The translations under genes and the position numbers were made by a program. DNA of 64,000 nt from Pseudophaeobacter flagellatus (GTDB lineage Bacteria; Pseudomonadota; Alphaproteobacteria; Rhodobacterales; Rhodobacteraceae): the NCBI RefSeq assembly GCF_021228235.1, contig NZ_JAJQRG010000001.1, forward strand, positions 310,001-374,000, read 5' to 3'. The notes below the pieces were generated by a model. The model had not been told where the DNA came from and made no database searches. It saw only the letters and a program-made list of their open reading frames with translations. Each line of letters starts with the position of its first letter. The first letter of the stretch is position 1. Of the stretch, positions 1 to 64,000 are shown piece by piece.

Positions 1-1102
1 CATCAATCAGCAAGAGATTGAGCCCCTTCATCTCAAGCGGGATGGCGTTCAGCTTGCGGCGCACCGATTTTTGCCGCTCGGCTTGGCCGGGCATAATAAA
101 GGTACGGCCGATGTAGCGATTCTTGACCAGGCCTTCGCGGTAGCGAATGCCCATGGAATTGGCCACTTCCAGTGCCACGGGACGGGCAGAATCAGGCACT
201 GGAATGATGCAGTCGATATCCAGATCGGCCTCGATGATCTGCTTGGCAAGGGTTTGGCCCATGCGCAGCTGGGTTTTGTAGACCGAAATACCATCCAGCA
301 TCGAGTCGGGGCGTGCCAGATAGACATATTCAAAGATGCAGGGAGTCAGGCTGCCTTCGACGGCTTGGAAGCTGTGCATATTGCCGTCAAGATCGATGAG
401 AATCGCCTCTCCGGGGTTTACGTCGCGCAGTTTTTCAAAGCCATTGATGCCAAAGGCCACATCTTCAGAGGCAAAGGCATAGTCGTCGCCATCGCCTTTG
501 GCGTCGCGGCGGGCAACAGAGAGCGGGCGGATGCCATGCGGGTCGCGAAAGGCCAGCATGCCAACCCCGGCCACCATGCAGATCACCGAATAGGCGCCCT
601 GAATACGCTCCATCGTCATCTTCACCCCGGCAAAGAGGTTGCGAATCGGATCGACTGTGCCGTTGACCTTGATGCTGTCAGAAATTTTGTCGGCCAGCAC
701 GTTCAGCAGGATTTCCGAATCCGAAGTGGTGCGCAGATGGCGGCTGTATTTGGCGGTAACCTTGGCACGCTGTTCTGCAGTGTTTGTAATATTCCCGTTG
801 TGTACCAGATAGATACCATAGGGTGCATTGACAAAGAATGGCTGCGCTTCTGCGGCACTCAGCGATCCGGCAGTGGGATAACGGACATGGCCGATTCCAA
901 CTTTGCCACGCAGAGTTTCTGCATCTGCTGCGTTAAACACGTCTTTGACCAGACCATTGGCTTTACGCTCGCGAAAGAATTCGCCGTTGTAGGTCACAAT
1001 GCCAGAGGCGTCCTGCCCACGGTGTTGCAGCATAAGCAACCCGTCATATAGTTCGGCAAAAACCTCGTCCTGTCGGCTCGCGATCCCCAAAATCCCGCAC
1101 AT
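1..1102 (-). CDS. purF: Amidophosphoribosyltransferase, 3' end outside window
   Basis: First committed step of purine synthesis: glutamine-dependent conversion of PRPP to phosphoribosylamine. The reading frame opens MCGILGIA, whose Cys2 is the N-terminal nucleophile of the class II glutamine amidotransferase domain after Met removal. Glutaminase motifs HRGQDASG and GHVRYPTAG follow, then the start of the phosphoribosyltransferase domain. About 367 codons are visible; the frame leaves the left edge at ...LLLID, just where the PRPP-binding loop should begin, so roughly the last quarter is missing. It lies downstream of radA-cvpA on the same strand, but a terminator after cvpA and the Hint gene separate it from them. 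Assignment is secure; only the C-terminus is unseen. Confidence 0.96.
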   Translation of the reverse strand, partial: MCGILGIASRQDEVFAELYDGLLMLQHRGQDASGIVTYNGEFFRERKANGLVKDVFNAADAETLRGKVGIGHVRYPTAGSLSAAEAQPFFVNAPYGIYLVHNGNITNTAEQRAKVTAKYSRHLRTTSDSEILLNVLADKISDSIKVNGTVDPIRNLFAGVKMTMERIQGAYSVICMVAGVGMLAFRDPHGIRPLSVARRDAKGDGDDYAFASEDVAFGINGFEKLRDVNPGEAILIDLDGNMHSFQAVEGSLTPCIFEYVYLARPDSMLDGISVYKTQLRMGQTLAKQIIEADLDIDCIIPVPDSARPVALEVANSMGIRYREGLVKNRYIGRTFIMPGQAERQKSVRRKLNAIPLEMKGLNLLLID

Positions 1103-1346
1103 TGAATAGCTCCAATTTCACTGTAGCGTTGCTGTTCGGTTGCTGCAGGGCCGGGACGCTGCCTGGACACTGCTGAGGCTTCCTAGCTTGGATGGCCGGT
1201 AGAATACAGAAGAAAGCAGGGTTTTGCTGTGTCATTTTCTGTTCCGGTCACAATGGCAGGAATATCGCTGCAACCACAGGTACAGATGGGTCACGGCAGA
1301 TCAGTGAAACCGGGTGCGGATGGCCACAGGGGTGGGGGGGCTGTCT

Positions 1347-2033
1347 TTATGCCGCTTTGGCGGCGGCGAGCAGATCGTTCAGCAGATCTGGGAAGGGCGC
1401 GTCGGCCAGTTCGTCTTCCTGCTCGACCGCCTCGGTCAGGGGGCGGGTCTCTTCGCTGGCCAGAACCTGGCGGGTTTCCGCCAGCGACAGTTCTTTGAAG
1501 GCGCCATCAGGGCCACCGGTACCAGCTTGCATCAGCATGCCGCTTTCGGCCCAAATCAGCTCTTCCTCGGCGCATTCAATGTGAATACGGCCCAGACGTT
1601 CGGGGCATTCGGGCTTGATCCCCTTGTATCCAGCCAGCGAGATTAGCTTTACCAAGGCCAGAGGCAGGCCGAACAGGCGTTCAACCGCGTCGAGTTCAAG
1701 GGCAACCATCTGATCGGCCGGCAGGCGCAGGTCGCAGTCATTGCCAAGGGCCCCGGCAGGCACATGCATCAAAGTGGTGAGGCGTGGAACCGCGTGGCGC
1801 AGAGAGACAACTTCTTGGCTGCCGCCATCAAAGGTGTAGACCATATCTCCGGGCTTGAGATCGCGGGCCTGAAGAAAGCCACGATCGGTCTCAACCAGAG
1901 TGTCTGGCAGAAAGCCGCCGGTTTTTCTGCGCGGTGCGGCTGGGGCTTCCGCTTCTCGGCACACCATGGGAGAATCCAACAGAAGTCCAACAGGTTGGAA
2001 ATCGGCAAAAGCGTTGAAATGATCCAGGAGCAT
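1347..2033 (-). CDS. Hint-domain protein (Hint_2 type), probably non-catalytic
   Basis: A 228-residue protein with one recognisable module: residues about 38-85 (GFLPDTLVETDRG, LKPGDMVYTFDGG) match the start of Hint_2 (hedgehog/intein) domains common in Rhodobacteraceae. In active members block A begins with Cys (CFTPGT-like). Here that position is Gly, and the later histidine-bearing block reads LRLPADQMVAL, so self-splicing or cleavage looks impossible. The tail (about 170-228) is acidic and Ala/Glu-rich. The start is supported by AGAAGGAAC about 7 nt upstream. No signal peptide or repeat region is present, unlike long Hint proteins. Function unknown; a structural or binding role is inferred. 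Confidence 0.75.
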   Translation of the reverse strand: MLLDHFNAFADFQPVGLLLDSPMVCREAEAPAAPRRKTGGFLPDTLVETDRGFLQARDLKPGDMVYTFDGGSQEVVSLRHAVPRLTTLMHVPAGALGNDCDLRLPADQMVALELDAVERLFGLPLALVKLISLAGYKGIKPECPERLGRIHIECAEEELIWAESGMLMQAGTGGPDGAFKELSLAETRQVLASEETRPLTEAVEQEDELADAPFPDLLNDLLAAAKAA

Positions 2034-2439
2034 GATGGCGTTCCTTCTGAGCGCAGGGCGTGTTCGTCTGTGTTGATCCTATCTGGCCCCGGAATTGGGC
2101 CGAAAATGGGGCAGGGGTGCGGCCAATTCCGCGCCCGGGTCATTTTGAGGCGATAAAAGCGGGTTTTTTGCTGTTTTGTTTACCGGTCGCCAGGGGGCTT
2201 TGGGGCTTTGTTAATATATTTCCGAAAATTCGCCCTATTTTGAATTACCGCATCAGCCAGTGATTCTACTTGGCGCTTCAGATCATAATAGTTGGCGAGC
2301 CGCGCGAACTTATCGCGATCACTATGGACGCCTGTGCGGTTGCACAGAGCATTAAGCGATAAAAAAAGGGCGCCCGTGAGGCGCCCTTGCTTTGTCTCTG
2401 TACTTGTCGGTGGTCTACCTTGGTAAACAGATACCGGGC
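2034..2439. other. Gene-free interval between cvpA and the Hint gene
   Basis: No coding frame here looks real. The short plus-strand frames are antisense to, or run out of, the neighbouring genes. It holds the cvpA terminator near 2360-2390 and an AT-richer part around 2205-2250 that probably carries the Hint-gene promoter on the minus strand. Nothing else recognised. Confidence 0.6.
2360..2391 (-). terminator. Rho-independent terminator of radA-cvpA
   Basis: On the minus strand a GGGCGCC/GGCGCCC stem with a short TCAC-type loop is followed by seven T. It lies about 50 nt past the cvpA stop, so radA and cvpA are probably not co-transcribed into purF, contrary to the common cvpA-purF arrangement. 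Confidence 0.85.
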
Positions 2440-2994
2440 TCAGCTCTCGCAGGTGCCGATCAGCGCCTCGTACTGCTGGGTGACCCAGCCAAGGGCCTGC
2501 TCTGGATTGCGGTCTTCGATCTTGCCGATCATCCGCTCAAACACCACGGCAGAACGGCTTTCATCGACAATGGTAAAGTTCTGGCCGGTCATCACCACAT
2601 TATAAAGGAAGAAGGCAATCGCCACGAGAAGGATGCCGCGCAGCACACCAAAGAAGAATCCAGCCCCCTGGTCCAACCCGCCAAGCGCAGAACGCTGCAC
2701 CAAAGAGGAAAACAGCGGGGTGAAGAACGACACCACGATCAGTGCGATGGCAAAGACTGCGGCAAAGGCTGCAATGATCGACAATTCACAGCTGTCAGAG
2801 ATGAATTCCCCAATCACGGGGATCTCTGCCATCAGCGGTTCCACCTGCGGTGCGAACATAAAGGCAAGGATGCCAGCAGCAATCCAGCCTGCAATCGCCA
2901 TGGCCTCGCGCACGAAGCCGCGCGAATAGGCCAGAAGCGCCGATAATACGATGACCAGGGCCACAACCCCGTCAATAATAGTGAAACCTTCCAT
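2440..2994 (-). CDS. cvpA: CvpA family inner-membrane protein
   Basis: A 184-residue polytopic membrane protein of the CvpA (colicin V production) family. Hydrophobic segments lie near residues 5-25 (VVALVIVLSALLAYSRGF), 30-50, 70-95 and 115-140. The N-terminal 'D..V..IVLSALLAYSRGFVREA' region is typical of the family. The family affects envelope homeostasis and, in enterobacteria, colicin V secretion; the biochemical role is unclear. It follows radA by 38 nt on the same strand and ends in a terminator, so radA-cvpA looks like one unit. Confidence 0.9.
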   Translation of the reverse strand: MEGFTIIDGVVALVIVLSALLAYSRGFVREAMAIAGWIAAGILAFMFAPQVEPLMAEIPVIGEFISDSCELSIIAAFAAVFAIALIVVSFFTPLFSSLVQRSALGGLDQGAGFFFGVLRGILLVAIAFFLYNVVMTGQNFTIVDESRSAVVFERMIGKIEDRNPEQALGWVTQQYEALIGTCES

Positions 2995-3032
2995 GACCCT
3001 CGCCCGTTAGCCTGTAAATTGTTTTGGCAACC

Positions 3033-4400
3033 CTAGCCGGCTCCAAAGAATTCGCCAACAAATCCGGCGAGATCCGAAGCCTGGCGCAGGCCAAGACCTC
3101 TGATCGAAACGGATTTGCCACCACTTGGAGCTATTGCAGAGGTGAAACCAAGTTTTTGCGCTTCTTTCAACCGGTTTTCGGTCTGTGGAGCAGGTCGAAG
3201 CGCCCCTGAGAGCGATATTTCTCCAAAAACTGCCGTATCTGCCGGAAGTGCCACATCTTCGCGGGCGCTGAGCAGCGCTGCCGCCACGGCAAGATCGGCA
3301 GCGGGTTCGGTAATCTTCATTCCACCCGCGACATTGAGATAGACATCCAAACCCGCAAAAGGGATGCCACAGCGCGCTTCAAGAACCGCCAGAATCATCG
3401 CCAGCCGCGATGAATCCCACCCCACAACCGCGCGGCGCGGTTGCGAATGCGGCGAGGGTGCCACCAGCGCCTGCATCTCCACCAATACCGGGCGGGTGCC
3501 TTCGATACCGGCAAAGACCACCGACCCGGGAGAGGGCTCGCCGCGCCCGGACAGGAACAGGGCCGACGGATTGGTGACTTCGGCAAGCCCGGCGCCGGTC
3601 ATCTCAAAGACGCCAATTTCATCCGAGGGGCCAAACCGGTTCTTAACCGCCCGCAAGATGCGAAACTGATGACCGCGCTCGCCCTCAAAATACAGCACTG
3701 TATCAACCATATGCTCCACGACACGCGGCCCGGCAATCTGGCCGTCCTTGGTGACATGGCCAACCATGATGATGGAGATGCCCTGGCTTTTGGCAAAGGT
3801 TGTCAGTTCATGAGCTGCGGCACGAACCTGACTGACCGAACCAGGCGCGCTGTCGACATGATCGGCCCACATGGTTTGAATCGAATCGATGATCGCCAGC
3901 TGTGGTCTTTCTGCTTCCAGCGTGGTCAGGATATCGCGCAGGTTGGTTTCTGCAGCCAGTTTCACCGGCGCCTGCGCCAGCCCCAGCCGCTGCGCCCGCA
4001 TCCGCACCTGCGCCGAGGCCTCTTCGCCGCTGACATAGATGGTTTTAACCCCAGCCTGGGCAAAGCGCGCAGCCGCCTGCAACAGGAGGGTCGATTTACC
4101 GATCCCAGGATCACCCCCAACCAGGATGGCAGAGGCCGCAACCAGGCCACCACCAAGCACCCGGTCCAGCTCCGCCACACCACTGGTGGCGCGTGGCGGT
4201 GGAGTCTCTTCGGTGGAAAGATCAGACAGCGGGATCGTCTTGCCGCGTCGAATACCAAGTGACTTTTTTGAGGGGCCAGCTGAGGAGAGGCCTTTGTCTT
4301 CGACAATAGTGTTCCATTCGCCGCAGCCTTCGCACCGGCCGGACCATTTGGAAAAGCTCGCGCCGCAGGCGGAACAGGAGAAGGTATTTGATTTTGCCAT
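3033..4400 (-). CDS. radA: DNA repair protein RadA
   Basis: A 455-residue RecA-like ATPase that processes recombination intermediates and promotes branch migration. Visible in order: an N-terminal C4 zinc finger (CSAC then CEGC, residues about 9-27), Walker A GGDPGIGKST near residue 95, the RadA-specific KNRFG motif (VKNRFGPSDE) near residue 253, and a C-terminal Lon-like domain with the conserved LDVYLNVAGG segment. Length is normal for the family. The start ATG lies just after the large inverted repeat at 4460-4519. First gene of radA-cvpA. Confidence 0.97.
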   Translation of the reverse strand: MAKSNTFSCSACGASFSKWSGRCEGCGEWNTIVEDKGLSSAGPSKKSLGIRRGKTIPLSDLSTEETPPPRATSGVAELDRVLGGGLVAASAILVGGDPGIGKSTLLLQAAARFAQAGVKTIYVSGEEASAQVRMRAQRLGLAQAPVKLAAETNLRDILTTLEAERPQLAIIDSIQTMWADHVDSAPGSVSQVRAAAHELTTFAKSQGISIIMVGHVTKDGQIAGPRVVEHMVDTVLYFEGERGHQFRILRAVKNRFGPSDEIGVFEMTGAGLAEVTNPSALFLSGRGEPSPGSVVFAGIEGTRPVLVEMQALVAPSPHSQPRRAVVGWDSSRLAMILAVLEARCGIPFAGLDVYLNVAGGMKITEPAADLAVAAALLSAREDVALPADTAVFGEISLSGALRPAPQTENRLKEAQKLGFTSAIAPSGGKSVSIRGLGLRQASDLAGFVGEFFGAG

Positions 4401-4459
4401 AATGCCTTCTGCCCCATGTTCTATATTTGTTCAAGGGGTGCGAGGCTCTGCCTCGCGCT

Positions 4460-4519
4460 CCGGGATATTTATAGCCAAATGAAGCAATCCCTGCCTTCAT
4501 TTGGCTGGAAATATCCTGG
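4460..4519. repeat. Large imperfect inverted repeat built from two repeat-element copies
   Basis: Arm 4460-4484 and arm 4495-4519 are near-perfect reverse complements (25 nt each, about three mismatches) around a 10-nt loop. Each arm carries the CCGGGATATTT...CAAATGAAG core also seen, in variant form, at 12312, 28543 and 45077. A second small hairpin (GCGAGGC/GCCTCGC) sits just left of it, near 4440-4457. It lies between the PqiA-like gene and radA, so it could act as a terminator or mRNA-stabilising structure. It resembles paired REP/BIME elements. Confidence 0.7.
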
Positions 4520-4558
4520 GGGTGAGCGCTATAGGCGCGAGGGTGCAAGGCCCCCTTG

Positions 4559-4999
4559 TCATGCCTTGCTTATCCTGTGTTTCGCCATCAAGCCGAGGAC
4601 CAGAGAGGCAAGAATGCAGGCTGTGAACATATAAAGCCCCCAGGCGACTTCGATTGTTGCATATGAGACGCCCTTAGCGACAGTAATGTAGAGAGCGATC
4701 AAAAATATATCGGCCATGGCAAGCTTCCCCAGGACATGTAGAACGGGGCGGGCGCGCGGATCTAACAAGTTCCACTGGACCAATGCCTGGCCGATGGTTT
4801 TGAGGTATGGGGCAAAAATCGCAAAGAAGGTGACCGTGAGGGCCAAGAACACGTCACTGCCCCAGAGGCTTTGCAACCCGGTGATAACCGAGATTTCCGA
4901 AAGGCCAAAAATTGGCAAAAGACCTGCCCGCATCAATGGCGCGAACCAGGCCACCGGGTAGAGGATCAGCAGTGAGAGGGTGGCGAGGCGAACTGCCAT
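4559..4999 (-). CDS. PqiA-like (paraquat-inducible protein A family) membrane protein
   Basis: A 146-residue membrane protein with four predicted transmembrane segments (about residues 5-30, 50-70, 88-110, 115-138), matching a single PqiA domain. PqiA proteins are inner-membrane partners of MCE-domain lipid-transport proteins. No MCE protein lies beside it, although an MlaF/MlaE-like pair is about 0.3 kb away. Two-domain PqiA is about 400 residues, so this is the half-size form common in alphaproteobacteria. No cysteine-rich N-terminus is present. The family call rests on overall pattern and is moderately certain. Confidence 0.7.
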   Translation of the reverse strand: MAVRLATLSLLILYPVAWFAPLMRAGLLPIFGLSEISVITGLQSLWGSDVFLALTVTFFAIFAPYLKTIGQALVQWNLLDPRARPVLHVLGKLAMADIFLIALYITVAKGVSYATIEVAWGLYMFTACILASLVLGLMAKHRISKA

Positions 5000-5310
5000 T
5001 ATAGGATATCTCTTTGTGTTATTCGCGGCTTATGGAGTCGCCCCGTGACTCTAGGATGCGTTCAGCTCCCAAGGCAAGGAGTTGCGGAATGAGGTGTCCG
5101 GAGATAGTCGCTCTTGATGTCTCTTCCGGACCTTTTTTTGCCATCAGAACGGTTTTGCACGCGCGTTCTGGTACCATCCCTAGGTTTTGGTAAAATTGGA
5201 CGACCAGTAGGCACTGGATGAGCCTTGTGAGGCTGTTACGTCCACCAAGGCCCTATGGGCGGCTAGGTGCTTGGGGCTAACTTCCGCGAAGTTAGTTGAC
5301 AGCGCCTTTG
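5000..5310. other. Gene-free interval with a plus-strand terminator-like hairpin
   Basis: No convincing gene. On the plus strand GTCCGGA (5096-5102) pairs with TCCGGAC (5125-5131), followed by CTTTTTTTG. Both flanking genes are on the minus strand, so this terminator shape has no obvious upstream gene and could end a small plus-strand RNA. Another perfect short palindrome, CTAACTTCCGCGAAGTTAG, lies near 5277-5295. Confidence 0.45.
5096..5139 (+). terminator. Orphan terminator-like hairpin
   Basis: Stem GTCCGGA/TCCGGAC with a 22-nt intervening segment, then a seven-T run on the plus strand. The orientation does not fit either neighbouring gene. Confidence 0.4.
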
Positions 5311-6084
5311 TCACCGCACTGCCTCGATCGGGCCTTCGGCGCGACCATGGATGAATTGGTCGAGATATGGATCGCCGGACTGGTCCAGATCGGCCACCGG
5401 GCCGGCCCATTGGATCACGCCGTCGTGCAGCATGGCGACATTGTCGGCGATGGCGCGCACCGAAGACATATCATGGGTGATAGTCATCGCCGTGGCACCC
5501 ATCTCGACGACGATTTCACGGATCAGATCATTGATCACCCCGGACATTATCGGGTCGAGACCTGTGGTTGGTTCGTCAAAAAAGATGATCTCGGGGTCGG
5601 CGGCGATTGCGCGGGCCAGCCCGACACGTTTTTGCATCCCGCCCGACAGCTCTGCGGGCAGGCGGTCGGCGACATCAGGTTTCAGGCCCACCCGGCGCAG
5701 TTTTTCGATGGCAATCGCGCGGGCCTCGTCGGCGGGGCGTTTTAGGGAGCCGCGTTGCAGGCGAAAGGCGACATTTTGCCAGACGGGTAGGGAATCAAAC
5801 AGTGCACCGCCTTGAAACAGCATGCCAAATCGCGCCAGAAAGGCATCTCGGTCCCCTGATCCGGCGGGCTTGCCATCGACATAGATCTCGCCTGCGTCTG
5901 GTTTTATCAGGCCTAATACGCTCTTGAGTGCGACGGATTTACCGGTGCCAGAGCCGCCGATGATCACCATCGAAGAGCCTCTGGGGATCGACAGATTCAT
6001 GCCCCGCAGGACGCGGTTAGAGCCAAAGGCCTTGTAGACACCATCCATCTTGATCATTGGAGGGGGGGATTGGTCCTGGGTCAT
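5311..6084 (-). CDS. ABC transporter ATP-binding protein, MlaF-like
   Basis: A 257-residue ATPase of the Mla/MCE lipid transporter class, expected to power phospholipid traffic between inner and outer membranes. Walker A is GGSGTGKSVA (about residue 38), the ABC signature is LSGGMQKRVGLARA, and Walker B is IIFFDEPTTGLDP, followed by the His of TITHDM. The GGMQKRV form of the signature is typical of MlaF. Its start overlaps the MlaE-like stop by 4 nt, so the pair is translationally coupled. The MlaD, MlaC and MlaB partners are not in the window. Confidence 0.9.
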   Translation of the reverse strand: MTQDQSPPPMIKMDGVYKAFGSNRVLRGMNLSIPRGSSMVIIGGSGTGKSVALKSVLGLIKPDAGEIYVDGKPAGSGDRDAFLARFGMLFQGGALFDSLPVWQNVAFRLQRGSLKRPADEARAIAIEKLRRVGLKPDVADRLPAELSGGMQKRVGLARAIAADPEIIFFDEPTTGLDPIMSGVINDLIREIVVEMGATAMTITHDMSSVRAIADNVAMLHDGVIQWAGPVADLDQSGDPYLDQFIHGRAEGPIEAVR

Positions 6085-6863
6085 AGCGAAAAGAACACCC
6101 CTGTGAGGATAAAGTTGGCTGCCAAGATCAGCACCGCGGCGGCTTCGACCGAGGATTTTGTTGCGCTGCCAACCCCCTGGGCACCGCGGCCCGATTGCAT
6201 GCCGTAGTAGCAGCCCATGGTGGCGGCGATCACCCCAAAGAAGGCACCTTTGACCAGCGAGGAAATCACATCCAGAGGCTCTAGGAAATCGACGGTGTTT
6301 TTCAGATAGGCGGCCGCGTTGAAATCAAGGTTATGCACGGCAACCGCATAGCCACCGGCAATGCCGATGATATCGCCGATGCCGACCAGAAGTGGCACCG
6401 TGATCAGGGCGGCCAGCACCCGCGGTGCGACCAGATATTGCATCGGGTTGGTCGAAAGCGTCACCAGCGCGTCGATTTGCTCGGTCACCTTCATGGTGGC
6501 GATTTCGGCCGCGATGGAAGAGGTCACGCGGGCGGCGATCATCAGGCCTACCAGCACCGGGCCCAGTTCCCGCACCATGCCAATGGCGACGATTTGCGGC
6601 ACCACCGCCTCGGCGTTGAAACGTGCGCCCCCGGCATAGATCTGCAGGGCCAGGGCACCGCCGGTAAAGACCGCTGTCAGCCCAACCACTGGCAGTGACA
6701 ACCAGCCGATCTGCAGCAGAGACAGGGCAAATTCACGCGGATAGTACGGCGGGCGCAGCATATGGGTGAAGGTGCTGATCGCAAACAGCGCGACCCGCCC
6801 CACCGCAGCTAGCGCCCCCAGGGCGAGGCGACCTAGCCGGGCCAGAAGAGACAGCGGGCTCAT
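6081..6863 (-). CDS. ABC transporter permease, MlaE family
   Basis: A 260-residue permease with about five to six hydrophobic segments. It has the MlaE landmarks: the PPYYPREF element after the N-terminal helix, [17 protein letters not shown] in the middle, and a C-terminal [17 protein letters not shown] block. It works with the adjacent MlaF-like ATPase in lipid transport across the cell envelope. Both ends overlap neighbours by 4 nt (alr upstream, MlaF-like downstream), so all three genes are one transcription unit. Confidence 0.92.
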
Positions 6864-7897
6864 CCCTGATAGGTCCGCGCGTAGCGATGGCCCAGCGAGG
6901 TCAGGATCTCATAGCCGATGGTATCGGCGGCTGCGGCCAGATGGTCGACCGTCTGCGCCTCGTTCAACAATGACAGGCTGGCAGGAATTTCTTCCAGCGC
7001 GCTGATATCAACGGTGATCAGATCCATCGACACGCGCCCCACAACCGGGCAGGCTTGTGCCCCGGCATAGAGCGAAATTCCGTGGTTCATCAACGCACGT
7101 TGCAGCCCATCAGCATAGCCTGCGGCAACAGTGGCGATGCGGCGCGGACCCGGCGCAGTCCAGCTATTGCCATAGCCCACGGTTTCACCGGCATCCACCT
7201 CACGGGTCTGGATCACCGGCAGGTCAAGCTGCACCACAGGCAGGGCATCGTCATAGGGCGCCCCGCCATAGAGGCCGACACCAGGGCGGCATAGGTCAAA
7301 GTGATAGTCACGCCCCAGCAATATGCCCCCCGTTGCGGAGAGCGAGCGCGGCACTTCAATGCCGGCTGTCATCTCATGAAAGCACTGCAACTGGTGGCGA
7401 TTCATTGCATGGTTTGCGTCGTCGCTGCAGGCCAGATGCGACATCAGCAAAACCGGGTTTTGCCCCAACGCGATATCCCGCACCGCAGCCCATTCGGCGG
7501 GCTCCATACCCAGACGATTCATACCGCTGTCCAGTTGCACACCAAAGATATGGCCCGGCAGGGTTTCAAAATGGCGTAGCATCTGATCCAGCGAGTTCAG
7601 CATCGGGGCCAGCTGGAATTCTTTCAGCAACTTTGCGTCGCCTTCCATATGGCCGGAAAACACCGAAATTCCGGGGCCGGGGCCAAGAGCACGGCGTAGC
7701 GCCACGCCTTCTTCGGCGGCTGCAACAAAAAAGTTACGTGCGCCCGCGCGCATCAATGCCTTGGCCACACGGCCTGCATCTAGCCCATAGCCATTTGCCT
7801 TGACGACCGCTGCAGTCTCGCAGTTGGTCATCGCGTTCAGATTTTGCCAGTTAGTCACCAGCGCATCAAGATTGATTGTCAGTTTAGCCGTGCTCAT
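6860..7897 (-). CDS. alr: Alanine racemase
   Basis: PLP-dependent interconversion of L- and D-alanine, supplying D-Ala for peptidoglycan. The catalytic lysine is in [13 protein letters not shown] near residue 32, and the second catalytic base lies in [12 protein letters not shown]. The start is placed at 7897 ([13 protein letters not shown]), giving 345 residues, the normal length. The open frame extends further upstream to 8164, but those 89 codons do not resemble any alr and overlap the permease gene. In related genomes alr often sits close to dnaB; here an ArsR-ArsP pair lies between. Confidence 0.95.
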
Positions 7898-8123
7898 GCC
7901 CCTGTTCTTGACATGCGCGGGGCAGGGGTCAAGTGAAATTCGCGGGGAATTCTGTACCTTGTGGCAAGGATCGGCCGCTTGTGGCTTGTTTCTCAAATCT
8001 GCGAGGGCATTGAGCAGGAAAAAAAGATTGGCGACAGGAGAGAGAATGGCTGTTTTCAGGCCCGGCGCATCATGCAGACCTTCACCGAAGGCCTGCAAAG
8101 CCGTGTATGAAATCAATTGCGAG

Positions 8124-9176
8124 CTAGAGCGCAGTCCAGAGCTGAAACAGCAGTCCGATGGCAAATGAACCGGTCAGCGCAATGGTGAGATAGAGGGCGA
8201 ACACTTCTCTTTTGACCAAGGCCCAGACCGCGATCGCTGCCGGGAGCGAACTGACCCCGCCTGCAACCAGAAACGCCATGCCTGCACCCGGGGCCATGCC
8301 TTGCCCCATTAGGCCGCCGACCAGTGGCAGGGCTGCATAACCATTAAGATATGCAGGCACACCCACAAGCGTTGCGATTGCGATTGGCGCAAGGCCGGTG
8401 CCGCCAAGCGAACGTGCAACCAGATCTGCAGGCAACCAGGCCAGCATCAGGCTTTCAAGGAGGAAGGCGAGGGTCAGCCATTTGGCTAGAAAAAGCGTGG
8501 TCTTGATGCCTTCGCGCCAGAATTTTGCAACACGCGTCTCATCGCGCCAGAATTTCCAGACGACTGGCTGCACCGTGCGAACCTTGGCACCGCCGCAGCC
8601 GCCATTGCCGACGCCATCGCGCAGCGGATCGGACAGGCCCCCTGCATGGGACAGGATGTGAACGGTAAAACCGCCAAGAATACCCAGCCCCAGCGCCGCC
8701 AGCGTTTTTGCAACTGCAAACTCAAACCCCAGCACGCCGGTGGTCAGAAAGAACATCGAAGGGTCCATCACCGGTGAGGCCAGCCAGAAGGCCATGACCG
8801 CCGAAAGCGGCACGCCCATTGCCAGAAGCGCGGCGATCAGGGGGATCACGCCGCAAGAACAAAACGGGGAAAGCCCGCCGATCGCCGCAGCGATAAGGAT
8901 CATGACAACGGGCGATCCGGTAAAGGCCCGCGCGATCAGCCCGTCAGCGCCCGTTGCCCCTGCATAGGCCGCGATTGCGACGGAAAGCGCAAGGAAAGGC
9001 GCGACATTGGCGAGGTTCTGCGCCACGAATCCTGCCGTGGTGACACCAAGGGGCATGGCAAAGATGAACAACAGCGCAAGAATAGCTGCCGAGATCAGCC
9101 AGATCCGTTCCTTTGTCCAGAGCCGGTGGAGAACGTCAATCGTCCGGGATCGGACAGTGAGAGAAAGGTCAGTCAT
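8124..9176 (-). CDS. ArsP-type permease (DUF318 family)
   Basis: A 350-residue membrane protein with about eight to ten hydrophobic segments. The family hallmark [11 protein letters not shown] (residues about 104-114) and the repeated-half motif [13 protein letters not shown] are both present, with a cytosolic Gly/Cys-bearing linker (GNGGCGGAK) between the halves. Characterised members export trivalent organoarsenicals; others move unknown metal or thiol-reactive compounds. The gene is 55 nt downstream of an ArsR-type regulator on the same strand, consistent with regulated efflux. The exact substrate cannot be told from sequence. Confidence 0.85.
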
Positions 9177-9231
9177 GTCTATATCCTTAATTTTATAGTT
9201 ATTTTTACCGATAGAAAAGCGGGCCTTTGCA

Positions 9232-9546
9232 TCAGGCAGCCCCCTTGTGTGCCAACTTTATCCCTGAACAACATTCCGAGGTGAGGAACGACACGGTTTG
9301 ATGCATGACATCAAAATCAACACGGTTGATGATTTGCCGCCCCTGTCGTTCCTGTGTCACCAGCCCGGCGTCCACCAGCGTCTTGAGATGATAGGCAAGC
9401 GTCGATGCCGCCATTCCCAAGTGCTGTCCGATATCACCGATGTTGAGACCATCGTGACCAGCCCGCACCAGCAACCGAAAGATTGTCAGGCGGGCGTCGT
9501 GGCCAAGTGCGGCAAGCGATTGAGCAGCGGAGCTATGTTTCATCAT
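9232..9546 (-). CDS. ArsR family winged-helix repressor
   Basis: A small ArsR/SmtB regulator of about 104 residues (start at MMKHSSAAQSLAALGH). The helix-turn-helix is GLNIGDIGQHLGMAASTLAYHLKTL, and the wing ends in QGRQIINRVDF. Near the C-terminus a vicinal cysteine pair (SECCSG) could bind arsenite or another soft metal; this site is inferred. The frame can be extended upstream to 9600, but MTRIGRLDK... does not look conserved. First gene of a two-gene unit with the ArsP-type permease. The AT-rich stretches near 9186-9210 and 9548-9570 are plausible operators. Confidence 0.88.
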   Translation of the reverse strand: MMKHSSAAQSLAALGHDARLTIFRLLVRAGHDGLNIGDIGQHLGMAASTLAYHLKTLVDAGLVTQERQGRQIINRVDFDVMHQTVSFLTSECCSGIKLAHKGAA

Positions 9547-9704
9547 AGGAACTAATAAAACTACAAATATGGTTTTGTCAAGTCGCCCGATGCGAGTCAT
9601 CGCACCAAAGCAAAGGCACCAGCAGTGTCGTGGCCGATAGCGAAGTCGGCCGGACTGGTCGGGAACGCGCCCCCGCTCAGATTGCCTGGCAGGGGCGGGG
9701 ATGC

Positions 9705-11357
9705 CTAATATTCGTCTTCACGTGGGCCGTTTTGCCAGGCCTTGGCCAGGTTGCCAAAACGAGTGAATTCGGCGGTGAAGGACAGTTCAACCGTGCCGAT
9801 TGGGCCGTGACGCTGCTTGCCGACGATGACTTCGGCCTTGGCGTGCAGGCGCTCCATCGCGGTTTTCCATTCTTCCATCTTGTCGAGCTCATGGTCGCCG
9901 GGTTTTTCGCGTTCCTTGTAGTATTCTTCGCGGAACACAAACATTACCACATCGGCATCCTGTTCGATCGATCCGGATTCCCGAAGGTCCGACAGCTGCG
10001 GGCGTTTGTCATCGCGGTTTTCCACCTGACGCGACAACTGCGACAGGGCGATCACCGGGATTTGCAATTCCTTGGCGATGGCTTTCATCCCCATGGAGAT
10101 CTCGGCAATTTCGTTTACCCGGTTTTCGGCCATGCCGCGACAGAGCTGCAGATAGTCAATAACCAGAACGTCTAGCCCATGGGTTCGTTTCAGCCGCCGC
10201 GCCCGCGCCGCCAGCTGCGAAATCGGCAGGGCAGGCGTGTCGTCGATGAACAGCGGACAGCTTTCCAGATCCTTGGCGGCCTGGACAAAGCGGCGGAATT
10301 CACCTTCGGTCATGTCGCCCTGGCGAATCTTGTGAGAGCTGATTTCCGAGGCTTCGGCAAGGACCCGGCCTGCGAGTTGTTCCGCTGACATTTCGAGCGA
10401 GAAAAAGCCCACCACCCCGCCGTCGATCGCGCCTTCGCTGCCGTCTGGTTTGGTGCCCTTCTTATAGGCCTTGGCGACATTGAACGCGATATTGGTCGCC
10501 AGCGAGGTCTTCCCCATCGAGGGGCGCCCGGCCAGGATCAACAGGTCGGAGGGGTGCAGGCCGCCTAGCTGTTTGTCAAGATCGGCAAGCCCGGTTGAAA
10601 TCCCGGCCATGCCGCCGCCGCGCTGATAGGCTTCATTGGTGACATTTACCGCTTCGGTGACCGCCTTCAGAAAGGATTTGAAGCCGCTTTCGGTCTGGCC
10701 CTGTTCCGCCAGTTGATAGAGCGACTGCTCGGCTTCGACGATCTGTTCCTTTGGTTCCGAGGCCACATCCACCCGGCGCGCCTTGTCAGAGATGCTCTGG
10801 CCTAGGGCGATCAACTCGCGCCGGATCGCCAGATCATAGATCATCTGTGCATAGTCGCGCACCGCAAAGGCAGAAATGGAGGAACCCGCCAATTTGGCCA
10901 GATAGGCCGGACCGCCCAGTTCCTTCAGCCCTTCGTCGTCTTCCATAAAGGCCTTGAGCGTCACGGGAGAGGCAAGCGCGTTCTTGGAGATCCGCGCTGC
11001 TGCGATTTCATAGATGCGGGTATGGACCGGATCATAGAAATGGCTGGCGTTGATGATCGAGGCGATCCGGTCGTAGACGTCATTGTTGGTCAGGATCGCG
11101 CCCAAAAGCTGCTGCTCGGCTTCGACCGAGTGCGGTAGCTCAACCGCTTCGGCGGGTTTGGCGGCCAGGGCGACGGCCATTCCCGTTTGCCCCAGAGGTG
11201 CCAACGCCTGGCCACCTGTGATGGCGCCGGGATCAGCAGCGCCTGCGATCATGTCGGGCGACATCTCCTCTGGCATCTCGCTTGAGATGTGATCAGGCAT
11301 TTCATCCGGCATCGGCGCACTGGGGGCGCCGCCATCATAGGGCGGGGTTTCGTTCAT
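9705..11357 (-). CDS. dnaB: Replicative DNA helicase DnaB
   Basis: A 550-residue hexameric helicase that unwinds the replication fork. The N-terminal helicase-loader/primase-binding domain starts at LPHSVEAEQQLLGAIL (about residue 73). The C-terminal RecA-like domain has Walker A AGRPSMGKTSLA, Walker B VLVIDYLQL and the DLRESGSIEQDAD motif. A poorly conserved extension of about 70 residues precedes the first domain. It contains near-repeats of MP(D/E)EM and is acidic, with methionine spaced every few residues. The start at 11357 has AAGAGAGCAGC upstream, so a later start is possible. Confidence 0.96.
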   Translation of the reverse strand: MNETPPYDGGAPSAPMPDEMPDHISSEMPEEMSPDMIAGAADPGAITGGQALAPLGQTGMAVALAAKPAEAVELPHSVEAEQQLLGAILTNNDVYDRIASIINASHFYDPVHTRIYEIAAARISKNALASPVTLKAFMEDDEGLKELGGPAYLAKLAGSSISAFAVRDYAQMIYDLAIRRELIALGQSISDKARRVDVASEPKEQIVEAEQSLYQLAEQGQTESGFKSFLKAVTEAVNVTNEAYQRGGGMAGISTGLADLDKQLGGLHPSDLLILAGRPSMGKTSLATNIAFNVAKAYKKGTKPDGSEGAIDGGVVGFFSLEMSAEQLAGRVLAEASEISSHKIRQGDMTEGEFRRFVQAAKDLESCPLFIDDTPALPISQLAARARRLKRTHGLDVLVIDYLQLCRGMAENRVNEIAEISMGMKAIAKELQIPVIALSQLSRQVENRDDKRPQLSDLRESGSIEQDADVVMFVFREEYYKEREKPGDHELDKMEEWKTAMERLHAKAEVIVGKQRHGPIGTVELSFTAEFTRFGNLAKAWQNGPREDEY

Positions 11358-11526
11358 TGCTGCTCTCTTCGCTATTGGCGCCAGTGATAGAGTTTTCTGC
11401 CCGGTTTGGGTATCGGGAAATCTTGTGGGTAAGCACGGCTAGCCTGTGGATAACTGCGCAAGGGGTCAATGGACCCGGTCGCTGACCAAGGTCTGGGTCG
11501 TCTTAGAAAGAAGTCTGAAACCAAAG

Positions 11527-11561
11527 ACCACAAAAGGCCGCCCTTGCTGTCAGGCGGCCTT
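11527..11561 (-). terminator. Rho-independent terminator after pyrE
   Basis: Perfect 9-bp stem AAGGCCGCC/GGCGGCCTT around a loop of about 10 nt, followed on the minus strand by TTTTG. It separates pyrC-pyrE from dnaB. Confidence 0.8.
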
Positions 11562-11585
11562 GGTCATTGTGGCAAGGGGGCCGTG

Positions 11586-12266
11586 TTAGCCGGGTTTATT
11601 GGTCTCTTGCCAGGCGCGGGGGTCACGTAGAAAGTTCTCCACCTCATCCAAGGTGGCCGGGTCAAAAGCCTCTTGCGCCTTGGCTTCGGCCAGCACATCC
11701 CACCAGGTGCACAGGTAATGCAGTTCTACCCCATGGTCGCCCAGGCGTTTGGTGGTTTCCGGGAAGATATCATAGTAGAAGATCACTGCGGTGTGGCCAC
11801 AGCTGGCACCGGTTTCGCGGATGGCATCGACAAAAGACAGTTTGGAGCCGCCATCGGTTGTCATGTCTTCCACCAGCAGAACCCTCTGGCCCTCTGACAT
11901 TACGCCTTCGATCCGGGCATTGCGGCCATAGCCTTTGGGCTTTTTGCGCACATAGGTCATCGGCAGGGCCATGCGCTCGGCCACCAGGGCGGAGAAGGGA
12001 ATGCCCGCAGTTTCGCCGCCAGCGATATTATCAAAGGCTTCGAAACCAGCGTTGCGCATGACCGTCACGGTCATGAAATCCATCAGGGTGGCGCGGATCC
12101 GTGGGTAGGAGATGAGCTTGCGGCAGTCGATATAGCTGGGCGAGGGTAGACCAGAGGCCAGGATATAGGGCGTGTCGGTGTTGAAGTTTACCGCGCCGAT
12201 TTCCAGCAGCATGCGCGCCGACAGGCGAGCGATTTCTTCACGGGTGGGGTAGGCGGTTGGGATCAT
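11586..12266 (-). CDS. pyrE: Orotate phosphoribosyltransferase
   Basis: Transfers phosphoribose from PRPP to orotate, forming OMP in pyrimidine synthesis. The PRPP-binding loop [14 protein letters not shown] (about residue 120) and the substrate segment [13 protein letters not shown] are clear, and 226 residues is typical for alphaproteobacteria. It follows pyrC by 118 nt on the same strand, an interval holding one copy of the intergenic repeat element. The two consecutive pathway enzymes are probably co-transcribed and end at the terminator at 11527-11561. Confidence 0.96.
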
Positions 12267-12311
12267 GGCGTATCCTTTGGGAACTTGGGGACCCGTGGCG
12301 CGGGCAGGAGC

Positions 12312-12343
12312 CTCCGGCGGAGGTATTTAGAGTAAGATGAAAC
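12312..12343 (+). repeat. Interspersed repeat element, copy B
   Basis: Core CTCCGGCGGAGG then TATTTAGAGTAAGATGAAAC, in the pyrC-pyrE gap. It shares the '(GAGG)TATTT...GATGAA' order with copies at 28543-28572 and 45077-45106, and more loosely with 4460-4484. GC-rich flanks can form a CTCCGGCGGAG hairpin. Confidence 0.55.
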
Positions 12344-12384
12344 CGGGTGCCTGCCCCCTTTGGGGGCGCTCAGGCGGGCGCGGG

Positions 12385-13437
12385 TCAGGCAACGGACCAG
12401 AAGATCGGGAAGCCGGGGTCAAAGACGGTGACGGGGCCGTCATCGCTGTTGATTTTGGCGGGGAACTGACTGGGCTGGTCGGACTTTACCAGGGTGAGGG
12501 TATTTTGGTTTTCGGGCAGTCCGTAAAAGGCGGGGCCGTTTTTGCTGGCAAAGTGCTGCAACTGATCCAAGGCACCATCTTCGTCAAAGACATGGGCAAG
12601 CAGCGCCATGGTATTGGTGGCGGTGAAACAGCCGGCACAGCCGCAGCCGCTCTCTTTATTCGGGTCGGTATGCGGGGCTGAATCAGTGCCGAGGAAAAAG
12701 CGAGAATCCCCAGAGGTCGCGGCGGCGCGCAGGGCCAGACGGTGCTCCTCGCGTTTGGCCACGGGCAGGCAGTAGTAATGTGGCTTGATCCCGCCCACCA
12801 GCAGGTGGTTGCGGTTGATGATCAGGTGGTGGGTGGTGATCGTTGCGCCAAGGTCGCGGGCATTGGATTTCACATAGTCGACGCCGTCGCGGGTGGTGAT
12901 ATGTTCCATCACCACCTTCAGCCCAGGTGTTGCCTTGCGGATGGGGTCGAGCACGCGGTCAATAAACACGGCTTCGCGGTCGAAGATATCGATCTCGGCG
13001 TCGGTGACTTCGCCATGCACACAGAGCGGCAGGCCGATCTCGGCCATTTTGTCCAGCACAGGTCGCACCTTGTCAAAGTTGCTGACGCCGCTGCTGGAAT
13101 TTGTAGTGGCCCCGGCAGGATAGAGTTTGACGGCCTTTACCAGGCCAGAGGCATGGGCGGCGGCAATATCTGCGGGATCGGTGTCTTCGGTCAGGTAGAG
13201 CGTCATCAGGGGGGTGAAATCCATGCCATCAGGCAGGGCCGCCATGATGCGGTCGCGGTAGGCGCTGGCCTGCGCGCCGGTGACCACGGGCGGCACCAGG
13301 TTAGGCATGATGATGGCGCGGCCAAAATCGCGGGCGGTTTCTGGCAAGACGGCCTGCAGCATTGCGCCGTCGCGCAGGTGCAGATGCCAGTCATCGGGGC
13401 GGGTCAGGGTGAGCGTCTGAAACGGGGGCTGGGTCAT
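12385..13437 (-). CDS. pyrC: Dihydroorotase (class II, PyrC)
   Basis: Zinc enzyme closing carbamoyl-aspartate to dihydroorotate. The metal-binding HLHLRDG near residue 18, the carbamylated-lysine segment [12 protein letters not shown] near residue 103, the histidine segments VHGEVTD and ITTHHL, and the catalytic GTDSAPHT near residue 250 are all present. At 350 residues it is the standard class II length. The sequence contains CGCAGCF late in the chain, as in other bacterial PyrC. Neighbour pyrE is downstream. Confidence 0.96.
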
Positions 13438-13521
13438 GGCCTCGCGTTAGCACAGCTGGGCGCAAAGGAAAAGATGCCGGTGCCATCTGCGGGGCTGTAA
13501 AAGGTAGTTTTGCCCTGGTTG

Positions 13522-14484
13522 CTACAGGGGGGAGGGCAGTTTGAAATCGCCCTCGGCGGCGCGTTGTTCCAGGGTGTTCAGGCGGCGGCGAAAGCGCGGG
13601 GCGCTGAGCCGCCCCAGAACATTGCGGCACAAGAGAGTTTGCAGATAGGGGCGATCCAATAGGTCAAGCCGCCCCATTAAGGCCCGCAGGTAAGAGGAAT
13701 CATCGCGCCGTGCCCGGAACAGCCGGGCAAATGCCATGGAATCAAACTGGCCGTCGGCGGCCAGATGCAGAATCTGGTTCAGCAGGCCCATTTTGACCAG
13801 TCGCGTCTGCACTGCCGCGCCGAGGTTGGGCACCCGCAGGCGGGTAACGCAGGGGCGGTGGAACAACGCCGCATGCATGGCGTCCAATCGTTCGTAGGGG
13901 TCATAAAAGACAAAGGCCTCTTTGGCACCATCCAGCATATCGGGGGCATAGCCATAGCGATCAGTAAAGGAGGTGCGGCGCATTTCGACAAAGCGATCGT
14001 CCCATTCCGTTACGCGCGGGTCCAGAGTCGCCTGGGGCTGGATTGCCACCACAGTTGCGCCGGGGGACGCCACAGAAAAGGCCGTCGCCGCATAGCCACA
14101 GGGGCCTGCGCCATAAAAGATCACCTTGTCAAATTCTTCAAAGAAACCATCGTCGATCAGTTGGTCAAAAAAGCCAAAGACCTGCTGGTCGCGGAACCAG
14201 GTGTCACCCCTGGAAATAAGGCCAAGATGCGACCAGCCTTCTTGCTTCACCATTTCAAAGCCAAGCGGTTGGGCTAGAGGCGAGAGATTGTGCAGGCCCT
14301 CTTGGGTTTCAAAGGTAACCAGCAGCGTGTCGCCCTGATCTAGAAAGGTGGCGCAGTGCTTTTCACCCAGGGGCTGGAACATGCCCAGCTCTTCGGTGAG
14401 GGCAGCAAGGCGGTCCTGCCACTGGGCGGGTTTCAGACCGGACAGGTCTTCATTCAAGATCTCAAGGTTCTCTTGCATCGCCAT
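13522..14484 (-). CDS. Conserved protein of unknown function
   Basis: A 320-residue soluble protein I cannot place in a characterised family. The middle part KVIFYGAGPCGYAATAFSVASPG (about residues 119-141) looks like a nucleotide-binding or nucleophile-elbow turn followed by a Rossmann-like strand (VVAIQPQA). The C-terminal 60 residues are Arg/Leu-rich and basic. Similar Rhodobacteraceae proteins have, from memory, been labelled phosphoadenosine phosphosulfate reductase, but I see no PAPS-reductase motif or catalytic cysteine. It sits beside GT2, FkbM and sulfotransferase genes on the same strand, so a role in glycan or surface modification is possible. Confidence 0.6.
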   Translation of the reverse strand: MAMQENLEILNEDLSGLKPAQWQDRLAALTEELGMFQPLGEKHCATFLDQGDTLLVTFETQEGLHNLSPLAQPLGFEMVKQEGWSHLGLISRGDTWFRDQQVFGFFDQLIDDGFFEEFDKVIFYGAGPCGYAATAFSVASPGATVVAIQPQATLDPRVTEWDDRFVEMRRTSFTDRYGYAPDMLDGAKEAFVFYDPYERLDAMHAALFHRPCVTRLRVPNLGAAVQTRLVKMGLLNQILHLAADGQFDSMAFARLFRARRDDSSYLRALMGRLDLLDRPYLQTLLCRNVLGRLSAPRFRRRLNTLEQRAAEGDFKLPSPL

Positions 14485-14658
14485 AATCCCTTACTCAGGC
14501 CGCGGCAGCGGTGGATATCTCTAAGATTTAGGCCCGGAATGCGGCTAAATTAGGAAAAACTCTAGTCGCTTTGCTGACCCCTGCACAGCTTGCTGATCCC
14601 TGCACCAGGACCTGTGTCGGAGTTTTGCCTGCGCGTCTGGGCGCAGTCCGGCGGCCTG

Positions 14659-15726
14659 TCAGGGCGCATCCTTGGCAGAACTCTCTGCGGCGCGGCCCAT
14701 ATTGGCGAATTTGGTCAATGTCTTGGCGGTGACGGCATTTATGGGGCGCGAGGGGGGCGTCATCAGCAGACGGGCGAACAGGGCCCGATAGGGTTCTTGC
14801 TGCATCAGCGCGCGAAAGTGTTCATGTCGCCAGGTCACTGAACTAGCGCGCAAACCTGCCAGCGCATGATCCTGCAAGAGGGTCTTTTCCAGGCTGCGGC
14901 GGGCGCTGGCGTAGCGTTCGACCGAGTGATCGGTTGCGGTGTTGAAATTGCGCTCAACCCAATAGTCGACCCCCAGCATATCCTGCGCATGAACGGCCCG
15001 TCCGCGTGCGGCTTTCAGGACGTAGCTTTCCATTGCGCCCAAGGGATAGTGGTTCAGCTGGGCCAGATCATAGTTGCGGCGGCCAAAGTCGGAGAACAGA
15101 CGCCGGGATTTGAAGGCCTCCCCCAGTTCGCGCCCGCAGCAATCGAACCAGCGGAACTGGTCCAGCCGGTGCGGATCCTTGACTGACCGGGGGCGGTGGA
15201 TGCCAATTTTTTGATAGGTGCCATTATTGCGATACAGCGTCTTGAACATCGAGGCGCGCCAGGGCCAGTGGATCACCTCTGGGGCGCAGCGGCGGAACTG
15301 CGCGCTTATTGGGCTGTCTTCAAAGCGCAGCACATCATTATTGCCAAACAACCGCCAGGTCAGGGTGATCGCATCGGCTTCTGGCAGGGCGGTCAGCAGG
15401 TCTGCCAGGGTGCCGTCGCCGGTCTTGATGTTGACAAATTCATCGACATCCAGCGCCAAGATCCAGTCGGCCTGTTGCACCAGGGGGTGGGCATCGGCAC
15501 GTTTCATTGCGGTGAACTGGATACCGCCCTTGCCATAGGGGCCATCGTTGCGCAGATGGGTCAGCTGGCCAAGCGCCTCTAAGCGGTCCAGCATGGCATC
15601 GGTGCCATCTTGGCAATCATTGGAAAACACCAGGAAATCAGTGAATCCCACGGCCCGGTGATGCGCCAGCCATTCCAACAGAAAAGCGCCTTCGTTGCGG
15701 ACAGTCAGGATGGCGAGACAGCGCAT
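14659..15726 (-). CDS. Glycosyltransferase family 2 protein (Glyco_tranf_2_4 type)
   Basis: A 355-residue GT-A-fold glycosyltransferase. It begins MRCLAILTVRNEGAFLLEWL, followed by HRAVGFTDFLVFSNDCQDGT and a DXD-like metal/nucleotide motif ILALDVDEFVNI near residue 92. These motifs recur in the genes at 16471 and 19487, so the three are paralogues. No signal peptide or transmembrane segment is evident, implying cytoplasmic transfer to a lipid-linked or protein acceptor. The gene follows FkbM by 3 nt, so it is in one operon with the upstream genes. Donor and acceptor are unknown. Confidence 0.88.
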   Translation of the reverse strand: MRCLAILTVRNEGAFLLEWLAHHRAVGFTDFLVFSNDCQDGTDAMLDRLEALGQLTHLRNDGPYGKGGIQFTAMKRADAHPLVQQADWILALDVDEFVNIKTGDGTLADLLTALPEADAITLTWRLFGNNDVLRFEDSPISAQFRRCAPEVIHWPWRASMFKTLYRNNGTYQKIGIHRPRSVKDPHRLDQFRWFDCCGRELGEAFKSRRLFSDFGRRNYDLAQLNHYPLGAMESYVLKAARGRAVHAQDMLGVDYWVERNFNTATDHSVERYASARRSLEKTLLQDHALAGLRASSVTWRHEHFRALMQQEPYRALFARLLMTPPSRPINAVTAKTLTKFANMGRAAESSAKDAP

Positions 15727-15729
15727 GTC

Positions 15730-16467
15730 TTACCAATCAGATCGGAACACGGCGACCTTGCCGTGGGACCAGCGCGGGAAAAACACCAGACCAGCCGCAT
15801 CCAGGCAGCGAAACACGTTTTGCATGCCGGTCTTGCCGATCCATTGCGGGTGGGTTTCGATGACGACTGCCCGTAGCCCGGTCAGATCCATCTTGGGCAA
15901 AAGATCCGCCTCGGCGCCCTCTATGTCGCAGATCAGCACTGTGGGGGCCAGATCGCGGATCACCGCATTGACGTTTCGGGTCGGCACATCGACCTTGGTG
16001 CAGTCTTCGCTGTCTTCCATTGGATCTAGAGAGGACGCCAGAAAATTCTTGCGGATATAAAAGGGGGCGGAGCCGTCGCGCTCACCCAGAACCGCATGGG
16101 TGACATGGGCGTTGGTCACATTGTTGAGCGCATGCACTTGGGCAATATAGGGCAAAAGCTGCGGGTTGGCTTCGTAGGAATGGACCGATTTCGCCGGAGT
16201 CTGGGTGGCCACCAGGGTGGACATGAAGCCAATGCCGGCACCCAATTCCATCACCACATCCTGCGGCTTTATCAGTTTTTTGGCAGCGGTGGCCTCTTTC
16301 GCCTCATAGGCATCGTTGCGCAGCAAGGTGCGGATGCGCGGCGGCAGGACGTTGCGGTCCAATGGAAAGCGCATGCCACGGCATTTCAGGATCTTTTGCG
16401 GCTTGGCCACATCAGACGGGACGGATCCTGCTGTATCTGCCTGGGGGGCGGTGGGCGTCTCGCTCAT
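15730..16467 (-). CDS. FkbM family methyltransferase
   Basis: A 245-residue SAM-dependent methyltransferase. Motif I is VVMELGAGIGFMSTLVA (about residue 70), the acidic ribose-binding residue is in VHSYEANPQLLPYI, and the late motif VLICDIEGAEADLL is typical of FkbM proteins that O-methylate sugars or polyketides. Spacing to both neighbours is 3 nt, showing tight operon organisation with a GT2 on each side. Within this locus, O-methylation of a surface glycan is the simplest inference. Confidence 0.88.
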   Translation of the reverse strand: MSETPTAPQADTAGSVPSDVAKPQKILKCRGMRFPLDRNVLPPRIRTLLRNDAYEAKEATAAKKLIKPQDVVMELGAGIGFMSTLVATQTPAKSVHSYEANPQLLPYIAQVHALNNVTNAHVTHAVLGERDGSAPFYIRKNFLASSLDPMEDSEDCTKVDVPTRNVNAVIRDLAPTVLICDIEGAEADLLPKMDLTGLRAVVIETHPQWIGKTGMQNVFRCLDAAGLVFFPRWSHGKVAVFRSDW

Positions 16468-16470
16468 GTC

Positions 16471-18852
16471 TTAGCTCTCCAGATCAAGCGCCAGCGCATA
16501 GGCGACGCGTTCGGTTGCGGTCAGTTTGAGGCGCAGCGCCTGTTGATACAGGTCTTCAAATTCGGCCATATCATGCAATTCATCGGCCTTGGCGCGGTGC
16601 CAGTCCAGCCCCTTTTGGTGCCAGCTGCGTAGCGCCTTGTCCTGTAGCAGGCGATCATATTCAGCCTGCAACCGCAACAGGTTGCGCTGGATAGTGACAT
16701 CGCGGTGATCGTTCCAATCCATGCGGATCCAATAGTTGATCCCGATAGAGCGATCCACATGAAGGGCGCGCCCGCGCTGGCGTTTGACCAGAAAACTTTC
16801 GGCAGAGCGTAGCGCATAGTGGTTGAGCTGGACCAGGTCATAGCCGATGGATTTGCGCGAGTTGCGCCAGCCATTGTCAACGGCTTCCCGGGTCATGTCG
16901 CTGCCTGAACCATTGACCCATTTCACCTGATCGCGCATCGGCTCTGTCAGTTTGTTGGGGCGGTGGCAGCTGATTTTTTGATAGGCACCGATGTTCTTGA
17001 ACATGGTCTTAAACCCCCAGACCGTATGCGGCTTGGGGCAGTATTTCGGTGCGCAGGCGTCAAACTGGCCAATTACGAACCTGTCGGCCAGGCGGTCCAC
17101 CCCGTTTGAGCCAAACAGCCGCCAGGTCATCGCGATATTGCTGGCGTCCGGCACCTGATCGAACAGATCCTGCAGCGTGCCATTGCCGCAGCGCACGTTG
17201 ATGAATTCATCCACATCAATATGGATCACCCAATCCGCATCGCGGATCAGCGGCTCTTTCAGGGATTGGTTTAGCGCATGTTGCTGCGGCGAGTTGCCCT
17301 TCCAGTTGTCATTGTTCCGATGCTGCACGATGCCCAGATCCTGTAGGCGGTCCAGCAGTTCGCTGGTACCATCTTCGCAGCCATTGGTGTAGATGAGGAA
17401 GTTATCAACCCCAATGGCGCGGTGATAGGCGATCCATTCCAGGATATAGGGGGCTTCGTTTTTCATGCAGCCGACAATGACATTGCCGCTGGATCCATGG
17501 GCCAGTTGCCGGGGCGGTATTGCGCGATAGGGCGATTGCGGCTGGTCTTCGCCTTTTTGGCCCAGCGTGTTGTGTGGCTTGAAGGCAGAGTTTTGCAGCA
17601 TGTCGAAATTTTCCATCGCCAGCGGGCTCATCACGGCAAGGGCGTCTTTGCTGGGTCGGGGGCGCGGGGCCGTTTCGGTCTGGTCCAGATCCTTCAAATC
17701 CGCTGCCTTGCCGCGTCTTTCTTCCTTGGTGGCCTTGGTGATGCGGCGCATGAAGGTCAGCAGATACTGTGAGGCGCGATATCCGCGTGTTGTCGCGGCC
17801 TCCTCCCAGGGGGGGCTGGGCTTGGTTTCGGCGGAAATGGCCCCGAAGTTGGCGGCCTGCAGCGCCGGGTGCTGGCGGGCAAGAGCCTGATTGGCAGCGG
17901 AAAAATACTGTGAGACTGCGGTCAGGCTGCAGGGGTCGATTGGCGCGCCTTCGATGGCGATCTCGTTCAGAAAACTGCGCCAGAGCGGCCGCGGCAGAAT
18001 CATCTCGCGCTGGGCCAGCAGCTGCAACAGTAAGGTATTAAGCTGTCGGCTGCGCGCCAGCCAGGCGGCAGAGGGCTGTTGCGGCACCTTGGTCTCCGGG
18101 CTGCGTCCAATCTGGCCGTCAATGTCAAAGGCGGCGCAGATCTCGTGGGGGGCCTCGGTGCCATAGATGCTTGCGGCGTCAAAGGGGCGAAACGACAATG
18201 CGCTGGTGCCAAATGTGGCCTCCCAGTGCTGTTGCAAAGCCATGTAATCGAGCCAGAAAGGCGCGGCTTGGGTCTCTTCAAACTGCCCGGCCTGCGGATC
18301 TGGCTGTGGCAGAGTGGCAAGCGCGGCCTGCCACCAACTCATGTTCTGGTCCTGCGCGAGCCTGGCTATCAGCGCCAGCTCCTGGTCTAGCGTACGGTCG
18401 CGTCCCTCTAGAATCTGAGCACCGTAGTGATGTGCCAGCGCGCAGGCGGGGCTGTCGATATGGGCGACGATCCGGATGTCATCCGACAGCGGCGTCAGCA
18501 GGGCCTTCAACCGCTCCAGCTCGCTTTTGCGGTGCAGTTTTGCCCCAAGCTGTGAGGCCGAGAGGATCAGCCTGTCCGGCTGGGCCCTGTCCACCTCTCG
18601 GTGCAGATCTTCGATCAGCTTCTCGCGCAGGCGCGCCTGTTTTTCCGCTGTGATAAAGCCGCGGTTGTAGCGCAGGGGATCAATATGATCCGCATCGGTG
18701 ACCGCCATGAACAGGCGCGTATGGTTGCTGGAACCGGGCGCGCGAGGAAACAGGATGCCCTTGGCCTGCAATTGGGACCGCTTGTCGGCCATGATGCGTT
18801 GCAGATGATCCGCGCCAGCCTGCTCCAGCCCGATATGTAGATAGATCCGCAT
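16471..18852 (-). CDS. Fusion: degenerate sulfotransferase-like domain plus GT2 glycosyltransferase
   Basis: A 793-residue protein. The N-terminal half (about 1-330) opens MRIYLHIGLEQAGADHLQ, which aligns in pattern with the sulfotransferase 5'-PSB loop (HIGLPKTGTTSIQ-like) but has lost the Lys and Ser/Thr residues, so PAPS binding is doubtful. A poorly conserved linker spans about 330-455. The C-terminal part (about 455-793) has the GT2 pattern VGCMKNEAPYILEWIAYHRAIG and DWVIHIDVDEFINV seen in the two neighbouring paralogues. The ATG at 18852 overlaps the stop of the upstream sulfotransferase gene by one base, which fixes the start. Bifunctionality is inferred. Confidence 0.8.
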   Translation of the reverse strand: MRIYLHIGLEQAGADHLQRIMADKRSQLQAKGILFPRAPGSSNHTRLFMAVTDADHIDPLRYNRGFITAEKQARLREKLIEDLHREVDRAQPDRLILSASQLGAKLHRKSELERLKALLTPLSDDIRIVAHIDSPACALAHHYGAQILEGRDRTLDQELALIARLAQDQNMSWWQAALATLPQPDPQAGQFEETQAAPFWLDYMALQQHWEATFGTSALSFRPFDAASIYGTEAPHEICAAFDIDGQIGRSPETKVPQQPSAAWLARSRQLNTLLLQLLAQREMILPRPLWRSFLNEIAIEGAPIDPCSLTAVSQYFSAANQALARQHPALQAANFGAISAETKPSPPWEEAATTRGYRASQYLLTFMRRITKATKEERRGKAADLKDLDQTETAPRPRPSKDALAVMSPLAMENFDMLQNSAFKPHNTLGQKGEDQPQSPYRAIPPRQLAHGSSGNVIVGCMKNEAPYILEWIAYHRAIGVDNFLIYTNGCEDGTSELLDRLQDLGIVQHRNNDNWKGNSPQQHALNQSLKEPLIRDADWVIHIDVDEFINVRCGNGTLQDLFDQVPDASNIAMTWRLFGSNGVDRLADRFVIGQFDACAPKYCPKPHTVWGFKTMFKNIGAYQKISCHRPNKLTEPMRDQVKWVNGSGSDMTREAVDNGWRNSRKSIGYDLVQLNHYALRSAESFLVKRQRGRALHVDRSIGINYWIRMDWNDHRDVTIQRNLLRLQAEYDRLLQDKALRSWHQKGLDWHRAKADELHDMAEFEDLYQQALRLKLTATERVAYALALDLES

Positions 18853-19478
18853 CAGCTGTCCTGTGCCTTTTTGTTGACATTGGCCTTGCCCCACCAGGGC
18901 AGATCACGGTTCAGATGGCGGCCCACCTGGGCCTGGGCATCCGGGCTGGCGATGTCGAGCTCCAGATACCTGGAATCGTCGCGAAACCAATGGGCCAGCG
19001 CCTCGTAGTGGCCATCAATCCACCGCATCTGCTGATCGGCGGTTTTGCCATAGCCAATCGGCAGCCCTGGCACCGTACTGGCGGGCAGCCGGGTGGTGCC
19101 AAGATTGTTCCAGGCCATGATTGATTTTGAATGGCTTTCAGCATCGCGCCTGGTGGCGATGAAACGCGCCTCTGGGTAAAGGTCTTGCAACGCCTTGATC
19201 ATGGCAAAATCGAACTGCGGCCAGATCGAGAATTTGCCATGTATAAAGCTGATCTCGCTGACCGCGTCATAGTCCTGCATATATGCCATCGGGTCGCCGA
19301 CCTCATAAAGCCCCTTATAGAGCAGCGAGCCGACAAAGACGCGGCGCTTGCCGGGGCGGTCTTGCTCGCGCTCTTTCAGGCGGTGATCTGCGACATGATA
19401 ACCCGCCTGCGACAGCGCCCGGTTCAGGGTGGTGGTACCGGACTTCGGCAGGCCGAGGTTGATGACTTTCAGAACCAT
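18852..19478 (-). CDS. Sulfotransferase family protein
   Basis: A 208-residue P-loop protein of the sulfotransferase superfamily. The 5'-phosphosulfate-binding motif NLGLPKSGTTTLNRAL (residues 7-22) is intact, and the 3'-phosphate-binding segment is ATRRDAESHSKSIMAWNN near residue 108. PAPS-dependent sulfation of a glycan is the likely reaction. It lies 8 nt downstream of one GT2 gene and overlaps the next by one base, so it belongs to the glycan operon. The genome also makes APS/PAPS intermediates through the cys locus at 32-36 kb. Confidence 0.87.
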   Translation of the reverse strand: MVLKVINLGLPKSGTTTLNRALSQAGYHVADHRLKEREQDRPGKRRVFVGSLLYKGLYEVGDPMAYMQDYDAVSEISFIHGKFSIWPQFDFAMIKALQDLYPEARFIATRRDAESHSKSIMAWNNLGTTRLPASTVPGLPIGYGKTADQQMRWIDGHYEALAHWFRDDSRYLELDIASPDAQAQVGRHLNRDLPWWGKANVNKKAQDS

Positions 19479-19486
19479 GGTGCGCC

Positions 19487-20530
19487 TCAGTATCCCAGTG
19501 CAGGCAACAGGCCCAGATCGGTCAGCAAGGCCTCTTCCTGCGGTGGCAGGGTTGGGGTGGCCAAGAGTTGCCGACGCATTTTCTGATAGGCCGGCTGCGC
19601 CAACAGCTGATCGCGCTTGTCCCGGTGTCGCTGCAGGCAGATCTCGTGCAGGGTGGCGATTTCGACGTCAGATTTCAGCGCCTTCAGCGCCTGTTGCAGA
19701 CCGGGCAGATAGCGCTGGATAGAGCGATCCTCATATGAGGGGTCATTGCGTTCGCGCCAATAGCTGTCGTCAAAGGCGCGGTGCTCGCGGTTGACATCGC
19801 CGCGGTCATTCTTGACCAGATAGCTGTCAAGCGAGCGCAGCGCATAGTGGTTGAGGGTGGCCAGATCGCGGCTGCCCTTGGCGGGGAATTTGCGGATGCG
19901 GCGGGGATTGTCCGCCACCAGAAACTTGGGCGGTACATCGCGGCCGGATCCATCGCACCAATGGGGGAACCTGCGTGGTGGCAGACCTTTCTTGAAGAAA
20001 GGCCGGTGCGCGCCGTAGTATTTCAGCGGAAAATCCTGACGCACCAGGGTTTTGACTTCAATTGCGGTTTCGGCGCACCAGATATCGGGATTATGAGAGC
20101 GGCTGAACTGTGCGATCACCGGCTCATCAACAAATGCCTCTATCCCGTTGTTGGCAAAGAACTGAAAGCTAACGGAAATTGCACCGGGGTTGCCACAGGC
20201 CGTGATCAGGGCAGGAATGGTATGATCCCCGGTGTGGATATTGAGGAATTCATCCACATCTGCAATCCAGACCCAATCTGCCTCCTGTACCAGCGGCTGA
20301 TGGGCGGCATCTTTCAGCGCTTCCATTTGGTAATTGCGCCCCTGCGCCGGATTGGGCAGATGGGTCAGCAGGCCACGCGCGGCCAAGGCATCCAGCAATT
20401 CAGCCGTGCCATCGGTGCAGTCGTTTGAATAGAAAAGGAAATCGGTGACGCCAATCAGCCGGTTATAGGCGATCCATTCCAGCAGAAACGGGCCTTCGTT
20501 CTTGACGCAGGTTACTGCAGTGATGCGCAT
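19487..20530 (-). CDS. Glycosyltransferase family 2 protein
   Basis: A 347-residue GT2 protein, first gene of the glycan operon. The frame can be extended to 20626, but MRITAVTCVKNEGPFLLEWI at 20530 matches the N-termini of its paralogues. The motifs are YNRLIGVTDFLFYSNDCTDGT and DWVWIADVDEFLNIHTGDHT near residue 90. The donor-binding DVDEF is conserved in all three copies. Four downstream genes follow on the same strand with gaps of 8 nt or less. Confidence 0.88.
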   Translation of the reverse strand: MRITAVTCVKNEGPFLLEWIAYNRLIGVTDFLFYSNDCTDGTAELLDALAARGLLTHLPNPAQGRNYQMEALKDAAHQPLVQEADWVWIADVDEFLNIHTGDHTIPALITACGNPGAISVSFQFFANNGIEAFVDEPVIAQFSRSHNPDIWCAETAIEVKTLVRQDFPLKYYGAHRPFFKKGLPPRRFPHWCDGSGRDVPPKFLVADNPRRIRKFPAKGSRDLATLNHYALRSLDSYLVKNDRGDVNREHRAFDDSYWRERNDPSYEDRSIQRYLPGLQQALKALKSDVEIATLHEICLQRHRDKRDQLLAQPAYQKMRRQLLATPTLPPQEEALLTDLGLLPALGY

Positions 20531-20950
20531 GTCACATCCTCTTTCAGCCGGTGCAGACCGCAGCGCGAGGGATTTCCCAAGGCTGCGCCAGAACAGCCAA
20601 GTGCAGGCCCCCCGCAGTCCCCCCAAGAACTGGGTGGCCCGGAGCCTGAAGGCCTGGAGCTGGATGTTCGGTGCATCGACCTGTCTGCCTCTATGCCCCG
20701 GTTTGTCGGGCGCGTGTTCTTATTGGCGGCAGCTTTGCATTGCCGTCCCTCTGGGTCAATCGTTGCAGGCCTTGGCGCCTTTACTCTGGCCTGTGCTGTT
20801 GCAAGAGTGTTGCGCCGGGGCCTTGCCCCGTGCCCCAGTTACAACGGTGCTGTGGCTTGACCCGGTGCCATGTCCGTGGCCTCTTGGTTGAAACCTAAAG
20901 GGACCCCGGTAAAGCGACCCCGGCAAACAGCCCAAGGAAGGATGCCACGA
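20531..20950. other. Divergent intergenic region between glycan operon and cox cluster
   Basis: About 420 bp, GC-rich, with no coding frame I would accept. Both transcription units read away from it, so promoters for both should be here. I see no clear -35/-10 pair. AAGGAAGG (20934-20941) is the ribosome binding site for the ATPase start at 20951. Confidence 0.5.
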
Positions 20951-21859
20951 ATGATGCAGGTAGCGACAATCGAGCAGGTGCAGACTGCGCTGGGCGAACA
21001 GGGCTATGTCTGTGATCGCGCCTTGGCGACGGTGGTGTTTCTATCGCTGAAACTGGGCCGCCCGCTGTTTCTGGAAGGCGAAGCCGGGGTGGGCAAGACC
21101 GAAATCGCCAAGGCGCTGGCGGCGGCCTTTGGGCGGCGGCTGATCCGGCTGCAATGCTACGAAGGGCTGGATGCATCTTCGGCGGTTTATGAATGGAACT
21201 TTGCCGCCCAGATGGTGGCCATTCGCACCGCCGAAGCAGCAGGCGGTGCCGATCGCGCAACCCTGCAAGGAGAGCTGTTCTCGGATGAATTTCTGATCGA
21301 ACGGCCGCTGCTTGAGGCGATGCGTCCGGATGCGAACGGCCCGCCGGTGCTGTTGATTGATGAACTTGACCGAACCGATGAACCCTTTGAGGCCTTCCTG
21401 CTTGAGGCGCTGTCGGATTTTCAGGTCACTATCCCCGAACTGGGCACCATCAAGGCGCCAGTGCCGCCTATTGTGGTGCTGACCTCCAACCGAACCCGCG
21501 AGGTACACGACGCATTAAAACGCCGTTGCCTGTATCACTGGGTGGATTATCCCGATTTTGACCGCGAGGTAGAGATCCTGAATGCACGCGCGCCTGCTTT
21601 GGCGGCGCAGCTTAGCCGGGAGGTGGTGGCCTTTGTGCAAAGCCTGCGAACCGAGGATCTGTTCAAGAAGCCCGGCGTTGCCGAAACCATTGACTGGGCC
21701 AATTGCCTGCTGGCACTGGATGTCATTGACCTGTCGCCGGCGGTGATCGCGGATACCCTGGGGGCGATCCTGAAATATCAGGATGATATATCGAAGGTGC
21801 AGGGGTCCGAGGCCAAGCGCATTCTGGATCAGGCGCGGGCCAGCCTGGACGCTGGCTGA
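20951..21859 (+). CDS. MoxR-family AAA+ ATPase (CoxD-like)
   Basis: A 302-residue ATPase of the MoxR/CoxD type, thought to act with a VWA partner in maturing the molybdenum hydroxylase. Walker A EGEAGVGKTEIAKAL, Walker B VLLIDELDRTDEPFEAFLLE, and the sensor/arginine segment LTSNRTREVHDALKRRCLYHW are present. CoxD in Oligotropha carboxidovorans is a chaperone for CO dehydrogenase active-site assembly. ATG 20951 is chosen over 20870 and 20942 because AAGGAAGG lies about 9 nt upstream. Its stop overlaps the next start by one base. Confidence 0.88.
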   Translation: MMQVATIEQVQTALGEQGYVCDRALATVVFLSLKLGRPLFLEGEAGVGKTEIAKALAAAFGRRLIRLQCYEGLDASSAVYEWNFAAQMVAIRTAEAAGGADRATLQGELFSDEFLIERPLLEAMRPDANGPPVLLIDELDRTDEPFEAFLLEALSDFQVTIPELGTIKAPVPPIVVLTSNRTREVHDALKRRCLYHWVDYPDFDREVEILNARAPALAAQLSREVVAFVQSLRTEDLFKKPGVAETIDWANCLLALDVIDLSPAVIADTLGAILKYQDDISKVQGSEAKRILDQARASLDAG

Positions 21860-23112
21860 TGGTTGAATTGCCGGATCTCACCCTGCCGGATGATCCCAAG
21901 CTGGCGCAGAATATCACCCATTTTGCCCGTGCCCTGCGCAAGGCGGGGCTGCCCATCGGGCCGGGGCGGGTGGTTGATGCGGTGACAGCGGTGGCGGCGG
22001 CGGGCTTTACCTCGCGGCAAGATTTCTACTGGGCGCTGCATGCCTGTTTTGTCTCCAAACCTGAACACCGGGTGATCTTTGCCCAGGTCTTTCGGCTCTA
22101 TTGGCGCGATCCGCGTTTTCTGGAACGGATGATGGCCGCGCTCTTGCCTGCCATCCGCGGCGCGCAAGAGGAACAGGCGGCAAAACCAGGTGAAAAACGC
22201 GCTGCCGAAGCCTTGCTGGACGGTGCCAATCCACAGCTTGATGCCCCCGATCACCCGGAGGATGAGGGCACCGAGATCGAGGTGGATGCCAGCTTGACCA
22301 TCTCGGCCGAGGAACGGCTGCGCAGCCTGGATTTTGAACAGATGAGCACCGATGAGGTGGCGCAGGCCAAGCGTATTCTGGCGCAGTTGAAATTGCCGGT
22401 ATCGCCGCTGCAGTCCCGTCGCCTGATGGCGGCGCAGCGGGGCAGCAGGCCGGATTGGCGTCGCACCTTCCGCGAGGCGGCCCGCCGGGGGGGCGATATC
22501 CAGTCCATTGCCCGCGCCAAACGCCGCACCCGCTGGCCCAACCTGGTGGTGATCTGTGATATTTCCGGCTCGATGAGCCAATACAGCCGTATCGTACTGC
22601 ATTTCCTGCACGCGGTCAGCAATGCCAAGGGGGCGGGCTGGGCCCGGGTGCATGGTTTTACCTTTGGCACCCGGCTGACCAATATCACCCGCCATCTGGC
22701 CACCCGCGATGTCGATGCTGCCCTGGCCGCCGCAGGTGCCGAAGCGCAAGACTGGGAGGGCGGCACCCGGATTGGTGCCTGCCTGCATGACTTCAACCGG
22801 GACTGGTCGCGCCGTGTTATGGGGCAGGGCGCTGTGGTGCTGCTGATCACCGATGGGCTTGATCGCGATGACCCGGCGGCGCTGGAAAGGGAAATGCAGC
22901 GCTTGCAGCTTTCGGCGCGGCGTCTGATTTGGCTGAACCCGCTGTTGCGCTGGGATGGTTTTGCCGCCAAGGCGCAGGGCATTCGCGCCATGTTACCGTA
23001 TGTTGATAGCTTTCGTGCCGGACATTCCATCGCCGCGCTTCAGGATCTGGCTGAGGTGATTTCGCGCCCCGAGGAGAGCGGTGAAAAAGCCCGCTTGCTG
23101 CGCGATATGTGA
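21859..23112 (+). CDS. VWA domain protein (CoxE-like)
   Basis: A 417-residue partner of the MoxR ATPase. The C-terminal half holds a von Willebrand A domain with an intact MIDAS motif: VVICDISGSMSQYSR (DxSxS, about residue 230), plus VLLITDGLDRDD. The N-terminal half carries PIGPGRVVDAVTAV and ALHACFVSKPEHRVIF, typical of CoxE. The pair is expected to remodel the apo-enzyme during sulfuration or metal insertion. Translationally coupled to the ATPase. Confidence 0.88.
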   Translation: MVELPDLTLPDDPKLAQNITHFARALRKAGLPIGPGRVVDAVTAVAAAGFTSRQDFYWALHACFVSKPEHRVIFAQVFRLYWRDPRFLERMMAALLPAIRGAQEEQAAKPGEKRAAEALLDGANPQLDAPDHPEDEGTEIEVDASLTISAEERLRSLDFEQMSTDEVAQAKRILAQLKLPVSPLQSRRLMAAQRGSRPDWRRTFREAARRGGDIQSIARAKRRTRWPNLVVICDISGSMSQYSRIVLHFLHAVSNAKGAGWARVHGFTFGTRLTNITRHLATRDVDAALAAAGAEAQDWEGGTRIGACLHDFNRDWSRRVMGQGAVVLLITDGLDRDDPAALEREMQRLQLSARRLIWLNPLLRWDGFAAKAQGIRAMLPYVDSFRAGHSIAALQDLAEVISRPEESGEKARLLRDM

Positions 23113-23257
23113 TGCGCGGACCCTGCGCCGCTGGTGGCCACCGGTTTTGTCTTTTGCCAGAGGCGGTGCCGGGCGTCCCGATTTGCGGCTTGAAACCGAA
23201 AGGATGACGCGCAAAGCTGGTATCCACGCGGGCAGGATCTGCCCGACCGGAGGATAA

Positions 23258-24271
23258 ATGACCCAGACCGATGACAGCTCACCCGTCTCCGCAGGCGTTC
23301 CACCCTCGATAGCCAGTGCGGCGCAAACCGCGCTGGCGTGGCACCGCGCTGGTCGCGGGGCAGCCCTTGCCACCGTGGTGCAAACCTGGGGTTCGGCACC
23401 GCGCCGGGTGGGGGCGCAGCTGGTGGTCAGCGGCGACGGGCAGATCGAGGGCTCGGTTTCTGGCGGCTGTGTCGAAGGTGCCGTGGTGCTGGAAGCGCAA
23501 GAGGCGCTGGCGGATGGCAGACACCGGGTGCTGGAGTATGGAGTCAGCGATGGCGATGCCTTTGCCGTTGGACTAGCCTGTGGTGGCACCATTCGCATTC
23601 TGGTTGAACCTGTGGGTGGTTCCATGCCTGTGGACCTGCTGGCGAATTTGGTTGCGGCGCAGAAGGCGCGCGCCCAGGTGGCCTATGAGGTGAACCTAAC
23701 CACTGGAAATGGCGCGGTGCTGCGCGGTGTCTACCCCGAGCGGATGCGATTGGACCGCTCCGGGGTCGAAGAAGACGGAGAGACCTTTGTGGCGGTGCAC
23801 AACCCGCCGCTGCGGCTGGTTGTGGTGGGGGCGGTGCATATCGCCCAGGCTCTGGTGCCGATGGCGGTGCTGGCGGGCTATGATCCGGTGGTGATCGATC
23901 CCCGCGCAGCCTTTGCCTCGCCAGAACGCTTTCCTAGTGTGACCCTGCTGGAGGATTGGCCGGATGAGGCCGTGGCGGCGCTGGGGCTGGATGCGCGCAC
24001 CGCGCTGGTGCTGCTGACCCATGATCCAAAGCTGGACGATCCCGCACTGGCGGCGGGGCTGCGTGAGAAGTGTTTCTACATCGGCGCTCTGGGCTCCAAG
24101 CGCACCCATGCCCAACGGGTTGAGCGGATGGTGGCGGCAGGCTTTGGTGAACAGGATACCGCGCGTATTCATGGCCCAGTGGGGCTGGATATCGGCGCCG
24201 CAGGCCCGGCAGAGATCGCGATTGCGATCCTGGCAGAGATGACAGCGGTACTGCGCGGTAAGGCCAGATGA
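23258..24271 (+). CDS. XdhC/CoxI family molybdenum-cofactor maturation protein
   Basis: A 337-residue XdhC-family protein, a chaperone that receives and sulfurates Moco for xanthine-dehydrogenase-family enzymes. The N-terminal domain has TWGSAPRRVGAQLVVS and GSVSGGCVEGAVV (about residues 45-75); the C-terminal Rossmann-like domain starts LRLVVVGAVHIAQAL and has VIDPRAAFASPERFP and GALGSKRTHAQR. The usual GAGHIAQ is GAVHIAQ here. Its stop overlaps the next start by 4 nt. Confidence 0.9.
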   Translation: MTQTDDSSPVSAGVPPSIASAAQTALAWHRAGRGAALATVVQTWGSAPRRVGAQLVVSGDGQIEGSVSGGCVEGAVVLEAQEALADGRHRVLEYGVSDGDAFAVGLACGGTIRILVEPVGGSMPVDLLANLVAAQKARAQVAYEVNLTTGNGAVLRGVYPERMRLDRSGVEEDGETFVAVHNPPLRLVVVGAVHIAQALVPMAVLAGYDPVVIDPRAAFASPERFPSVTLLEDWPDEAVAALGLDARTALVLLTHDPKLDDPALAAGLREKCFYIGALGSKRTHAQRVERMVAAGFGEQDTARIHGPVGLDIGAAGPAEIAIAILAEMTAVLRGKAR

Positions 24272-25287
24272 AGTTCGGCGCTGTTCAGGTCGCACAGGCC
24301 GAGGGCGCAATCCTGGCCCATTCGATGCAGGCCGCTCAGCCCCCCTATGACACCGGTCTGTGCTATCGCCTTGCCAAGGGCACTTTTCTTACGGCGCAGC
24401 ATCTGGCGGATCTGGCAGCAGAAGGCCACGACCAGATCACGGTTGCCCGGCTGGAAGCGGGCGATCTCCACGAAGATGCGGCTGCCCTGACGCTCGCGCA
24501 GGCCTTGGTGCCGGATGAGGCGGGGCAGGGTATTCGCATCTCTGGTGCTGGGGCGGGACGGGTCAATCTTTATGCGCTGGGCGCCGGGCTGGTTCGGCTG
24601 GACCGCGCGGCACTTGAAGCCCTGAATGGCGTCGATCCAATGATCACCATCGCCACGGTGCCCGATTATCACCGGGTTGATGCTGATGGGATGATCGCCA
24701 CCATCAAGATTATCTCCTACGGGGTCGAGGCTGCGGCGCTGGACCGCGCCAGTGCCGGTGTGGAGGGCGCCTTGCGTGTTTTGCCACCGGTCTTTGCTAC
24801 GGCCAGCCTGATTGAAACCCGCGTTAGCCGGGATATCCCGTCAGATAAGGGGCGGCGCGCGATGGCCGGACGGTTGCACCGTATGGGGTTGAGCCTGACC
24901 GACCGGGTTGTGGTGCCTCACCGCGAGGCGGAACTGGCCACGGCGCTGGCCGAGGCACCGGGGGAGGTCTTGCTGATCCTCACAGGCTCTGCCACCTCGG
25001 ACCCTTTGGATGTGGCGCCAGAGGCGCTGCGCCGGGCCGGGGGCAGCATGACCCGCTTTGGCATGCCTGTGGACCCTGGCAACCTGCTGTTTATCGGGGC
25101 GCTGCAGGGCAAGCCGGTGATTGGCCTGCCGGGCTGCGCGCGTTCTCCGGCGCTGAATGGCGCGGATTGGGTGTTGGAGCGGGTTCTATGTGGCTGTCGG
25201 GTGAGCAGCGCCGATATTGCCGCAATGGGTGTCGGCGGCCTGCTGAAGGAGATCCCCACCCGGCCCATGCCGCGTCGTTCGGATTAG
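24268..25287 (+). CDS. Molybdopterin-binding protein (MoeA-like)
   Basis: A 339-residue protein whose C-terminal half looks like the MoeA/MoaB molybdopterin-binding fold: EVLLILTGSATSDPLDVAPEAL, then GMPVDPGNLLFIGAL and KPVIGLPGCARSPALNGADW. The N-terminal half (AEGAILAHSM...LCYRLAKGTFLTAQHLADLAAEG) matches the N-terminus of MobA/MoeA hybrids found in cox clusters. It is probably involved in molybdate insertion or Moco delivery to CoxL. It is coupled to XdhC by a 4-nt overlap. The exact step is inferred from context. Confidence 0.8.
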   Translation: MKFGAVQVAQAEGAILAHSMQAAQPPYDTGLCYRLAKGTFLTAQHLADLAAEGHDQITVARLEAGDLHEDAAALTLAQALVPDEAGQGIRISGAGAGRVNLYALGAGLVRLDRAALEALNGVDPMITIATVPDYHRVDADGMIATIKIISYGVEAAALDRASAGVEGALRVLPPVFATASLIETRVSRDIPSDKGRRAMAGRLHRMGLSLTDRVVVPHREAELATALAEAPGEVLLILTGSATSDPLDVAPEALRRAGGSMTRFGMPVDPGNLLFIGALQGKPVIGLPGCARSPALNGADWVLERVLCGCRVSSADIAAMGVGGLLKEIPTRPMPRRSD

Positions 25288-25527
25288 GAGCTGGGCGTTA
25301 CGTCTTGATTTTAATGAATTCATGCGAGACTTTTCCGCCTTTTACTCTGGGGCAGGCTGAGGGCGGCGCGGGTTGGACCCTGCGCGCGGTACCTCGGAAA
25401 GCGAAGGCAAAAGCTTGCCAAGCGGCAAGATTGTTTGTGATGGCGCGCTAAAAAAGGGGTTCGCGGCGACGCAATCCCGTGCTTAACTTCGCTTAGCCAA
25501 CAAAAGTAGCAAAAATGGGAGGAATAC

Positions 25528-26013
25528 ATGACCAAGGTCTCAATGACCGTGAACGGCAAGCCTGCGCAAGCCGAGGCCGAGGGCCGCACGTTGCTATCCT
25601 CGTTCCTGCGTGAAGAACTGGGCCTGACCGGCACGCATGTCGGCTGTGATACCAGCCAATGCGGGGCCTGTGTGGTCCATGTGAATGGTGTTGCGGTCAA
25701 ATCCTGCACCATGCTGGCCATTGAGGCCGAAGGCGCAGACGTGGCAACCATCGAAGGCCAGGCGGCTGCGGATGGTACGCTCAATATCATTCAGCAGGCC
25801 TTCCAGGATCATCACGGGCTGCAATGTGGTTTCTGTACGCCCGGCATGGTGATGTCGACGGCGGCGCTGCTGCAAGAAAACCCCAAGCCCAGCGAGCAAG
25901 AGATCCGCGAGTATCTCGAAGGCAATATCTGCCGTTGCACCGGGTACCATAATATCGTCAAGGCGATCATGGCTGCCTCCGGTCAGGATGTATCCGCCAT
26001 CGCGGCGGAATAA
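25528..26013 (+). CDS. coxS: CO-dehydrogenase-like small subunit, 2x[2Fe-2S]
   Basis: A 161-residue iron-sulfur subunit that passes electrons from the Mo site to FAD. The N-terminal plant-type ferredoxin cluster uses Cys40, Cys45, Cys48 and Cys60 (CDTSQCGAC...C). The C-terminal four-helix cluster uses Cys100, Cys103, Cys135 and Cys137 ([17 protein letters not shown]). A strong GGGAGG precedes the start. Gene order S-L-M is the form II arrangement. The same architecture occurs in other molybdenum hydroxylases, so CO as substrate is not proven. Confidence 0.93.
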
Positions 26014-26119
26014 GCCGCCCCCTCCTGGGCCTCATTGGGAGGTGTGGCCCCGGCAAAGATCAAACTGCAGAACCAAGAGGTGCGCCATTGGGTGCACCCT
26101 CCAGGGAGGAGATTTGAAT

Positions 26120-28498
26120 ATGCCAAAAGATAGTGACCAAATTGAAAGCGGAATTGGGGCCAGCCCCAAACGTCGCGAAGATGTCCGGTTCCTGACCGGG
26201 GCGGGCAATTATACAGATGACATCAACCTAAACGGTCAGGCCTATGTGTATTTTCTGCGCTCGGATATGGCGCATGGCCGGATTATTTCCATTGACACCA
26301 GCGATGCCGCCGCGATGCCAGGTGTGGTACAGATTTTCACCGGTGCCGATTTTGAAGCCGTGGGCGGGATTCCCTGCGGCTGGCAGATCACCGACAAACA
26401 TGGCGAAGTAATGCAGGAGCCAGCCCATCCGGTGCTGGCCCAGGGCAAGGTGCGCTATGTGGGGGACGCCATTGCCGCCGTTGTCGCCGACAGTCTCGAC
26501 CAGGCCCGCGATGCCGCCGAAGCGATCGTGCTGGATATCGAGGAACTGCCCGCCGTCATCAATATGAAGGCCGCCCTCAAGGAGGGTGCCACCAAGGTAC
26601 ATGACGATCTGACCTCGAACCTCTGCTATGACTGGGGTTTTGTTGAAGAAAACAAACCCGCAGTGGAAGAGGCCTTTGCCAAGGCCGCGCATGTCACCAC
26701 GCTGGAGCTGGTCAACAACCGGCTGATCGCCAACCCGATGGAGCCGCGCGTGGCGCTGGGGGATTTCAACCGCGCCACTGGCGACAGCACGCTTTATACC
26801 ACCTCGCAGAACCCGCATGTGATCCGGCTGTTGATGGGGGCTTTTGTGCTGGGTATCCCGGAACACAAGCTGCGGGTGATTGCCCCAGATGTGGGCGGTG
26901 GCTTTGGCACCAAGATCTTTCACTACGCCGAAGAGGCCTTTTGCACCTTTGCCGCTAAGGCGCTGAACCGGGCGGTGAAATGGACCTCGAGCCGGGCTGA
27001 GGCCTTTATTTCCGATGCGCATGGGCGCGATCATGTGACCACCATTCAACTGGCGCTGGACAGCGACAACAACTTTACTGCGCTGCGCACCGATACCCAT
27101 GCCAATATGGGGGCTTACCTGTCGACCTTTGCCCCGTCGGTTCCGACCTGGCTGCATGGCACCCTGATGGCCGGCAATTACAAGACGCCGCTGATCTATG
27201 TGAACGTCAAGGCGGTCTTTACCAATACGGTGCCAGTGGATGCCTATCGCGGCGCGGGCCGCCCCGAGGCGACCTTTCAGCTGGAGCGCGTCATCGACAA
27301 GGCCGCGCGCGAGCTGGGGGTCGACCCGATCGCGCTGCGGCGGCAGAACTTTATCACCGAATTCCCCTATGCCACGCCAGTGGCGGTGGAATATGACACC
27401 GGCGATTACAACGCCACCATGGACAAGCTGGAAGAGATCGCCGATCTTGCGGGCTTTGCCGCGCGCCGCGCCAAGAGCGAGGCCAGGGGCCTGGTACGTG
27501 GTCTGGGCGTGAACTGCTATATTGAGGCCTGCGGCATTGCCCCCAGCAACCTTGTTGGGCAGCTGGGCGCGCGGGCTGGCCTATATGAGAGCGCAACCGT
27601 GCGGGTCAACGCCACTGGTGGTCTGGTGGTGATGACCGGGTCTCACAGCCATGGCCAGGGGCATGAGACCTCGTTCCCGCAGGTGATTGCCGAGATGATC
27701 GGGATCGACGAGAGCATGGTGGAGATTGTGCATGGCGATACCGCCAATACACCGATGGGCATGGGCACCTATGGCTCCCGCTCGCTGGCGGTTGGCGGTT
27801 CTGCCATGGTGCGCGCCACCGAGAAGATCATCGCCAAGGCCAAGAAGATCGCCGCCCATATCCTGGAAGCCTCGGATGCGGACATCGAGCTGAAAGACGG
27901 TCAGTTTTCGATTGCGGGCACGGATAAATCCCTTGCCTGGGGGGATGTGACCCTGGCGGCCTATGTGCCGCACAACTATCCGCTGGAAGACATCGAGCCG
28001 GGGCTGGAAGAAACCGCCTTTTATGATCCAGCGAACTTTACCTATCCGTCGGGGGCCTATGCCTGCGAGGTCGAGCTGGATCCGGAGACCGGTAAGGTCA
28101 GCATTGAACGCTTTGCGGCGGCGGATGATTTTGGCAATATTGTGAACCCGATGATCGTGGATGGTCAGGTTCATGGTGGCATTGGCCAGGGCATCGGCCA
28201 GGCGCTGCTGGAGGCGGCGGTCTATAATGAGGACGGGCAGCTGCTATCGGCGTCATATATGGACTACGCCATGCCACGGGCGGATGATCTGCCGTTCTAT
28301 CAGGTCGATCATTCCTGTCAGACGCCCTGCACCCATAACCCCCTGGGGGTAAAGGGCTGCGGCGAGGCGGGGGCCATTGGCTCGCCGCCGGCGGTGGTCA
28401 ATGCGGTGGTCGATGCGCTGCAATCGATGGGCAAGGATGTCACCCATGTTGACATGCCGTTGAGCCCCGCGCGGGTCTGGGCGGCGATGAATGGCTGA
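26120..28498 (+). CDS. coxL: Form II CO-dehydrogenase-like large subunit (Mo)
   Basis: A 792-residue molybdopterin subunit of the xanthine-oxidase family. The active-site loop reads AYRGAGRPEAT (about residues 375-381), the form II signature; form I CODH has AYxCSFR, whose Cys bridges Cu to Mo and is absent here. Other Moco contacts include GGGFGTK (near 257) and GQGHETSFPQV, and the catalytic Glu is in VKGCGEAGAIGSPPA (near 751). The start at 26120 has GGGAGGAG upstream; the open frame reaches 25988 but overlaps coxS. From established work, Roseobacter strains with form II alone generally do not oxidise CO, so the substrate is open. Confidence 0.93.
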   Translation: MPKDSDQIESGIGASPKRREDVRFLTGAGNYTDDINLNGQAYVYFLRSDMAHGRIISIDTSDAAAMPGVVQIFTGADFEAVGGIPCGWQITDKHGEVMQEPAHPVLAQGKVRYVGDAIAAVVADSLDQARDAAEAIVLDIEELPAVINMKAALKEGATKVHDDLTSNLCYDWGFVEENKPAVEEAFAKAAHVTTLELVNNRLIANPMEPRVALGDFNRATGDSTLYTTSQNPHVIRLLMGAFVLGIPEHKLRVIAPDVGGGFGTKIFHYAEEAFCTFAAKALNRAVKWTSSRAEAFISDAHGRDHVTTIQLALDSDNNFTALRTDTHANMGAYLSTFAPSVPTWLHGTLMAGNYKTPLIYVNVKAVFTNTVPVDAYRGAGRPEATFQLERVIDKAARELGVDPIALRRQNFITEFPYATPVAVEYDTGDYNATMDKLEEIADLAGFAARRAKSEARGLVRGLGVNCYIEACGIAPSNLVGQLGARAGLYESATVRVNATGGLVVMTGSHSHGQGHETSFPQVIAEMIGIDESMVEIVHGDTANTPMGMGTYGSRSLAVGGSAMVRATEKIIAKAKKIAAHILEASDADIELKDGQFSIAGTDKSLAWGDVTLAAYVPHNYPLEDIEPGLEETAFYDPANFTYPSGAYACEVELDPETGKVSIERFAAADDFGNIVNPMIVDGQVHGGIGQGIGQALLEAAVYNEDGQLLSASYMDYAMPRADDLPFYQVDHSCQTPCTHNPLGVKGCGEAGAIGSPPAVVNAVVDALQSMGKDVTHVDMPLSPARVWAAMNG

Positions 28499-28542
28499 GT
28501 GCGGGGCAGTGACGTGACGGGCGAGGGGCGCTTCCCCTCGCG

Positions 28543-28572
28543 CTCCCCGAGGTATTTTTGGAAAGATGAAAG
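28543..28572 (+). repeat. Interspersed repeat element, copy C
   Basis: CTCCCCGAGGTATTTTTGG followed by AAAGATGAAAG between coxL and coxM, preceded by a GCGAGGGG/CCCCTCGC hairpin (28521-28541). It ends just before the coxM ribosome binding site, so it may modulate coxM expression. Confidence 0.6.
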
Positions 28573-28607
28573 GGCCGGGCGAGCCGGTTCTGGGAAGGAA
28601 ATGCGAA

Positions 28608-29396
28608 ATGTATAATTTCGAGGTCGAAAAACCCACCAGTATTGCGGATGCGGTTGCGGCGCTGAGTGCAGATGAGGCGCAGGCGCTGGGGGGCGGGCAG
28701 ACATTGATCCCAACGCTGAAGCAGCGTTTGGCCAGCCCGTCAAAGCTTGTCTCTTTGAGTGGCATTGCTGAGATGCAGGGGATGAGACTCGCGGCGGGCA
28801 GCCTGTGCATTGGCGGAGCGACATCGCATGCAACTGTCGCGGCTGAGGCGACGGGGTCTTATCCGGCGCTTGCGGCGCTGGCGGGCGGTATCGGCGATCC
28901 GGCGGTCCGTAATCGCGGCACGATCGGAGGCTCGCTTGCCAATAACGATCCGGCGGCTTGCTATCCGGCTGCTGCTTTGGCTAGTGGGGCCGTTATTGTC
29001 ACCAATGCGCGCGAGATTGCGGCTGATGACTTTTTTGATGGGCTTTTCACGACGGTGCTGGAGGAGGGCGAGATTGTTACCGAGGTGCGCCTGCAGGTGC
29101 CGGAGGCGGCCAACTATCAGAAGTTTGTGCAGCCTGCGTCGCGTTTTGCGCTGGTGGGGGTCTTTGTAGCCAAGTTCGCCAATGCTGTGCGGGTTGCGGT
29201 GACTGGGGCCTCTGAGGAGGGGGTATTCCGCTGGAGTGAGGCCGAGGCGGCGTTGAGCAGTAATTTCAGCGCCGATGCGCTGGAAGGGTTGTCAGTTGCG
29301 CCTGAGGGCATGATGGCGGATATACATGGCTCCAAGGCCTACCGCGCCCATTTGCTTGGTGTTTTGACAAAGCGCGCGGTTGCCGCTGCTGCCTAG
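28608..29396 (+). CDS. coxM: CO-dehydrogenase-like FAD subunit
   Basis: A 262-residue flavoprotein that passes electrons from the small subunit to the respiratory chain. FAD-binding motifs AQALGGGQTLIP (about residue 27) and AVRNRGTIGGSLANNDPAA (about residue 100) are typical of CoxM. ATG 28608 is chosen over 28566 because GGGAAGG lies upstream and MYNFEVEKP is the usual CoxM beginning. It is 109 nt after coxL with a repeat element between, unlike the tight spacing elsewhere in the cluster. Confidence 0.93.
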   Translation: MYNFEVEKPTSIADAVAALSADEAQALGGGQTLIPTLKQRLASPSKLVSLSGIAEMQGMRLAAGSLCIGGATSHATVAAEATGSYPALAALAGGIGDPAVRNRGTIGGSLANNDPAACYPAAALASGAVIVTNAREIAADDFFDGLFTTVLEEGEIVTEVRLQVPEAANYQKFVQPASRFALVGVFVAKFANAVRVAVTGASEEGVFRWSEAEAALSSNFSADALEGLSVAPEGMMADIHGSKAYRAHLLGVLTKRAVAAAA

Positions 29397-29468
29397 AGCA
29401 TGTCTTCAGGAATAGCGCGGGGCCTGGGTGGGGAAACCCTGTCCAGGCCCCTGTTAGAGGTGAGCGTG

Positions 29469-29510
29469 CAAAAAAAAACGCCCCAGCCCGGATGGGGTGG
29501 AGCGTTTCAG
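29469..29510 (-). terminator. Rho-independent terminator after infC
   Basis: On the minus strand AACGC..CCCC pairs with GGGGCGTT, ending in nine T. It starts about 20 nt past the infC stop. The plus-strand A-run makes it unidirectional. Confidence 0.85.
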
Positions 29511-29527
29511 CAAAACGAGGTTTGGTG

Positions 29528-30076
29528 CTATTTCTGTGGAAGCGGGCCGATCATCATGACCATTTGGCGGCCTTCCATCTTGGGCATGTTTTCGACTTTG
29601 CCCAGATCTTTGACGTCTTCGGCGACGCGTTCCAGCAACTGGCGGCCCAAGTTCTGGTGCGCCATTTCACGGCCACGGAATCGCAGGGTGATTTTCACCT
29701 TGTCGCCCGTCTCCAGGAATTTGTAGACGTTACGCATTTTGACTTCGTAGTCATTGGTGTCGGTATTTGGTCGGAATTTGACCTCTTTGACCTCAATGAT
29801 CTTTTGCTTTTTGCGGGCTTCGCTTTCGCGTTTCTGCTGTTCATATTTGAACTTGCCGAAATCCATGATCTTACAGACCGGAGGCGTTGCATTTGGCGAA
29901 ATTTCAACCAGATCAAGACCGGCCTCATGTGCCATGTCCATAGCCTTGGCAGGGTGCACGACCCCGACATTTTCGCCATCAGCGCCAATCAGGCGAATCT
30001 CAGAGGCGCGAATTTTTTCGTTCGTGCGCGGGCCGGTGTCACGTTGCGGCGGCGCATTATGAGGTCTGCGGGCTAT
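29528..30076 (-). CDS. infC: Translation initiation factor IF-3
   Basis: A 182-residue IF-3, which keeps 30S subunits free and checks start-codon fidelity. The N-domain ([21 protein letters not shown]) and C-domain ([26 protein letters not shown]) are complete. No ATG precedes the conserved N-terminus. The only fitting initiator is ATA at 30076, giving [16 protein letters not shown], with AAAGGA 8 nt upstream; a TAG closes the frame at 30119-30121. Rare start codons (AUU, AUC, AUA) are usual for infC because IF-3 represses its own translation by rejecting them. A GTG at 29959 would drop most of the N-domain. Confidence 0.9.
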
Positions 30077-30457
30077 GGCTTTGATCCTTTGATTGTTGCC
30101 GAATTTCGAGCTCGAAACCTAAACGTAACCCGGCAAGGTTTCAAGTCGCAACGAGAGGAAGGGGGTGAATTCCTGCTGGATTGTCGCTTTTGCTGGTCGC
30201 AGATCTGGTTTTGGGGCGGTTGGTCGGGGCTCGGGCCCGGATTGACACTGGATTGGCCCCCAATTTGCAATGTCAAAGTGATTATTTTGTGCTTGGCGCA
30301 ACTGGCTGAAACGCGCCCGTTCCGGGGTGAGTCTGTCGGCGAGCATTGGCTGATGAGGTGGCGCGCGGGTTATTCCCCCTTGTGATGGCCGACACAAACG
30401 CGCACCTGCCAGCCATCAAGTCTGCGCAGAATGCAGCATATTAAAAGGAGACGGGTC
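30077..30457. other. Divergent region between infC and the Ala/Glu-rich gene
   Basis: About 380 bp with no accepted gene. It contains the infC ribosome binding site, an AGCTCGAAA/TTTCGAGCT-like palindrome near 30105-30117, and AAAAGGAG at 30443-30450 for the plus-strand gene. Promoters were not identified. Confidence 0.45.
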
Positions 30458-31129
30458 ATGAAGCCTATTTTTGTTATTTTGGGTTTGGGTGTGGTTGCCG
30501 CAGGGGGCTATTTCTACGTCCAGAGCCAGCAGCCGACGACCGTGGTAGAGGGCGTTGTTGAGGTGGCCCCAGAGGCAGTCGTCGAGGAAGAGAACACCGC
30601 AGAGCCATCGACAGAGGAGCGCGTCGAGGAGGAGACCACTGCGGTGGAAGAGGCCGTCGAGACCGCCAGTGAGGCTGCGAGCGAGGCGGCCGAGTCTGTC
30701 GCGGAAGAGGTTGGTGAAGTTGCCAGTGAGGTTGGCGCAGCGGCCAATGAAGCGGTGAGCGCCGCCGTCGAAGGTGGCGAGAGTGCTGTAGGGGCGGTTG
30801 CAGGGGCGGCCACCGAGGCGGGCGAGGTTGCGGCCGAAGTAGCAGAGGGCGCAGCTGACACGGTAGCTGACGCGGCAAATGCCACTACCGAGGCGGTTTC
30901 ACAGGCGGTGACAGCGGCCAGTGAGGACGCCAGCACCACGACAGAAGGTATGGCGCAGTACCTGAGCCTGGACGGGTTCGACCATGACAAGGTGATGGCG
31001 ATGATCGAAGAGTCCGATCTGGATGCCGCCACAAAATCCGTGCTGGGCAGTGCCGTTACCCAGGCTAAGGACAGCCCAGAGCTGCTGGCAGGGGTGCTGA
31101 GCCAAATCAAGACTGCACTGGGGCTCTGA
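30458..31129 (+). CDS. Membrane-anchored Ala/Glu-rich repetitive protein
   Basis: A 223-residue protein of no recognised family. It opens with one hydrophobic helix (FVILGLGVVAAGGYFYV, about residues 4-20), likely a signal anchor with the rest in the periplasm. Residues about 35-170 are acidic and built of short Ala/Glu/Val/Ser repeats (EAVETASEAASEAAESVAEE, AAEVAEGAADTVADAA), predicted long amphipathic helix or coiled coil, reminiscent of LEA or apolipoprotein-like repeats. The last 45 residues (YLSLDGFDHDKVMAMIEESDL...) form a distinct helical domain. ATG 30458 follows AAAAGGAG by 7 nt; a bidirectional terminator follows. Function unknown. Confidence 0.75.
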   Translation: MKPIFVILGLGVVAAGGYFYVQSQQPTTVVEGVVEVAPEAVVEEENTAEPSTEERVEEETTAVEEAVETASEAASEAAESVAEEVGEVASEVGAAANEAVSAAVEGGESAVGAVAGAATEAGEVAAEVAEGAADTVADAANATTEAVSQAVTAASEDASTTTEGMAQYLSLDGFDHDKVMAMIEESDLDAATKSVLGSAVTQAKDSPELLAGVLSQIKTALGL

Positions 31130-31222
31130 GAATGACCCTGTTCCGATCTGGCCAGCCTATCTTGCAGGTCAGGTTGGTTCTGTTCTGTCAGGCCTGACCG
31201 GCCCGCCTGTTACATCCGGACA

Positions 31223-31260
31223 TAAAAAAGGGCAGCCTCATTCCCGAGGCTGCCCTTTTT
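31223..31260. terminator. Bidirectional rho-independent terminator
   Basis: AAAAAAGGGCAGCCTC and GAGGCTGCCCTTTTT form a near-perfect stem of 14 or more bp with a short loop. T-runs on both strands serve the Ala/Glu-rich gene (plus) and fpr (minus). Confidence 0.9.
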
Positions 31261-31336
31261 GCATGGGGCGCGTCCTGCTTTGGCCAATGCCAGGGGCAAT
31301 CCCGTGGCTATGGTCTGCATGGGGGCGGTCTCTGGC

Positions 31337-32218
31337 TCAGTCCAGAAAGGCTTTCTCGACGACATATTGCGCAGGTTTGGAATTGGCGCCTTCTTCCAGT
31401 CCGGCTGCTTCCAGCATGGCTTTGAGTTCCAGGTTGAAGGCCAGATTACCGCAGATCATTGCCCGGTCGGTCTCGGGGTTGAGCGGCTCGACGCCCAGAT
31501 CCTTGTAGGCCTCGCCGGAGTTGATCAGGTCGGTGATGCGGCCCATCTTCGGGCTCTCTTCGCGGGTGGTTGTGGGGTAATATTTGATTTTTTTCCAGAA
31601 CCCCTCGCCAATCACCTCGTTCAGCAGCTCATCGGTCTTGAGCCCTTCGATCAGCTCGGCGCCATAGGTCAGCTCTCCGGCGGTGCGGCAGGTATGGGTG
31701 ATGATGATCTCGTCGTAGTCCTCGTAGGTCTGCGGTTCGCGTAGCAGTGAGGCAAAGGGGGCAAAGCCGGTGCCGGTGGCAAAGAACCAGATCCGCTTGC
31801 CGGGGATCAGCGCGTCATGCACCAGGGTGCCAACGGGTTTGGGGCGCAGGATGATTTCATCGCCGGGCTGAATATGCTGCAGCCGTGAGGTCAGCGGGCC
31901 GTCTTCCACCTTGATGGAATAGAACTCCATTTCTTCGTCCCAGCTGGGCGAGGCAATGGAATAGGCGCGCAGCAGCGGCTTTTGCTTGCCGGTTTTTTCG
32001 TTCACCTCGCCCATTAGGCCGATCATCACAAACTCGCCCGAGCGAAAGCGCAAAGAGGCGGGCCGGGTCACCCGGAAGGAAAACAGCTTGTCTGTCCAAT
32101 GCTTGACCTCTGTTACAGTCTGGGCATCGGGCAGGGCAGGGGCGGCCTTTACAGGCGCGGGTGCGGGCTGGGCCGCAGCGTCGGTCGCAGAATCTGTCAC
32201 AGGTGTAATCTCATTCAT
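31337..32218 (-). CDS. fpr: Ferredoxin--NADP reductase
   Basis: A 293-residue FAD enzyme linking NADPH and ferredoxin/flavodoxin. The FAD motif LLRAYSIASP (about residue 82), the pyrophosphate/NADP segment WFFATGTGFAPFASLLRE (near 144), and the C-terminal VVEKAFLD are typical of bacterial subclass FNRs. A 30-residue Ala/Pro-rich N-terminal extension is present. It is 146 nt downstream of the DUF934 gene on the same strand and may supply electrons for sulfite reduction, an inference from position. Confidence 0.93.
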   Translation of the reverse strand: MNEITPVTDSATDAAAQPAPAPVKAAPALPDAQTVTEVKHWTDKLFSFRVTRPASLRFRSGEFVMIGLMGEVNEKTGKQKPLLRAYSIASPSWDEEMEFYSIKVEDGPLTSRLQHIQPGDEIILRPKPVGTLVHDALIPGKRIWFFATGTGFAPFASLLREPQTYEDYDEIIITHTCRTAGELTYGAELIEGLKTDELLNEVIGEGFWKKIKYYPTTTREESPKMGRITDLINSGEAYKDLGVEPLNPETDRAMICGNLAFNLELKAMLEAAGLEEGANSKPAQYVVEKAFLD

Positions 32219-32364
32219 CGGTTGTTCTGCCAGGTGGTATCACCGGCACCTCTGATTAATCTTTGATATAGGTCAGGGGAAGCCCCGGAATGTGCAAGCC
32301 CGTAGCGTCAGTTGCGCTGGGCATGCATTTTGGGGCCGTCCTGGCGGATCTTGCGGCGCTAGCT

Positions 32365-32775
32365 TTAGCCGGCAGCGGGGCTGCCACGCAGGCGGGCCTG
32401 ATAATTATGGGCGTTCCACTTGGCGCGGGCAAGCCATTGATCCTGAGGTTGCCGGGCGGCAAGCTCATCGTTGATTTCCACCTCGTCAAATCCACAGCGG
32501 CGCGCCATGGCATATTGATCCGCCAGCACATGCCCATGGGCACGCAGACGCCCGCCATAGCCCATGAGGCGCAGCTGTCGCGCCAGGGTAAAGCCCCGGC
32601 CATCGGCAAAGCTGGGGAAATCAATGCGGATGATTTCCACCCCTTGGGTCAGATTTACCAGTGCCGAGGGATCCGCATCAGAGGTAAGATCAAGGGCGGT
32701 TTCGCCTTCAAAGCCCTTGGTCCAGGTTTCGGGGCCAAAGCCCGCGTCAGTCACGATTACAGTCATATCATTCAT
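32365..32775 (-). CDS. DUF934 protein of the sulfite-reduction operon
   Basis: A 136-residue DUF934-family protein. Such genes nearly always accompany sulfate/sulfite assimilation genes. Visible features are the central DFPSFADGRGFTLARQLR and GYGGRLRAHGHVLADQYAMARRCGFDEVE segments, the family core. It is presumed an auxiliary or electron-transfer partner of CysI; the function is not established. ATG 32775 overlaps the cysH stop by 4 nt (ATGA), which supports this start over the longer frame. Confidence 0.9.
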   Translation of the reverse strand: MNDMTVIVTDAGFGPETWTKGFEGETALDLTSDADPSALVNLTQGVEIIRIDFPSFADGRGFTLARQLRLMGYGGRLRAHGHVLADQYAMARRCGFDEVEINDELAARQPQDQWLARAKWNAHNYQARLRGSPAAG

Positions 32776-33545
32776 GCTCCTGTGCGGATGAATTGGCCAT
32801 TCACAATGTGGATGCCGCATTCTTCCTTGGTCTGGTCACGCCAGCGTCCGGCGCGGGGATCTTCGCCTGCTGCAACGGGCGAGGTGCAGGGCGCGCAGCC
32901 GATCGAGGGATAGCCCTTGGCCACCAGCGGGTGACGCGGCAGGCGGTTTTCGTCCATATAGGCGCGCACATCCTGCGGTGCCCAATGGGCCAGCGGGTTG
33001 ATCTTGATACGCCCGGTTGATCCGGTTCCGGTGGTTTCCACCTCAAAGAAATCAAGCGCCGCGCGGCTGCCGGCCTGAAAGCGTTTGCGCCCGGTGATCC
33101 AGCCATCAAATCCGTCCAATGCCGCCTGCAGGGGCGCGGTCTTGCGCAGGGCACAGCAGGCATCGGTATCGCTGAAGCGCAGCGCGCCATAGGGATCTTT
33201 GGCTGCGATATCCGCCGCCTTGACGATCTGCACATTGCGCAGGCCAAGTCGTTCGCTCACCTCTTGCTGGTAGACCAGCGTTTCGGTGAACAGCAGTTCG
33301 GTATCGACAAACAGCACAGGCACCATCGGGTCGATGACGGCGGCCATATGCAACAGCACAACCGATTCCGCGCCAAAGCTGGACACCAGCGCGATATGGC
33401 CGGCATCCTGCAGCGCGCCCTGCATCACCGCCGTGGCCGAATGATGCCGGTAGCGGGCATTCAGTCCTGCCACCTTGTCAAACAGGGCGCTCTGTGCCGC
33501 AGCGGATCTGTCTGGCTCAAAGCTGTCGGATTCTAGGTTCACCAT
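32772..33545 (-). CDS. cysH: Phosphoadenylyl/adenylyl-sulfate reductase
   Basis: Reduces activated sulfate to sulfite. It is a 257-residue PAPS-reductase-family protein with the nucleotide loop LVSSFGAESVVLLHM (about residue 53). Both cysteine pairs, TDACCALRK and GCAPCTS, would bind a [4Fe-4S] cluster, which points to APS specificity as in plant-type and many alphaproteobacterial CysH. The usual C-terminal catalytic ECGIH is present near residue 247. It lies 4 nt downstream of cysI and overlaps DUF934. Confidence 0.93.
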   Translation of the reverse strand: MVNLESDSFEPDRSAAAQSALFDKVAGLNARYRHHSATAVMQGALQDAGHIALVSSFGAESVVLLHMAAVIDPMVPVLFVDTELLFTETLVYQQEVSERLGLRNVQIVKAADIAAKDPYGALRFSDTDACCALRKTAPLQAALDGFDGWITGRKRFQAGSRAALDFFEVETTGTGSTGRIKINPLAHWAPQDVRAYMDENRLPRHPLVAKGYPSIGCAPCTSPVAAGEDPRAGRWRDQTKEECGIHIVNGQFIRTGA

Positions 33546-33549
33546 GGGG

Positions 33550-35214
33550 CTATGCCACCTTTTTCTGGGCCTCAGGATAGAGCACGGTCTTGAAGGGCTC
33601 CATGCCGAGACGACGATAGGTTTCCAGGAAGGTCTCCTCTGCGTCGCTGCGCAGGGTGAGATAGGCCTCGATCAGCCGTTCCACCGCAGGTACGATTTCA
33701 TCATAGGCAAAGCCCGGTCCGGTGCGTTTGCCAATCGCGGCGGTTTCAGTGGCGTCGCCGCCCAGAGTGATCTGGTAGTTTTCCACCCCGGCGCGATCCA
33801 GCCCAAGAATGCCGATATGGGCCACGTGGTGGTGGCCACAGGCATTGATGCAGCCGGAGATCTTGATCTGCAGATGGCCGATGTCGTGCTCCAGCTTCAG
33901 ATCGTCAAAGCGGCTGGCAATCTCTTGCGCTACCGGGATCGAACGCGCTGTTGCCAGGGCGCAGTAGTCCATGCCAGGGCAGGCGATAATGTCTGAAATC
34001 AGGCCGATATTGGCGGTGGCCAGGCCCTGTTCCTTTAATCGGGCGTGCAGCGCGGGCAGGTCGGATTTATGCACATGCGGCAGAATCACGTTCTGCTGAT
34101 GGCTGATGCGCAGCTCATCGTAGCCCAACTCTTCGGCAAGATCGGCCATGGCGCGCATCTGCGCGGCGCTGGCATCGCCGGGGGTGGCGCCATGTGCCTT
34201 GATCGAGATGGTGACGATGGCATGGGCGCTGTTGCGGTGTTCGGCCAGGTTGGTATCGGCCCAGGCCCGGAACACCGGGTCGGCATCATAGGCCGCCTGA
34301 TAGGCATCGGTGTTGCCAGTGCGCAGGGCGGGCGGGGTGAAATGGGTCTTGATCTCGGCCAGAAGCGCCTGATCGGTGCCATCAAATTCGCGCCGACGCT
34401 CGGCAAAGCGGGCCTCGACTAGATCACGGATCTTTTCGATGCCGTTTTCCTGCACCGTAATCTTGATGCGGGCCTTGTACTTGTTGTCGCGCCGTCCCAG
34501 CACGTTGTAGACGCTCAGCACTGCCTCAAGGTAAGGCAGCAGATCGGCCTGGGGCAGGAAGTCGCAAATGACTTTGCCGACCATAGGCGTACGACCCAGG
34601 CCACCACCAACGATGACCTCAAAGCCGATCTCGCCATTCTGTTCCACCATGCGAAGACCGACGTCATGCGCCTTGACCACGGCGCGGTCATTGGGGCTGC
34701 CGGTGATGCCAATCTTGAACTTGCGCCCCAGAAACTGGAACTCGGGGTGATCTGTCGACCACTGCCGGATCAGTTCTGCATAGGGGCGCGGGTCTGTCAG
34801 CTCATCCGCGGCGGCGCCGGCAAAGTGGTCGGCGGTGGTGTTGCGGATGGTGTTGCCCGAGGTCTGGATCGCGTGCAATCCGACTTCACCCAGGGCATCC
34901 AGCATATCAGGGATATCGTTGAGCTTGGGCCAGTTGTACTGGATGTTCTGGCGGGTGGTGAAGTGGCCATAGCCCTTGTCCCACTTTTCGGCCAGCAGCG
35001 CCAAGGCGCGCATCTGGGCGGAATTGAGCGTGCCATAGGGGATGGCGACCCGCAGCATATAGGCGTGCAGCTGCAGGTAAACACCATTCATCAGCCGCAG
35101 CGGCTTGAATTCATCCTCGGTGAGAGAGCCGTCAATGCGGCGTCCAACCTGGGCACGGAACTGGGCGTTGCGCTCTGCCAGAAAGGCGGCGTCAAAGGCG
35201 TTGTATTTATACAT
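33550..35214 (-). CDS. cysI: Nitrite/sulfite reductase (siroheme, [4Fe-4S])
   Basis: A 554-residue siroheme enzyme reducing sulfite to sulfide with six electrons. Two ferrodoxin-like half-repeats are seen, the first with TRQNIQYNWPKL, the second with SHQQNVILPHV. The cluster/siroheme cysteines are CPGMDYC and SGCINACGHHH. The start is placed at 35214 (MYKYNAFDAAFL), 8 nt inside the DUF2849 gene, because upstream codons to 35319 overlap DUF2849 throughout and are not conserved. Neighbours cobA and cysH support sulfite rather than nitrite as substrate. Confidence 0.93.
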   Translation of the reverse strand: MYKYNAFDAAFLAERNAQFRAQVGRRIDGSLTEDEFKPLRLMNGVYLQLHAYMLRVAIPYGTLNSAQMRALALLAEKWDKGYGHFTTRQNIQYNWPKLNDIPDMLDALGEVGLHAIQTSGNTIRNTTADHFAGAAADELTDPRPYAELIRQWSTDHPEFQFLGRKFKIGITGSPNDRAVVKAHDVGLRMVEQNGEIGFEVIVGGGLGRTPMVGKVICDFLPQADLLPYLEAVLSVYNVLGRRDNKYKARIKITVQENGIEKIRDLVEARFAERRREFDGTDQALLAEIKTHFTPPALRTGNTDAYQAAYDADPVFRAWADTNLAEHRNSAHAIVTISIKAHGATPGDASAAQMRAMADLAEELGYDELRISHQQNVILPHVHKSDLPALHARLKEQGLATANIGLISDIIACPGMDYCALATARSIPVAQEIASRFDDLKLEHDIGHLQIKISGCINACGHHHVAHIGILGLDRAGVENYQITLGGDATETAAIGKRTGPGFAYDEIVPAVERLIEAYLTLRSDAEETFLETYRRLGMEPFKTVLYPEAQKKVA

Positions 35215-35515
35215 GGGCTTCGGCCTCCTGTTTGCCGTGGCTGTAGTTGGATGGGCCTTTGCGGCGGAAATCTTCGCGGAAATGCACCGGTTCTGGACCG
35301 CTGGGACCGGCCTTGGCATCGGCCAGATAGGCCCCGACGATGCGGATGTTCTGCTTCTCCGCCGCCAGCAGGCGCAGCTGGGCTTCGGCTTCGTCTTCGA
35401 TCAATTCGGCCTGGGCCAGATCACGGGTCCAGCTGTCGTCCGCCATGAAGTAGATGACATCGCCTTCCAGTAGATCGTTGGCGGTGATGACTTTGGGGGT
35501 AAAGGGGCGGGCCAT
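35207..35515 (-). CDS. DUF2849 protein
   Basis: A 102-residue soluble protein of the DUF2849 family. It starts MARPFTPKVITANDLLEGDVIYF and has the central D/E-rich AELIEDEAEAQLRLL, and recurs next to cobA and cysI in alphaproteobacteria. No catalytic motif is visible. It overlaps cobA by 1 nt and cysI by 8 nt, so it sits inside the operon and is presumably made with sulfite reductase. Function not established. Confidence 0.88.
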   Translation of the reverse strand: MARPFTPKVITANDLLEGDVIYFMADDSWTRDLAQAELIEDEAEAQLRLLAAEKQNIRIVGAYLADAKAGPSGPEPVHFREDFRRKGPSNYSHGKQEAEAHV

Positions 35516-36333
35516 TATGCAAGCTCCATGTTCAATGCGGTGAGGGCGGCTGCGCTGTGGCGCGGGGCAAGCCCCAGAAATGTGAGGGCGGGTCCGTCAA
35601 AACCCGCAGTGGCAAGATCGGTTGGCAGGCGGTCCAGCGTGGTTTCCAGAACCCGCTGATTGCGACGTGAGGCATTTTCGACCAGGGTCACCGGCGTTGC
35701 CCGGCTGGCGCCGTGCATGATCAGGCGGCCCTGTACGAAACGGGCTGATTTCTTGCCCATGTAGATCGCGGCAACCTCGCCGGGGCGGGCGAGGGCGGCC
35801 CAGTCCTGATCGGCAAAGCCGCGCATGTCATGCCCGGTCAGAAAGCGCACCGAAGAATTGCGCCCGCGCTGGGTCAAGCTCTGGCCGATGCCAGCCACCG
35901 CAGCCGAGGCGGCGGTGATGCCGGGCATGATCTGATAGGCGATGCCAGCCTCTTCACAGGCGGTCAGTTCCTCATCCAGGCGGCCAAAGACGGTTGGGTC
36001 ACCGGATTTCAGGCGCAGCACCTTTTTGCCTGCCTGGGCATGGGCCACCATCCGGGCGCAGATCTCTTGCTGGCTCATGGAGGGGCCAAAGCCCTCTTTG
36101 CCGACGTCTTCCAGCTGTGCCTGTGCCCCCGCCAGGGCGAGGATCTCGGCGCTGACCAGGCGATCATACAGGACCACATCGGCCTCTTGCAGTGCCTTGG
36201 CGACCTTTAGCGTCAACAGGTCCGGATCGCCCGGGCCAGAGCCTGCAAAGGCCACATCGCCGCTGACAAGGCAGCACATGCCGCTGCGGCTGGGCGCGGG
36301 GACTGTGGTGTTCTGTGTCATGGGACCGGTCAT
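35515..36333 (-). CDS. cobA: Uroporphyrinogen-III C-methyltransferase
   Basis: A 272-residue SUMT that methylates uroporphyrinogen III twice to precorrin-2, feeding siroheme (for CysI) and cobalamin. The motifs are FAGSGPGDPDLLTLKV (about residue 30), VLRLKSGDPTVFGRLDEE (near 106) and YQIMPGITAASAA. It is the SUMT domain only; a CysG-type dehydrogenase/chelatase domain is absent. First gene of the operon, divergent from the Lrp gene. An N-terminal stretch of about 25 residues before the core could be shorter if a later start is used. Confidence 0.92.
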   Translation of the reverse strand: MTGPMTQNTTVPAPSRSGMCCLVSGDVAFAGSGPGDPDLLTLKVAKALQEADVVLYDRLVSAEILALAGAQAQLEDVGKEGFGPSMSQQEICARMVAHAQAGKKVLRLKSGDPTVFGRLDEELTACEEAGIAYQIMPGITAASAAVAGIGQSLTQRGRNSSVRFLTGHDMRGFADQDWAALARPGEVAAIYMGKKSARFVQGRLIMHGASRATPVTLVENASRRNQRVLETTLDRLPTDLATAGFDGPALTFLGLAPRHSAAALTALNMELA

Positions 36334-36471
36334 GGCGGCGGCTTTCTGTTGTTTGACTTGACTGTAGATATAGGAAATATTCCCGCCGTTACGCTATATG
36401 CAGAACCAAATAAGGTTGTTTGTTCCATCTGGCGTCGTGCCCGGATAGGATGGTCCTGAAACAGAGGGAAA
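36334..36471. promoter_or_regulatory. Divergent promoter region cobA / lrp-type gene
   Basis: A 138-bp region between two divergent transcripts. GGAAATATTCC (36373-36383) is a short near-palindrome of the AT-centred kind bound by Lrp-family regulators. This is a candidate site only; no -35/-10 pair was identified with confidence. Confidence 0.35.
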
Positions 36472-36945
36472 ATGAGAATGACAGTTCGGATCGATGCGAC
36501 GGACCGGAAAATTCTGGCAGAGCTTCAGCGGGATGCCGGGCAATCCTTGGATGAAATCGCCCGTCAGGTGGGCAGTTCCAAGACGCCGGTGTGGAATCGG
36601 ATCCGAAAACTGCGCGAGGCGGGTGTCATTGGTCAGCAGACTGTGGTGCTGGACGCCGAGGCTCTGGGCTTTGAGGCTTGTTTCTTTGTGCTGATCCGTA
36701 CCTCGGAGCATGAGGCCGAGTGGCAGCAATCCTTCCTGAAGGCGCTGCACGACCGCCCCGAAGTGCAGGAGGCGCATCGGCTGGCCGGGGATATCGACTA
36801 TATCCTGAAGGTGCGGGTGCAGAACGCGCGGGCCTATGACAAGTTTTACCAGGCGCTGATTTCAGAGGTGCGGGTGCATAATGTTACCGCGCTCTTGTCG
36901 ATGGAAGAGATCAAATCCACCACTATGCTGCCGCTGGAGGGCTGA
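36472..36945 (+). CDS. Lrp/AsnC family transcriptional regulator
   Basis: A 157-residue feast/famine regulator. The N-terminal winged HTH is ATDRKILAELQRDAGQSLDEI through SKTPVWNRIRKL, and the C-terminal RAM domain includes AHRLAGDIDYILKVRV. ATG 36472 follows AGAGGGAAA closely; 36478 (MTVRIDA) is an equally good start. Divergent from cobA-cysIH, so regulation of sulfur assimilation in response to an amino acid is the natural inference. Confidence 0.9.
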   Translation: MRMTVRIDATDRKILAELQRDAGQSLDEIARQVGSSKTPVWNRIRKLREAGVIGQQTVVLDAEALGFEACFFVLIRTSEHEAEWQQSFLKALHDRPEVQEAHRLAGDIDYILKVRVQNARAYDKFYQALISEVRVHNVTALLSMEEIKSTTMLPLEG

Positions 36946-37117
36946 GGCATATGCAAAAGGCGTAGGACAAAGGAGCGCTGCCGCGCGCCTTGATCCGACA
37001 GGTGCGGCGTGACGGCAGGTCTGCCCCAAAGATGCCTGAACAAGTTTGACTAGGTTTGGCGCGTAAAGGACAAGCCCTGCGATGCAGGGGGGGCTTTGGC
37101 CCTCCTTGACCCGCAGG

Positions 37118-38299
37118 TTAGCCTGTGACCTGCAGCCCTGTCAGCCCGTGGAAATGATAGCTGTTGCTATAGCGCGGCGCGGCGGCGAGTTTCAGCTGCG
37201 GGCAGCGGTCAAACAGGATCGGCAGAGCGACCTGCATTTCCAGTCGCGCAAGCGGCGCGCCAACGCAGAAATGCAGGCCACCACCAAAGGCCGCATTGGT
37301 GCGGGCCGGGCGGGTTGGATCAAAACGCTCCGGTTCGTCTTCGGCGGCAGGGTCGCGATTGGCAGCCGCCAGCAGCAAGGCGACCTGATCGCCAGGCTGA
37401 AATAGATGGCCCATGACCTCGATCTCTTCGTAGGCGTAGCGGGTGAACATATGCAGCGGCGGATCATAGCGCAGGATTTCTTCGACCAGGTTTTCGATGC
37501 CTGCTGGTGCCAGCCAGGCGGGATCCCAGCCCTGTTGCAGCAGCGTTTTCACCCCATTGCCCAGGGCGTGTACCGTGGCCTCGTGCCCGGCATTCAGCAA
37601 CAGGATGCAGGTGCCGATCAACTCATCCGTGCTGAGGCTGTCGCCTTCTTCTTCAGCCAGGATCAGCCGGGTGATCAGATCATCCCGCGGATCCGAGCGG
37701 CGTTTGGCGATGTAGCCTGCAAGGAAATCGCTAAAGTCCTGCGCTGCCGTGGCGGCGGCCAGTTCATCCGCATGGGTCTTGCCGGCCTGATACATGGCGA
37801 CCATCGCATGGGACCAGTCCAAGAGTTGCGGTGCCATTTCGCAGGGCACGCCAAGCAGACGGCAGATGGTGATAACGGGAACCTGGGTGCAATAGGCCGG
37901 AAGCAGATCAAAGGGTTCGGCCGGGAAGGCATCAATCAAGCTGTGGCACAGGGCCGTGAGATCGGCTTGCTGTGCCTTGATTTCGCGCGAGGTGAAGGCC
38001 CGCATCACCAGTCGGCGCAGGCGGGTATGGCGGGGCGGCTCTGCCTCTAGCATCGAATGAGCTTCGACCGCGAGAAAGGGGGTCAGATGCGCCGGGGCTG
38101 CTGTGGCAATTTCTGGTGGCACTTCGCGGCCAAATCTGCGATCGCGGAGGATGGCATGCACTGCGGCGCGGCGAAAGGCGGCTGGCATGCCATAATCCTG
38201 CCAGTAGCACAGACCGCCGAGGCTGCGGCAGTTTTGGTAAAAGCGATAGGGGTCTTGCACAAAGGCAGGATCGGTCGGGGATTGGATGACTGTTTGCAT
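37118..38299 (-). CDS. Cytochrome P450
   Basis: A 393-residue soluble class I P450. The heme-binding loop FGGGLHFCVGAPLARLE has the axial Cys near residue 341, the I-helix motif is LLNAGHEATVHALG (near 234), and the ExxR is EEIL/R in ENLVEEILRYDPPL (near 271). The I-helix shows AGHEAT, an (A/G)G-x-(D/E)-T form. No ferredoxin or ferredoxin reductase is adjacent. It stands alone, divergent from dctBD; substrate unknown. Confidence 0.94.
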   Translation of the reverse strand: MQTVIQSPTDPAFVQDPYRFYQNCRSLGGLCYWQDYGMPAAFRRAAVHAILRDRRFGREVPPEIATAAPAHLTPFLAVEAHSMLEAEPPRHTRLRRLVMRAFTSREIKAQQADLTALCHSLIDAFPAEPFDLLPAYCTQVPVITICRLLGVPCEMAPQLLDWSHAMVAMYQAGKTHADELAAATAAQDFSDFLAGYIAKRRSDPRDDLITRLILAEEEGDSLSTDELIGTCILLLNAGHEATVHALGNGVKTLLQQGWDPAWLAPAGIENLVEEILRYDPPLHMFTRYAYEEIEVMGHLFQPGDQVALLLAAANRDPAAEDEPERFDPTRPARTNAAFGGGLHFCVGAPLARLEMQVALPILFDRCPQLKLAAAPRYSNSYHFHGLTGLQVTG

Positions 38300-38335
38300 G
38301 GGCTGACTTTGCCGCGATGACTGGCCTTTGCAAGT

Positions 38336-38353
38336 CCAGTCTTGCTAGACTGG
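38336..38353. promoter_or_regulatory. Short palindrome in the P450/dctB divergent region
   Basis: CCAGTC (38336-38341) and GACTGG (38348-38353) form perfect 6-bp arms around TTGCTA, immediately followed by an A-run. It could be an operator for either gene, but nothing links it to a known regulator. Confidence 0.35.
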
Positions 38354-38387
38354 GAAAAAACATAAGTGCAAGGAGACTGGTACAGGA

Positions 38388-40151
38388 ATGCAAAGATGGG
38401 CAGGGTTGCTGGGGTTCGCTCTGGCGGTGATCGCAATTGGTGGGGCAACATGGGTCTATGGGTACCGGCAGGCGTTGGATTCCCTGGCCGAGCGCAGCGT
38501 TGCTGATCTGGCGCTGGCCTCTGATCGCGTCAGTACACAATTGCAGATATATCAAGAACTTGCGGTATTGATGGCGGATCACCCTGCACTTGAACAGTTG
38601 GACAGCCCTGCGGGGCGTCGCGCGGCACAGCATCTGCTGCGCGGGGTGGCCGACAAGACTGCGGCTTTGGATGTGCTTTATGCTGATGTCGATGGCCGGG
38701 TGCTTACCGCTGCCTCAGGTGTGCTTGGCGAAAACATTGCGGCGGAGGGGTATTTCCGCCGCGCCTTGCAGGGGGCATTGGGCACGGGGGCGGCCGTGCT
38801 GGCGGACAATGGTCAGCGCGCCTATTTTTACGCCGCGCCGGATTTCTCGCCTGAGGGTGGTATCTCTGGTGTGCTGGTGGTTGTTGCTGATGTCGAAGAT
38901 GTCGAACAGACTTGGCGCGGGTCTTTGCCGGCGGTCTTTTTCACCAAGGCAACAGGAGAGGTCTTTATTTCCAACCGGCCAGAGCTGCTGTTTTGGCAAC
39001 AGACGGGGTCTGTTTGGGGCGCGGCAGGCACGGGGGGAACTGGTGGCGTGCTGCGCGATGGCAGCTCTTTGTCCTACCGGGTGTCCACAACTGGTGAACA
39101 TGAAATCTGGCATTTGTCTGAACGGCCCTATCTGCCCCGGCGCGCGCTGCATTTGACGGTGGGTTTGCCGGTGATCGGTTTGACCGGGCAAATCCTGGTT
39201 GATGTTGCCTCGGCCTGGCGGCTGGCGACACTGCAGGCTTTTGCCTTGGCGGCGCTGTGCCTGGCCTTTGGCACCTTTCTCTTTCTGGCGCTCGAACGCC
39301 GTCGCACCCTGGCCAAGGCCAATGCGGTACTGGAAAGCCGGGTTGCGACCCGCACCCGTGCCCTGCAGGCGACAAACAGCCAGTTGCGCCGCGAAGTGAG
39401 CGAGCGCGAGGATGCCGAGGCGGCCCTGAAGAAGGCGCAAGAGGAACTGGTACAGGCGGGCAAGCTGTCGGCCCTGGGGCAGATGTCTGCCGGGATCAGC
39501 CACGAGCTGAACCAGCCCTTGATGGCGATCCAGCAATATGCCGAAAACGGCGATGCCTTTTTGCGGCGTGGCCAGGTGGACCGGGTTGGCGAGAACCTGA
39601 CGCGGATTGCTGGCATGTCGGCGCGCATGGCCCGCATCATCAAAAACCTGCGGGCCTTTTCGCGCAATGAGAACGAGCCCATGGCGCGGGTGGATCTGGT
39701 GCAGGTGATCAATACCGCGGTAGAGTTGACCGCCTCGCGTCTGGAGACGGATGAGGTGGCGCTAAGCTGGCAACCGCCTGACGGCAACGAGCCAATTTAT
39801 GTCTGGGGTGGAGAAGTCCGACTTACCCAGGTTTTTGTTAACCTTATCAATAATTCAGCTGATGCCATGCTGGATCAGAATACGCGGTCCATCAACATCA
39901 CCCTAGAGGCTGGTGATCGGCTTTCGGTGGCGGTGCGCGACATTGGTCCTGGCATCAAGGAACCGGAGAAGATGTTTGATCCGTTCTACTCTACCAAGGT
40001 GGTTAGCAGCTCCGAGGGCATGGGGCTGGGGCTGTCGATTTCCTACGGTCTGGTGCAGAGTTTTGGTGGCAATATCCATGGTAGAAATATGGAACGCGGC
40101 GCGGTCTTTACCGTAGAGCTGGAGCGGTGGAACGAAGGTGGCGCGACATGA
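38388..40151 (+). CDS. dctB: C4-dicarboxylate sensor histidine kinase DctB
   Basis: A 587-residue membrane sensor. TM1 is at about 5-22, TM2 at about 270-298 (FALAALCLAFGTFLFLAL), and the roughly 245-residue periplasmic region between is the size of a double-PAS dCache sensor. A coiled coil (VLESRVATRTRALQ) leads to the H-box SALGQMSAGISHELNQPL with the phosphorylated His near residue 369, then the N-box FVNLINNSADAM and G-boxes DIGPGI and GMGLGLSIS. The stop overlaps dctD by 4 nt. Partner and transporter downstream support dicarboxylate sensing. Confidence 0.93.
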   Translation: MQRWAGLLGFALAVIAIGGATWVYGYRQALDSLAERSVADLALASDRVSTQLQIYQELAVLMADHPALEQLDSPAGRRAAQHLLRGVADKTAALDVLYADVDGRVLTAASGVLGENIAAEGYFRRALQGALGTGAAVLADNGQRAYFYAAPDFSPEGGISGVLVVVADVEDVEQTWRGSLPAVFFTKATGEVFISNRPELLFWQQTGSVWGAAGTGGTGGVLRDGSSLSYRVSTTGEHEIWHLSERPYLPRRALHLTVGLPVIGLTGQILVDVASAWRLATLQAFALAALCLAFGTFLFLALERRRTLAKANAVLESRVATRTRALQATNSQLRREVSEREDAEAALKKAQEELVQAGKLSALGQMSAGISHELNQPLMAIQQYAENGDAFLRRGQVDRVGENLTRIAGMSARMARIIKNLRAFSRNENEPMARVDLVQVINTAVELTASRLETDEVALSWQPPDGNEPIYVWGGEVRLTQVFVNLINNSADAMLDQNTRSINITLEAGDRLSVAVRDIGPGIKEPEKMFDPFYSTKVVSSSEGMGLGLSISYGLVQSFGGNIHGRNMERGAVFTVELERWNEGGAT

Positions 40152-41383
40152 CAACTCGCAAGGTTCTGGTGGTAGATGATGATGCGGCGCTGCGCGAAGC
40201 CCTGGCGCAGACACTCGAACTTAACGATTTGGAGCCCATCACGGCAGGCTCTTTTGTGGCGGCCAAGGATCTGATCACCGCTGAATTTGACGGGGTGGTC
40301 CTGTCGGATATCCGCATGCCGGGGCGGGATGGGTTTTACCTGCTTGATTATGTGCGCGGTACTGATGAGGACCTGCCGGTGATCCTGCTGACTGGCGAGG
40401 GGGATATTCCCATGGCGGTTAAGGCGATGTCGCAGGGGGCCTTTGGTTTTCTGGAAAAACCCTGCGTGACAGCGGACTTGCTTACTGCGCTGCAGCGGGC
40501 GCTCAAGACCCGCCGCCTGGTGTTGGAAAACCGCAGTTTCAAGCAGAAGCTGGAAGAGGGCGACCCGGCGGCACGCATGTTATTTGGGACCTCGCCGCAG
40601 TCAGATGCTTTGCGTGCGCGGGTGCGCAGTGTGGCGCCAACCCTGGCCGAAGTCCTGGTGTCCGGTCCGGCGGGCAGCGGCGTTCCCAAGGTGGCAGAGG
40701 TCATTCACCTGATGTCGCCGCGCGCCCAGGCGCCCTTTGTCAAATCCCCCTCTGCCGGGCTTAGCGTCGCGGATCTGGCTGCACTCTGTCAGCAGGCGGC
40801 AGGTGGCTCGCTGTTCTTGGACGAAGTCTCGGCGCTGTCCGAGGCGCTGCAGTATGCCGTTTTGGAGCGGATCGAACAGGGGGATGGGCCGCGCCTTATT
40901 GTTGGCAGTACCGCCGATCTGGCCGCTCTTGTCGCGGCGGGCAGCTTTGGCGCCGATCTGTATTACCGCCTTGAGGGCATGCGGGTACGCATTCCTTCGC
41001 TGGCTGAACGCCCCGGCGATATCCCTGTTCTGTTCCGTCTTTATGTGGCCCAGGCTGCTGAACAGGCCGGAATAGAGCCGCCGGAAATCAGCCAAGAGCA
41101 TCTCGCCGGGTTGATGGCGCAGGATTGGCCGGGCAATGCGCGATCCTTGATGTCGGCGGCCATGCGCTTTGTGCTGGGCATGCCAGATGAGGTGAGCGCG
41201 GCAACCGATCTTGGTCTGGCCGAGCAGATGGCCCAGGTGGAACGCTCTTTGTTGATTGCGGCCCTGGGACGACAGAACGGCCGGGCCGCCGCAGCAGCAG
41301 AGGCGTTGAAACTGCCGCGCAAAACATTTTATGATAAATTGGCCCGCTACGGCATCCGGCCGGAAGACTACCGGCGGCCGTAA
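40148..41383 (+). CDS. dctD: DctD-type response regulator with degenerate AAA+ domain
   Basis: A 411-residue regulator paired with DctB. The receiver is intact (VVDDD acid pocket, phospho-Asp in VLSDIRMPG, Lys in FLEKPC). The central domain is unusual: Walker A reads SGPAGSGVPK, lacking the GK[ST] lysine position, and the GAFTGA sigma-54 loop is missing, with a deletion of about 50 residues before AGGSLFLDE. The later LYYRLEGMRVRIPSL and the C-terminal Fis-like HTH (NGRAAAAAEALKLPRKTFYDKLARYGI) are kept. It probably binds DNA but cannot hydrolyse ATP or open a sigma-54 promoter. ATG 40148 overlaps the dctB stop. Confidence 0.9.
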   Translation: MTTRKVLVVDDDAALREALAQTLELNDLEPITAGSFVAAKDLITAEFDGVVLSDIRMPGRDGFYLLDYVRGTDEDLPVILLTGEGDIPMAVKAMSQGAFGFLEKPCVTADLLTALQRALKTRRLVLENRSFKQKLEEGDPAARMLFGTSPQSDALRARVRSVAPTLAEVLVSGPAGSGVPKVAEVIHLMSPRAQAPFVKSPSAGLSVADLAALCQQAAGGSLFLDEVSALSEALQYAVLERIEQGDGPRLIVGSTADLAALVAAGSFGADLYYRLEGMRVRIPSLAERPGDIPVLFRLYVAQAAEQAGIEPPEISQEHLAGLMAQDWPGNARSLMSAAMRFVLGMPDEVSAATDLGLAEQMAQVERSLLIAALGRQNGRAAAAAEALKLPRKTFYDKLARYGIRPEDYRRP

Positions 41384-41472
41384 CGGCTCTGGCGGGCCTG
41401 TGTGCAGTGCGATCGGGCGGGGGTACACGTCGGCGATTCTTTGCGCATCACGGCTGCCAAGTTGCCAAACTC

Positions 41473-41490
41473 TGTGCGGATTTTCGCACA
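41473..41490. promoter_or_regulatory. Palindromic operator 1 upstream of dctP
   Basis: TGTGCGGATTTTCGCACA has perfect 6-bp arms TGTGCG/CGCACA. It is almost identical to the site at 41506-41523; the centres are 33 bp apart, close to three helical turns. Candidate DctD binding site, from position and symmetry. Confidence 0.6.
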
Positions 41491-41505
41491 ACACCCCAGA
41501 AACCA

Positions 41506-41523
41506 TGTGCGAGATTTCGCACA
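41506..41523. promoter_or_regulatory. Palindromic operator 2 upstream of dctP
   Basis: TGTGCGAGATTTCGCACA, second copy of the palindrome, about 180 bp upstream of the dctP start. Both sites are followed by AACA(C/T)CCCAG, so the duplicated unit is longer than the palindrome itself. Confidence 0.6.
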
Positions 41524-41640
41524 ACATCCCAGCGGCGGGATGTGATGGGGGCGTTTATGTCGATGTAAGTCATTGCAGAAAAATGCAGAAACTTGAAATC
41601 CGCCTAAATTTGAAACAAATCTTGAGTGCCCCCGCACAAC

Positions 41641-41656
41641 TGGCAATTCTATGGCA
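41641..41656 (+). promoter_or_regulatory. Weak sigma-54-like promoter match upstream of dctP
   Basis: TGGCAATTCTATGGCA keeps the GG-N10-GC spacing of -24/-12 promoters, but its -12 box is poor (GGCA instead of TTGC). Its position, about 50 nt before dctP, fits, yet the local DctD lacks the GAFTGA loop. Probably coincidental or a relic. Confidence 0.25.
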
Positions 41657-41703
41657 GAGGCCCCGCCGCAGGTGGGGACATTACCAATTCTGGGAGGATT
41701 GAA

Positions 41704-42705
41704 ATGAAATATGTAACTGCTGCTGCCACCGCGATGGCGCTGACCGTAACCGCTGGTGCCGCACAGGCGGCCTGTGATGAGGGCGAGATTGTCGTCAAGT
41801 TCAGCCATGTCACCAACACCGACAAGCACCCCAAGGGGATTGCGGCGTCGTTGCTGGAACAGCGGATCAACGACGAGATGAATGGCACCATGTGCCTAGA
41901 GGTCTATCCCAACTCGACCCTGTATAACGACAACAAGGTGCTGGAAGCCATGTTGCAGGGCGATGTGCAACTGGCCGCGCCTTCGCTGTCCAAGTTCGAA
42001 AAGTTCACCAAAGAATTCCGCCTGTTTGATCTGCCATTCATGTTCAAGAACATCGACGCGGTTGATGAATTCCAGGCCTCGGAAAACGGGCAGGCCCTGC
42101 TTGACAGCATGCAGCGTCGCGGCCTGCAGGGGCTAGCCTATTGGCACAACGGCATGAAGCAGATGTCCGCCAACAAGCCGCTGGTGGCACCTAGCGATGC
42201 CAATGGTCTGAAGTTCCGGGTGCAGTCTTCTGATGTTCTGGTCGCCCAGATGGAAGCCATCGGTGGCAGCCCGCAGAAAATGGCCTTCTCGGAGGTTTAC
42301 GGCGCATTGCAACAGGGGGTTGTGGATGGACAGGAAAACACCTGGTCCAACATCTATGGCAAAAAGTTCTTTGAAGTGCAGGACGGGGTGACCGAAACCA
42401 ACCACGGTATCATCGACTATCTGGTGGTGACCAACGTGGATTGGCTGGAAAGCCTGGAGCCCGCCGTGCGGGAACAGTTTCTCACCATTCTTGGTGAAGT
42501 GACCGCTACCCGCAACGCAGAATCCACACAGGTGAACCAAGAGGCCAAAGAGGCCATTATCGCCGCAGGTGGTGAAGTGCGCAGCCTGGATGCCGACCAG
42601 CGTCAGGCTTGGGTTGAAACCATGATGCCGGTCTGGCAGCAGTTCGCTGGCGACGTTGGTCAGGACAAGATCGACGCAGCACAGGCGATCAACGCCAATC
42701 ACTGA
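41704..42705 (+). CDS. dctP: TRAP dicarboxylate transporter, substrate-binding protein DctP
   Basis: A 333-residue periplasmic binding protein. The signal peptide MKYVTAAATAMALTVTAGAA with an AQA cleavage site is clear. DctP motifs follow: VVKFSHVTNTDKHPKG (near residue 32), GLKFRVQSSDVLVAQMEAIGGSPQ containing the conserved carboxylate-binding Arg near residue 172, and VVDGQENTWSNIY. GGGAGG precedes the start. It delivers C4-dicarboxylates to DctQM. Two palindromes lie upstream and a hairpin downstream. Confidence 0.95.
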   Translation: MKYVTAAATAMALTVTAGAAQAACDEGEIVVKFSHVTNTDKHPKGIAASLLEQRINDEMNGTMCLEVYPNSTLYNDNKVLEAMLQGDVQLAAPSLSKFEKFTKEFRLFDLPFMFKNIDAVDEFQASENGQALLDSMQRRGLQGLAYWHNGMKQMSANKPLVAPSDANGLKFRVQSSDVLVAQMEAIGGSPQKMAFSEVYGALQQGVVDGQENTWSNIYGKKFFEVQDGVTETNHGIIDYLVVTNVDWLESLEPAVREQFLTILGEVTATRNAESTQVNQEAKEAIIAAGGEVRSLDADQRQAWVETMMPVWQQFAGDVGQDKIDAAQAINANH

Positions 42706-42719
42706 TTGGACCTGAAACA

Positions 42720-42747
42720 GGCACCCGTCTCTTTGTGAGCGGGTGCC
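42720..42747 (+). terminator. Hairpin between dctP and dctQ
   Basis: GGCACCCG-T-CTC-TTTGT-GAG-CGGGTGCC forms an 11-bp interrupted stem without a long T-run. It starts about 15 nt past the dctP stop. Such structures usually stabilise the binding-protein mRNA or attenuate read-through, giving an excess of DctP over DctQM. Confidence 0.65.
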
Positions 42748-42849
42748 TTCCGGGGCGCTGATCCAGATGATCTGCGCCCCGAAGTCCAGGTGGGGTGTGG
42801 ATCCGCAGCCTGCGTTTACTCTTTTCTCAAAATCATCGGGGTGACCAAT

Positions 42850-43530
42850 ATGTCGGGGGCAAGAACCGGCCCGTCTGGGTTTATCAACACCCTGGAAGAA
42901 ACGCTGATTGCGCTGCTTCTGGGACTGATGACCGTTATTACATTTGCCAATGTGATCGCGCGTTTCGTCTTTAATTCTAATATTCTGTGGGCCCTAGAGC
43001 TGACGGTATTCCTTTTTGCCTGGTTGGTGCTTCTGGGTGCAGCCTATGCCGTAAAGACCCATGCCCATCTGGGCGTGGATGCCATTGTCAATATTCTAAA
43101 CCCAAGGGTGCGCAGGGTGGTCGGGCTGATTGCTTCCGGCTGCTGTCTGGTGTTTTCGCTGTTGCTGCTCAAGGGTGCCTATGACTACTGGGCGGTTTTT
43201 GCTGATCTGCCGCCGACTTCGGGACGCTGGTTCCCCACCGGGTTTGATTTCAGCGCGCGCTCGCAGAGTTTTTATGAGGTGCAGGATGTGCCAATGGTCG
43301 GGGTCTTCCGTTTTCTGGAGGAATTGATCAACTACGGCGATTCCTATGAGAAGCTGCCAAAGGCGGTGCCCTATGTGGTGCTGCCGCTGTCGATGCTGTT
43401 GCTTGTTTTGCGGTTTGCCCAGGCGGCGCTGCAGATGTGGCGCGGTGAGGCAGACCGGCTGGTGGCCAGCCATGAGGTCGAAGATGAGCTGGACGAAGCC
43501 CGGGCCCGCGCGACCGAGGGAGAAAATTAA
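42850..43530 (+). CDS. dctQ: TRAP transporter small permease DctQ
   Basis: A 226-residue membrane subunit with four predicted helices (about 15-40, 50-72, 90-112 and 178-200). The EETLIALLLGLMTVITFANVIARFVF N-terminus is characteristic of DctQ. A loop of roughly 55 residues (DLPPTSGRWFPTGFDF...) between helices 3 and 4 is longer than in small DctQ proteins but common in dicarboxylate systems. ATG 42850 is preferred over the frame opening at 42790; GTG 42841 is an alternative. It overlaps dctM as TAATG. Confidence 0.92.
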   Translation: MSGARTGPSGFINTLEETLIALLLGLMTVITFANVIARFVFNSNILWALELTVFLFAWLVLLGAAYAVKTHAHLGVDAIVNILNPRVRRVVGLIASGCCLVFSLLLLKGAYDYWAVFADLPPTSGRWFPTGFDFSARSQSFYEVQDVPMVGVFRFLEELINYGDSYEKLPKAVPYVVLPLSMLLLVLRFAQAALQMWRGEADRLVASHEVEDELDEARARATEGEN

Positions 43531-44948
43531 TGGACGTGATTTTCCTGTTTGCCATGGTCATTGGCCTGATGCTGATCGGTGTGCCGATTGCGATCTCTCT
43601 GGGGCTTAGCTCGGTTCTGTTTTTGCTGATCTATTCGGACAGTTCACTGGCGAGCGTCGCCGGCACCCTGTTCGAAGCCTTTGAAGGGCACTTCACCCTG
43701 CTGGCCATTCCGTTTTTCATTCTGGCTTCTACCTTCATGTCCACTGGCGGGGTGGCGCAGCGGATCATTCGCTTTTCCATCGCCTGTGTCGGCCATTTTC
43801 AGGGGGGGCTGGCCATTGCGGGCGTCTTTGCCTGCATGATGTTTGCCGCCCTGTCGGGATCGTCGCCTGCAACTGTTGTGGCCATTGGCTCCATCGTTAT
43901 CGCAGCCATGCGCCAGGCGGGCTATACCAAGGAGTTCGCCGCCGGGGTCATCTGTAATGCCGGCACGCTGGGCATTTTGATCCCGCCGTCGATCGTCATG
44001 GTGGTCTATGCGGCCTCGGTTGATGTTTCGGTTGGTCGGATGTTCCTGGCGGGGATCATTCCGGGGCTTTTGGCTGGTTTGATGCTGATGGTGACGATCT
44101 ATGTGATCGCCCGGATCAAGAACATGCCCAAGGGGCAGTGGGCAGGTTGGGGCGAGGTTGGTGCCTCTTTCCGCGAGGCTTTCTGGGGCTTGTTCCTGAT
44201 CGTGATCATCATGGTCGGCATCTACGGCTATCCCTGGTACTCGGCAGAGCTGGGGCTGTACAAGGAAGCCGCCATCTTTACGCCAACTGAGGCGGCAGCT
44301 GTGGCCTCTGTCTATGCGTTCTTTGTGGCCAGCTTTGTCTATCGCGACATGGGACCATTGGCAGAAACCGAGGGACGGAAGCGGCGTTCTGTGTTGCAGG
44401 CACCGATGGCATTGCTATCGGTCTGGGGGCATAAAGACACCAAGAAGGCGCTGTTTGATGCCGGTAAGCTGACAGTGACGCTGATGTTTGTGATCGCCAA
44501 TGCGCTGATCCTGAAGCATGTGCTGACGGATGAGCAGGTGCCACAACATATCGCCAATGCAATGCTGTCGGCTGGTTTTGGCCCGGTGATGTTTCTGGTG
44601 GTGGTAAATGTGATCTTGCTGATCGGCGGCCAGTTCATGGAACCGTCGGGGCTGTTGGTGATCGTGGCGCCACTGGTGTTTCCGATTGCAATCGAGTTGG
44701 GCATTGACCCTATCCACCTCGGCATCATCATGGTGGTCAATATGGAAATTGGCATGATCACCCCGCCGGTTGGGCTCAACCTCTTTGTGACCTCCGGGGT
44801 TGCGGGCATGCCGATGATGTCGGTGGTGCGGGCGGCTTTGCCCTTCCTCGCGGTGCTCTTCGTGTTCCTGATCATGGTGACATACATTCCCTGGCTGAGC
44901 ACGATGATCCCCAATGCGCTGATGGGGCCTGAGATCATCACCAACTAG
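43530..44948 (+). CDS. dctM: TRAP transporter large permease DctM
   Basis: A 472-residue sodium-coupled permease with about 12 hydrophobic segments. Characteristic motifs: FVLASTF-like region FFILASTFMSTGG, SGSSPATVVAIGSI (first re-entrant loop), GTLGILIPPSIVMVVYA, and the second half MEIGMITPPVGLNLFVTSG. The insertion around residues 240-300 (YRDMGPLAETEGRKRRS) is seen in dicarboxylate-type DctM. Starts on the dctQ stop (TAATG); terminator follows at 44987. Confidence 0.95.
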   Translation: MDVIFLFAMVIGLMLIGVPIAISLGLSSVLFLLIYSDSSLASVAGTLFEAFEGHFTLLAIPFFILASTFMSTGGVAQRIIRFSIACVGHFQGGLAIAGVFACMMFAALSGSSPATVVAIGSIVIAAMRQAGYTKEFAAGVICNAGTLGILIPPSIVMVVYAASVDVSVGRMFLAGIIPGLLAGLMLMVTIYVIARIKNMPKGQWAGWGEVGASFREAFWGLFLIVIIMVGIYGYPWYSAELGLYKEAAIFTPTEAAAVASVYAFFVASFVYRDMGPLAETEGRKRRSVLQAPMALLSVWGHKDTKKALFDAGKLTVTLMFVIANALILKHVLTDEQVPQHIANAMLSAGFGPVMFLVVVNVILLIGGQFMEPSGLLVIVAPLVFPIAIELGIDPIHLGIIMVVNMEIGMITPPVGLNLFVTSGVAGMPMMSVVRAALPFLAVLFVFLIMVTYIPWLSTMIPNALMGPEIITN

Positions 44949-44986
44949 CCCGCATGGGAGCGATCCCGCAGGATACGAGAAATAAG

Positions 44987-45014
44987 AAACGCCCCGGTTT
45001 TACCGGGGCGTTTT
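44987..45014 (+). terminator. Rho-independent terminator of dctPQM
   Basis: AAACGCCCCGG-TTTTA-CCGGGGCGTTTT, an 11-bp stem with T-run; the A-run on the other side may also serve tpiA reading towards it. Confidence 0.9.
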
Positions 45015-45076
45015 GTCATTGCGGGATAGATATTAGGTACGCAAGGGGCGCTGCCCCTCTTGGCCTCTGGCCAATT

Positions 45077-45106
45077 CACCCCGAGGTTTTTGGGGTAAGA
45101 TGAAGC
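45077..45106 (+). repeat. Interspersed repeat element, copy D
   Basis: CACCCCGAGGTTTTTGGGGTAAGATGAAGC, between dctM and tpiA, preceded by a GGGGC/GCCCC hairpin (45048-45057). Same hairpin-plus-core layout as copies B and C. Confidence 0.6.
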
Positions 45107-45137
45107 CATTTTGGCGAGGCGCCAGGAGGCGCGGGTG

Positions 45138-45887
45138 TCAGCTGGCGTCGAGGGCGGAAATGATCGGGACAAATTCCTCTGCTGTGAGGCTGGCACCGCC
45201 GACCAGAGCACCGTCAACATTGGAAACGGCAAAGATTTGCGCGGCATTGCTGGGTTTGACCGAGCCACCGTAGAGCAGCCGGGTGGCCTCTGCCATTTCA
45301 GCGCCGAAGCGGGTGGTGAGCTCGGCGCGGATGAAATTATGCACCTTGGCGATCTGCGCCAAGCTTGGCACCTTGCCGGTGCCAATGGACCAGACCGGTT
45401 CATAGGCAAGAACCGTGTTTTCACTGGTGGCCCCATCAGGCAAAGAGGCCTTGAGTTGGGCCGCCACGACATTCAGGGTATCGCCTGCTTCGCGCTCTGT
45501 CAGGGTTTCGCCGACGCAGATCACGGTCATGAGGCCAGCCTCCCAAGCGGCGCAGACCTTGGCGCCCACTTCTTCGCTGCTTTCTGCGTGGTCGGCGCGG
45601 CGTTCCGAATGGCCCAGGATCACGGCATTGGCGCCGGCATCCTTGAGCATCTCTGCCGAAATGTCCCCGGTATGCGCGCCGGCGGTTGCGGCGTGGCAGT
45701 TTTGGCCACCAATGGCAACTGTGCTGTCTTTAACCACATCTGCGGCGCGCGACAGCAGGGTGGCGGCTGGGCAGATCAGGACTTCGGCGCGTGCTGCACC
45801 CTGTGCCGCTGCCAAGGCCTGAAGCTCGGCCAAAGCCGCGCCTGTTCCGTTCATTTTCCAGTTACCCACTGCCATTTTTTGCCGCAT
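45138..45887 (-). CDS. tpiA: Triosephosphate isomerase
   Basis: Interconverts dihydroxyacetone phosphate and glyceraldehyde 3-phosphate. Catalytic Lys in GNWKMNG (near residue 10), His in ILGHSERR (near 94), Glu in AYEPVWSIGTGK (near 163), and the phosphate-binding LLYGGSVKPSNA near 208. 249 residues, normal. Convergent with dctPQM. No glycolytic neighbour. Confidence 0.97.
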   Translation of the reverse strand: MRQKMAVGNWKMNGTGAALAELQALAAAQGAARAEVLICPAATLLSRAADVVKDSTVAIGGQNCHAATAGAHTGDISAEMLKDAGANAVILGHSERRADHAESSEEVGAKVCAAWEAGLMTVICVGETLTEREAGDTLNVVAAQLKASLPDGATSENTVLAYEPVWSIGTGKVPSLAQIAKVHNFIRAELTTRFGAEMAEATRLLYGGSVKPSNAAQIFAVSNVDGALVGGASLTAEEFVPIISALDAS

Positions 45888-46006
45888 GTGCCGTTCCTTT
45901 TATGGTTTCTGGCCACGTGGTAACATCCGCAGCTGTGCGGGGCAATCAGACAAAGAGAGGCAGGCAGCCTCTGACCGCGCTTATCGTGTGTCAGGCAAAG
46001 CGGAGG

Positions 46007-46366
46007 TTAGAGGTTCGGCACATCCTTGAAGCTGATGGATTCGCCACAGCCGCAAGCCTCAGACACATTGGGGTTGTTGAATTTGAAGCCGCTTTCCAGC
46101 AGCGAGATCTCATAGTCGATTTCAGTGCCAAAGAGGAACATCTGTGCCATGGGGGCAATCAGTACCCGAGCGCCATCCTGTTCGACCACCTCGTCGTTGG
46201 TGTCGGGGTCGTCGACATATTCCATGGTGTATTCCATTCCGGCACAGCCGCCCTTTTTGACGCCAATGCGCAGGCCTGCATGGCCACCACTGGCCATCAG
46301 CTTGCTGATCTGGGCCGCAGCCTTTGGGGTGATTGTCACAGCCTGTTTGCCAGGAATGCCGAACAT
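46007..46366 (-). CDS. sufA: A-type iron-sulfur carrier (SufA/IscA/HesB family)
   Basis: A 119-residue A-type carrier that holds an Fe-S cluster and passes it to apo-proteins. The three conserved cysteines are in GVKKGGCAGMEY and the C-terminal EACGCGESI. The start at 46366 (MFGIPGKQAVTIT) is chosen over 46378. It is on the same strand as sufT 1.4 kb upstream, with a frameshifted phosphodiesterase gene between, so the Suf genes here look split. sufBCDS are not in the window. Confidence 0.9.
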   Translation of the reverse strand: MFGIPGKQAVTITPKAAAQISKLMASGGHAGLRIGVKKGGCAGMEYTMEYVDDPDTNDEVVEQDGARVLIAPMAQMFLFGTEIDYEISLLESGFKFNNPNVSEACGCGESISFKDVPNL

Positions 46367-46504
46367 GAGTGTCTCCAATACGCGCGTTACACCCTATCTA
46401 GGGCGGCTAGGGCGCAGGCTCAAGAGGGGGGCGTGAAATCGCGTGCCACAGCGAGGGGGGAGGCCGCGGGTGTGGCCCGCGATGATCCGGCGTGCGGCAG
46501 GGGT

Positions 46505-47643
46505 TTATAGCCCCATGCAGTTGGCGTAGTAGGTGACGGTTGCAGGCCAGTCGGAGAAGATCCCGTCGATTTTCACGTCCTGCGCCAGCACATCAAGAAC
46601 TTCGTAGTAGCTGGAGGCATTCTGCACCGCAGGCCGCACGGACTGGAAGTACCAGCCGCCGCCATCGTTCAGCGGGCCAGAGCGTTCGAGCGTCCAGGTA
46701 ATCAGCTGCAACCCGGCGGCCTTGGCCTCAAGGGCTGAAAGCTGTCGGGCGCGTTGGGGTCAAGCGGCGCGCTGCCCTGGTTGCGCCCATCAAGATAGAC
46801 CGCCTGGCGGCCGAACTCGGGTTCACTGTCGATCCAGTATTTCACCACCTCCAGGTCAAAACTCTGTGGCCAGACGTCGGCTGCAGGAATACCTGCTGCC
46901 TTGTAGTCGGCGATCAATTTCTGGGCATAGTTCTGCAAGGTGAAGCCGTTAAAGGGCATCTCGACCACGGGGGATTTGAGTTCGGGAGTGAACTTTGTAC
47001 CCAGGGATTTGAACAACGCGATAGATTGCGCATGGGTCATGGCGGTGGCGCCATCCCCATATTGCGTGCTGCGCCAGGGCGCGACCCCGCCCTGTGAGGC
47101 GGCGGCACTGGTGGCGGTCTTGTCAAAGCTGTCCATCTTGGGGGTGAGGCTTTGAAACTGTGCCAGGGTGATATCGCTGCTGCGGCACTCTGCCTTCGCG
47201 GGGCTGTCTGGCGTCGCGGGGGTAAAGGGCTGGATGCAGGTCTCGGCCAGATCGGTGGTCAGGATATTTGTGGTTGTGTGAAGATCGTTTTGCGCGTGGC
47301 GGCAGATCAGCTCCAGGTCCTTGGTGAAGGTGACATCGCATTCCAGAATACCCGCCCCCATGCGCGCGGCGGCCTGGTTGGACTGCACTGTATGTTCAGG
47401 AAACATCAAGGGTGCGCCCCGGTGCCCGATCGAAAAATCGCTGCGGCGCGGGGGCTGCGCCGCGCAGGACTGCAACTTTGCCTTCAAATCGCCCTCGGGC
47501 AGCATCTCAATCAGATGGGCGGGGCGGGGGCCATAGCTGAGGCCAGCGTTCGAATCTGCCTCTGGGGTGGCGGCAGTGACCGGAGCAAAGGCGCCTAGAA
47601 GCGGCAGCGACAGGGCAAGAGCGGGGGCAAGAGTGTAGCGCAA
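46505..47643 (-). pseudogene. Glycerophosphodiester phosphodiesterase, frameshifted
   Basis: Two adjoining frames together make one GDPD-family protein of about 379 residues. The first reads from a TTG start at 47643 (signal peptide LRYTLAPALALSLPLLGAFA, with TTGGAG upstream), through FSIGHRGAPLMFPEHT (catalytic His) and GILECDVTFTKD (metal Glu/Asp), to ...DPNAPDSF. The second continues [19 protein letters not shown] to the stop at 46505. The switch lies at about 46728-46740 and equals one missing base. Without it the protein ends at ...PPGCS, losing about 75 residues. Either a real loss or a sequencing error. Confidence 0.85.
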
Positions 47644-47750
47644 AGGTGATCTCCAATAAAATGAAATACAAAAGAAAAATCGCGACAAAAGGTAACCCCT
47701 TTGCCGCGATCCTGTGACGTTTTTATGATCTCTTTGCTGCCGGGAGGCCG

Positions 47751-48113
47751 CTACATAAAGCCAAGCTCAAGCCGGGCTTCATCGGACATCATTTCCATGC
47801 CCCAGGGTGGCTCCCAGGTGATTTCCACGTCGACATCCTTGACCCCGGGCACCGGCGAGACCGCATCGACAATCCAGCCGGGCATTTCACCCGCAACAGG
47901 GCAGCCCGGAGCGGTGAGGGTCATGATGATCTTGACCTCGTTCTCGGCATTGATGTCGATGGTGTAGATCAGCCCCAGTTCATAGATGTTGACTGGAATT
48001 TCAGGGTCATAGACTGACTTGCAGGCATCCGCGATCTGATCGAACAGCGGATGCTCGACAGAAGACGGTGCGATGAGGGGGGTACCTTCAAGCGGTTCGG
48101 AAGCGTTGGTCAT
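47751..48113 (-). CDS. sufT: SUF system assembly protein SufT (MIP18/DUF59)
   Basis: A 120-residue DUF59 (MIP18) protein helping mature Fe-S proteins. Core: IADACKSVYDPEIPVNIYELGLIYTIDI, then MTLTAPGCPVAGEMPGWI containing the conserved cysteine, and VEITWEPPWGMEMMSDEARLELG. The name follows the family's usual place in Suf operons; here it is separated from sufA by the phosphodiesterase gene. A short N-terminal extension (MTNASEPLEGTPLIAPS) precedes the domain. Confidence 0.9.
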   Translation of the reverse strand: MTNASEPLEGTPLIAPSSVEHPLFDQIADACKSVYDPEIPVNIYELGLIYTIDINAENEVKIIMTLTAPGCPVAGEMPGWIVDAVSPVPGVKDVDVEITWEPPWGMEMMSDEARLELGFM

Positions 48114-48398
48114 ATCGGTCCCTGACTGTTAATCCGACTGTTTATATAGGGAACCAAGCAGGGAAGGTCCAGAGCCTGTGCGGGCCTGGCGACAATTTGA
48201 ACCGGGCGCAGGTCGCGTCTGAAGCGCCATCTAAAGTCATCGATAAACTGTGGTGCCATGTCTGTTTCTACGTGCCCCCGTGCATATAGCGCTATCAGTC
48301 GAACCGGGCAGGGGGTGATCACATAGCGCACTTTAAGACCGATTTAAGGCTGGGGTGTTAGTGTGGCGCATCTTTTTCTCCTAGGACGGACACCCAAT

Positions 48399-49106
48399 AT
48401 GACATCTTTGAAAGCCTTGATTTGTAGCGCGGCGTTTGCCAGCTTTGCCTCAGTTTCCATGGCGGGCACCACGCTGACGCTCTTGACTGAGGAATACCCA
48501 CCGTACAATTTCACTGAAAACGGTGAGATTGTTGGCTCAGCCACAGATCTGGTCCGCGAAGCCATGGATGCAGCAGGGGTGGGATACACCATAAAGTCCT
48601 TGCCCTGGGCCCGTGCGTTTTCAAATGCGCAAAAGGATCCCGGCACCTGCGTGTTTACAACTAACATCACTGAAAAACGTCGGCCCCTGTTCAAATGGAT
48701 TTCACCGCTGCTTGCCAACCAAATGGTTCTGGTTGCCAGCGCAAGCAACCCGATCACGATCAATTCGCTGGAGGATGCCCGTGCCTATACAATCGGTACC
48801 TATACGGACGATGTTGCCGAAACCCATATGAAGGACGCGGGCATGAATACCGTGTCGACCGCTAAGGAAGAGCTGAATATCAAGAAGCTCAAGGCCGGTC
48901 GGATTGATCTATGGGTGACCTTCCGCGAGCGTCTGAACCTGCTGAACGATCCTGACCTCGTTGAGGTCTTCATGGTGGATGAAACAGTGGCCGGGGTTGC
49001 CTGCAACCTTAGCGTGGATGACGCAACAATCGCCAGTATCCAAGCAAGCCTTGATGCGCTGATCGCCAGTGGGCGGGCCGCTGATATCAAAGCATCCTAC
49101 AGGTAA
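48399..49106 (+). CDS. Family 3 extracellular solute-binding protein
   Basis: A 235-residue periplasmic protein like PotD/HisJ-type family 3 (SBP_bac_3). Signal peptide MTSLKALICSAAFASFASVSMA, then TLLTEEYPPYNFTENGEIVGSATDLV, the standard beginning. No ABC permease or ATPase lies next to it; many such orphan proteins in this family are amino-acid binders or sensors. ATG 48399 rather than the in-frame codon at 48363, since the signal peptide begins there. A hairpin terminator follows. Confidence 0.85.
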   Translation: MTSLKALICSAAFASFASVSMAGTTLTLLTEEYPPYNFTENGEIVGSATDLVREAMDAAGVGYTIKSLPWARAFSNAQKDPGTCVFTTNITEKRRPLFKWISPLLANQMVLVASASNPITINSLEDARAYTIGTYTDDVAETHMKDAGMNTVSTAKEELNIKKLKAGRIDLWVTFRERLNLLNDPDLVEVFMVDETVAGVACNLSVDDATIASIQASLDALIASGRAADIKASYR

Positions 49107-49198
49107 TCAAGATTGCCGAAGGCCAAACGAGGCGAGAGGGGGGGAAGCCTGGCAGCCCCTTTCTTGCCCGGCAAGGGGGGCCGTCAGGCGGCGGGCGA

Positions 49199-49248
49199 AA
49201 AACCGCAGGCCAAAGACGGATAGATCAACGATAAAGGCCTGCGGTTTT
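49199..49248 (+). terminator. Long-loop terminator after the solute-binding gene
   Basis: AAAACCGCAGGCC (49199-49211) and GGCCTGCGGTTTT (49236-49248) form a perfect 13-bp stem with a 24-nt loop, ending in TTTTAT. A-run on the 5' side makes it potentially bidirectional with the NfeD gene. Confidence 0.8.
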
Positions 49249-49325
49249 ATGCGCAGGCCTTTATGTTTTTTGAGGTTCCGTGCATCGTCAAAGGTTGGTC
49301 TGATGCCTGGGCGGGGTGTTTTTTG

Positions 49326-49616
49326 TCAATCGTTGATGTCGTGATCGAAGTTCTTCACCTGGCCCGACGGCAGGGAAAAATAACGACGCATCAGCAGCCA
49401 GGAGATTAGCGATAGTCCGGCAAACAGAAACAACAGGGCAGGTAGGCCCGGCCCGGCGCTACCAAGGATCGCCAGCAATATGCCACATGCCAGGGCGCCC
49501 AGGGCAAAGCCCAGAAAGACAAAGCCGGGGACCAGCACCTCGAGGATCGCCAGGATCAATGCGCCAGCGCACCAGACCCACCAAAGCGCCCAGAAGGGTG
49601 TTGCGAGCTCTATCAT
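49326..49616 (-). CDS. NfeD-like membrane protein (YbbK type)
   Basis: A 96-residue protein with two or three hydrophobic segments (FWALWWVWCAGALILAILEVLVPGF near residues 5-30, then about 35-75). It is the short NfeD form lacking a protease domain, ending in a hydrophilic tail that may be part of the OB-fold. NfeD genes pair with stomatin/SPFH genes; here it overlaps the SPFH gene by 4 nt, strongly implying a joint membrane-microdomain function. Confidence 0.87.
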   Translation of the reverse strand: MIELATPFWALWWVWCAGALILAILEVLVPGFVFLGFALGALACGILLAILGSAGPGLPALLFLFAGLSLISWLLMRRYFSLPSGQVKNFDHDIND

Positions 49617-50503
49617 TTGCCACCTTTCAGCAGTTTGAAGGCATCGCCAAAGGCTTCGAGTGCATGGGCGGGCAGAAGGATGGTTTGCTTGCCAGCGCCA
49701 TTGCCAAGCGCGTTCAGGGCTTCGACCTGTTTCAGGGCAACCTGATATTGCGCGGCTTCGAGGCCATTTTCCTGGATCGCCTTGGCAACAACTTCGGTGG
49801 CATAGGCCTCGGCATCGGCCTGAATGCGGCGGGCCTTGGCAATCTGTTCTGCGGCGTAAAGCTCCCCTTCGGCGGCCAGTTCAACGGCGCGTTTGGTGCC
49901 TTCGGCCTCGGTCACCTGGGCGCGGCGGGCGCGTTCTGCATTCAGCTGTTGCAGCATGGCGTCGCGGGTGGCCTGGTCAAGGTTCACATCTAGGATTTCT
50001 GCGCGGGTGACCTGGATGCCCCAGTCATCAACAGCGTCTTCAACCGCGGTCTGAATTTGGCCAATCAGCTGGGCGCGGTTGGATTGGACCTCGTCCAGGT
50101 CCATCTTGCCGATCTCGGCACGGACAATCCCCGCAACGGTGGTCGCAATGGCGCCATCCACATCGCGGATCCGGTAGACGGTTTTTTCGGGCTCAAGAAT
50201 GCGATAAAAAACAGAGGTATCAATCTGCACCAGCACGTTGTCTTTGGTGATTGCATCCTGGGCGGCATTGGGCAGTTGGCGTTCCAGAACCGAAATGCGA
50301 TGCGCGACATTATCCAGCAGCGGCACGATAAAGTTGATGCCAGGCCCCAGAACCGAATGCAGGCGGCCAAAGCGTTCGACGACAAATTTTTCGGATTGGG
50401 GGACGATATGAACCCCCTTGAAGATAATGACGATCAGGAAGATAGCGCCAAGCAGGTAGATGGCGTTTTGGGAAATCAATCCAATGAGGATGTCTTCATT
50501 CAT
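49613..50503 (-). CDS. SPFH/Band 7 (stomatin/QmcA-like) protein
   Basis: A 296-residue SPFH protein. An N-terminal membrane helix (AIYLLGAIFLIVIIF, about residues 14-28) is followed by the band 7 core: GVHIVPQSEKFVVERFGRLHSVLGPGINFIVP, TKDNVLVQIDTSVFYRI, and the alpha-helical DEVQSNRAQLIGQIQTAVEDA. The C-terminal half is a long coiled-coil helix (AERARRAQVTEAEGTKRA..). Such proteins oligomerise into membrane rafts and modulate proteases such as FtsH. Its gene is coupled to NfeD. Confidence 0.93.
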   Translation of the reverse strand: MNEDILIGLISQNAIYLLGAIFLIVIIFKGVHIVPQSEKFVVERFGRLHSVLGPGINFIVPLLDNVAHRISVLERQLPNAAQDAITKDNVLVQIDTSVFYRILEPEKTVYRIRDVDGAIATTVAGIVRAEIGKMDLDEVQSNRAQLIGQIQTAVEDAVDDWGIQVTRAEILDVNLDQATRDAMLQQLNAERARRAQVTEAEGTKRAVELAAEGELYAAEQIAKARRIQADAEAYATEVVAKAIQENGLEAAQYQVALKQVEALNALGNGAGKQTILLPAHALEAFGDAFKLLKGGK

Positions 50504-50701
50504 CGGGGGCTCCTAAAGCAATGTGTGCTATTGAATACAGATGTAACCACCCAGAGACCGTTTCAAGGCGCTGCGGGCAGGGGGTGGGCTTACCGGATCT
50601 TATGGGCTGTGCCTTGCGGGCTGGCAAGACGGCTTGAGACGTGCCAAAAGGCGCGCACTCAGGCAAATGCAATGGCTTTGGCAGGCGAAGGATAGCAAAC
50701 A

Positions 50702-51832
50702 ATGGCACCAAAAATCACCTTTGATTTGAAAGCCCGCGATGGCAAGGCCCGCACCGGGGTCATCTCGACTCCGCGTGGCGATATCCGCACCCCGGCCTTT
50801 ATGCCGGTTGGTACTGCAGCTACGGTCAAGGCGATGATGCCGGAAAGCGTGCGCGAGACCGGCGCCGACATCTTGCTGGGCAATACCTATCATTTGATGC
50901 TGCGCCCCACAGCCGAGCGGATTGACCGCCTTGGTGGTTTGCACAAGTTCATGAACTGGGACCGGCCCATTCTGACGGATTCCGGTGGCTTTCAGGTGAT
51001 GTCGCTGGCGGGGCTGCGCAAGCTGACCGAACAGGGGGTCACGTTCAAAAGCCATATCGATGGTTCCAAGCACGAGCTGACGCCGGAACGTTCGATGGAG
51101 ATTCAGAAGCTCTTGGGGTCTGACATTGTGATGTGTTTTGACGAATGCCCAGCCCTGCCTGCCACCCGCGACCGTATCGCCGAAAGCATGCAGCTGTCGA
51201 TGCGCTGGGCGGACCGATCAAAGGCAGCCTTTGGCGATCGACCGGGGCATGCGCTGTTTGGCATCATGCAGGGCGGTCTGGAACAGGACCTGCGCGAAGA
51301 AAGCGCAGAAGCATTGAAACAGATTGGCTTTGATGGCTACGCGGTGGGGGGGCTTGCCGTGGGCGAGGGGCAGGAGGCGATGTTTGACTGTCTCGACTAT
51401 GCGCCCGACATGCTGCCGCAGGACAAGCCGCGCTATCTGATGGGCGTTGGCAAACCTGACGATATCGTTGGTGCGGTGGCGCGCGGCATCGACATGATGG
51501 ACTGTGTGCTGCCCTCGCGGTCGGGACGCACCGGTCAGGCCTTCACCCGCCACGGTGTGGTCAATATCAAGAACGCGCGCCATGCGGATGATCCGCGACC
51601 GTTGGATGAGAGCTGCAGCTGTCCGGCCTGTTCCAAATACAGCCGTGCCTATCTGCACCATGTGTTCCGCAGCAACGAAATGATCTCTGGTATGCTGCTG
51701 ACCTGGCACAACCTGCACTATTTCCAGGACATCATGGAGGGCATGCGCGGTGCCATCGCGGTGGGCAGTTTTGATGCCTGGCAGCAGGATTTCCATGCCA
51801 AACGGGCCGAGGGCGATATTGCACCGCTCTGA
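50702..51832 (+). CDS. tgt: Queuine/tRNA-guanine transglycosylase
   Basis: A 376-residue TGT that exchanges G34 for preQ1 in GUN-anticodon tRNAs. Motifs: [19 protein letters not shown] (near residue 20), catalytic Asp in [11 protein letters not shown] (near 93), GQGVDIGM-like [11 protein letters not shown] (near 222), the second catalytic Asp in [14 protein letters not shown] (near 264), and the zinc site [16 protein letters not shown] (near 305). Length is as expected. It is monocistronic, with a 687-bp gene-free gap downstream. Confidence 0.97.
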
Positions 51833-52519
51833 GGTTTTGTCTTTGGGCGCTGCCTGCGCTCCCGCCTGATATGCGGGCCTGATATGGCGGATCGCGGCTA
51901 TGGTGCCGGGGATAAACTATGTTTGGTTTTTGTCGAATTTGAAGGGCTCGCCCCTTATGTGGGGCGCGATTTGCCCGATCATGGCCGATAAAATGCGGTG
52001 GTTTGCATCCTGAACTGGTAAAATCAGTAATACGAAGTAAAGCAGGGTTTCTGCGTATATGGCCTAGGTTGCGCTTTTACGGCCCTGCGGTCTGGTGTGG
52101 CCTTGATCGGGTTCATGCAGAGGGATACGGTACAAGAGGCCGAGTTTGCAGTACTTTCCCATCTGAAGGATGGCCCCGCCAACAAGAACATGGCGGCCTG
52201 CGGCAGGCAATTGGTCAGCCCGTGGTCAACTTTGGCCACCTTTGGCCAGGCCAGATTGCGGCTGCGCTGCGCGATCACTGACGAATATACCCGCAAACAG
52301 AGCCCGAAAAACAGGCTTTGTTCTTCATGTGGTGATTTGCACTGCATTTGCCAAAAGCGCTCTTGTGGTTCGGCGGTGCTGGGGGCAATGTGGACCCCAA
52401 ATTTCAGGCACGGTGGTTGAAAAATGTTAACCGCTGCACCAGATAATAACCACCAAAGAGGAGACTGCTGCGGCTGCCGATGATGGGGCCTGGTGGACTT
52501 GCTAAATAAAGGACGAAGT
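51833..52519 (+). other. Long gene-free region between tgt and lon
   Basis: About 690 bp. Short frames exist on both strands, but none has a recognisable start, motif or codon bias. Base composition is more AT-rich than the flanks in places, consistent with regulatory or decayed DNA. The lon promoter should be near its 3' end; TTGAAA (52417-52422) and GATAAT (52442-52447) form a possible pair with a suboptimal 19-bp spacer. AAAGGACGAAG precedes the lon start. Confidence 0.5.
52417..52447 (+). promoter_or_regulatory. Possible lon promoter
   Basis: TTGAAA and GATAAT separated by 19 nt, about 75 nt before the lon ATG. The GTTGAAAA sequence also recalls the heat-shock -35 box (CTTGAAA), as expected for lon, but no CCCCAT-type -10 follows at the right distance. 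Confidence 0.3.
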
Positions 52520-54934
52520 ATGAACGAGCCGCTTAATTCCTCCTACCCTGTACTGCCGCTGCGCGATATTGTGGTCTTTCCACATATGATTGTGCCGCTG
52601 TTTGTCGGACGGGAGAAATCTGTGCGCGCCCTCGAAGAGGTGATGGCCGATGACAAGCAGATCCTGCTGTCCAGCCAGATTGATCCAGCCGAGGACGAAC
52701 CGCAATCCGATGGCATCTACCCGGCAGGCGTTCTCGCGAATGTGCTGCAACTGCTGAAACTTCCCGATGGCACCGTCAAGGTGCTGGTGGAGGGGCACGC
52801 GCGGGTCAAGATTACTGAGTTCCTGGAAAACGAGAATTACTTTGAGGCCAGCGCTGAGTACCTGACTGAAATTCCCGGCGATGCCACCACCATCGAGGCA
52901 CTGGTGCGCACCGTAAGCGATGAGTTCGAGCGCTACGCCAAAGTGCGCAAGAACATCCCCGAAGAGGCGCTTACGGCGGTTGGCGAAACCGCAGAGCCCG
53001 CCAAACTGGCGGATCTGGTGGCAGGTCATCTTGGTATCGAGGTTGATCGCAAGCAGGAACTGCTGGAAACCCTGTCGATCAGCGAACGGCTGGAGAAGGT
53101 GTATGGCCTGATGCAGGGCGAAATGTCAGTGCTTCAGGTTGAGAAAAAGATCAAAACCCGTGTCAAATCGCAGATGGAAAAGACCCAGCGGGAATACTAC
53201 CTGAATGAGCAAATGAAGGCCATTCAGAAGGAGCTGGGCGATGGCGAAGAAGGGGCTGGCGAAATTGCCGAACTGGAAGAAAAGATCGCCGCTATCAAGC
53301 TATCTAAAGAGGCCCGTGAAAAGGCTGATGCAGAGCTGAAGAAGCTGAAGAACATGTCGCCCATGTCGGCAGAGGCTACCGTGGTGCGCAACTATCTTGA
53401 CTGGATGCTGGCAATCCCATGGGGTGTCAAATCGCGCGTCAAGAAAGACCTGGGTCGGGCTGAGAAAATCCTTGATGAGGATCACTACGGTCTGGAAAAG
53501 GTCAAGGAACGCATTGTTGAATACCTCGCAGTGCAGCAGCGTTCGGCCAAGTTGAAAGGCCCGATCCTGTGCCTTGTTGGTCCCCCCGGTGTCGGTAAAA
53601 CCTCGCTTGGCAAATCCGTGGCCAAGGCAACGGGACGTGAGTTCATTCGCATTTCCCTGGGTGGCGTGCGCGATGAAAGCGAAATTCGCGGTCACCGCCG
53701 GACCTATATCGGCTCGATGCCTGGTAAGATCATTCAGGCGCTGAAAAAAGCCAAGACCACCAACCCGCTTATCCTGCTCGATGAAATCGACAAGATGGGC
53801 CAGGATTTCCGGGGCGATCCGGCCAGCGCCATGCTGGAAGTGCTTGATCCGGAACAGAACGCCACCTTTGTGGATCACTATCTGGAGGTCGAATATGACC
53901 TCTCTAACGTGATGTTCCTGACCACCTCGAACAGCTACAACATGCCTGGGCCACTGCTGGACCGGATGGAAATCATTCCGTTGTCTGGTTATACCGAGGA
54001 CGAAAAGCGCGAGATTGCCAAGCAACATCTGATCTCGAAGCAGGTGAAAAACCATGGTCTCAAGGCCAAGGAATTTGAACTGACCGACGAAGCCCTGAAT
54101 GATATAATTCGGGTTTACACCCGCGAAGCAGGGGTGCGGAACCTAGAGCGTGAAATCGCCAAGGTCGCTCGTAAGTCATTGACCAAGATTGTCAAAAAAG
54201 AGGTCGAGAGCGTCAAGGTCACCTCTGATAATCTGGATGATTTCCTCGGCGTTGCGAAATACCGCTATGGGCTGGCCGAAAAAGAAGATCAGATCGGTGT
54301 TGTCACCGGGCTTGCCTATACCTCTGTTGGCGGTGAACTCTTGTCGATCGAAGCGTTGCGCCTGCCAGGCAAAGGCCGGATGAAGACCACCGGCAAGCTG
54401 GGCGATGTGATGAAAGAGTCGATTGAAGCGGCGTCCAGCTACGTGCGCTCTATCTCGCCCAAGATCGGGGTGAAGCCGCCGAAGTTCGACAAATGGGACA
54501 TCCACGTTCACGTGCCCGAAGGCGCCACCCCAAAGGATGGTCCTTCTGCGGGGCTGGCCATGGTGACCTCGATTGTTTCGGTGCTTACAAAGATCCCGGT
54601 GCGCAAGGATATCGCCATGACTGGCGAAGTCACCCTGCGTGGCAATGCGCTGGCGATTGGCGGTCTCAAGGAGAAACTCTTGGCGGCGTTGCGCGGTGGT
54701 ATCAAGACCGTGTTGATCCCGCAGGAGAACGCCAAGGATCTGCCAGAGATCCCCGACAACGTGAAGGAAGGGCTGGAAATCATCCCGGTCAGCCATGTTT
54801 CCGAAGTTCTGAACTACGCGTTGGTGCGCCAGCCTGAAGCCATTGAATGGGACGAGGCCGCAGAGGAAGAAGCGGCTGCTGCCAAGGCGGCGCTGGAAAC
54901 CGAAGCCCGCAGATCAGGCGCACCGGCGCATTAG
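52520..54934 (+). CDS. lon: ATP-dependent protease Lon
   Basis: An 804-residue AAA+ serine protease degrading misfolded and regulatory proteins. N-terminal LON substrate-binding domain (YPVLPLRDIVVFPHMIVPLFVGR), central AAA+ with Walker A GPPGVGKTSLGKSV and Walker B LILLDEIDKM, C-terminal protease with catalytic Ser676 in PKDGPSAGLAM and Lys719 in GIKTVLIPQ. ATG 52520 (MNEPLNSSYPVLPL) is used instead of the frame opening at 52493, because of AAAGGACGAAG upstream. The C-terminus carries an acidic/Ala tail (about 25 residues) longer than in E. coli. Confidence 0.96.
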   Translation: MNEPLNSSYPVLPLRDIVVFPHMIVPLFVGREKSVRALEEVMADDKQILLSSQIDPAEDEPQSDGIYPAGVLANVLQLLKLPDGTVKVLVEGHARVKITEFLENENYFEASAEYLTEIPGDATTIEALVRTVSDEFERYAKVRKNIPEEALTAVGETAEPAKLADLVAGHLGIEVDRKQELLETLSISERLEKVYGLMQGEMSVLQVEKKIKTRVKSQMEKTQREYYLNEQMKAIQKELGDGEEGAGEIAELEEKIAAIKLSKEAREKADAELKKLKNMSPMSAEATVVRNYLDWMLAIPWGVKSRVKKDLGRAEKILDEDHYGLEKVKERIVEYLAVQQRSAKLKGPILCLVGPPGVGKTSLGKSVAKATGREFIRISLGGVRDESEIRGHRRTYIGSMPGKIIQALKKAKTTNPLILLDEIDKMGQDFRGDPASAMLEVLDPEQNATFVDHYLEVEYDLSNVMFLTTSNSYNMPGPLLDRMEIIPLSGYTEDEKREIAKQHLISKQVKNHGLKAKEFELTDEALNDIIRVYTREAGVRNLEREIAKVARKSLTKIVKKEVESVKVTSDNLDDFLGVAKYRYGLAEKEDQIGVVTGLAYTSVGGELLSIEALRLPGKGRMKTTGKLGDVMKESIEAASSYVRSISPKIGVKPPKFDKWDIHVHVPEGATPKDGPSAGLAMVTSIVSVLTKIPVRKDIAMTGEVTLRGNALAIGGLKEKLLAALRGGIKTVLIPQENAKDLPEIPDNVKEGLEIIPVSHVSEVLNYALVRQPEAIEWDEAAEEEAAAAKAALETEARRSGAPAH

Positions 54935-55003
54935 TCGCGGTGCTAATCTCGGCAGCGCGAGGGTCCAATAGGGTCGGCGCGCATCATAGCCCCTAAAAAA
55001 TAG

Positions 55004-55033
55004 AAAGGGCGGCCCGTCAGGGTCGCCCTTTTT
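55004..55033. terminator. Terminator between lon and the leucine-dehydrogenase-type gene
   Basis: GGGCG-GCCC-GTCA-GGGT-CGCCC stem with TTTTT on the plus strand ends lon. The convergent gene ending at 55075 reads towards it too. Confidence 0.8.
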
Positions 55034-55074
55034 CGTTGCGATTTTGTTGCTACCGCGCGTTTGGGGCGCGCAGA

Positions 55075-56127
55075 TCAGGCGGCGCTCTGTTCGGCCATAT
55101 GGGCCTGGACGGTGCTAATTGCCACCGCATCGGGGCTTTGATCCGTTGCCTTGGCCTGGGCCAGTATGGTTTCCAGCGTGACATCCAGCGCCCGCAGTTT
55201 TTCCGTGACAAAGGTGTCTCGGTCACTGATCTGTTCGATTTCGGTGGCGACGTTGATGATGCCGCCGCCGTTGGTGATAAAGTCCGGTGCATAGAGAATA
55301 CCTGCATCATGCAGCGCCACAGCGTCGGCCGGGCTGGCCAGTTGGTTGTTCGCCCCACCACAAACGATAGCGACTTTCAGCTGCGGAATGGTCTCGGCAT
55401 TCAGAATACCGCCAATGGCGCAGGGGGCAAAGATATCGGCCTCGACGCTGTAAATTTCATCAGGGGCGACGGCTGTGGCACCAAAGATCTTTTGCGCCTT
55501 GTCCAGCCGGTCCTGGTTCACATCGGTTACCACCAGGGTCGCCCCGGCCTGGGACAATAGCCCGCACAGGCTCCAGCCGACATGGCCCAGCCCCTGCACC
55601 GCGATTGTCAACGCCGAGAGATCCTTGCTGCCGCTGATATGCGCCTGACTGGTGCAAATGGCATTGAAAATACCGCGCGCGGTGATCGGAGAGGGGTCGC
55701 CACTGGCAAAGGCCCCCTCGGCCAAACCGGCAACATAGGGGGTTTCTTCCGCCAGAATAGCCATGTCGGCGGGGCTCATGCCCATATCCTCGGCGGTGTA
55801 ATAGCGCCCGTCAAGGCTGTGAATGGCGCGGGCAAAGGCCCGCAGCAGGGCAGGCGTCTTTTCGGTAGCCGGATCGCCAATGATCACCGCCTTGCCGCCG
55901 CCGAGCGCCAGGCCTGCAGCGGCGTTCTTGTAGGTCATGCCCTCGCTCAGCCGTTGTACATCAAGCAGGGCTTCGGCTTCGCTGGCATAGGGGCGCATCC
56001 GCAGGCCGCCTGCCGCAGGCCCCAGCTGGGTGGAATGCAGGGCAATAAACCCTACCAACCCAAGGGCGCGCTCTTCGACGCGATAGATCTCTTCATGTGT
56101 CGTTGAGGGGATAGCGGTGATTGTCAT
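55075..56127 (-). CDS. Glu/Leu/Phe/Val dehydrogenase (leucine-dehydrogenase type)
   Basis: A 350-residue amino-acid dehydrogenase that oxidatively deaminates branched-chain (or Phe) amino acids with NAD. The substrate-binding segment is GPAAGGLRMRPYASEAEAL, the catalytic lysine is in AAAGLALGGGKAVIIGDP, and the nucleotide site is TIAVQGLGHVGWSLC (near residue 174). At about 350 residues it is the leucine-dehydrogenase size, rather than the 410-450 of glutamate dehydrogenases. The start at 56127 (MTITAIPSTTHEE) is preferred. Divergent from the Lrp gene, 133 nt apart. Confidence 0.88.
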   Translation of the reverse strand: MTITAIPSTTHEEIYRVEERALGLVGFIALHSTQLGPAAGGLRMRPYASEAEALLDVQRLSEGMTYKNAAAGLALGGGKAVIIGDPATEKTPALLRAFARAIHSLDGRYYTAEDMGMSPADMAILAEETPYVAGLAEGAFASGDPSPITARGIFNAICTSQAHISGSKDLSALTIAVQGLGHVGWSLCGLLSQAGATLVVTDVNQDRLDKAQKIFGATAVAPDEIYSVEADIFAPCAIGGILNAETIPQLKVAIVCGGANNQLASPADAVALHDAGILYAPDFITNGGGIINVATEIEQISDRDTFVTEKLRALDVTLETILAQAKATDQSPDAVAISTVQAHMAEQSAA

Positions 56128-56259
56128 GTGTCTGGCTCCTGCTGGGTGACGCATTATTCTAGCCTACAGGGGGTGGTGTTTTTCTCTAAATATGACTGTT
56201 TGATTGTTCCGAGTTAGTACTATTTGCTACCATTGGGGCAAGTAGTAGGGGAAATCACT

Positions 56260-56715
56260 ATGGATGCTATGGATCGCAAGATCGTCGCGATATTGCAGGC
56301 CGAGGGGCGGATTAAGATGGCCGAGCTATCAGAGCGGGTTGGCCTGTCGCCAACGCCCTGCGCCCGCCGTGTTGCCCTGCTTGAACAGGCCGGGGTGATC
56401 TGCGGCTATTCGGCTCGGGTGGATCAGGCCAAGCTTGGCTTGCCGGTCACAATCTTTGTCGCTGTTGAACTGGAAAGCCAGTCTACCGATGCCTTGCAGG
56501 GTTTTGAGCGCGCGGTGAGCAAGTTTGACCAGGTGATGGAATGCTACCTGATGACCGGCACCCGCGATATCTTGCTGCGGGTGGTGGCGCAGGATCTCAC
56601 CGATTTTGATCGCTTCCTTGAAACCCGGCTGATGCGGGTGTCAGGTATTCGCAATACGCGATCCAGCTTTACCCTGCGCACGATGATTTCCCGCGACGCG
56701 CTGCCGCAGTTCTAG
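56260..56715 (+). CDS. Lrp/AsnC family transcriptional regulator
   Basis: A 151-residue Lrp-type regulator: HTH MDRKIVAILQAEGRIKMAELSERVGLSPTPCARR and RAM domain LMTGTRDILLRVVAQDLTDF. AGGGGAAAT precedes ATG 56260; 56269 is a second option. It faces a leucine-dehydrogenase-type gene, so it probably regulates that gene in response to leucine or a related amino acid, as BkdR/Lrp pairs do. Divergent promoters overlap in the intergenic 133 bp. Confidence 0.9.
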   Translation: MDAMDRKIVAILQAEGRIKMAELSERVGLSPTPCARRVALLEQAGVICGYSARVDQAKLGLPVTIFVAVELESQSTDALQGFERAVSKFDQVMECYLMTGTRDILLRVVAQDLTDFDRFLETRLMRVSGIRNTRSSFTLRTMISRDALPQF

Positions 56716-56856
56716 GGGACAGAAAGCCAGGGTGCATGTGCATGCGAGGGTGATAGCTAGGCCCAGGAAACCACCCACGAAAATGAAATGGCGCAGCGAT
56801 TTCTTTCAGCCTCCCTCTTGCGCCAGCCCCGGGCTAAGGGTAATACCCGGCCTTGA

Positions 56857-56931
56857 GGGTGATTAGCTCAGTGGTAGAGCGCTTCGTTCACATCGAAGAT
56901 GTCAGGAGTTCAAATCTCTTATCACCCACCA
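56857..56931 (+). tRNA. tRNA-Val (anticodon CAC)
   Basis: 75 nt including encoded CCA. Acceptor GGGTGAT (56857-56863) pairs with ATCACCC (56921-56927), followed by A and CCA. D arm GCTC/GAGC, anticodon stem CTTCG/CGAAG with loop TTCACAT (anticodon CAC, valine), T arm AGGAG TTCAAAT CTCTT with one G-U pair. It is a common integration site for mobile elements; a truncated integrase lies just downstream. Confidence 0.95.
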
Positions 56932-57008
56932 TCTAATCTATTGAAAAATATGATTTCCAGCGTGAATTGGGATCGCTTTACAAAGTGTTCTCTGAACCTA
57001 AATCCGTA

Positions 57009-57197
57009 TCACCGGACTTTTCGGATCTGAGTGAAGTCCAGAATCTCTGCGGCATCTTGCAGGTGATCCGGTGCAAATCTGGCGTAGGTTTGATAGGTGA
57101 TCGCCACGTTGGAATGCCCGAGGTATTGGGCAACCTTTTCCAGCGGCACCCCATTTGAAACCATAGCCACAGCACAGGAATGGCGGATCGTGTGCAG
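57009..57197 (-). pseudogene. Tyrosine recombinase, C-terminal fragment
   Basis: Only the last about 62 residues of a phage-type integrase remain: LHTIRHSCAV (box II His/Arg), NGVPLEKVAQYLGHSN, then the active-site Tyr in ITYQTYARF. The frame beyond 57197 turns into antisense of the next gene, so the rest has been deleted. It points away from tRNA-Val, about 80 nt from its 3' end, as expected for an integrase next to an attachment site. Inactive. Confidence 0.85.
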
Positions 57198-58049
57198 GCG
57201 CTGCACTCGGATTGGGATGGCACGGTCGAGGCGTTCCAATCGTCATTGGGGGCGCTGGAGGATGCCATCACGGATGCGGAGGCTTTTTCCTATGATGATC
57301 TGGTGGGGCGTCTTGATGTGGCTGTCGCGCTCGATGACAACGCGCCGCTCTGGCTGCGCCGCCTGGTGGATAGTGCCGGGACGGGGATCCAGGCAACACT
57401 GGATTTTGTCATTCGCCGTGATGATCTGACTGCGGCGGATCGCTGGATCGCCAGCACCGCGCTGTCGGAACATGTGGCAACGCTGGACCTGGTGTTGGGG
57501 CAGGATCTCGATCCCAGAACCCGGCGCCTGGCGCTGACCACCGATGCGGACATCCGGCGCGATATGCGGCTGAAGCTGGTTCAGGATCTTGATGGCGACA
57601 CGCGGTCCCTGTTGCTGACACAGGCGGCAACGCTCTCGCACCAGGTGAATGTGGCCCTGACCAACAAGGGCAATGCGGCCATTGGTCGGTTGAACAAGCT
57701 GCAGGATCTGATCGGCAGCACGGGCGGCAAGCTCACGTTTGACGGCGGCGTCACCCTGACCGCAGACCGCGTGTTCAGCGATCTGGTTGCCTCTACCAGC
57801 GGGCTGGCGCGCCCCATGACAAAGCTGCAGGACATGCTGGGTTCGCTCAGGGATGCGGTGAATGATGATGTGGCCCATCGGAAAGGGCAGCTCAAACTTG
57901 TTGGGCTGCAATCCAGGGGTGTCGCGATTGCCGGACGGCAGCAATCCCAGTCAGAGGGCACCCTGGCCACCTTTGAGGCGCTGCGCCGCAAGTATGGTGT
58001 GTCTCTGGTGGGGCAGAAGCAGAGCGTTGGTCTGGGGCCAAACGGGTAG
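57198..58049 (+). pseudogene. Phage-like protein, 5'-truncated remnant
   Basis: A coherent alphaproteobacterial-looking frame of about 280 residues that opens at the deletion junction with the integrase remnant. The only upstream ATG (57180) lies inside the antisense of the integrase, so the native start is lost. Composition is rich in Asp/Leu/Thr/Ala (e.g. FDGGVTLTADRVFSDLVASTS); no transmembrane segment. I cannot name a family; a tail or structural phage gene is plausible given the setting. Likely not functional. Confidence 0.5.
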
Positions 58050-58074
58050 GGGGCGAGCGACATGGCTGAGAAGT

Positions 58075-58500
58075 TGGGGCGCTCAGGTTGCAAAACGCCG
58101 GGGCCGGAAAAGGGCTATGGTCGCGCTGACACGCCGGATCTCAGTTATCCTTCATCGCATGTGGGTAGACGGCACAACATTCCAAATGGAGGCCGCGCCG
58201 ACGACCTGATACGCAACCCGTTGCCTGCCTGACCGCAGGCCCTCAAGGTTCCGCAGGGACGTGGTTCCGATGATGTCTGCTCTGGACCGTCGCTGTCATC
58301 CGTCAAGCTCGCCTATGATATTGGCACATTGGAATTGTACCGAACCAGCATCATGTCGGCAGCCAAGCGCTGACCACGGACCGAAGCATGTGCACGAAGG
58401 ATCTCAATAAAGGGTGGCGTGAAGATCAGGCGCAAACGAAAAAATACGCCTACCTCCTGCTTCGGCGGGATCAATCCCCTTGCGAAAAATGCCTTGACTG
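58075..58500 (+). mobile_element. IS110-family transposase remnant
   Basis: From 58075 to a TGA at 58207-58209 the frame reads GAQVAKRRGRKRAMVALTRR and HRMWVDGTTFQ, matching the C-terminus of IS110-type (DEDD) transposases. No catalytic part is present. The 290 bp after the stop (to about 58500, ending in AAAATGCCTTGAC) resembles the 3' flank of IS110-type elements in roseobacters. It is a fragment joined directly to the phage-like gene. Confidence 0.65.
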
Positions 58501-59047
58501 GAACGAACCCGTTACCGAAGGCCTGACCCTAGCAGCATCATCTCTTCGCATATTAAGCGTATATCGAGTTGCGATTGCCTTTCAACGAGTGTTAGCTAAG
58601 GGGCGATACAAGTTCTCGTTCGAGGCCGCATCCACAATTCGGCTTATGGATTCAAGATGAACCCGAATTATCGCCAGATGATCCCATGTTTGGCGTTGGA
58701 TATCCGATGTTTGTGTAAGGGATGCAGGTTCTGACTTCTCGCCCAGACTGAGGCTCCAATTGATGACAAATGAACGATGGGAGCATATTGAAGTTGTTTA
58801 CCGAAGCGCAACAAATTTCCATTTGCACTGGCAAAACCGTAATGCGGTATGGTCGACCACAGACCAGTATTTCGCCACACAATGAGCCAACGTCAGCTTC
58901 GAGCCCACACCGGAAGTGCCAAATTATTGCTGCGTCTGCGCAAATTTGGACGCCGCGAGGCGGCAAATAAAATGGCCATTTGTGCGCACCGCAGCGAGGA
59001 TCAGACGTCGACTTCACAGGTCGCGGGACCGAGCAGACCTTTGGACG
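58501..59047. other. Decayed DNA with no gene identified
   Basis: Several short frames on both strands, none recognisable. The stretch has frequent stops and lower GC than the flanks. It joins the IS110 remnant to the oxidoreductase gene and most likely represents worn-down mobile-element DNA. Confidence 0.5.
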
Positions 59048-60109
59048 CTACGAGTTTACGGTGACCACAAGCTTGCCGACAAAGTCCTTCCTGGCGAACT
59101 TCTCTTGAGCACAAGCAAGTTCCGCGAGCGGAAATACGCCCGCTAACAGCGGTTTAATCGCGTCTGACAGGGCATAGTCGCGAATCGCCACAAAATCGCG
59201 GCGAGCCCCCTGTGAGGCACCGTGGATCTCGATGTTCTTGAGATAAATGCGACGCATATCGAGTTCAACGATCGGACCACCCATTGCGCCGCACGTCGCA
59301 TACCGCCCCCCGGGGCGCAACACCTCAATCAGATCGGGCATCATTGGACCTGCCACCGTGTCCACGATCACATCAATAACTGCGCCGCCTGTGGCAGCTT
59401 TGACGGCAGCCACCATGTCTTTGCAGCCCCGCTCCACGACCTCTTCAGCCCCTATTGAGCGCACAAGATCTTCTTTTCCGGTGCCCACCACGCCATATGG
59501 GATCGCGCCTCTTGCACGGCACAATTGCACGACACCTGAACCCACACCGCCCGATGCCCCGGTGACCAATACCCGTTCGCCTTCGCATACGCGCGCTCTG
59601 CGCAGCATGTGCTCTCCAGTCACGTAGGCACAACAAAAAGTCGCCATTTCTGCATCGCTCAACTCAGTTTCAATCTGGTGAGCATTCACTGCAGGAACTG
59701 CCACATATTCCGCAAACCCGCCTGGTCGGTACGAACCGATATAGTCGTGGCTTGCGATATCGGCTCCCTCACCAGAGTAGATTCCGAAATCGACCATGAC
59801 CCGTTCCCCAAGTCGCGATGGATCGATCGCATCACCGCACGCGGCAATCGTGCCAACAATGTCAGCCCCCTGAATTAGGGGAAACCGCAAGGGGTCGTCA
59901 CCGAATGAAGTAACTTCTTCAGGGTCGTCCGAGCTTCCGTAGGCACCCTCGCGAACCCAGATGTCAGTATTGTTGATACCGCAGGCCCCAACTTTGATCA
60001 GCACTTCCTCCGGCGTAATTGTAGGGACTGGATGATGGTCATCCAAAACCAGCTTGTCGGGGCCGCCATGTCCGGTGAGCAGCATGGCCCTCATGGTCTC
60101 CGGTATCAT
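59048..60109 (-). CDS. Zinc-independent MDR-family oxidoreductase
   Basis: A 353-residue alcohol-dehydrogenase-like (MDR) enzyme. It starts MIPETMRAMLLTGHGGPDKL, with AAAGGAGA upstream. The NAD(P)-binding motif VLVTGASGGVGSGVVQL (near residue 178) is intact. The catalytic-zinc GHE is replaced (LIQGADIVG), although a Cys near residue 43 (GACGINNTDIW) persists, so a zinc-free quinone-oxidoreductase/enoyl-reductase-like reaction is more likely. It sits in the mobile-element-rich interval after tRNA-Val and may be acquired. Substrate unknown. Confidence 0.85.
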   Translation of the reverse strand: MIPETMRAMLLTGHGGPDKLVLDDHHPVPTITPEEVLIKVGACGINNTDIWVREGAYGSSDDPEEVTSFGDDPLRFPLIQGADIVGTIAACGDAIDPSRLGERVMVDFGIYSGEGADIASHDYIGSYRPGGFAEYVAVPAVNAHQIETELSDAEMATFCCAYVTGEHMLRRARVCEGERVLVTGASGGVGSGVVQLCRARGAIPYGVVGTGKEDLVRSIGAEEVVERGCKDMVAAVKAATGGAVIDVIVDTVAGPMMPDLIEVLRPGGRYATCGAMGGPIVELDMRRIYLKNIEIHGASQGARRDFVAIRDYALSDAIKPLLAGVFPLAELACAQEKFARKDFVGKLVVTVNS

Positions 60110-60543
60110 CCAAATTCTCCTTTACGTGGGCCTTTGCCGCCAGACCAAACTTAGGCCGAATTGAGGTAGGTGGCAAACTCGCGCCCTTTGGGTTCACCGG
60201 AGGGTTGTCTGCAATAGGCTCACCACCGCCCTCGGATGCAGGTTCTGCGTCACAATAAGGACGGCCCTGACCTGCCTTTGCCCCAATGCTCTTATCGCAG
60301 CAGTTCAGCTGCGCCAGTCCGGCCAGTCGTCACCGTTGCAAAAATAAGGCACCCGCGAATTCGCACCATACGGGCCTCTATGGCCATTAGTTTTTAACTT
60401 GGTCGTTTGCTTGCCTAGACACATGCAGTGATGGCATTCGAAACATGCGGGAAGTGCATTGCATCGCCTTCGAGACAATCGCCTAGACCCACAAAGAACG
60501 CATTCATAGCACACCCAGGCGCAGGCTATGCGTCCAGCGACAT
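60110..60543. other. Gene-free interval upstream of the MDR oxidoreductase
   Basis: About 430 bp. Nothing coding is convincing. AT-rich promoter-like DNA for the oxidoreductase should lie near 60110-60170, but no clear hexamers were seen. Confidence 0.45.
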
Positions 60544-60741
60544 GGCGGCTTTTCGGCTTACGGCATTACCGACCCTGCAGCGCTGATCGACCTTTCTGCG
60601 GCCTCACCAGACGCCAACAAGACCTATTTTCACCTTCGCCAGAACGCAGGCGGGGCCACCAGCGGGCGACTGCGCATTGCCTCGCTTTATGTGACGGATG
60701 GCCGCTTCAGGCCGCATCATGATGATGAAGCATGTGTATAA
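60544..60741 (+). pseudogene. Protein fragment without start codon
   Basis: In this frame the sequence reads GGFSAYGITDPAALIDLSAA, then SPDANKTYFHLRQNAGGATS, then a conserved-looking GRLRIASLYVTDGRFRP, ending at a TAA (60739-60741). No ATG or GTG opens it, and upstream codons (RRRLCVQRH) look non-coding. It is probably the 3' end of a phage-type or other lost gene. Family unknown. Confidence 0.5.
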
Positions 60742-60796
60742 CCTGCTTAGGATGTTGCCCTGTTCCCAGCGGGGGCTGAAACAGGGTCGCGGTAGG

Positions 60797-61963
60797 CTAA
60801 AGCAGCTGTCGCTTGGCCAGGTTTTTCATCAGCGCCCCCATGCCAAAGCTCCAGGCTGGGCATTCGTTCGAGAGATTGATCCGATTGCTCAGCGTCCCGA
60901 GCAGCGGGGTTGAGATGGTCACCTGATCGCCCAGTTTATGGGTGAATCCCTGGCCGGGCTCATCCCGGTCCTGGATCGGGGCGAACATACTGCCCAGATA
61001 GAGCATCATGCCGTCTGGGTACTGGTGATGCGGCCCTAGGGTCTGGGCGACGATGCTTTCGGGCTGTCGGCTGATTTCGCGCATGGCGCAGCTTTCTTCC
61101 AAGCTAAAGCCATCTTCGGCGCCCTTGATCTGCAACAGGATTTCGGCCTGTTTGATGTCCGCCAGGCCAAAATCCTGATCAAATATTCGGATGAAAGGGC
61201 CGATCGCGGCAGAGGCATTGTTGTCCTTTGCTTTGCCCAGCAATAGCGCCGAACGCCCTTCGACATCGCGCAGGTTCACGTCATTGCCCAGCGTCGCACC
61301 GCAGATCGTACCAGTGGACGAAACCGCCAGGACTATCTCTGGTTCGGGGTTGTTCCACCCAGAGTCAGGATGCAGGCCGATCTCGGCGCCGGTGCCCACA
61401 GCAGAAAGCGGCTGCGCTTTGGTAAAGACCTCGGCATCGGGGCCGATTCCGACCTCCAGATACTGTGACCATAGGTTTTCGGCCTCCAGCAGGGCTTTGA
61501 CACGGGCGGCGGCTTCGGATCCAGGGGTGATGTCTTGCAGAGAGCCGCCAATAAGGCCAGCGACCTGGGTACGGATTTCACTGGCGCGGGTGGCATCGCC
61601 TGCAGCGCGCTCCTCGATCACCCGTTCGATCATGGATCTTGCAAAGGTGACGCCGGCTGCCTTGACCGCCTGTAGGTCGCAGGGGGGCAGAAGGCGCAGT
61701 CGATCCTGCGGCGCATCTTGGTTATAGGTGCTGTATTCCAGCTCTGCCAGTGTGCAGACCCGCGTGCCTTTCACGCCGTCAAGATAGGCGGCGATATCAT
61801 CTGCTTCCAGTAGCGCCGAGAGCGTTGCTGCCGCCGGGCTGGTGATATCCCAGACCTCTTTATCACGTAGGGTGACAAGGCAGGGCCCAATGCCGGGCCG
61901 CCAAAGGCGGCCAAGGTATAGGCCGTTTGGGTCCAGTCCGAATTCCAAAGGGGGCATATGCAT
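60797..61963 (-). CDS. Fumarylacetoacetate hydrolase family protein
   Basis: A FAH-fold enzyme of about 388 residues. The metal-binding core is GWNNPEPEIVLAV and TLGNDVNLRDVEGRSALLLGKAKDNN (near residue 240). The family hydrolyses or dehydrates acylpyruvates and 2-keto-3-deoxy sugars; the LLLGKAKDNNASAA stretch resembles the 2-keto-3-deoxyarabonate/xylonate dehydratase branch. The start is uncertain: ATG 61963 (MHMPPLEF) or 61957; the longer frame uses TTG 61972. Substrate is inferred. Neighbouring acnB is separate, ended by its own terminator. Confidence 0.85.
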   Translation of the reverse strand: MHMPPLEFGLDPNGLYLGRLWRPGIGPCLVTLRDKEVWDITSPAAATLSALLEADDIAAYLDGVKGTRVCTLAELEYSTYNQDAPQDRLRLLPPCDLQAVKAAGVTFARSMIERVIEERAAGDATRASEIRTQVAGLIGGSLQDITPGSEAAARVKALLEAENLWSQYLEVGIGPDAEVFTKAQPLSAVGTGAEIGLHPDSGWNNPEPEIVLAVSSTGTICGATLGNDVNLRDVEGRSALLLGKAKDNNASAAIGPFIRIFDQDFGLADIKQAEILLQIKGAEDGFSLEESCAMREISRQPESIVAQTLGPHHQYPDGMMLYLGSMFAPIQDRDEPGQGFTHKLGDQVTISTPLLGTLSNRINLSNECPAWSFGMGALMKNLAKRQLL

Positions 61964-62025
61964 TGCTTTCAATATGGTTTTGTCGCCTTGGGGTCCTGCC
62001 TAGCAGCCTAGAGTTGTTTGGCCAA

Positions 62026-62057
62026 GAAAAAGAGCGCAATGACTATCATTGCGCTCT
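62026..62057 (-). terminator. Perfect-stem terminator after acnB
   Basis: AGAGCGCAATGA (62031-62042) and TCATTGCGCTCT (62046-62057) form a 12-bp stem around CTA. On the minus strand the stem is followed by a short T-run (from the A-run at 62026-62030). Confidence 0.85.
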
Positions 62058-62101
62058 GTTCAGATTTTACCATATCGGCCGTGTATTAGGCGAAGAGTGC
62101 C

Positions 62102-64000
62102 TTAGAAGTGGGCCGATTTTGTGGCGGATGGGATTGCCAGGGGCGGTGCAAACTTGGTCAAGTCAATGCCCTCAACGGCGGCCTTGTATTCGTCAATTGT
62201 TGGCGTGCGGCCCAGAATGGCCGCCAGCACAACAACCGGGGTCGAGGCGAGCAGGCTTTCGCCTTTCTTTTCGGCGGTATCTTCTACCACACGGCCCTGG
62301 AACAGTCGGGTCGAGGTGGCCAGAACGGTATCGCCCTTGGCCGCTTTTTCCTGGTTGCCCATGCAGAGGTTACAGCCGGGGCGTTCAAGATAGAGAATGT
62401 TCTCATACTCGGTCCGGGCGTTGTTCTTGGGCATGAAATCGTCGAATTCAAAGCCAGAGTACTTTTGCAGAATTTCCCAATCGCCTTCTGCCTTCAGCTC
62501 ATCCACGATGTTGTAGGTGGGGGCTGCAACAACCAGAGGCGCGTTGAAGGTGACTTTGCCTTCTGCCTTTTCCAGGTTCTTGAGCATCTGCGCCACAATC
62601 TTGATATCACCCTTGTGCACCATGCAGGAGCCAACAAAGCCAAGATCCACCTTTTTGTCGCCACCGTAGTAGGAAACGGGGCGGATTGTGTCGTGGGTAT
62701 AGCGTTTTGACACATCGGCGTTATTCACATCCGGGTCAGCGATCATCGGTTCGACCACCTCGTCCAGATCCACCACGACTTCGGCAAAATACTTGGCGTT
62801 GTCATCGGGGGTCAGGGCGGGCTTTTCACCGGATTTGATCTCACCAATCCGCTTGTCTGCAATGTTGATCAGCCCCTGCAGGGTGCCAGCCGCATTGTCC
62901 ATGCCCTTGTCGATCATGATCTGGATCCGGCTTTTCGCGATCTCAAGCGATCCGATCAGCGTCTCGTCTTCGGAGATGCAGATAGAGGCCTTGGCCTTCA
63001 TTTCCGCTGTCCAGTCGGTGAAGGTAAAGGCCTGGTCCGCCAGCAGGGTGCCAATGTGCACTTCGATGATGCGGCCCTGGAAGACGTTATCGCCAAACTG
63101 CTTGAGCATCTGAGCCTGGGTGGCATGCACCACATCGCGGAAATCCATGTGATCTTTCATGGTGCCCTTGAAGGTCACCTTGACGGATTCCGGGATCGGC
63201 ATTGTGGCCTCACCGGTGGCCAGCGCCAGAGCAACGGTGCCGGAGTCGGCGCCAAAGGCGACGCCCTTGGACATACGGGTGTGGCTGTCGCCGCCGATGA
63301 TGATGGCCCAGTCATCCACGGTAATGTCGTTCAGCACCTTGTGGATCACATCTGTCATGGCATGATATTCGCCCTTGGGGTCACGCGCAGTGATCAGGCC
63401 GAATTTGTTCATAAAGCTCATCAGTTTGGGGATGTTCGCCTGGGCCTTGAGATCCCAGACCGACGCGGTATGACAGCCAGACTGATAGGCGCCATCCACC
63501 GACGGAGAGATCACCGTCGCCGCCATGGCTTCCAATTCTTGTGAGGTCATCAGGCCGGTGGTGTCTTGCGAACCCACGATATTGACCTTAACGCGCACAT
63601 CCGACCCGGCATGCAGCGGCGCATCCGACGTCAGCCCACGGGCGTTTTTGTTGAAGATCTTTTCAACTGCGGTCAGGCCCTGGCCTTCATGCGAAACCTC
63701 TTTCGAGGGGGCAAAGGCGGACTTCAGCTCCTGGCCCAAGGCCTCGGCGGCAAATGTTTGGAGTTTTTTGCCAAAGACCACAGCGTAGGAGCCGCCGGCC
63801 TTGATGAATTCGGCCTTTTGTGGCGTCAGCGAGGCGGAAATATCCACCAGTTCTTTGTCGCCTTCATAGAGCTTCTTGGTCTTGGTGTTGATGGTCAGCA
63901 CCTTGCCGGTTTCAACCGAATAGGTCTGTTCCAGCACCGGGTCGCCATTGGCATCCAGCACTGATTTGCCATCTGCGTCCAGCTTCTTGACCCAGTTCTT
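62102..64000 (-). CDS. acnB: Aconitate hydratase B, 5' end outside window
   Basis: AcnB interconverts citrate and isocitrate (and, in many bacteria, 2-methylisocitrate) with a [4Fe-4S] cluster. The last 632 residues are visible, reading in frame off the right edge. Signature segments: SGCHTASVWDLKA (a cluster cysteine), GGDSHTRMSKGVAFGADSGT, and CNLCMGNQEKAAKGDTVLATSTRLFQGRV with the other cysteines CxxC. The AcnB-specific C-terminal order (cysteines near the end) excludes AcnA. The rest, about 300 residues, is beyond the window. It ends with the terminator at 62026-62057. Confidence 0.95.
   Translation of the reverse strand, partial: KNWVKKLDADGKSVLDANGDPVLEQTYSVETGKVLTINTKTKKLYEGDKELVDISASLTPQKAEFIKAGGSYAVVFGKKLQTFAAEALGQELKSAFAPSKEVSHEGQGLTAVEKIFNKNARGLTSDAPLHAGSDVRVKVNIVGSQDTTGLMTSQELEAMAATVISPSVDGAYQSGCHTASVWDLKAQANIPKLMSFMNKFGLITARDPKGEYHAMTDVIHKVLNDITVDDWAIIIGGDSHTRMSKGVAFGADSGTVALALATGEATMPIPESVKVTFKGTMKDHMDFRDVVHATQAQMLKQFGDNVFQGRIIEVHIGTLLADQAFTFTDWTAEMKAKASICISEDETLIGSLEIAKSRIQIMIDKGMDNAAGTLQGLINIADKRIGEIKSGEKPALTPDDNAKYFAEVVVDLDEVVEPMIADPDVNNADVSKRYTHDTIRPVSYYGGDKKVDLGFVGSCMVHKGDIKIVAQMLKNLEKAEGKVTFNAPLVVAAPTYNIVDELKAEGDWEILQKYSGFEFDDFMPKNNARTEYENILYLERPGCNLCMGNQEKAAKGDTVLATSTRLFQGRVVEDTAEKKGESLLASTPVVVLAAILGRTPTIDEYKAAVEGIDLTKFAPPLAIPSATKSAHF

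Follow-up and report, generated by a model that had tools for sequence, protein, structure and literature searches.

The dct locus in the 64,000-nucleotide stretch of Pseudophaeobacter flagellatus DNA, from a marine bacterium, analysed here (the window; contig NZ_JAJQRG010000001.1, positions 310,001 to 374,000) raises the question of how a DctD that has the NtrC-type domain order without the GAFTGA loop could control its target genes. The first-pass annotation had described a protein with an intact receiver and helix-turn-helix (HTH) and a dead AAA+ core, perhaps acting at a sigma70-type promoter or as a repressor. The genes and the two intact domains are:

38388..40151, + strand: dctB-like sensor histidine kinase (kinase domains found; named from position)
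40148..41383, + strand: dctD, short form, 411 aa, from the ATG at 40148 to the stop at 41383
40154..40501, + strand: DctD receiver domain, residues 3-118
41285..41347, + strand: DctD Fis-type HTH, residues 380-400, carrying LPRKTFYDKLAR
41704..42705, + strand: dctP, TRAP solute-binding protein (TIGR00787 above cut-off)
42790..44948, + strand: dctQ-like and dctM-like permease open reading frames, named by position

The kinase gene and dctD overlap by 4 nt (ATGA), and the automatic open reading frame listing gave an alternative dctD start, GTG at 40127. No NCBIfam model reached its cut-off for the dctB-like kinase, and the dctQ and dctM names follow the usual gene order of TRAP transporters. Synteny with dctB and dctPQM, together with a DctD-type receiver and HTH, identified the regulator as a DctD orthologue, and its receiver resembles the solved Sinorhizobium meliloti DctD structure 1l5y. 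The best NCBIfam model for the protein was PgtA, at 261.9 bits and below the cut-off of 650. A Pfam scan matched the receiver (83.7 bits), a degenerate sigma-54 domain, an AAA lid and HTH_8, with the best PF00158 stretch covering only positions 88-167 of 168. Among 121 distinct orthologues, receiver residues D54, T82 and K104 and the R/K of the HTH were invariant; both domains are indeed intact. The presumed target operon of DctD is dctPQM, starting at dctP.

The AAA+ core carries the changes, at these positions:

40664..40687, + strand: former Walker A, residues 173-180, GPAGSGVP
40784..40789, + strand: L1 scar, where the GAFTGA loop (~19 aa) is deleted, between L213 and C214 (placed by alignment; exact edge +/- a few residues)
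40811..40825, + strand: Walker B remnant LFLDE, residues 222-226
40883..40888, + strand: L2 scar, where the pre-sensor I loop (~12 aa) is deleted, near residue 246 (by alignment; edge uncertain)

Because residues 173-180 read G173-P-A-G-S-G178-V179-P180, the catalytic lysine of Walker A is Val in this protein, as the first-pass annotation had noticed. Realignment revealed no conserved lysine at this position: it was absent in 121/121 distinct Rhodobacterales orthologues, with I or V in 109 of them, and a nearly invariant K181 (120/121) lies two places downstream. G173 and G176 were kept in all 121 and G178 in 119, and the conserved stretch K181-V-A-E184-V-I-H187 follows directly, so that the P-loop is replaced by a nearly invariant new motif, GxxGxG[IV]SKxAEVxH. 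The GAFTGA position was a gap in 121/121, again as proposed. The estimate that the protein is about 50 residues short had to be revised, since the gaps at the two scars sum to ~31 residues (411 aa against 442 in the relative L135; the full-length relatives compared have 431-466 aa).

Two further losses were found beyond those noted earlier. The second sigma-54 loop, pre-sensor I, has likewise been lost, and FGADL stands in place of FRxDL, the first arginine finger (absent in 121/121). The Walker B sequence LFLDE (D in 118/121, E in 116/121) and the YYRL segment are retained, in agreement with the first-pass annotation, as are the second arginine finger (112/121) and the sensor II Arg (121/121). 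Retention of Walker B, the sensor II Arg and the second arginine finger is odd for a wholly dead ATP site. The AlphaFold2 model of the core (residues 151-290, pLDDT 87-96) matches the PspF and FleQ domains, and a VpsR structure was among the Foldseek matches. From these replacements, DctD is probably unable to hydrolyse ATP.

The survey of relatives that had been suggested found all of these losses in 121/121 distinct orthologues; therefore, they reflect neither chance nor one broken gene. The short form was present in 102 of 196 genomes sampled, about half of the order's sampled species. Median dN/dS was 0.32 for the AAA core, 0.15 for the lid, 0.19 for the receiver and 0.12 for the HTH; the short-form DctD is thus under purifying selection in every domain. 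The idea that DctD is a decaying, pseudogene-like regulator with little function could draw on the loss of several catalytic motifs, on the faster evolution of the AAA core and on a single TGA within the match in two of the 102 genomes (G041, G071). Against it stand the dN/dS values, the conserved operators and spacing described below and the open frame in 130 loci read, which had been chosen as open frames, and we consider it highly improbable.

In the phylogenetic tree, clades A and B join the GAFTGA-bearing L204 with support of 100/98, a grouping that indicates common descent with canonical DctD. The sister lineage (two species, L204 and L242) retains GAFTGA, the P-loop, rpoN and the operators, which lie 32 bp apart there, and has a sigma-54-like site matching 12 of 13 positions. 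Based on the tree and this sister lineage, the short form appears to have originated from a sigma-54-dependent DctD. Among 385 genomes of the class, six gave a match with an E value of at most 1e-74; five of these belong to the family and the sixth has a clade-B-like protein, so that no clade A member was found outside the family.

The present protein should be unable to use sigma-54 in its host, because both sigma-54 loops are gone and the host genome (99.99% complete) gave no PF04552 or PF04963 match for rpoN (controls positive, 4/14). Of the 102 short-form genomes among the 196, 84 lack rpoN and 18 have it; of the other 94, 70 lack it. Since these figures show no association (Fisher p 0.22), we do not claim rpoN loss as the cause of the short form. 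At dctP, the best sigma-54 consensus scores in clade A were no better than those of shuffled sequences, and no conserved -24/-12 motif was found across 127 loci; eight loci, the host's among them, reached 10 or 11 of 13, at positions that varied from locus to locus. In the host, a 10-of-13 string lies at -64 from the dctP ATG. Of the properties that define a group I sigma-54 enhancer-binding protein, DctD therefore has neither the GAFTGA loop, nor the complete set of Walker A lysine and arginine fingers, nor rpoN in the genome with a -24/-12 promoter at the target. We also considered whether GAFPGA in full-length relatives represents decay after rpoN loss, and discarded this reading since rhizobial relatives carry GAFPGA; the substitution had already been noted in the excerpted text of PMC3162934.

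The region upstream of dctP contains the following elements:

41473..41490, + strand: distal DctD operator (putative), TGTGCGGATTTTCGCACA
41506..41523, + strand: proximal DctD operator (putative), TGTGCGAGATTTCGCACA; spacing to the distal operator, 33 bp
41566..41591, + strand: AT-rich, IHF-like block downstream of the operators and ahead of the promoter, containing TAAGTCATTGCAG and an A-tract
41622..41650, + strand: sigma70-type promoter, predicted from conservation

In the 4.29 Mb genome, the operator pattern occurred at two sites only, both upstream of dctP, and the reversed-pattern control gave zero sites in the same sequence. Of the 127 loci that have dctP, 118 carried the tandem pair. 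The IHF-like block is conserved among relatives and agrees with 6 of 9 consensus positions in the host genome. The IHF reading was chosen after the block had been seen, and one consensus T was met in only 20%. The predicted promoter comprises TTGAGT (-35, 41622-41627), a 17 bp spacer and AATTCT (41645-41650), a poor -10, which would place the dctP transcription start near 41657. Most relatives have the TTG of a sigma70-like promoter 105-108 bp from the centre of the proximal operator, far above background; it stood at the aligned column in 99 of 117 promoter regions and was missing in 18, and the last -10 position was T in 98% (weighted) of the 99. The resulting consensus, TTGAGC-N17-TWYnCT, which was defined by conservation and not by a mapped start, supports the earlier suggestion that DctD acts at a sigma70-type promoter.

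The alternative suggested earlier, that DctD is a repressor whose phosphorylated or unphosphorylated form silences dctP and never activates it, would fit the motor loss, with which plain DNA binding is compatible. Against this, both operators are clear of the promoter, at ~107 and ~139 bp upstream of its -35, and the poor -10 is what one would expect if the promoter needs activation. In Ruegeria pomeroyi, moreover, a mutant of SPO2630, named as the sensor in PMC4809877, lost growth on fumarate and succinate instead of gaining it, as did transporter mutants, and its fumarate OD was 96.9% lower, like that of dctP and dctM mutants (PMC10130141, Table 1). Failure of the sensor mutant on fumarate like the dctP mutants implies that the system activates. 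This is a single mutant from a transposon library, possibly polar on dctD; Table 1 of PMC10130141 contains no dctD mutant, and the DSS-3 DctD lies outside the sequences read. Together, these observations leave repression an improbable account.

DctD could instead be a nucleotide-gated activator like Rhodobacter capsulatus NtrC, with K181 or backbone contacts standing in for the P-loop lysine and bound ATP setting oligomerisation. The conserved glycines 173, 176 and 178, K181, Walker B and the sensor II Arg speak for this, and R. capsulatus NtrC requires ATP binding but not hydrolysis, according to the excerpted text of PMC10274813. The prevailing I or V at the lysine position, the likely location of K181 on another helix face and the universal loss of the first arginine finger argue against it, and we regard such gating as unlikely, though less so than repression.

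We therefore favour, with a probability of roughly 0.7, the reading that DctD activates sigma70-type transcription from ~140-175 bp upstream, switched by phosphorylation and independent of ATPase activity. This reading builds on the losses, the operators, their nearly fixed spacing and the lack of rpoN in the host genome, all seen in the sequence. When C4-dicarboxylates are present, DctB would phosphorylate DctD at D54, and phosphorylated dimers would bind both palindromes ahead of dctP, which are separated by three turns of the helix. A bend at the IHF-like block may then bring DctD into contact with sigma70-type RNA polymerase at TTGAGT-N17-AATTCT, which DctD would recruit or stabilise without ATP hydrolysis. 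The AAA+ fold, its motor dead, may have been retained as a rigid scaffold, through which DctD oligomerises or contacts the polymerase. Probably, then, DctD is now a plain switch that has kept its ability to act over a distance. A broader version, to which we give somewhat less than even odds, extends this to the whole clade of enhancer-binding proteins: an ATP-driven sigma-54 remodeller would have become a nucleotide-free, phosphorylation-switched activator of the housekeeping polymerase, ~140-175 bp upstream, with strict helical phasing, an IHF-type bend and living lineages from before and after the change, the loops having been lost once and the ATPase then broken in two ways.

Such a lineage would be a natural experiment, in which an enhancer-binding protein is freed from sigma-54: the motor is lost, but its DNA sites and their long-range arrangement persist. 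With such a protein, one could test if activation from a distance requires an ATPase in the first place. The reading also predicts that the sigma-54-dependent label is frequently wrong for proteins of marine Rhodobacterales annotated in this way, with consequences for the regulons predicted for C4-dicarboxylate uptake.

Sigma70 activators lacking GAFTGA are a known kind, represented by R. capsulatus NtrC and HupR and by Vibrio cholerae VpsR. R. capsulatus NtrC uses tandem distant sites. HupR acts at hupSL from a far-upstream site, with IHF between this site and the sigma70 promoter, and activates when not phosphorylated; VpsR senses c-di-GMP and controls biofilm genes, as its structure titles agree. 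R. capsulatus NtrC, like DctD a Rhodobacterales NtrC-type response regulator without GAFTGA, is reported in the excerpted PMC10274813 to activate through sigma70, and its need for ATP binding implies a working P-loop; in DctD, by contrast, the pre-sensor I loop is gone and so is the lysine of the P-loop (compared by description; the NtrC aligned was the host genome's own, L004). HupR is sigma70-dependent with a defective GAFTGA region (PMC3162934, excerpt) and, unlike DctD, controls hydrogenase genes. VpsR has no GAFTGA, uses sigma70 promoters and does not need ATP (PMC10274813, excerpt), but is not a DctD orthologue.

The canonical sigma-54 DctD proteins (Azospirillum L219, Ensifer L221, and L204 and L242 of the sister lineage) share with the short form the receiver, the fold and the HTH motif (PRKTFYDK or a near variant), and L219, L204 and L242 have a dctB-like gene and GTGCG-N6-CGCAC operators as at the short dctD (in L219, one strict operator and one with mismatches). 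These four proteins keep the P-loop and both loops, whereas the short DctD has none of them, and sigma-54-like promoters were found at L219 (11 of 13) and at L204 and L242 (12 of 13). A keyword search of titles and abstract openings in the open-access literature found no short DctD. What is new in it, relative to the known activators, is the double loop loss, the apparently dead P-loop and the fixed geometry of putative operators and predicted promoter.

The window encodes a response regulator in the gene order dctB-like kinase gene, dctD (joined by an ATGA overlap), dctP, then dctQ-like and dctM-like permease ORFs:

40148-41383, + strand: dctD, response regulator of 411 aa (ORF reading)

Pfam domains of the protein comprise a receiver, a degenerate sigma-54 activation domain, a lid and HTH_8. 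Brucella NtrX was its best PDB sequence match, and S. meliloti DctD receivers matched too; no NCBIfam model scored over its cut-off, PgtA being the best. The putative naming as DctD rests on the receiver matches, gene order and tree. Its Walker A motif reads GPAGSGVP, so that the P-loop lysine is lost, as the first-pass annotation had stated. Alignment confirmed the claimed deletion of the GAFTGA loop (~19 residues) and further revealed the absence of the pre-sensor I loop (~12 residues) and substitution of arginine finger 1; the shortening, previously put at about 50 residues, is thus corrected to ~31.

Matches with at least 53% identity, which we counted as the short form, were found in 102 of 196 genomes of the order, two of them (G041, G071) with one TGA inside the match. 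A further 80 named loci, the top-scoring ones among 479 relatives, came from Pseudophaeobacter, Phaeobacter, Leisingera, Ruegeria, Tritonibacter, Roseovarius, Tateyamaria and other genera. From these overlapping sets, we drew 130 loci of short-form orthologues (clade A, which includes the window gene), giving 121 distinct proteins after duplicates of the window gene were left out. As judged from these sequences, the short DctD is not one broken gene. The survey of relatives that the annotation had proposed found the losses of the window protein in 121/121: GAFTGA and arginine finger 1 occurred in none, and the P-loop lysine position held I (92), V (17), T (8), N (2), F (1) or L (1), never K. 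Walker B was kept (Asp in 118, Glu in 116), as were arginine finger 2 (112) and the sensor II Arg (all 121). In all 121, the receiver and HTH, already described as intact, were invariant at D54, T82 and K104 (receiver) and at the Arg and Lys of the HTH. The former P-loop has become a new conserved motif, GxxGxG[IV]SKxAEVxH, in which K181, E184 and H187 were each present in 120 proteins and the Ser in 101. Median pairwise dN/dS was 0.19 for the receiver, 0.32 for the AAA core, 0.15 for the lid and 0.12 for the HTH; each median draws on at most 2790 pairs, not independent of one another, whose dS lay between 0.15 and 1.2.

An AlphaFold2 model built with 59 clade A proteins had a pLDDT of 86.5 (87-96 in the AAA core) and a pTM of 0.54, leaving the domain arrangement unsure. 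Foldseek matched it to NtrX, NtrC1, FleQ, VpsR and PspF, and the AAA domain aligned with those of PspF and FleQ over ~224-233 columns at 2.3-3.6 A. The fold is predicted to survive the loop losses.

Two palindromes, spaced by 33 bp, lie upstream of dctP:

41473-41490: distal palindrome, TGTGCG-N6-CGCACA
41506-41523: proximal palindrome, TGTGCG-N6-CGCACA

Across the genome, the pattern of these putative operators (R/Y inside) matched only the two sites, and a reversed-pattern control matched none. A downstream dctP was called in 127 of the 130 clade A loci (L041 and L150 had no match and L093 ends too early), representing 118 distinct regions. Strict sites numbered two in 95 of the 127 loci, one in 25 and none in 7, and with two mismatches allowed in one site, a tandem pair 31-34 bp apart was present in 118 of the 127. 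Only 0.08% of shuffled upstream regions contained a strict operator.

A TTG occupied one aligned column in 99 of 117 distinct dctP promoter regions. It lay 105-108 bp from the proximal operator centre in 81 of 97 measured loci, 138-140 bp in 10, a distance that fits loci in which the distal site alone meets the strict pattern, and elsewhere in 6; in tandem pairs, the distal operator was 137-141 bp from it. Because the distance from TTG to the dctP ATG is variable (commonest values -82 to -100), it is the operator-promoter distance that is held. Alignment-free counting in 87 distinct loci gave 8, 25, 37 and 12 TTGs at offsets 105, 106, 107 and 108 (median 1 per offset), with lesser peaks at 58 (23, within an AT-rich block) and 125 (14). 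The clade A element, TTGAGC-N17-TWYnCT, with its last T in 98% (weighted), has the form of a sigma70 promoter; in this genome it reads TTGAGT-N17-AATTCT. Sigma-54 consensus scores on the clade A dctP upstream regions were not above those of shuffles.

The AT-rich block, conserved between operators and promoter, resembles an IHF site. It matched the IHF consensus at a mean of 6.8 of 9 positions vs 4.4 in shuffles (99 loci) and at 6 of 9 in this genome, one consensus T being satisfied in just 20% of blocks; an IHF alpha gene is present. Since the pattern was picked only after the block had been seen, IHF binding is offered as a lead.

Neither PF04552 nor PF04963, the sigma-54 domains, had a match in the 4.29-Mb, 99.99% complete host genome, while control genomes from E. 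coli, B. subtilis, Caulobacter and a Bacteroides gave matches. Among the order's 196 genomes, 49 had a PF04552 match; rpoN was scored present in 42, leaving out six weak matches (E >1e-5) and one stop-bearing fragment. rpoN was absent in 84/102 clade A genomes and in 70/94 others (Fisher p 0.22), so there is no association between its absence and the short form; 18 genomes carry the short form together with rpoN. The stop-bearing fragment (G103:C54:1297-1632), from a genome with a short DctD, encodes part of a sigma-54 DNA-binding domain with an internal TAG and is possibly an rpoN relic. Four other NtrC-type regulators of the host (L001-L004) all keep the P-loop lysine and lack GAFTGA; in L003, Walker B is gone as well (LVLEG), and two of the four resemble NtrX and NtrC. 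The host genome has four additional weak matches to PF00158 (L008-L011), in ORFs of 502-909 aa.

In a tree of 68 rows, clade A (30 rows; support 100/99) and clade B (7 rows; 100/100) were sisters, joined at 100/99. Clade B shares both loop losses but retains the P-loop lysine; the nine proteins sampled from it have all lost the Walker B Asp and Glu and the sensor II Arg, and seven have lost finger 2. The sister of both clades (100/98), L204 of genome G110, and its 81% identical relative L242 (genome G227, same genus; outside the tree) have intact GAFTGA and P-loop, rpoN in the genome, the order dctB-dctD-dctP-dctM and, upstream of dctP, operators with a spacing of 32 bp. Both carry the string CTGGCACGCATCTTGAA, which matches the sigma-54 consensus at 12 of 13 positions, with GA at -12, where GC is usual. 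The simplest account would be that both loops were lost once and the ATPase was then broken in two different ways. A single clade-B-like protein (L247, assigned by motifs) occurred outside the family, in another family of the class.

In the nine clade B loci sampled (L126-L134, Rhodobacterales), dctP is divergent from dctBD, and the intergenic region holds at least one strict TGCG-N6-CGCA palindrome in six. A full-length DctD-like subfamily (L135, L216, L217, L218 and relatives), found in rpoN-less Rhodobacterales and in rhizobia, has GAFPGA and mostly intact ATPase motifs; L217 adjoins a TAXI-TRAP and L218 a tripartite tricarboxylate transporter. DctD proteins of Sphingomonas, Sphingobium and Paracoccus (L220, L222, L223), adjoining dctA-like genes, lost GAFTGA and kept the ATPase motifs; no good sigma-54 promoter was seen at these three loci, which apparently represent further losses of sigma-54 contact.

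Published R. pomeroyi DSS-3 mutants bear on the sign of regulation. In one report on arrayed mutants, OD on fumarate and succinate was lower by 96.9% and 81.8% for SPO2630, annotated as a C4-dicarboxylate transport sensor protein (PMC4809877), by 99.1% and 92.6% for SPO2626 (dctM), and by 96.7% and 75.2% for SPO2628 (dctP; names from PMC9870897); on malate, it gives a significant OD effect for dctM alone and significant drawdown effects for all three (PMC10130141). Fitness changes of SPO2630, dctM and dctQ share one sign (PMC10041152). Because the sensor mutant behaves like the dctM and dctP mutants and shares this sign, the dctB-dctD system appears to act positively; these are transposon mutants, and polarity on dctD is possible. 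A strain labelled R. pomeroyi (L092) carries the short form.

NtrC-type regulation at sigma70 promoters by proteins that lack GAFTGA is an already known type. R. capsulatus NtrC requires ATP binding and not hydrolysis, VpsR needs no ATP, and Caulobacter NtrC needs Walker A and B (PMC10274813); TyrR, DhaR and HupR are further examples (PMC3162934). In contrast to these regulators, clade A DctD loses both loops together with the P-loop lysine, and its operators are distant from the promoter at a nearly fixed geometry.
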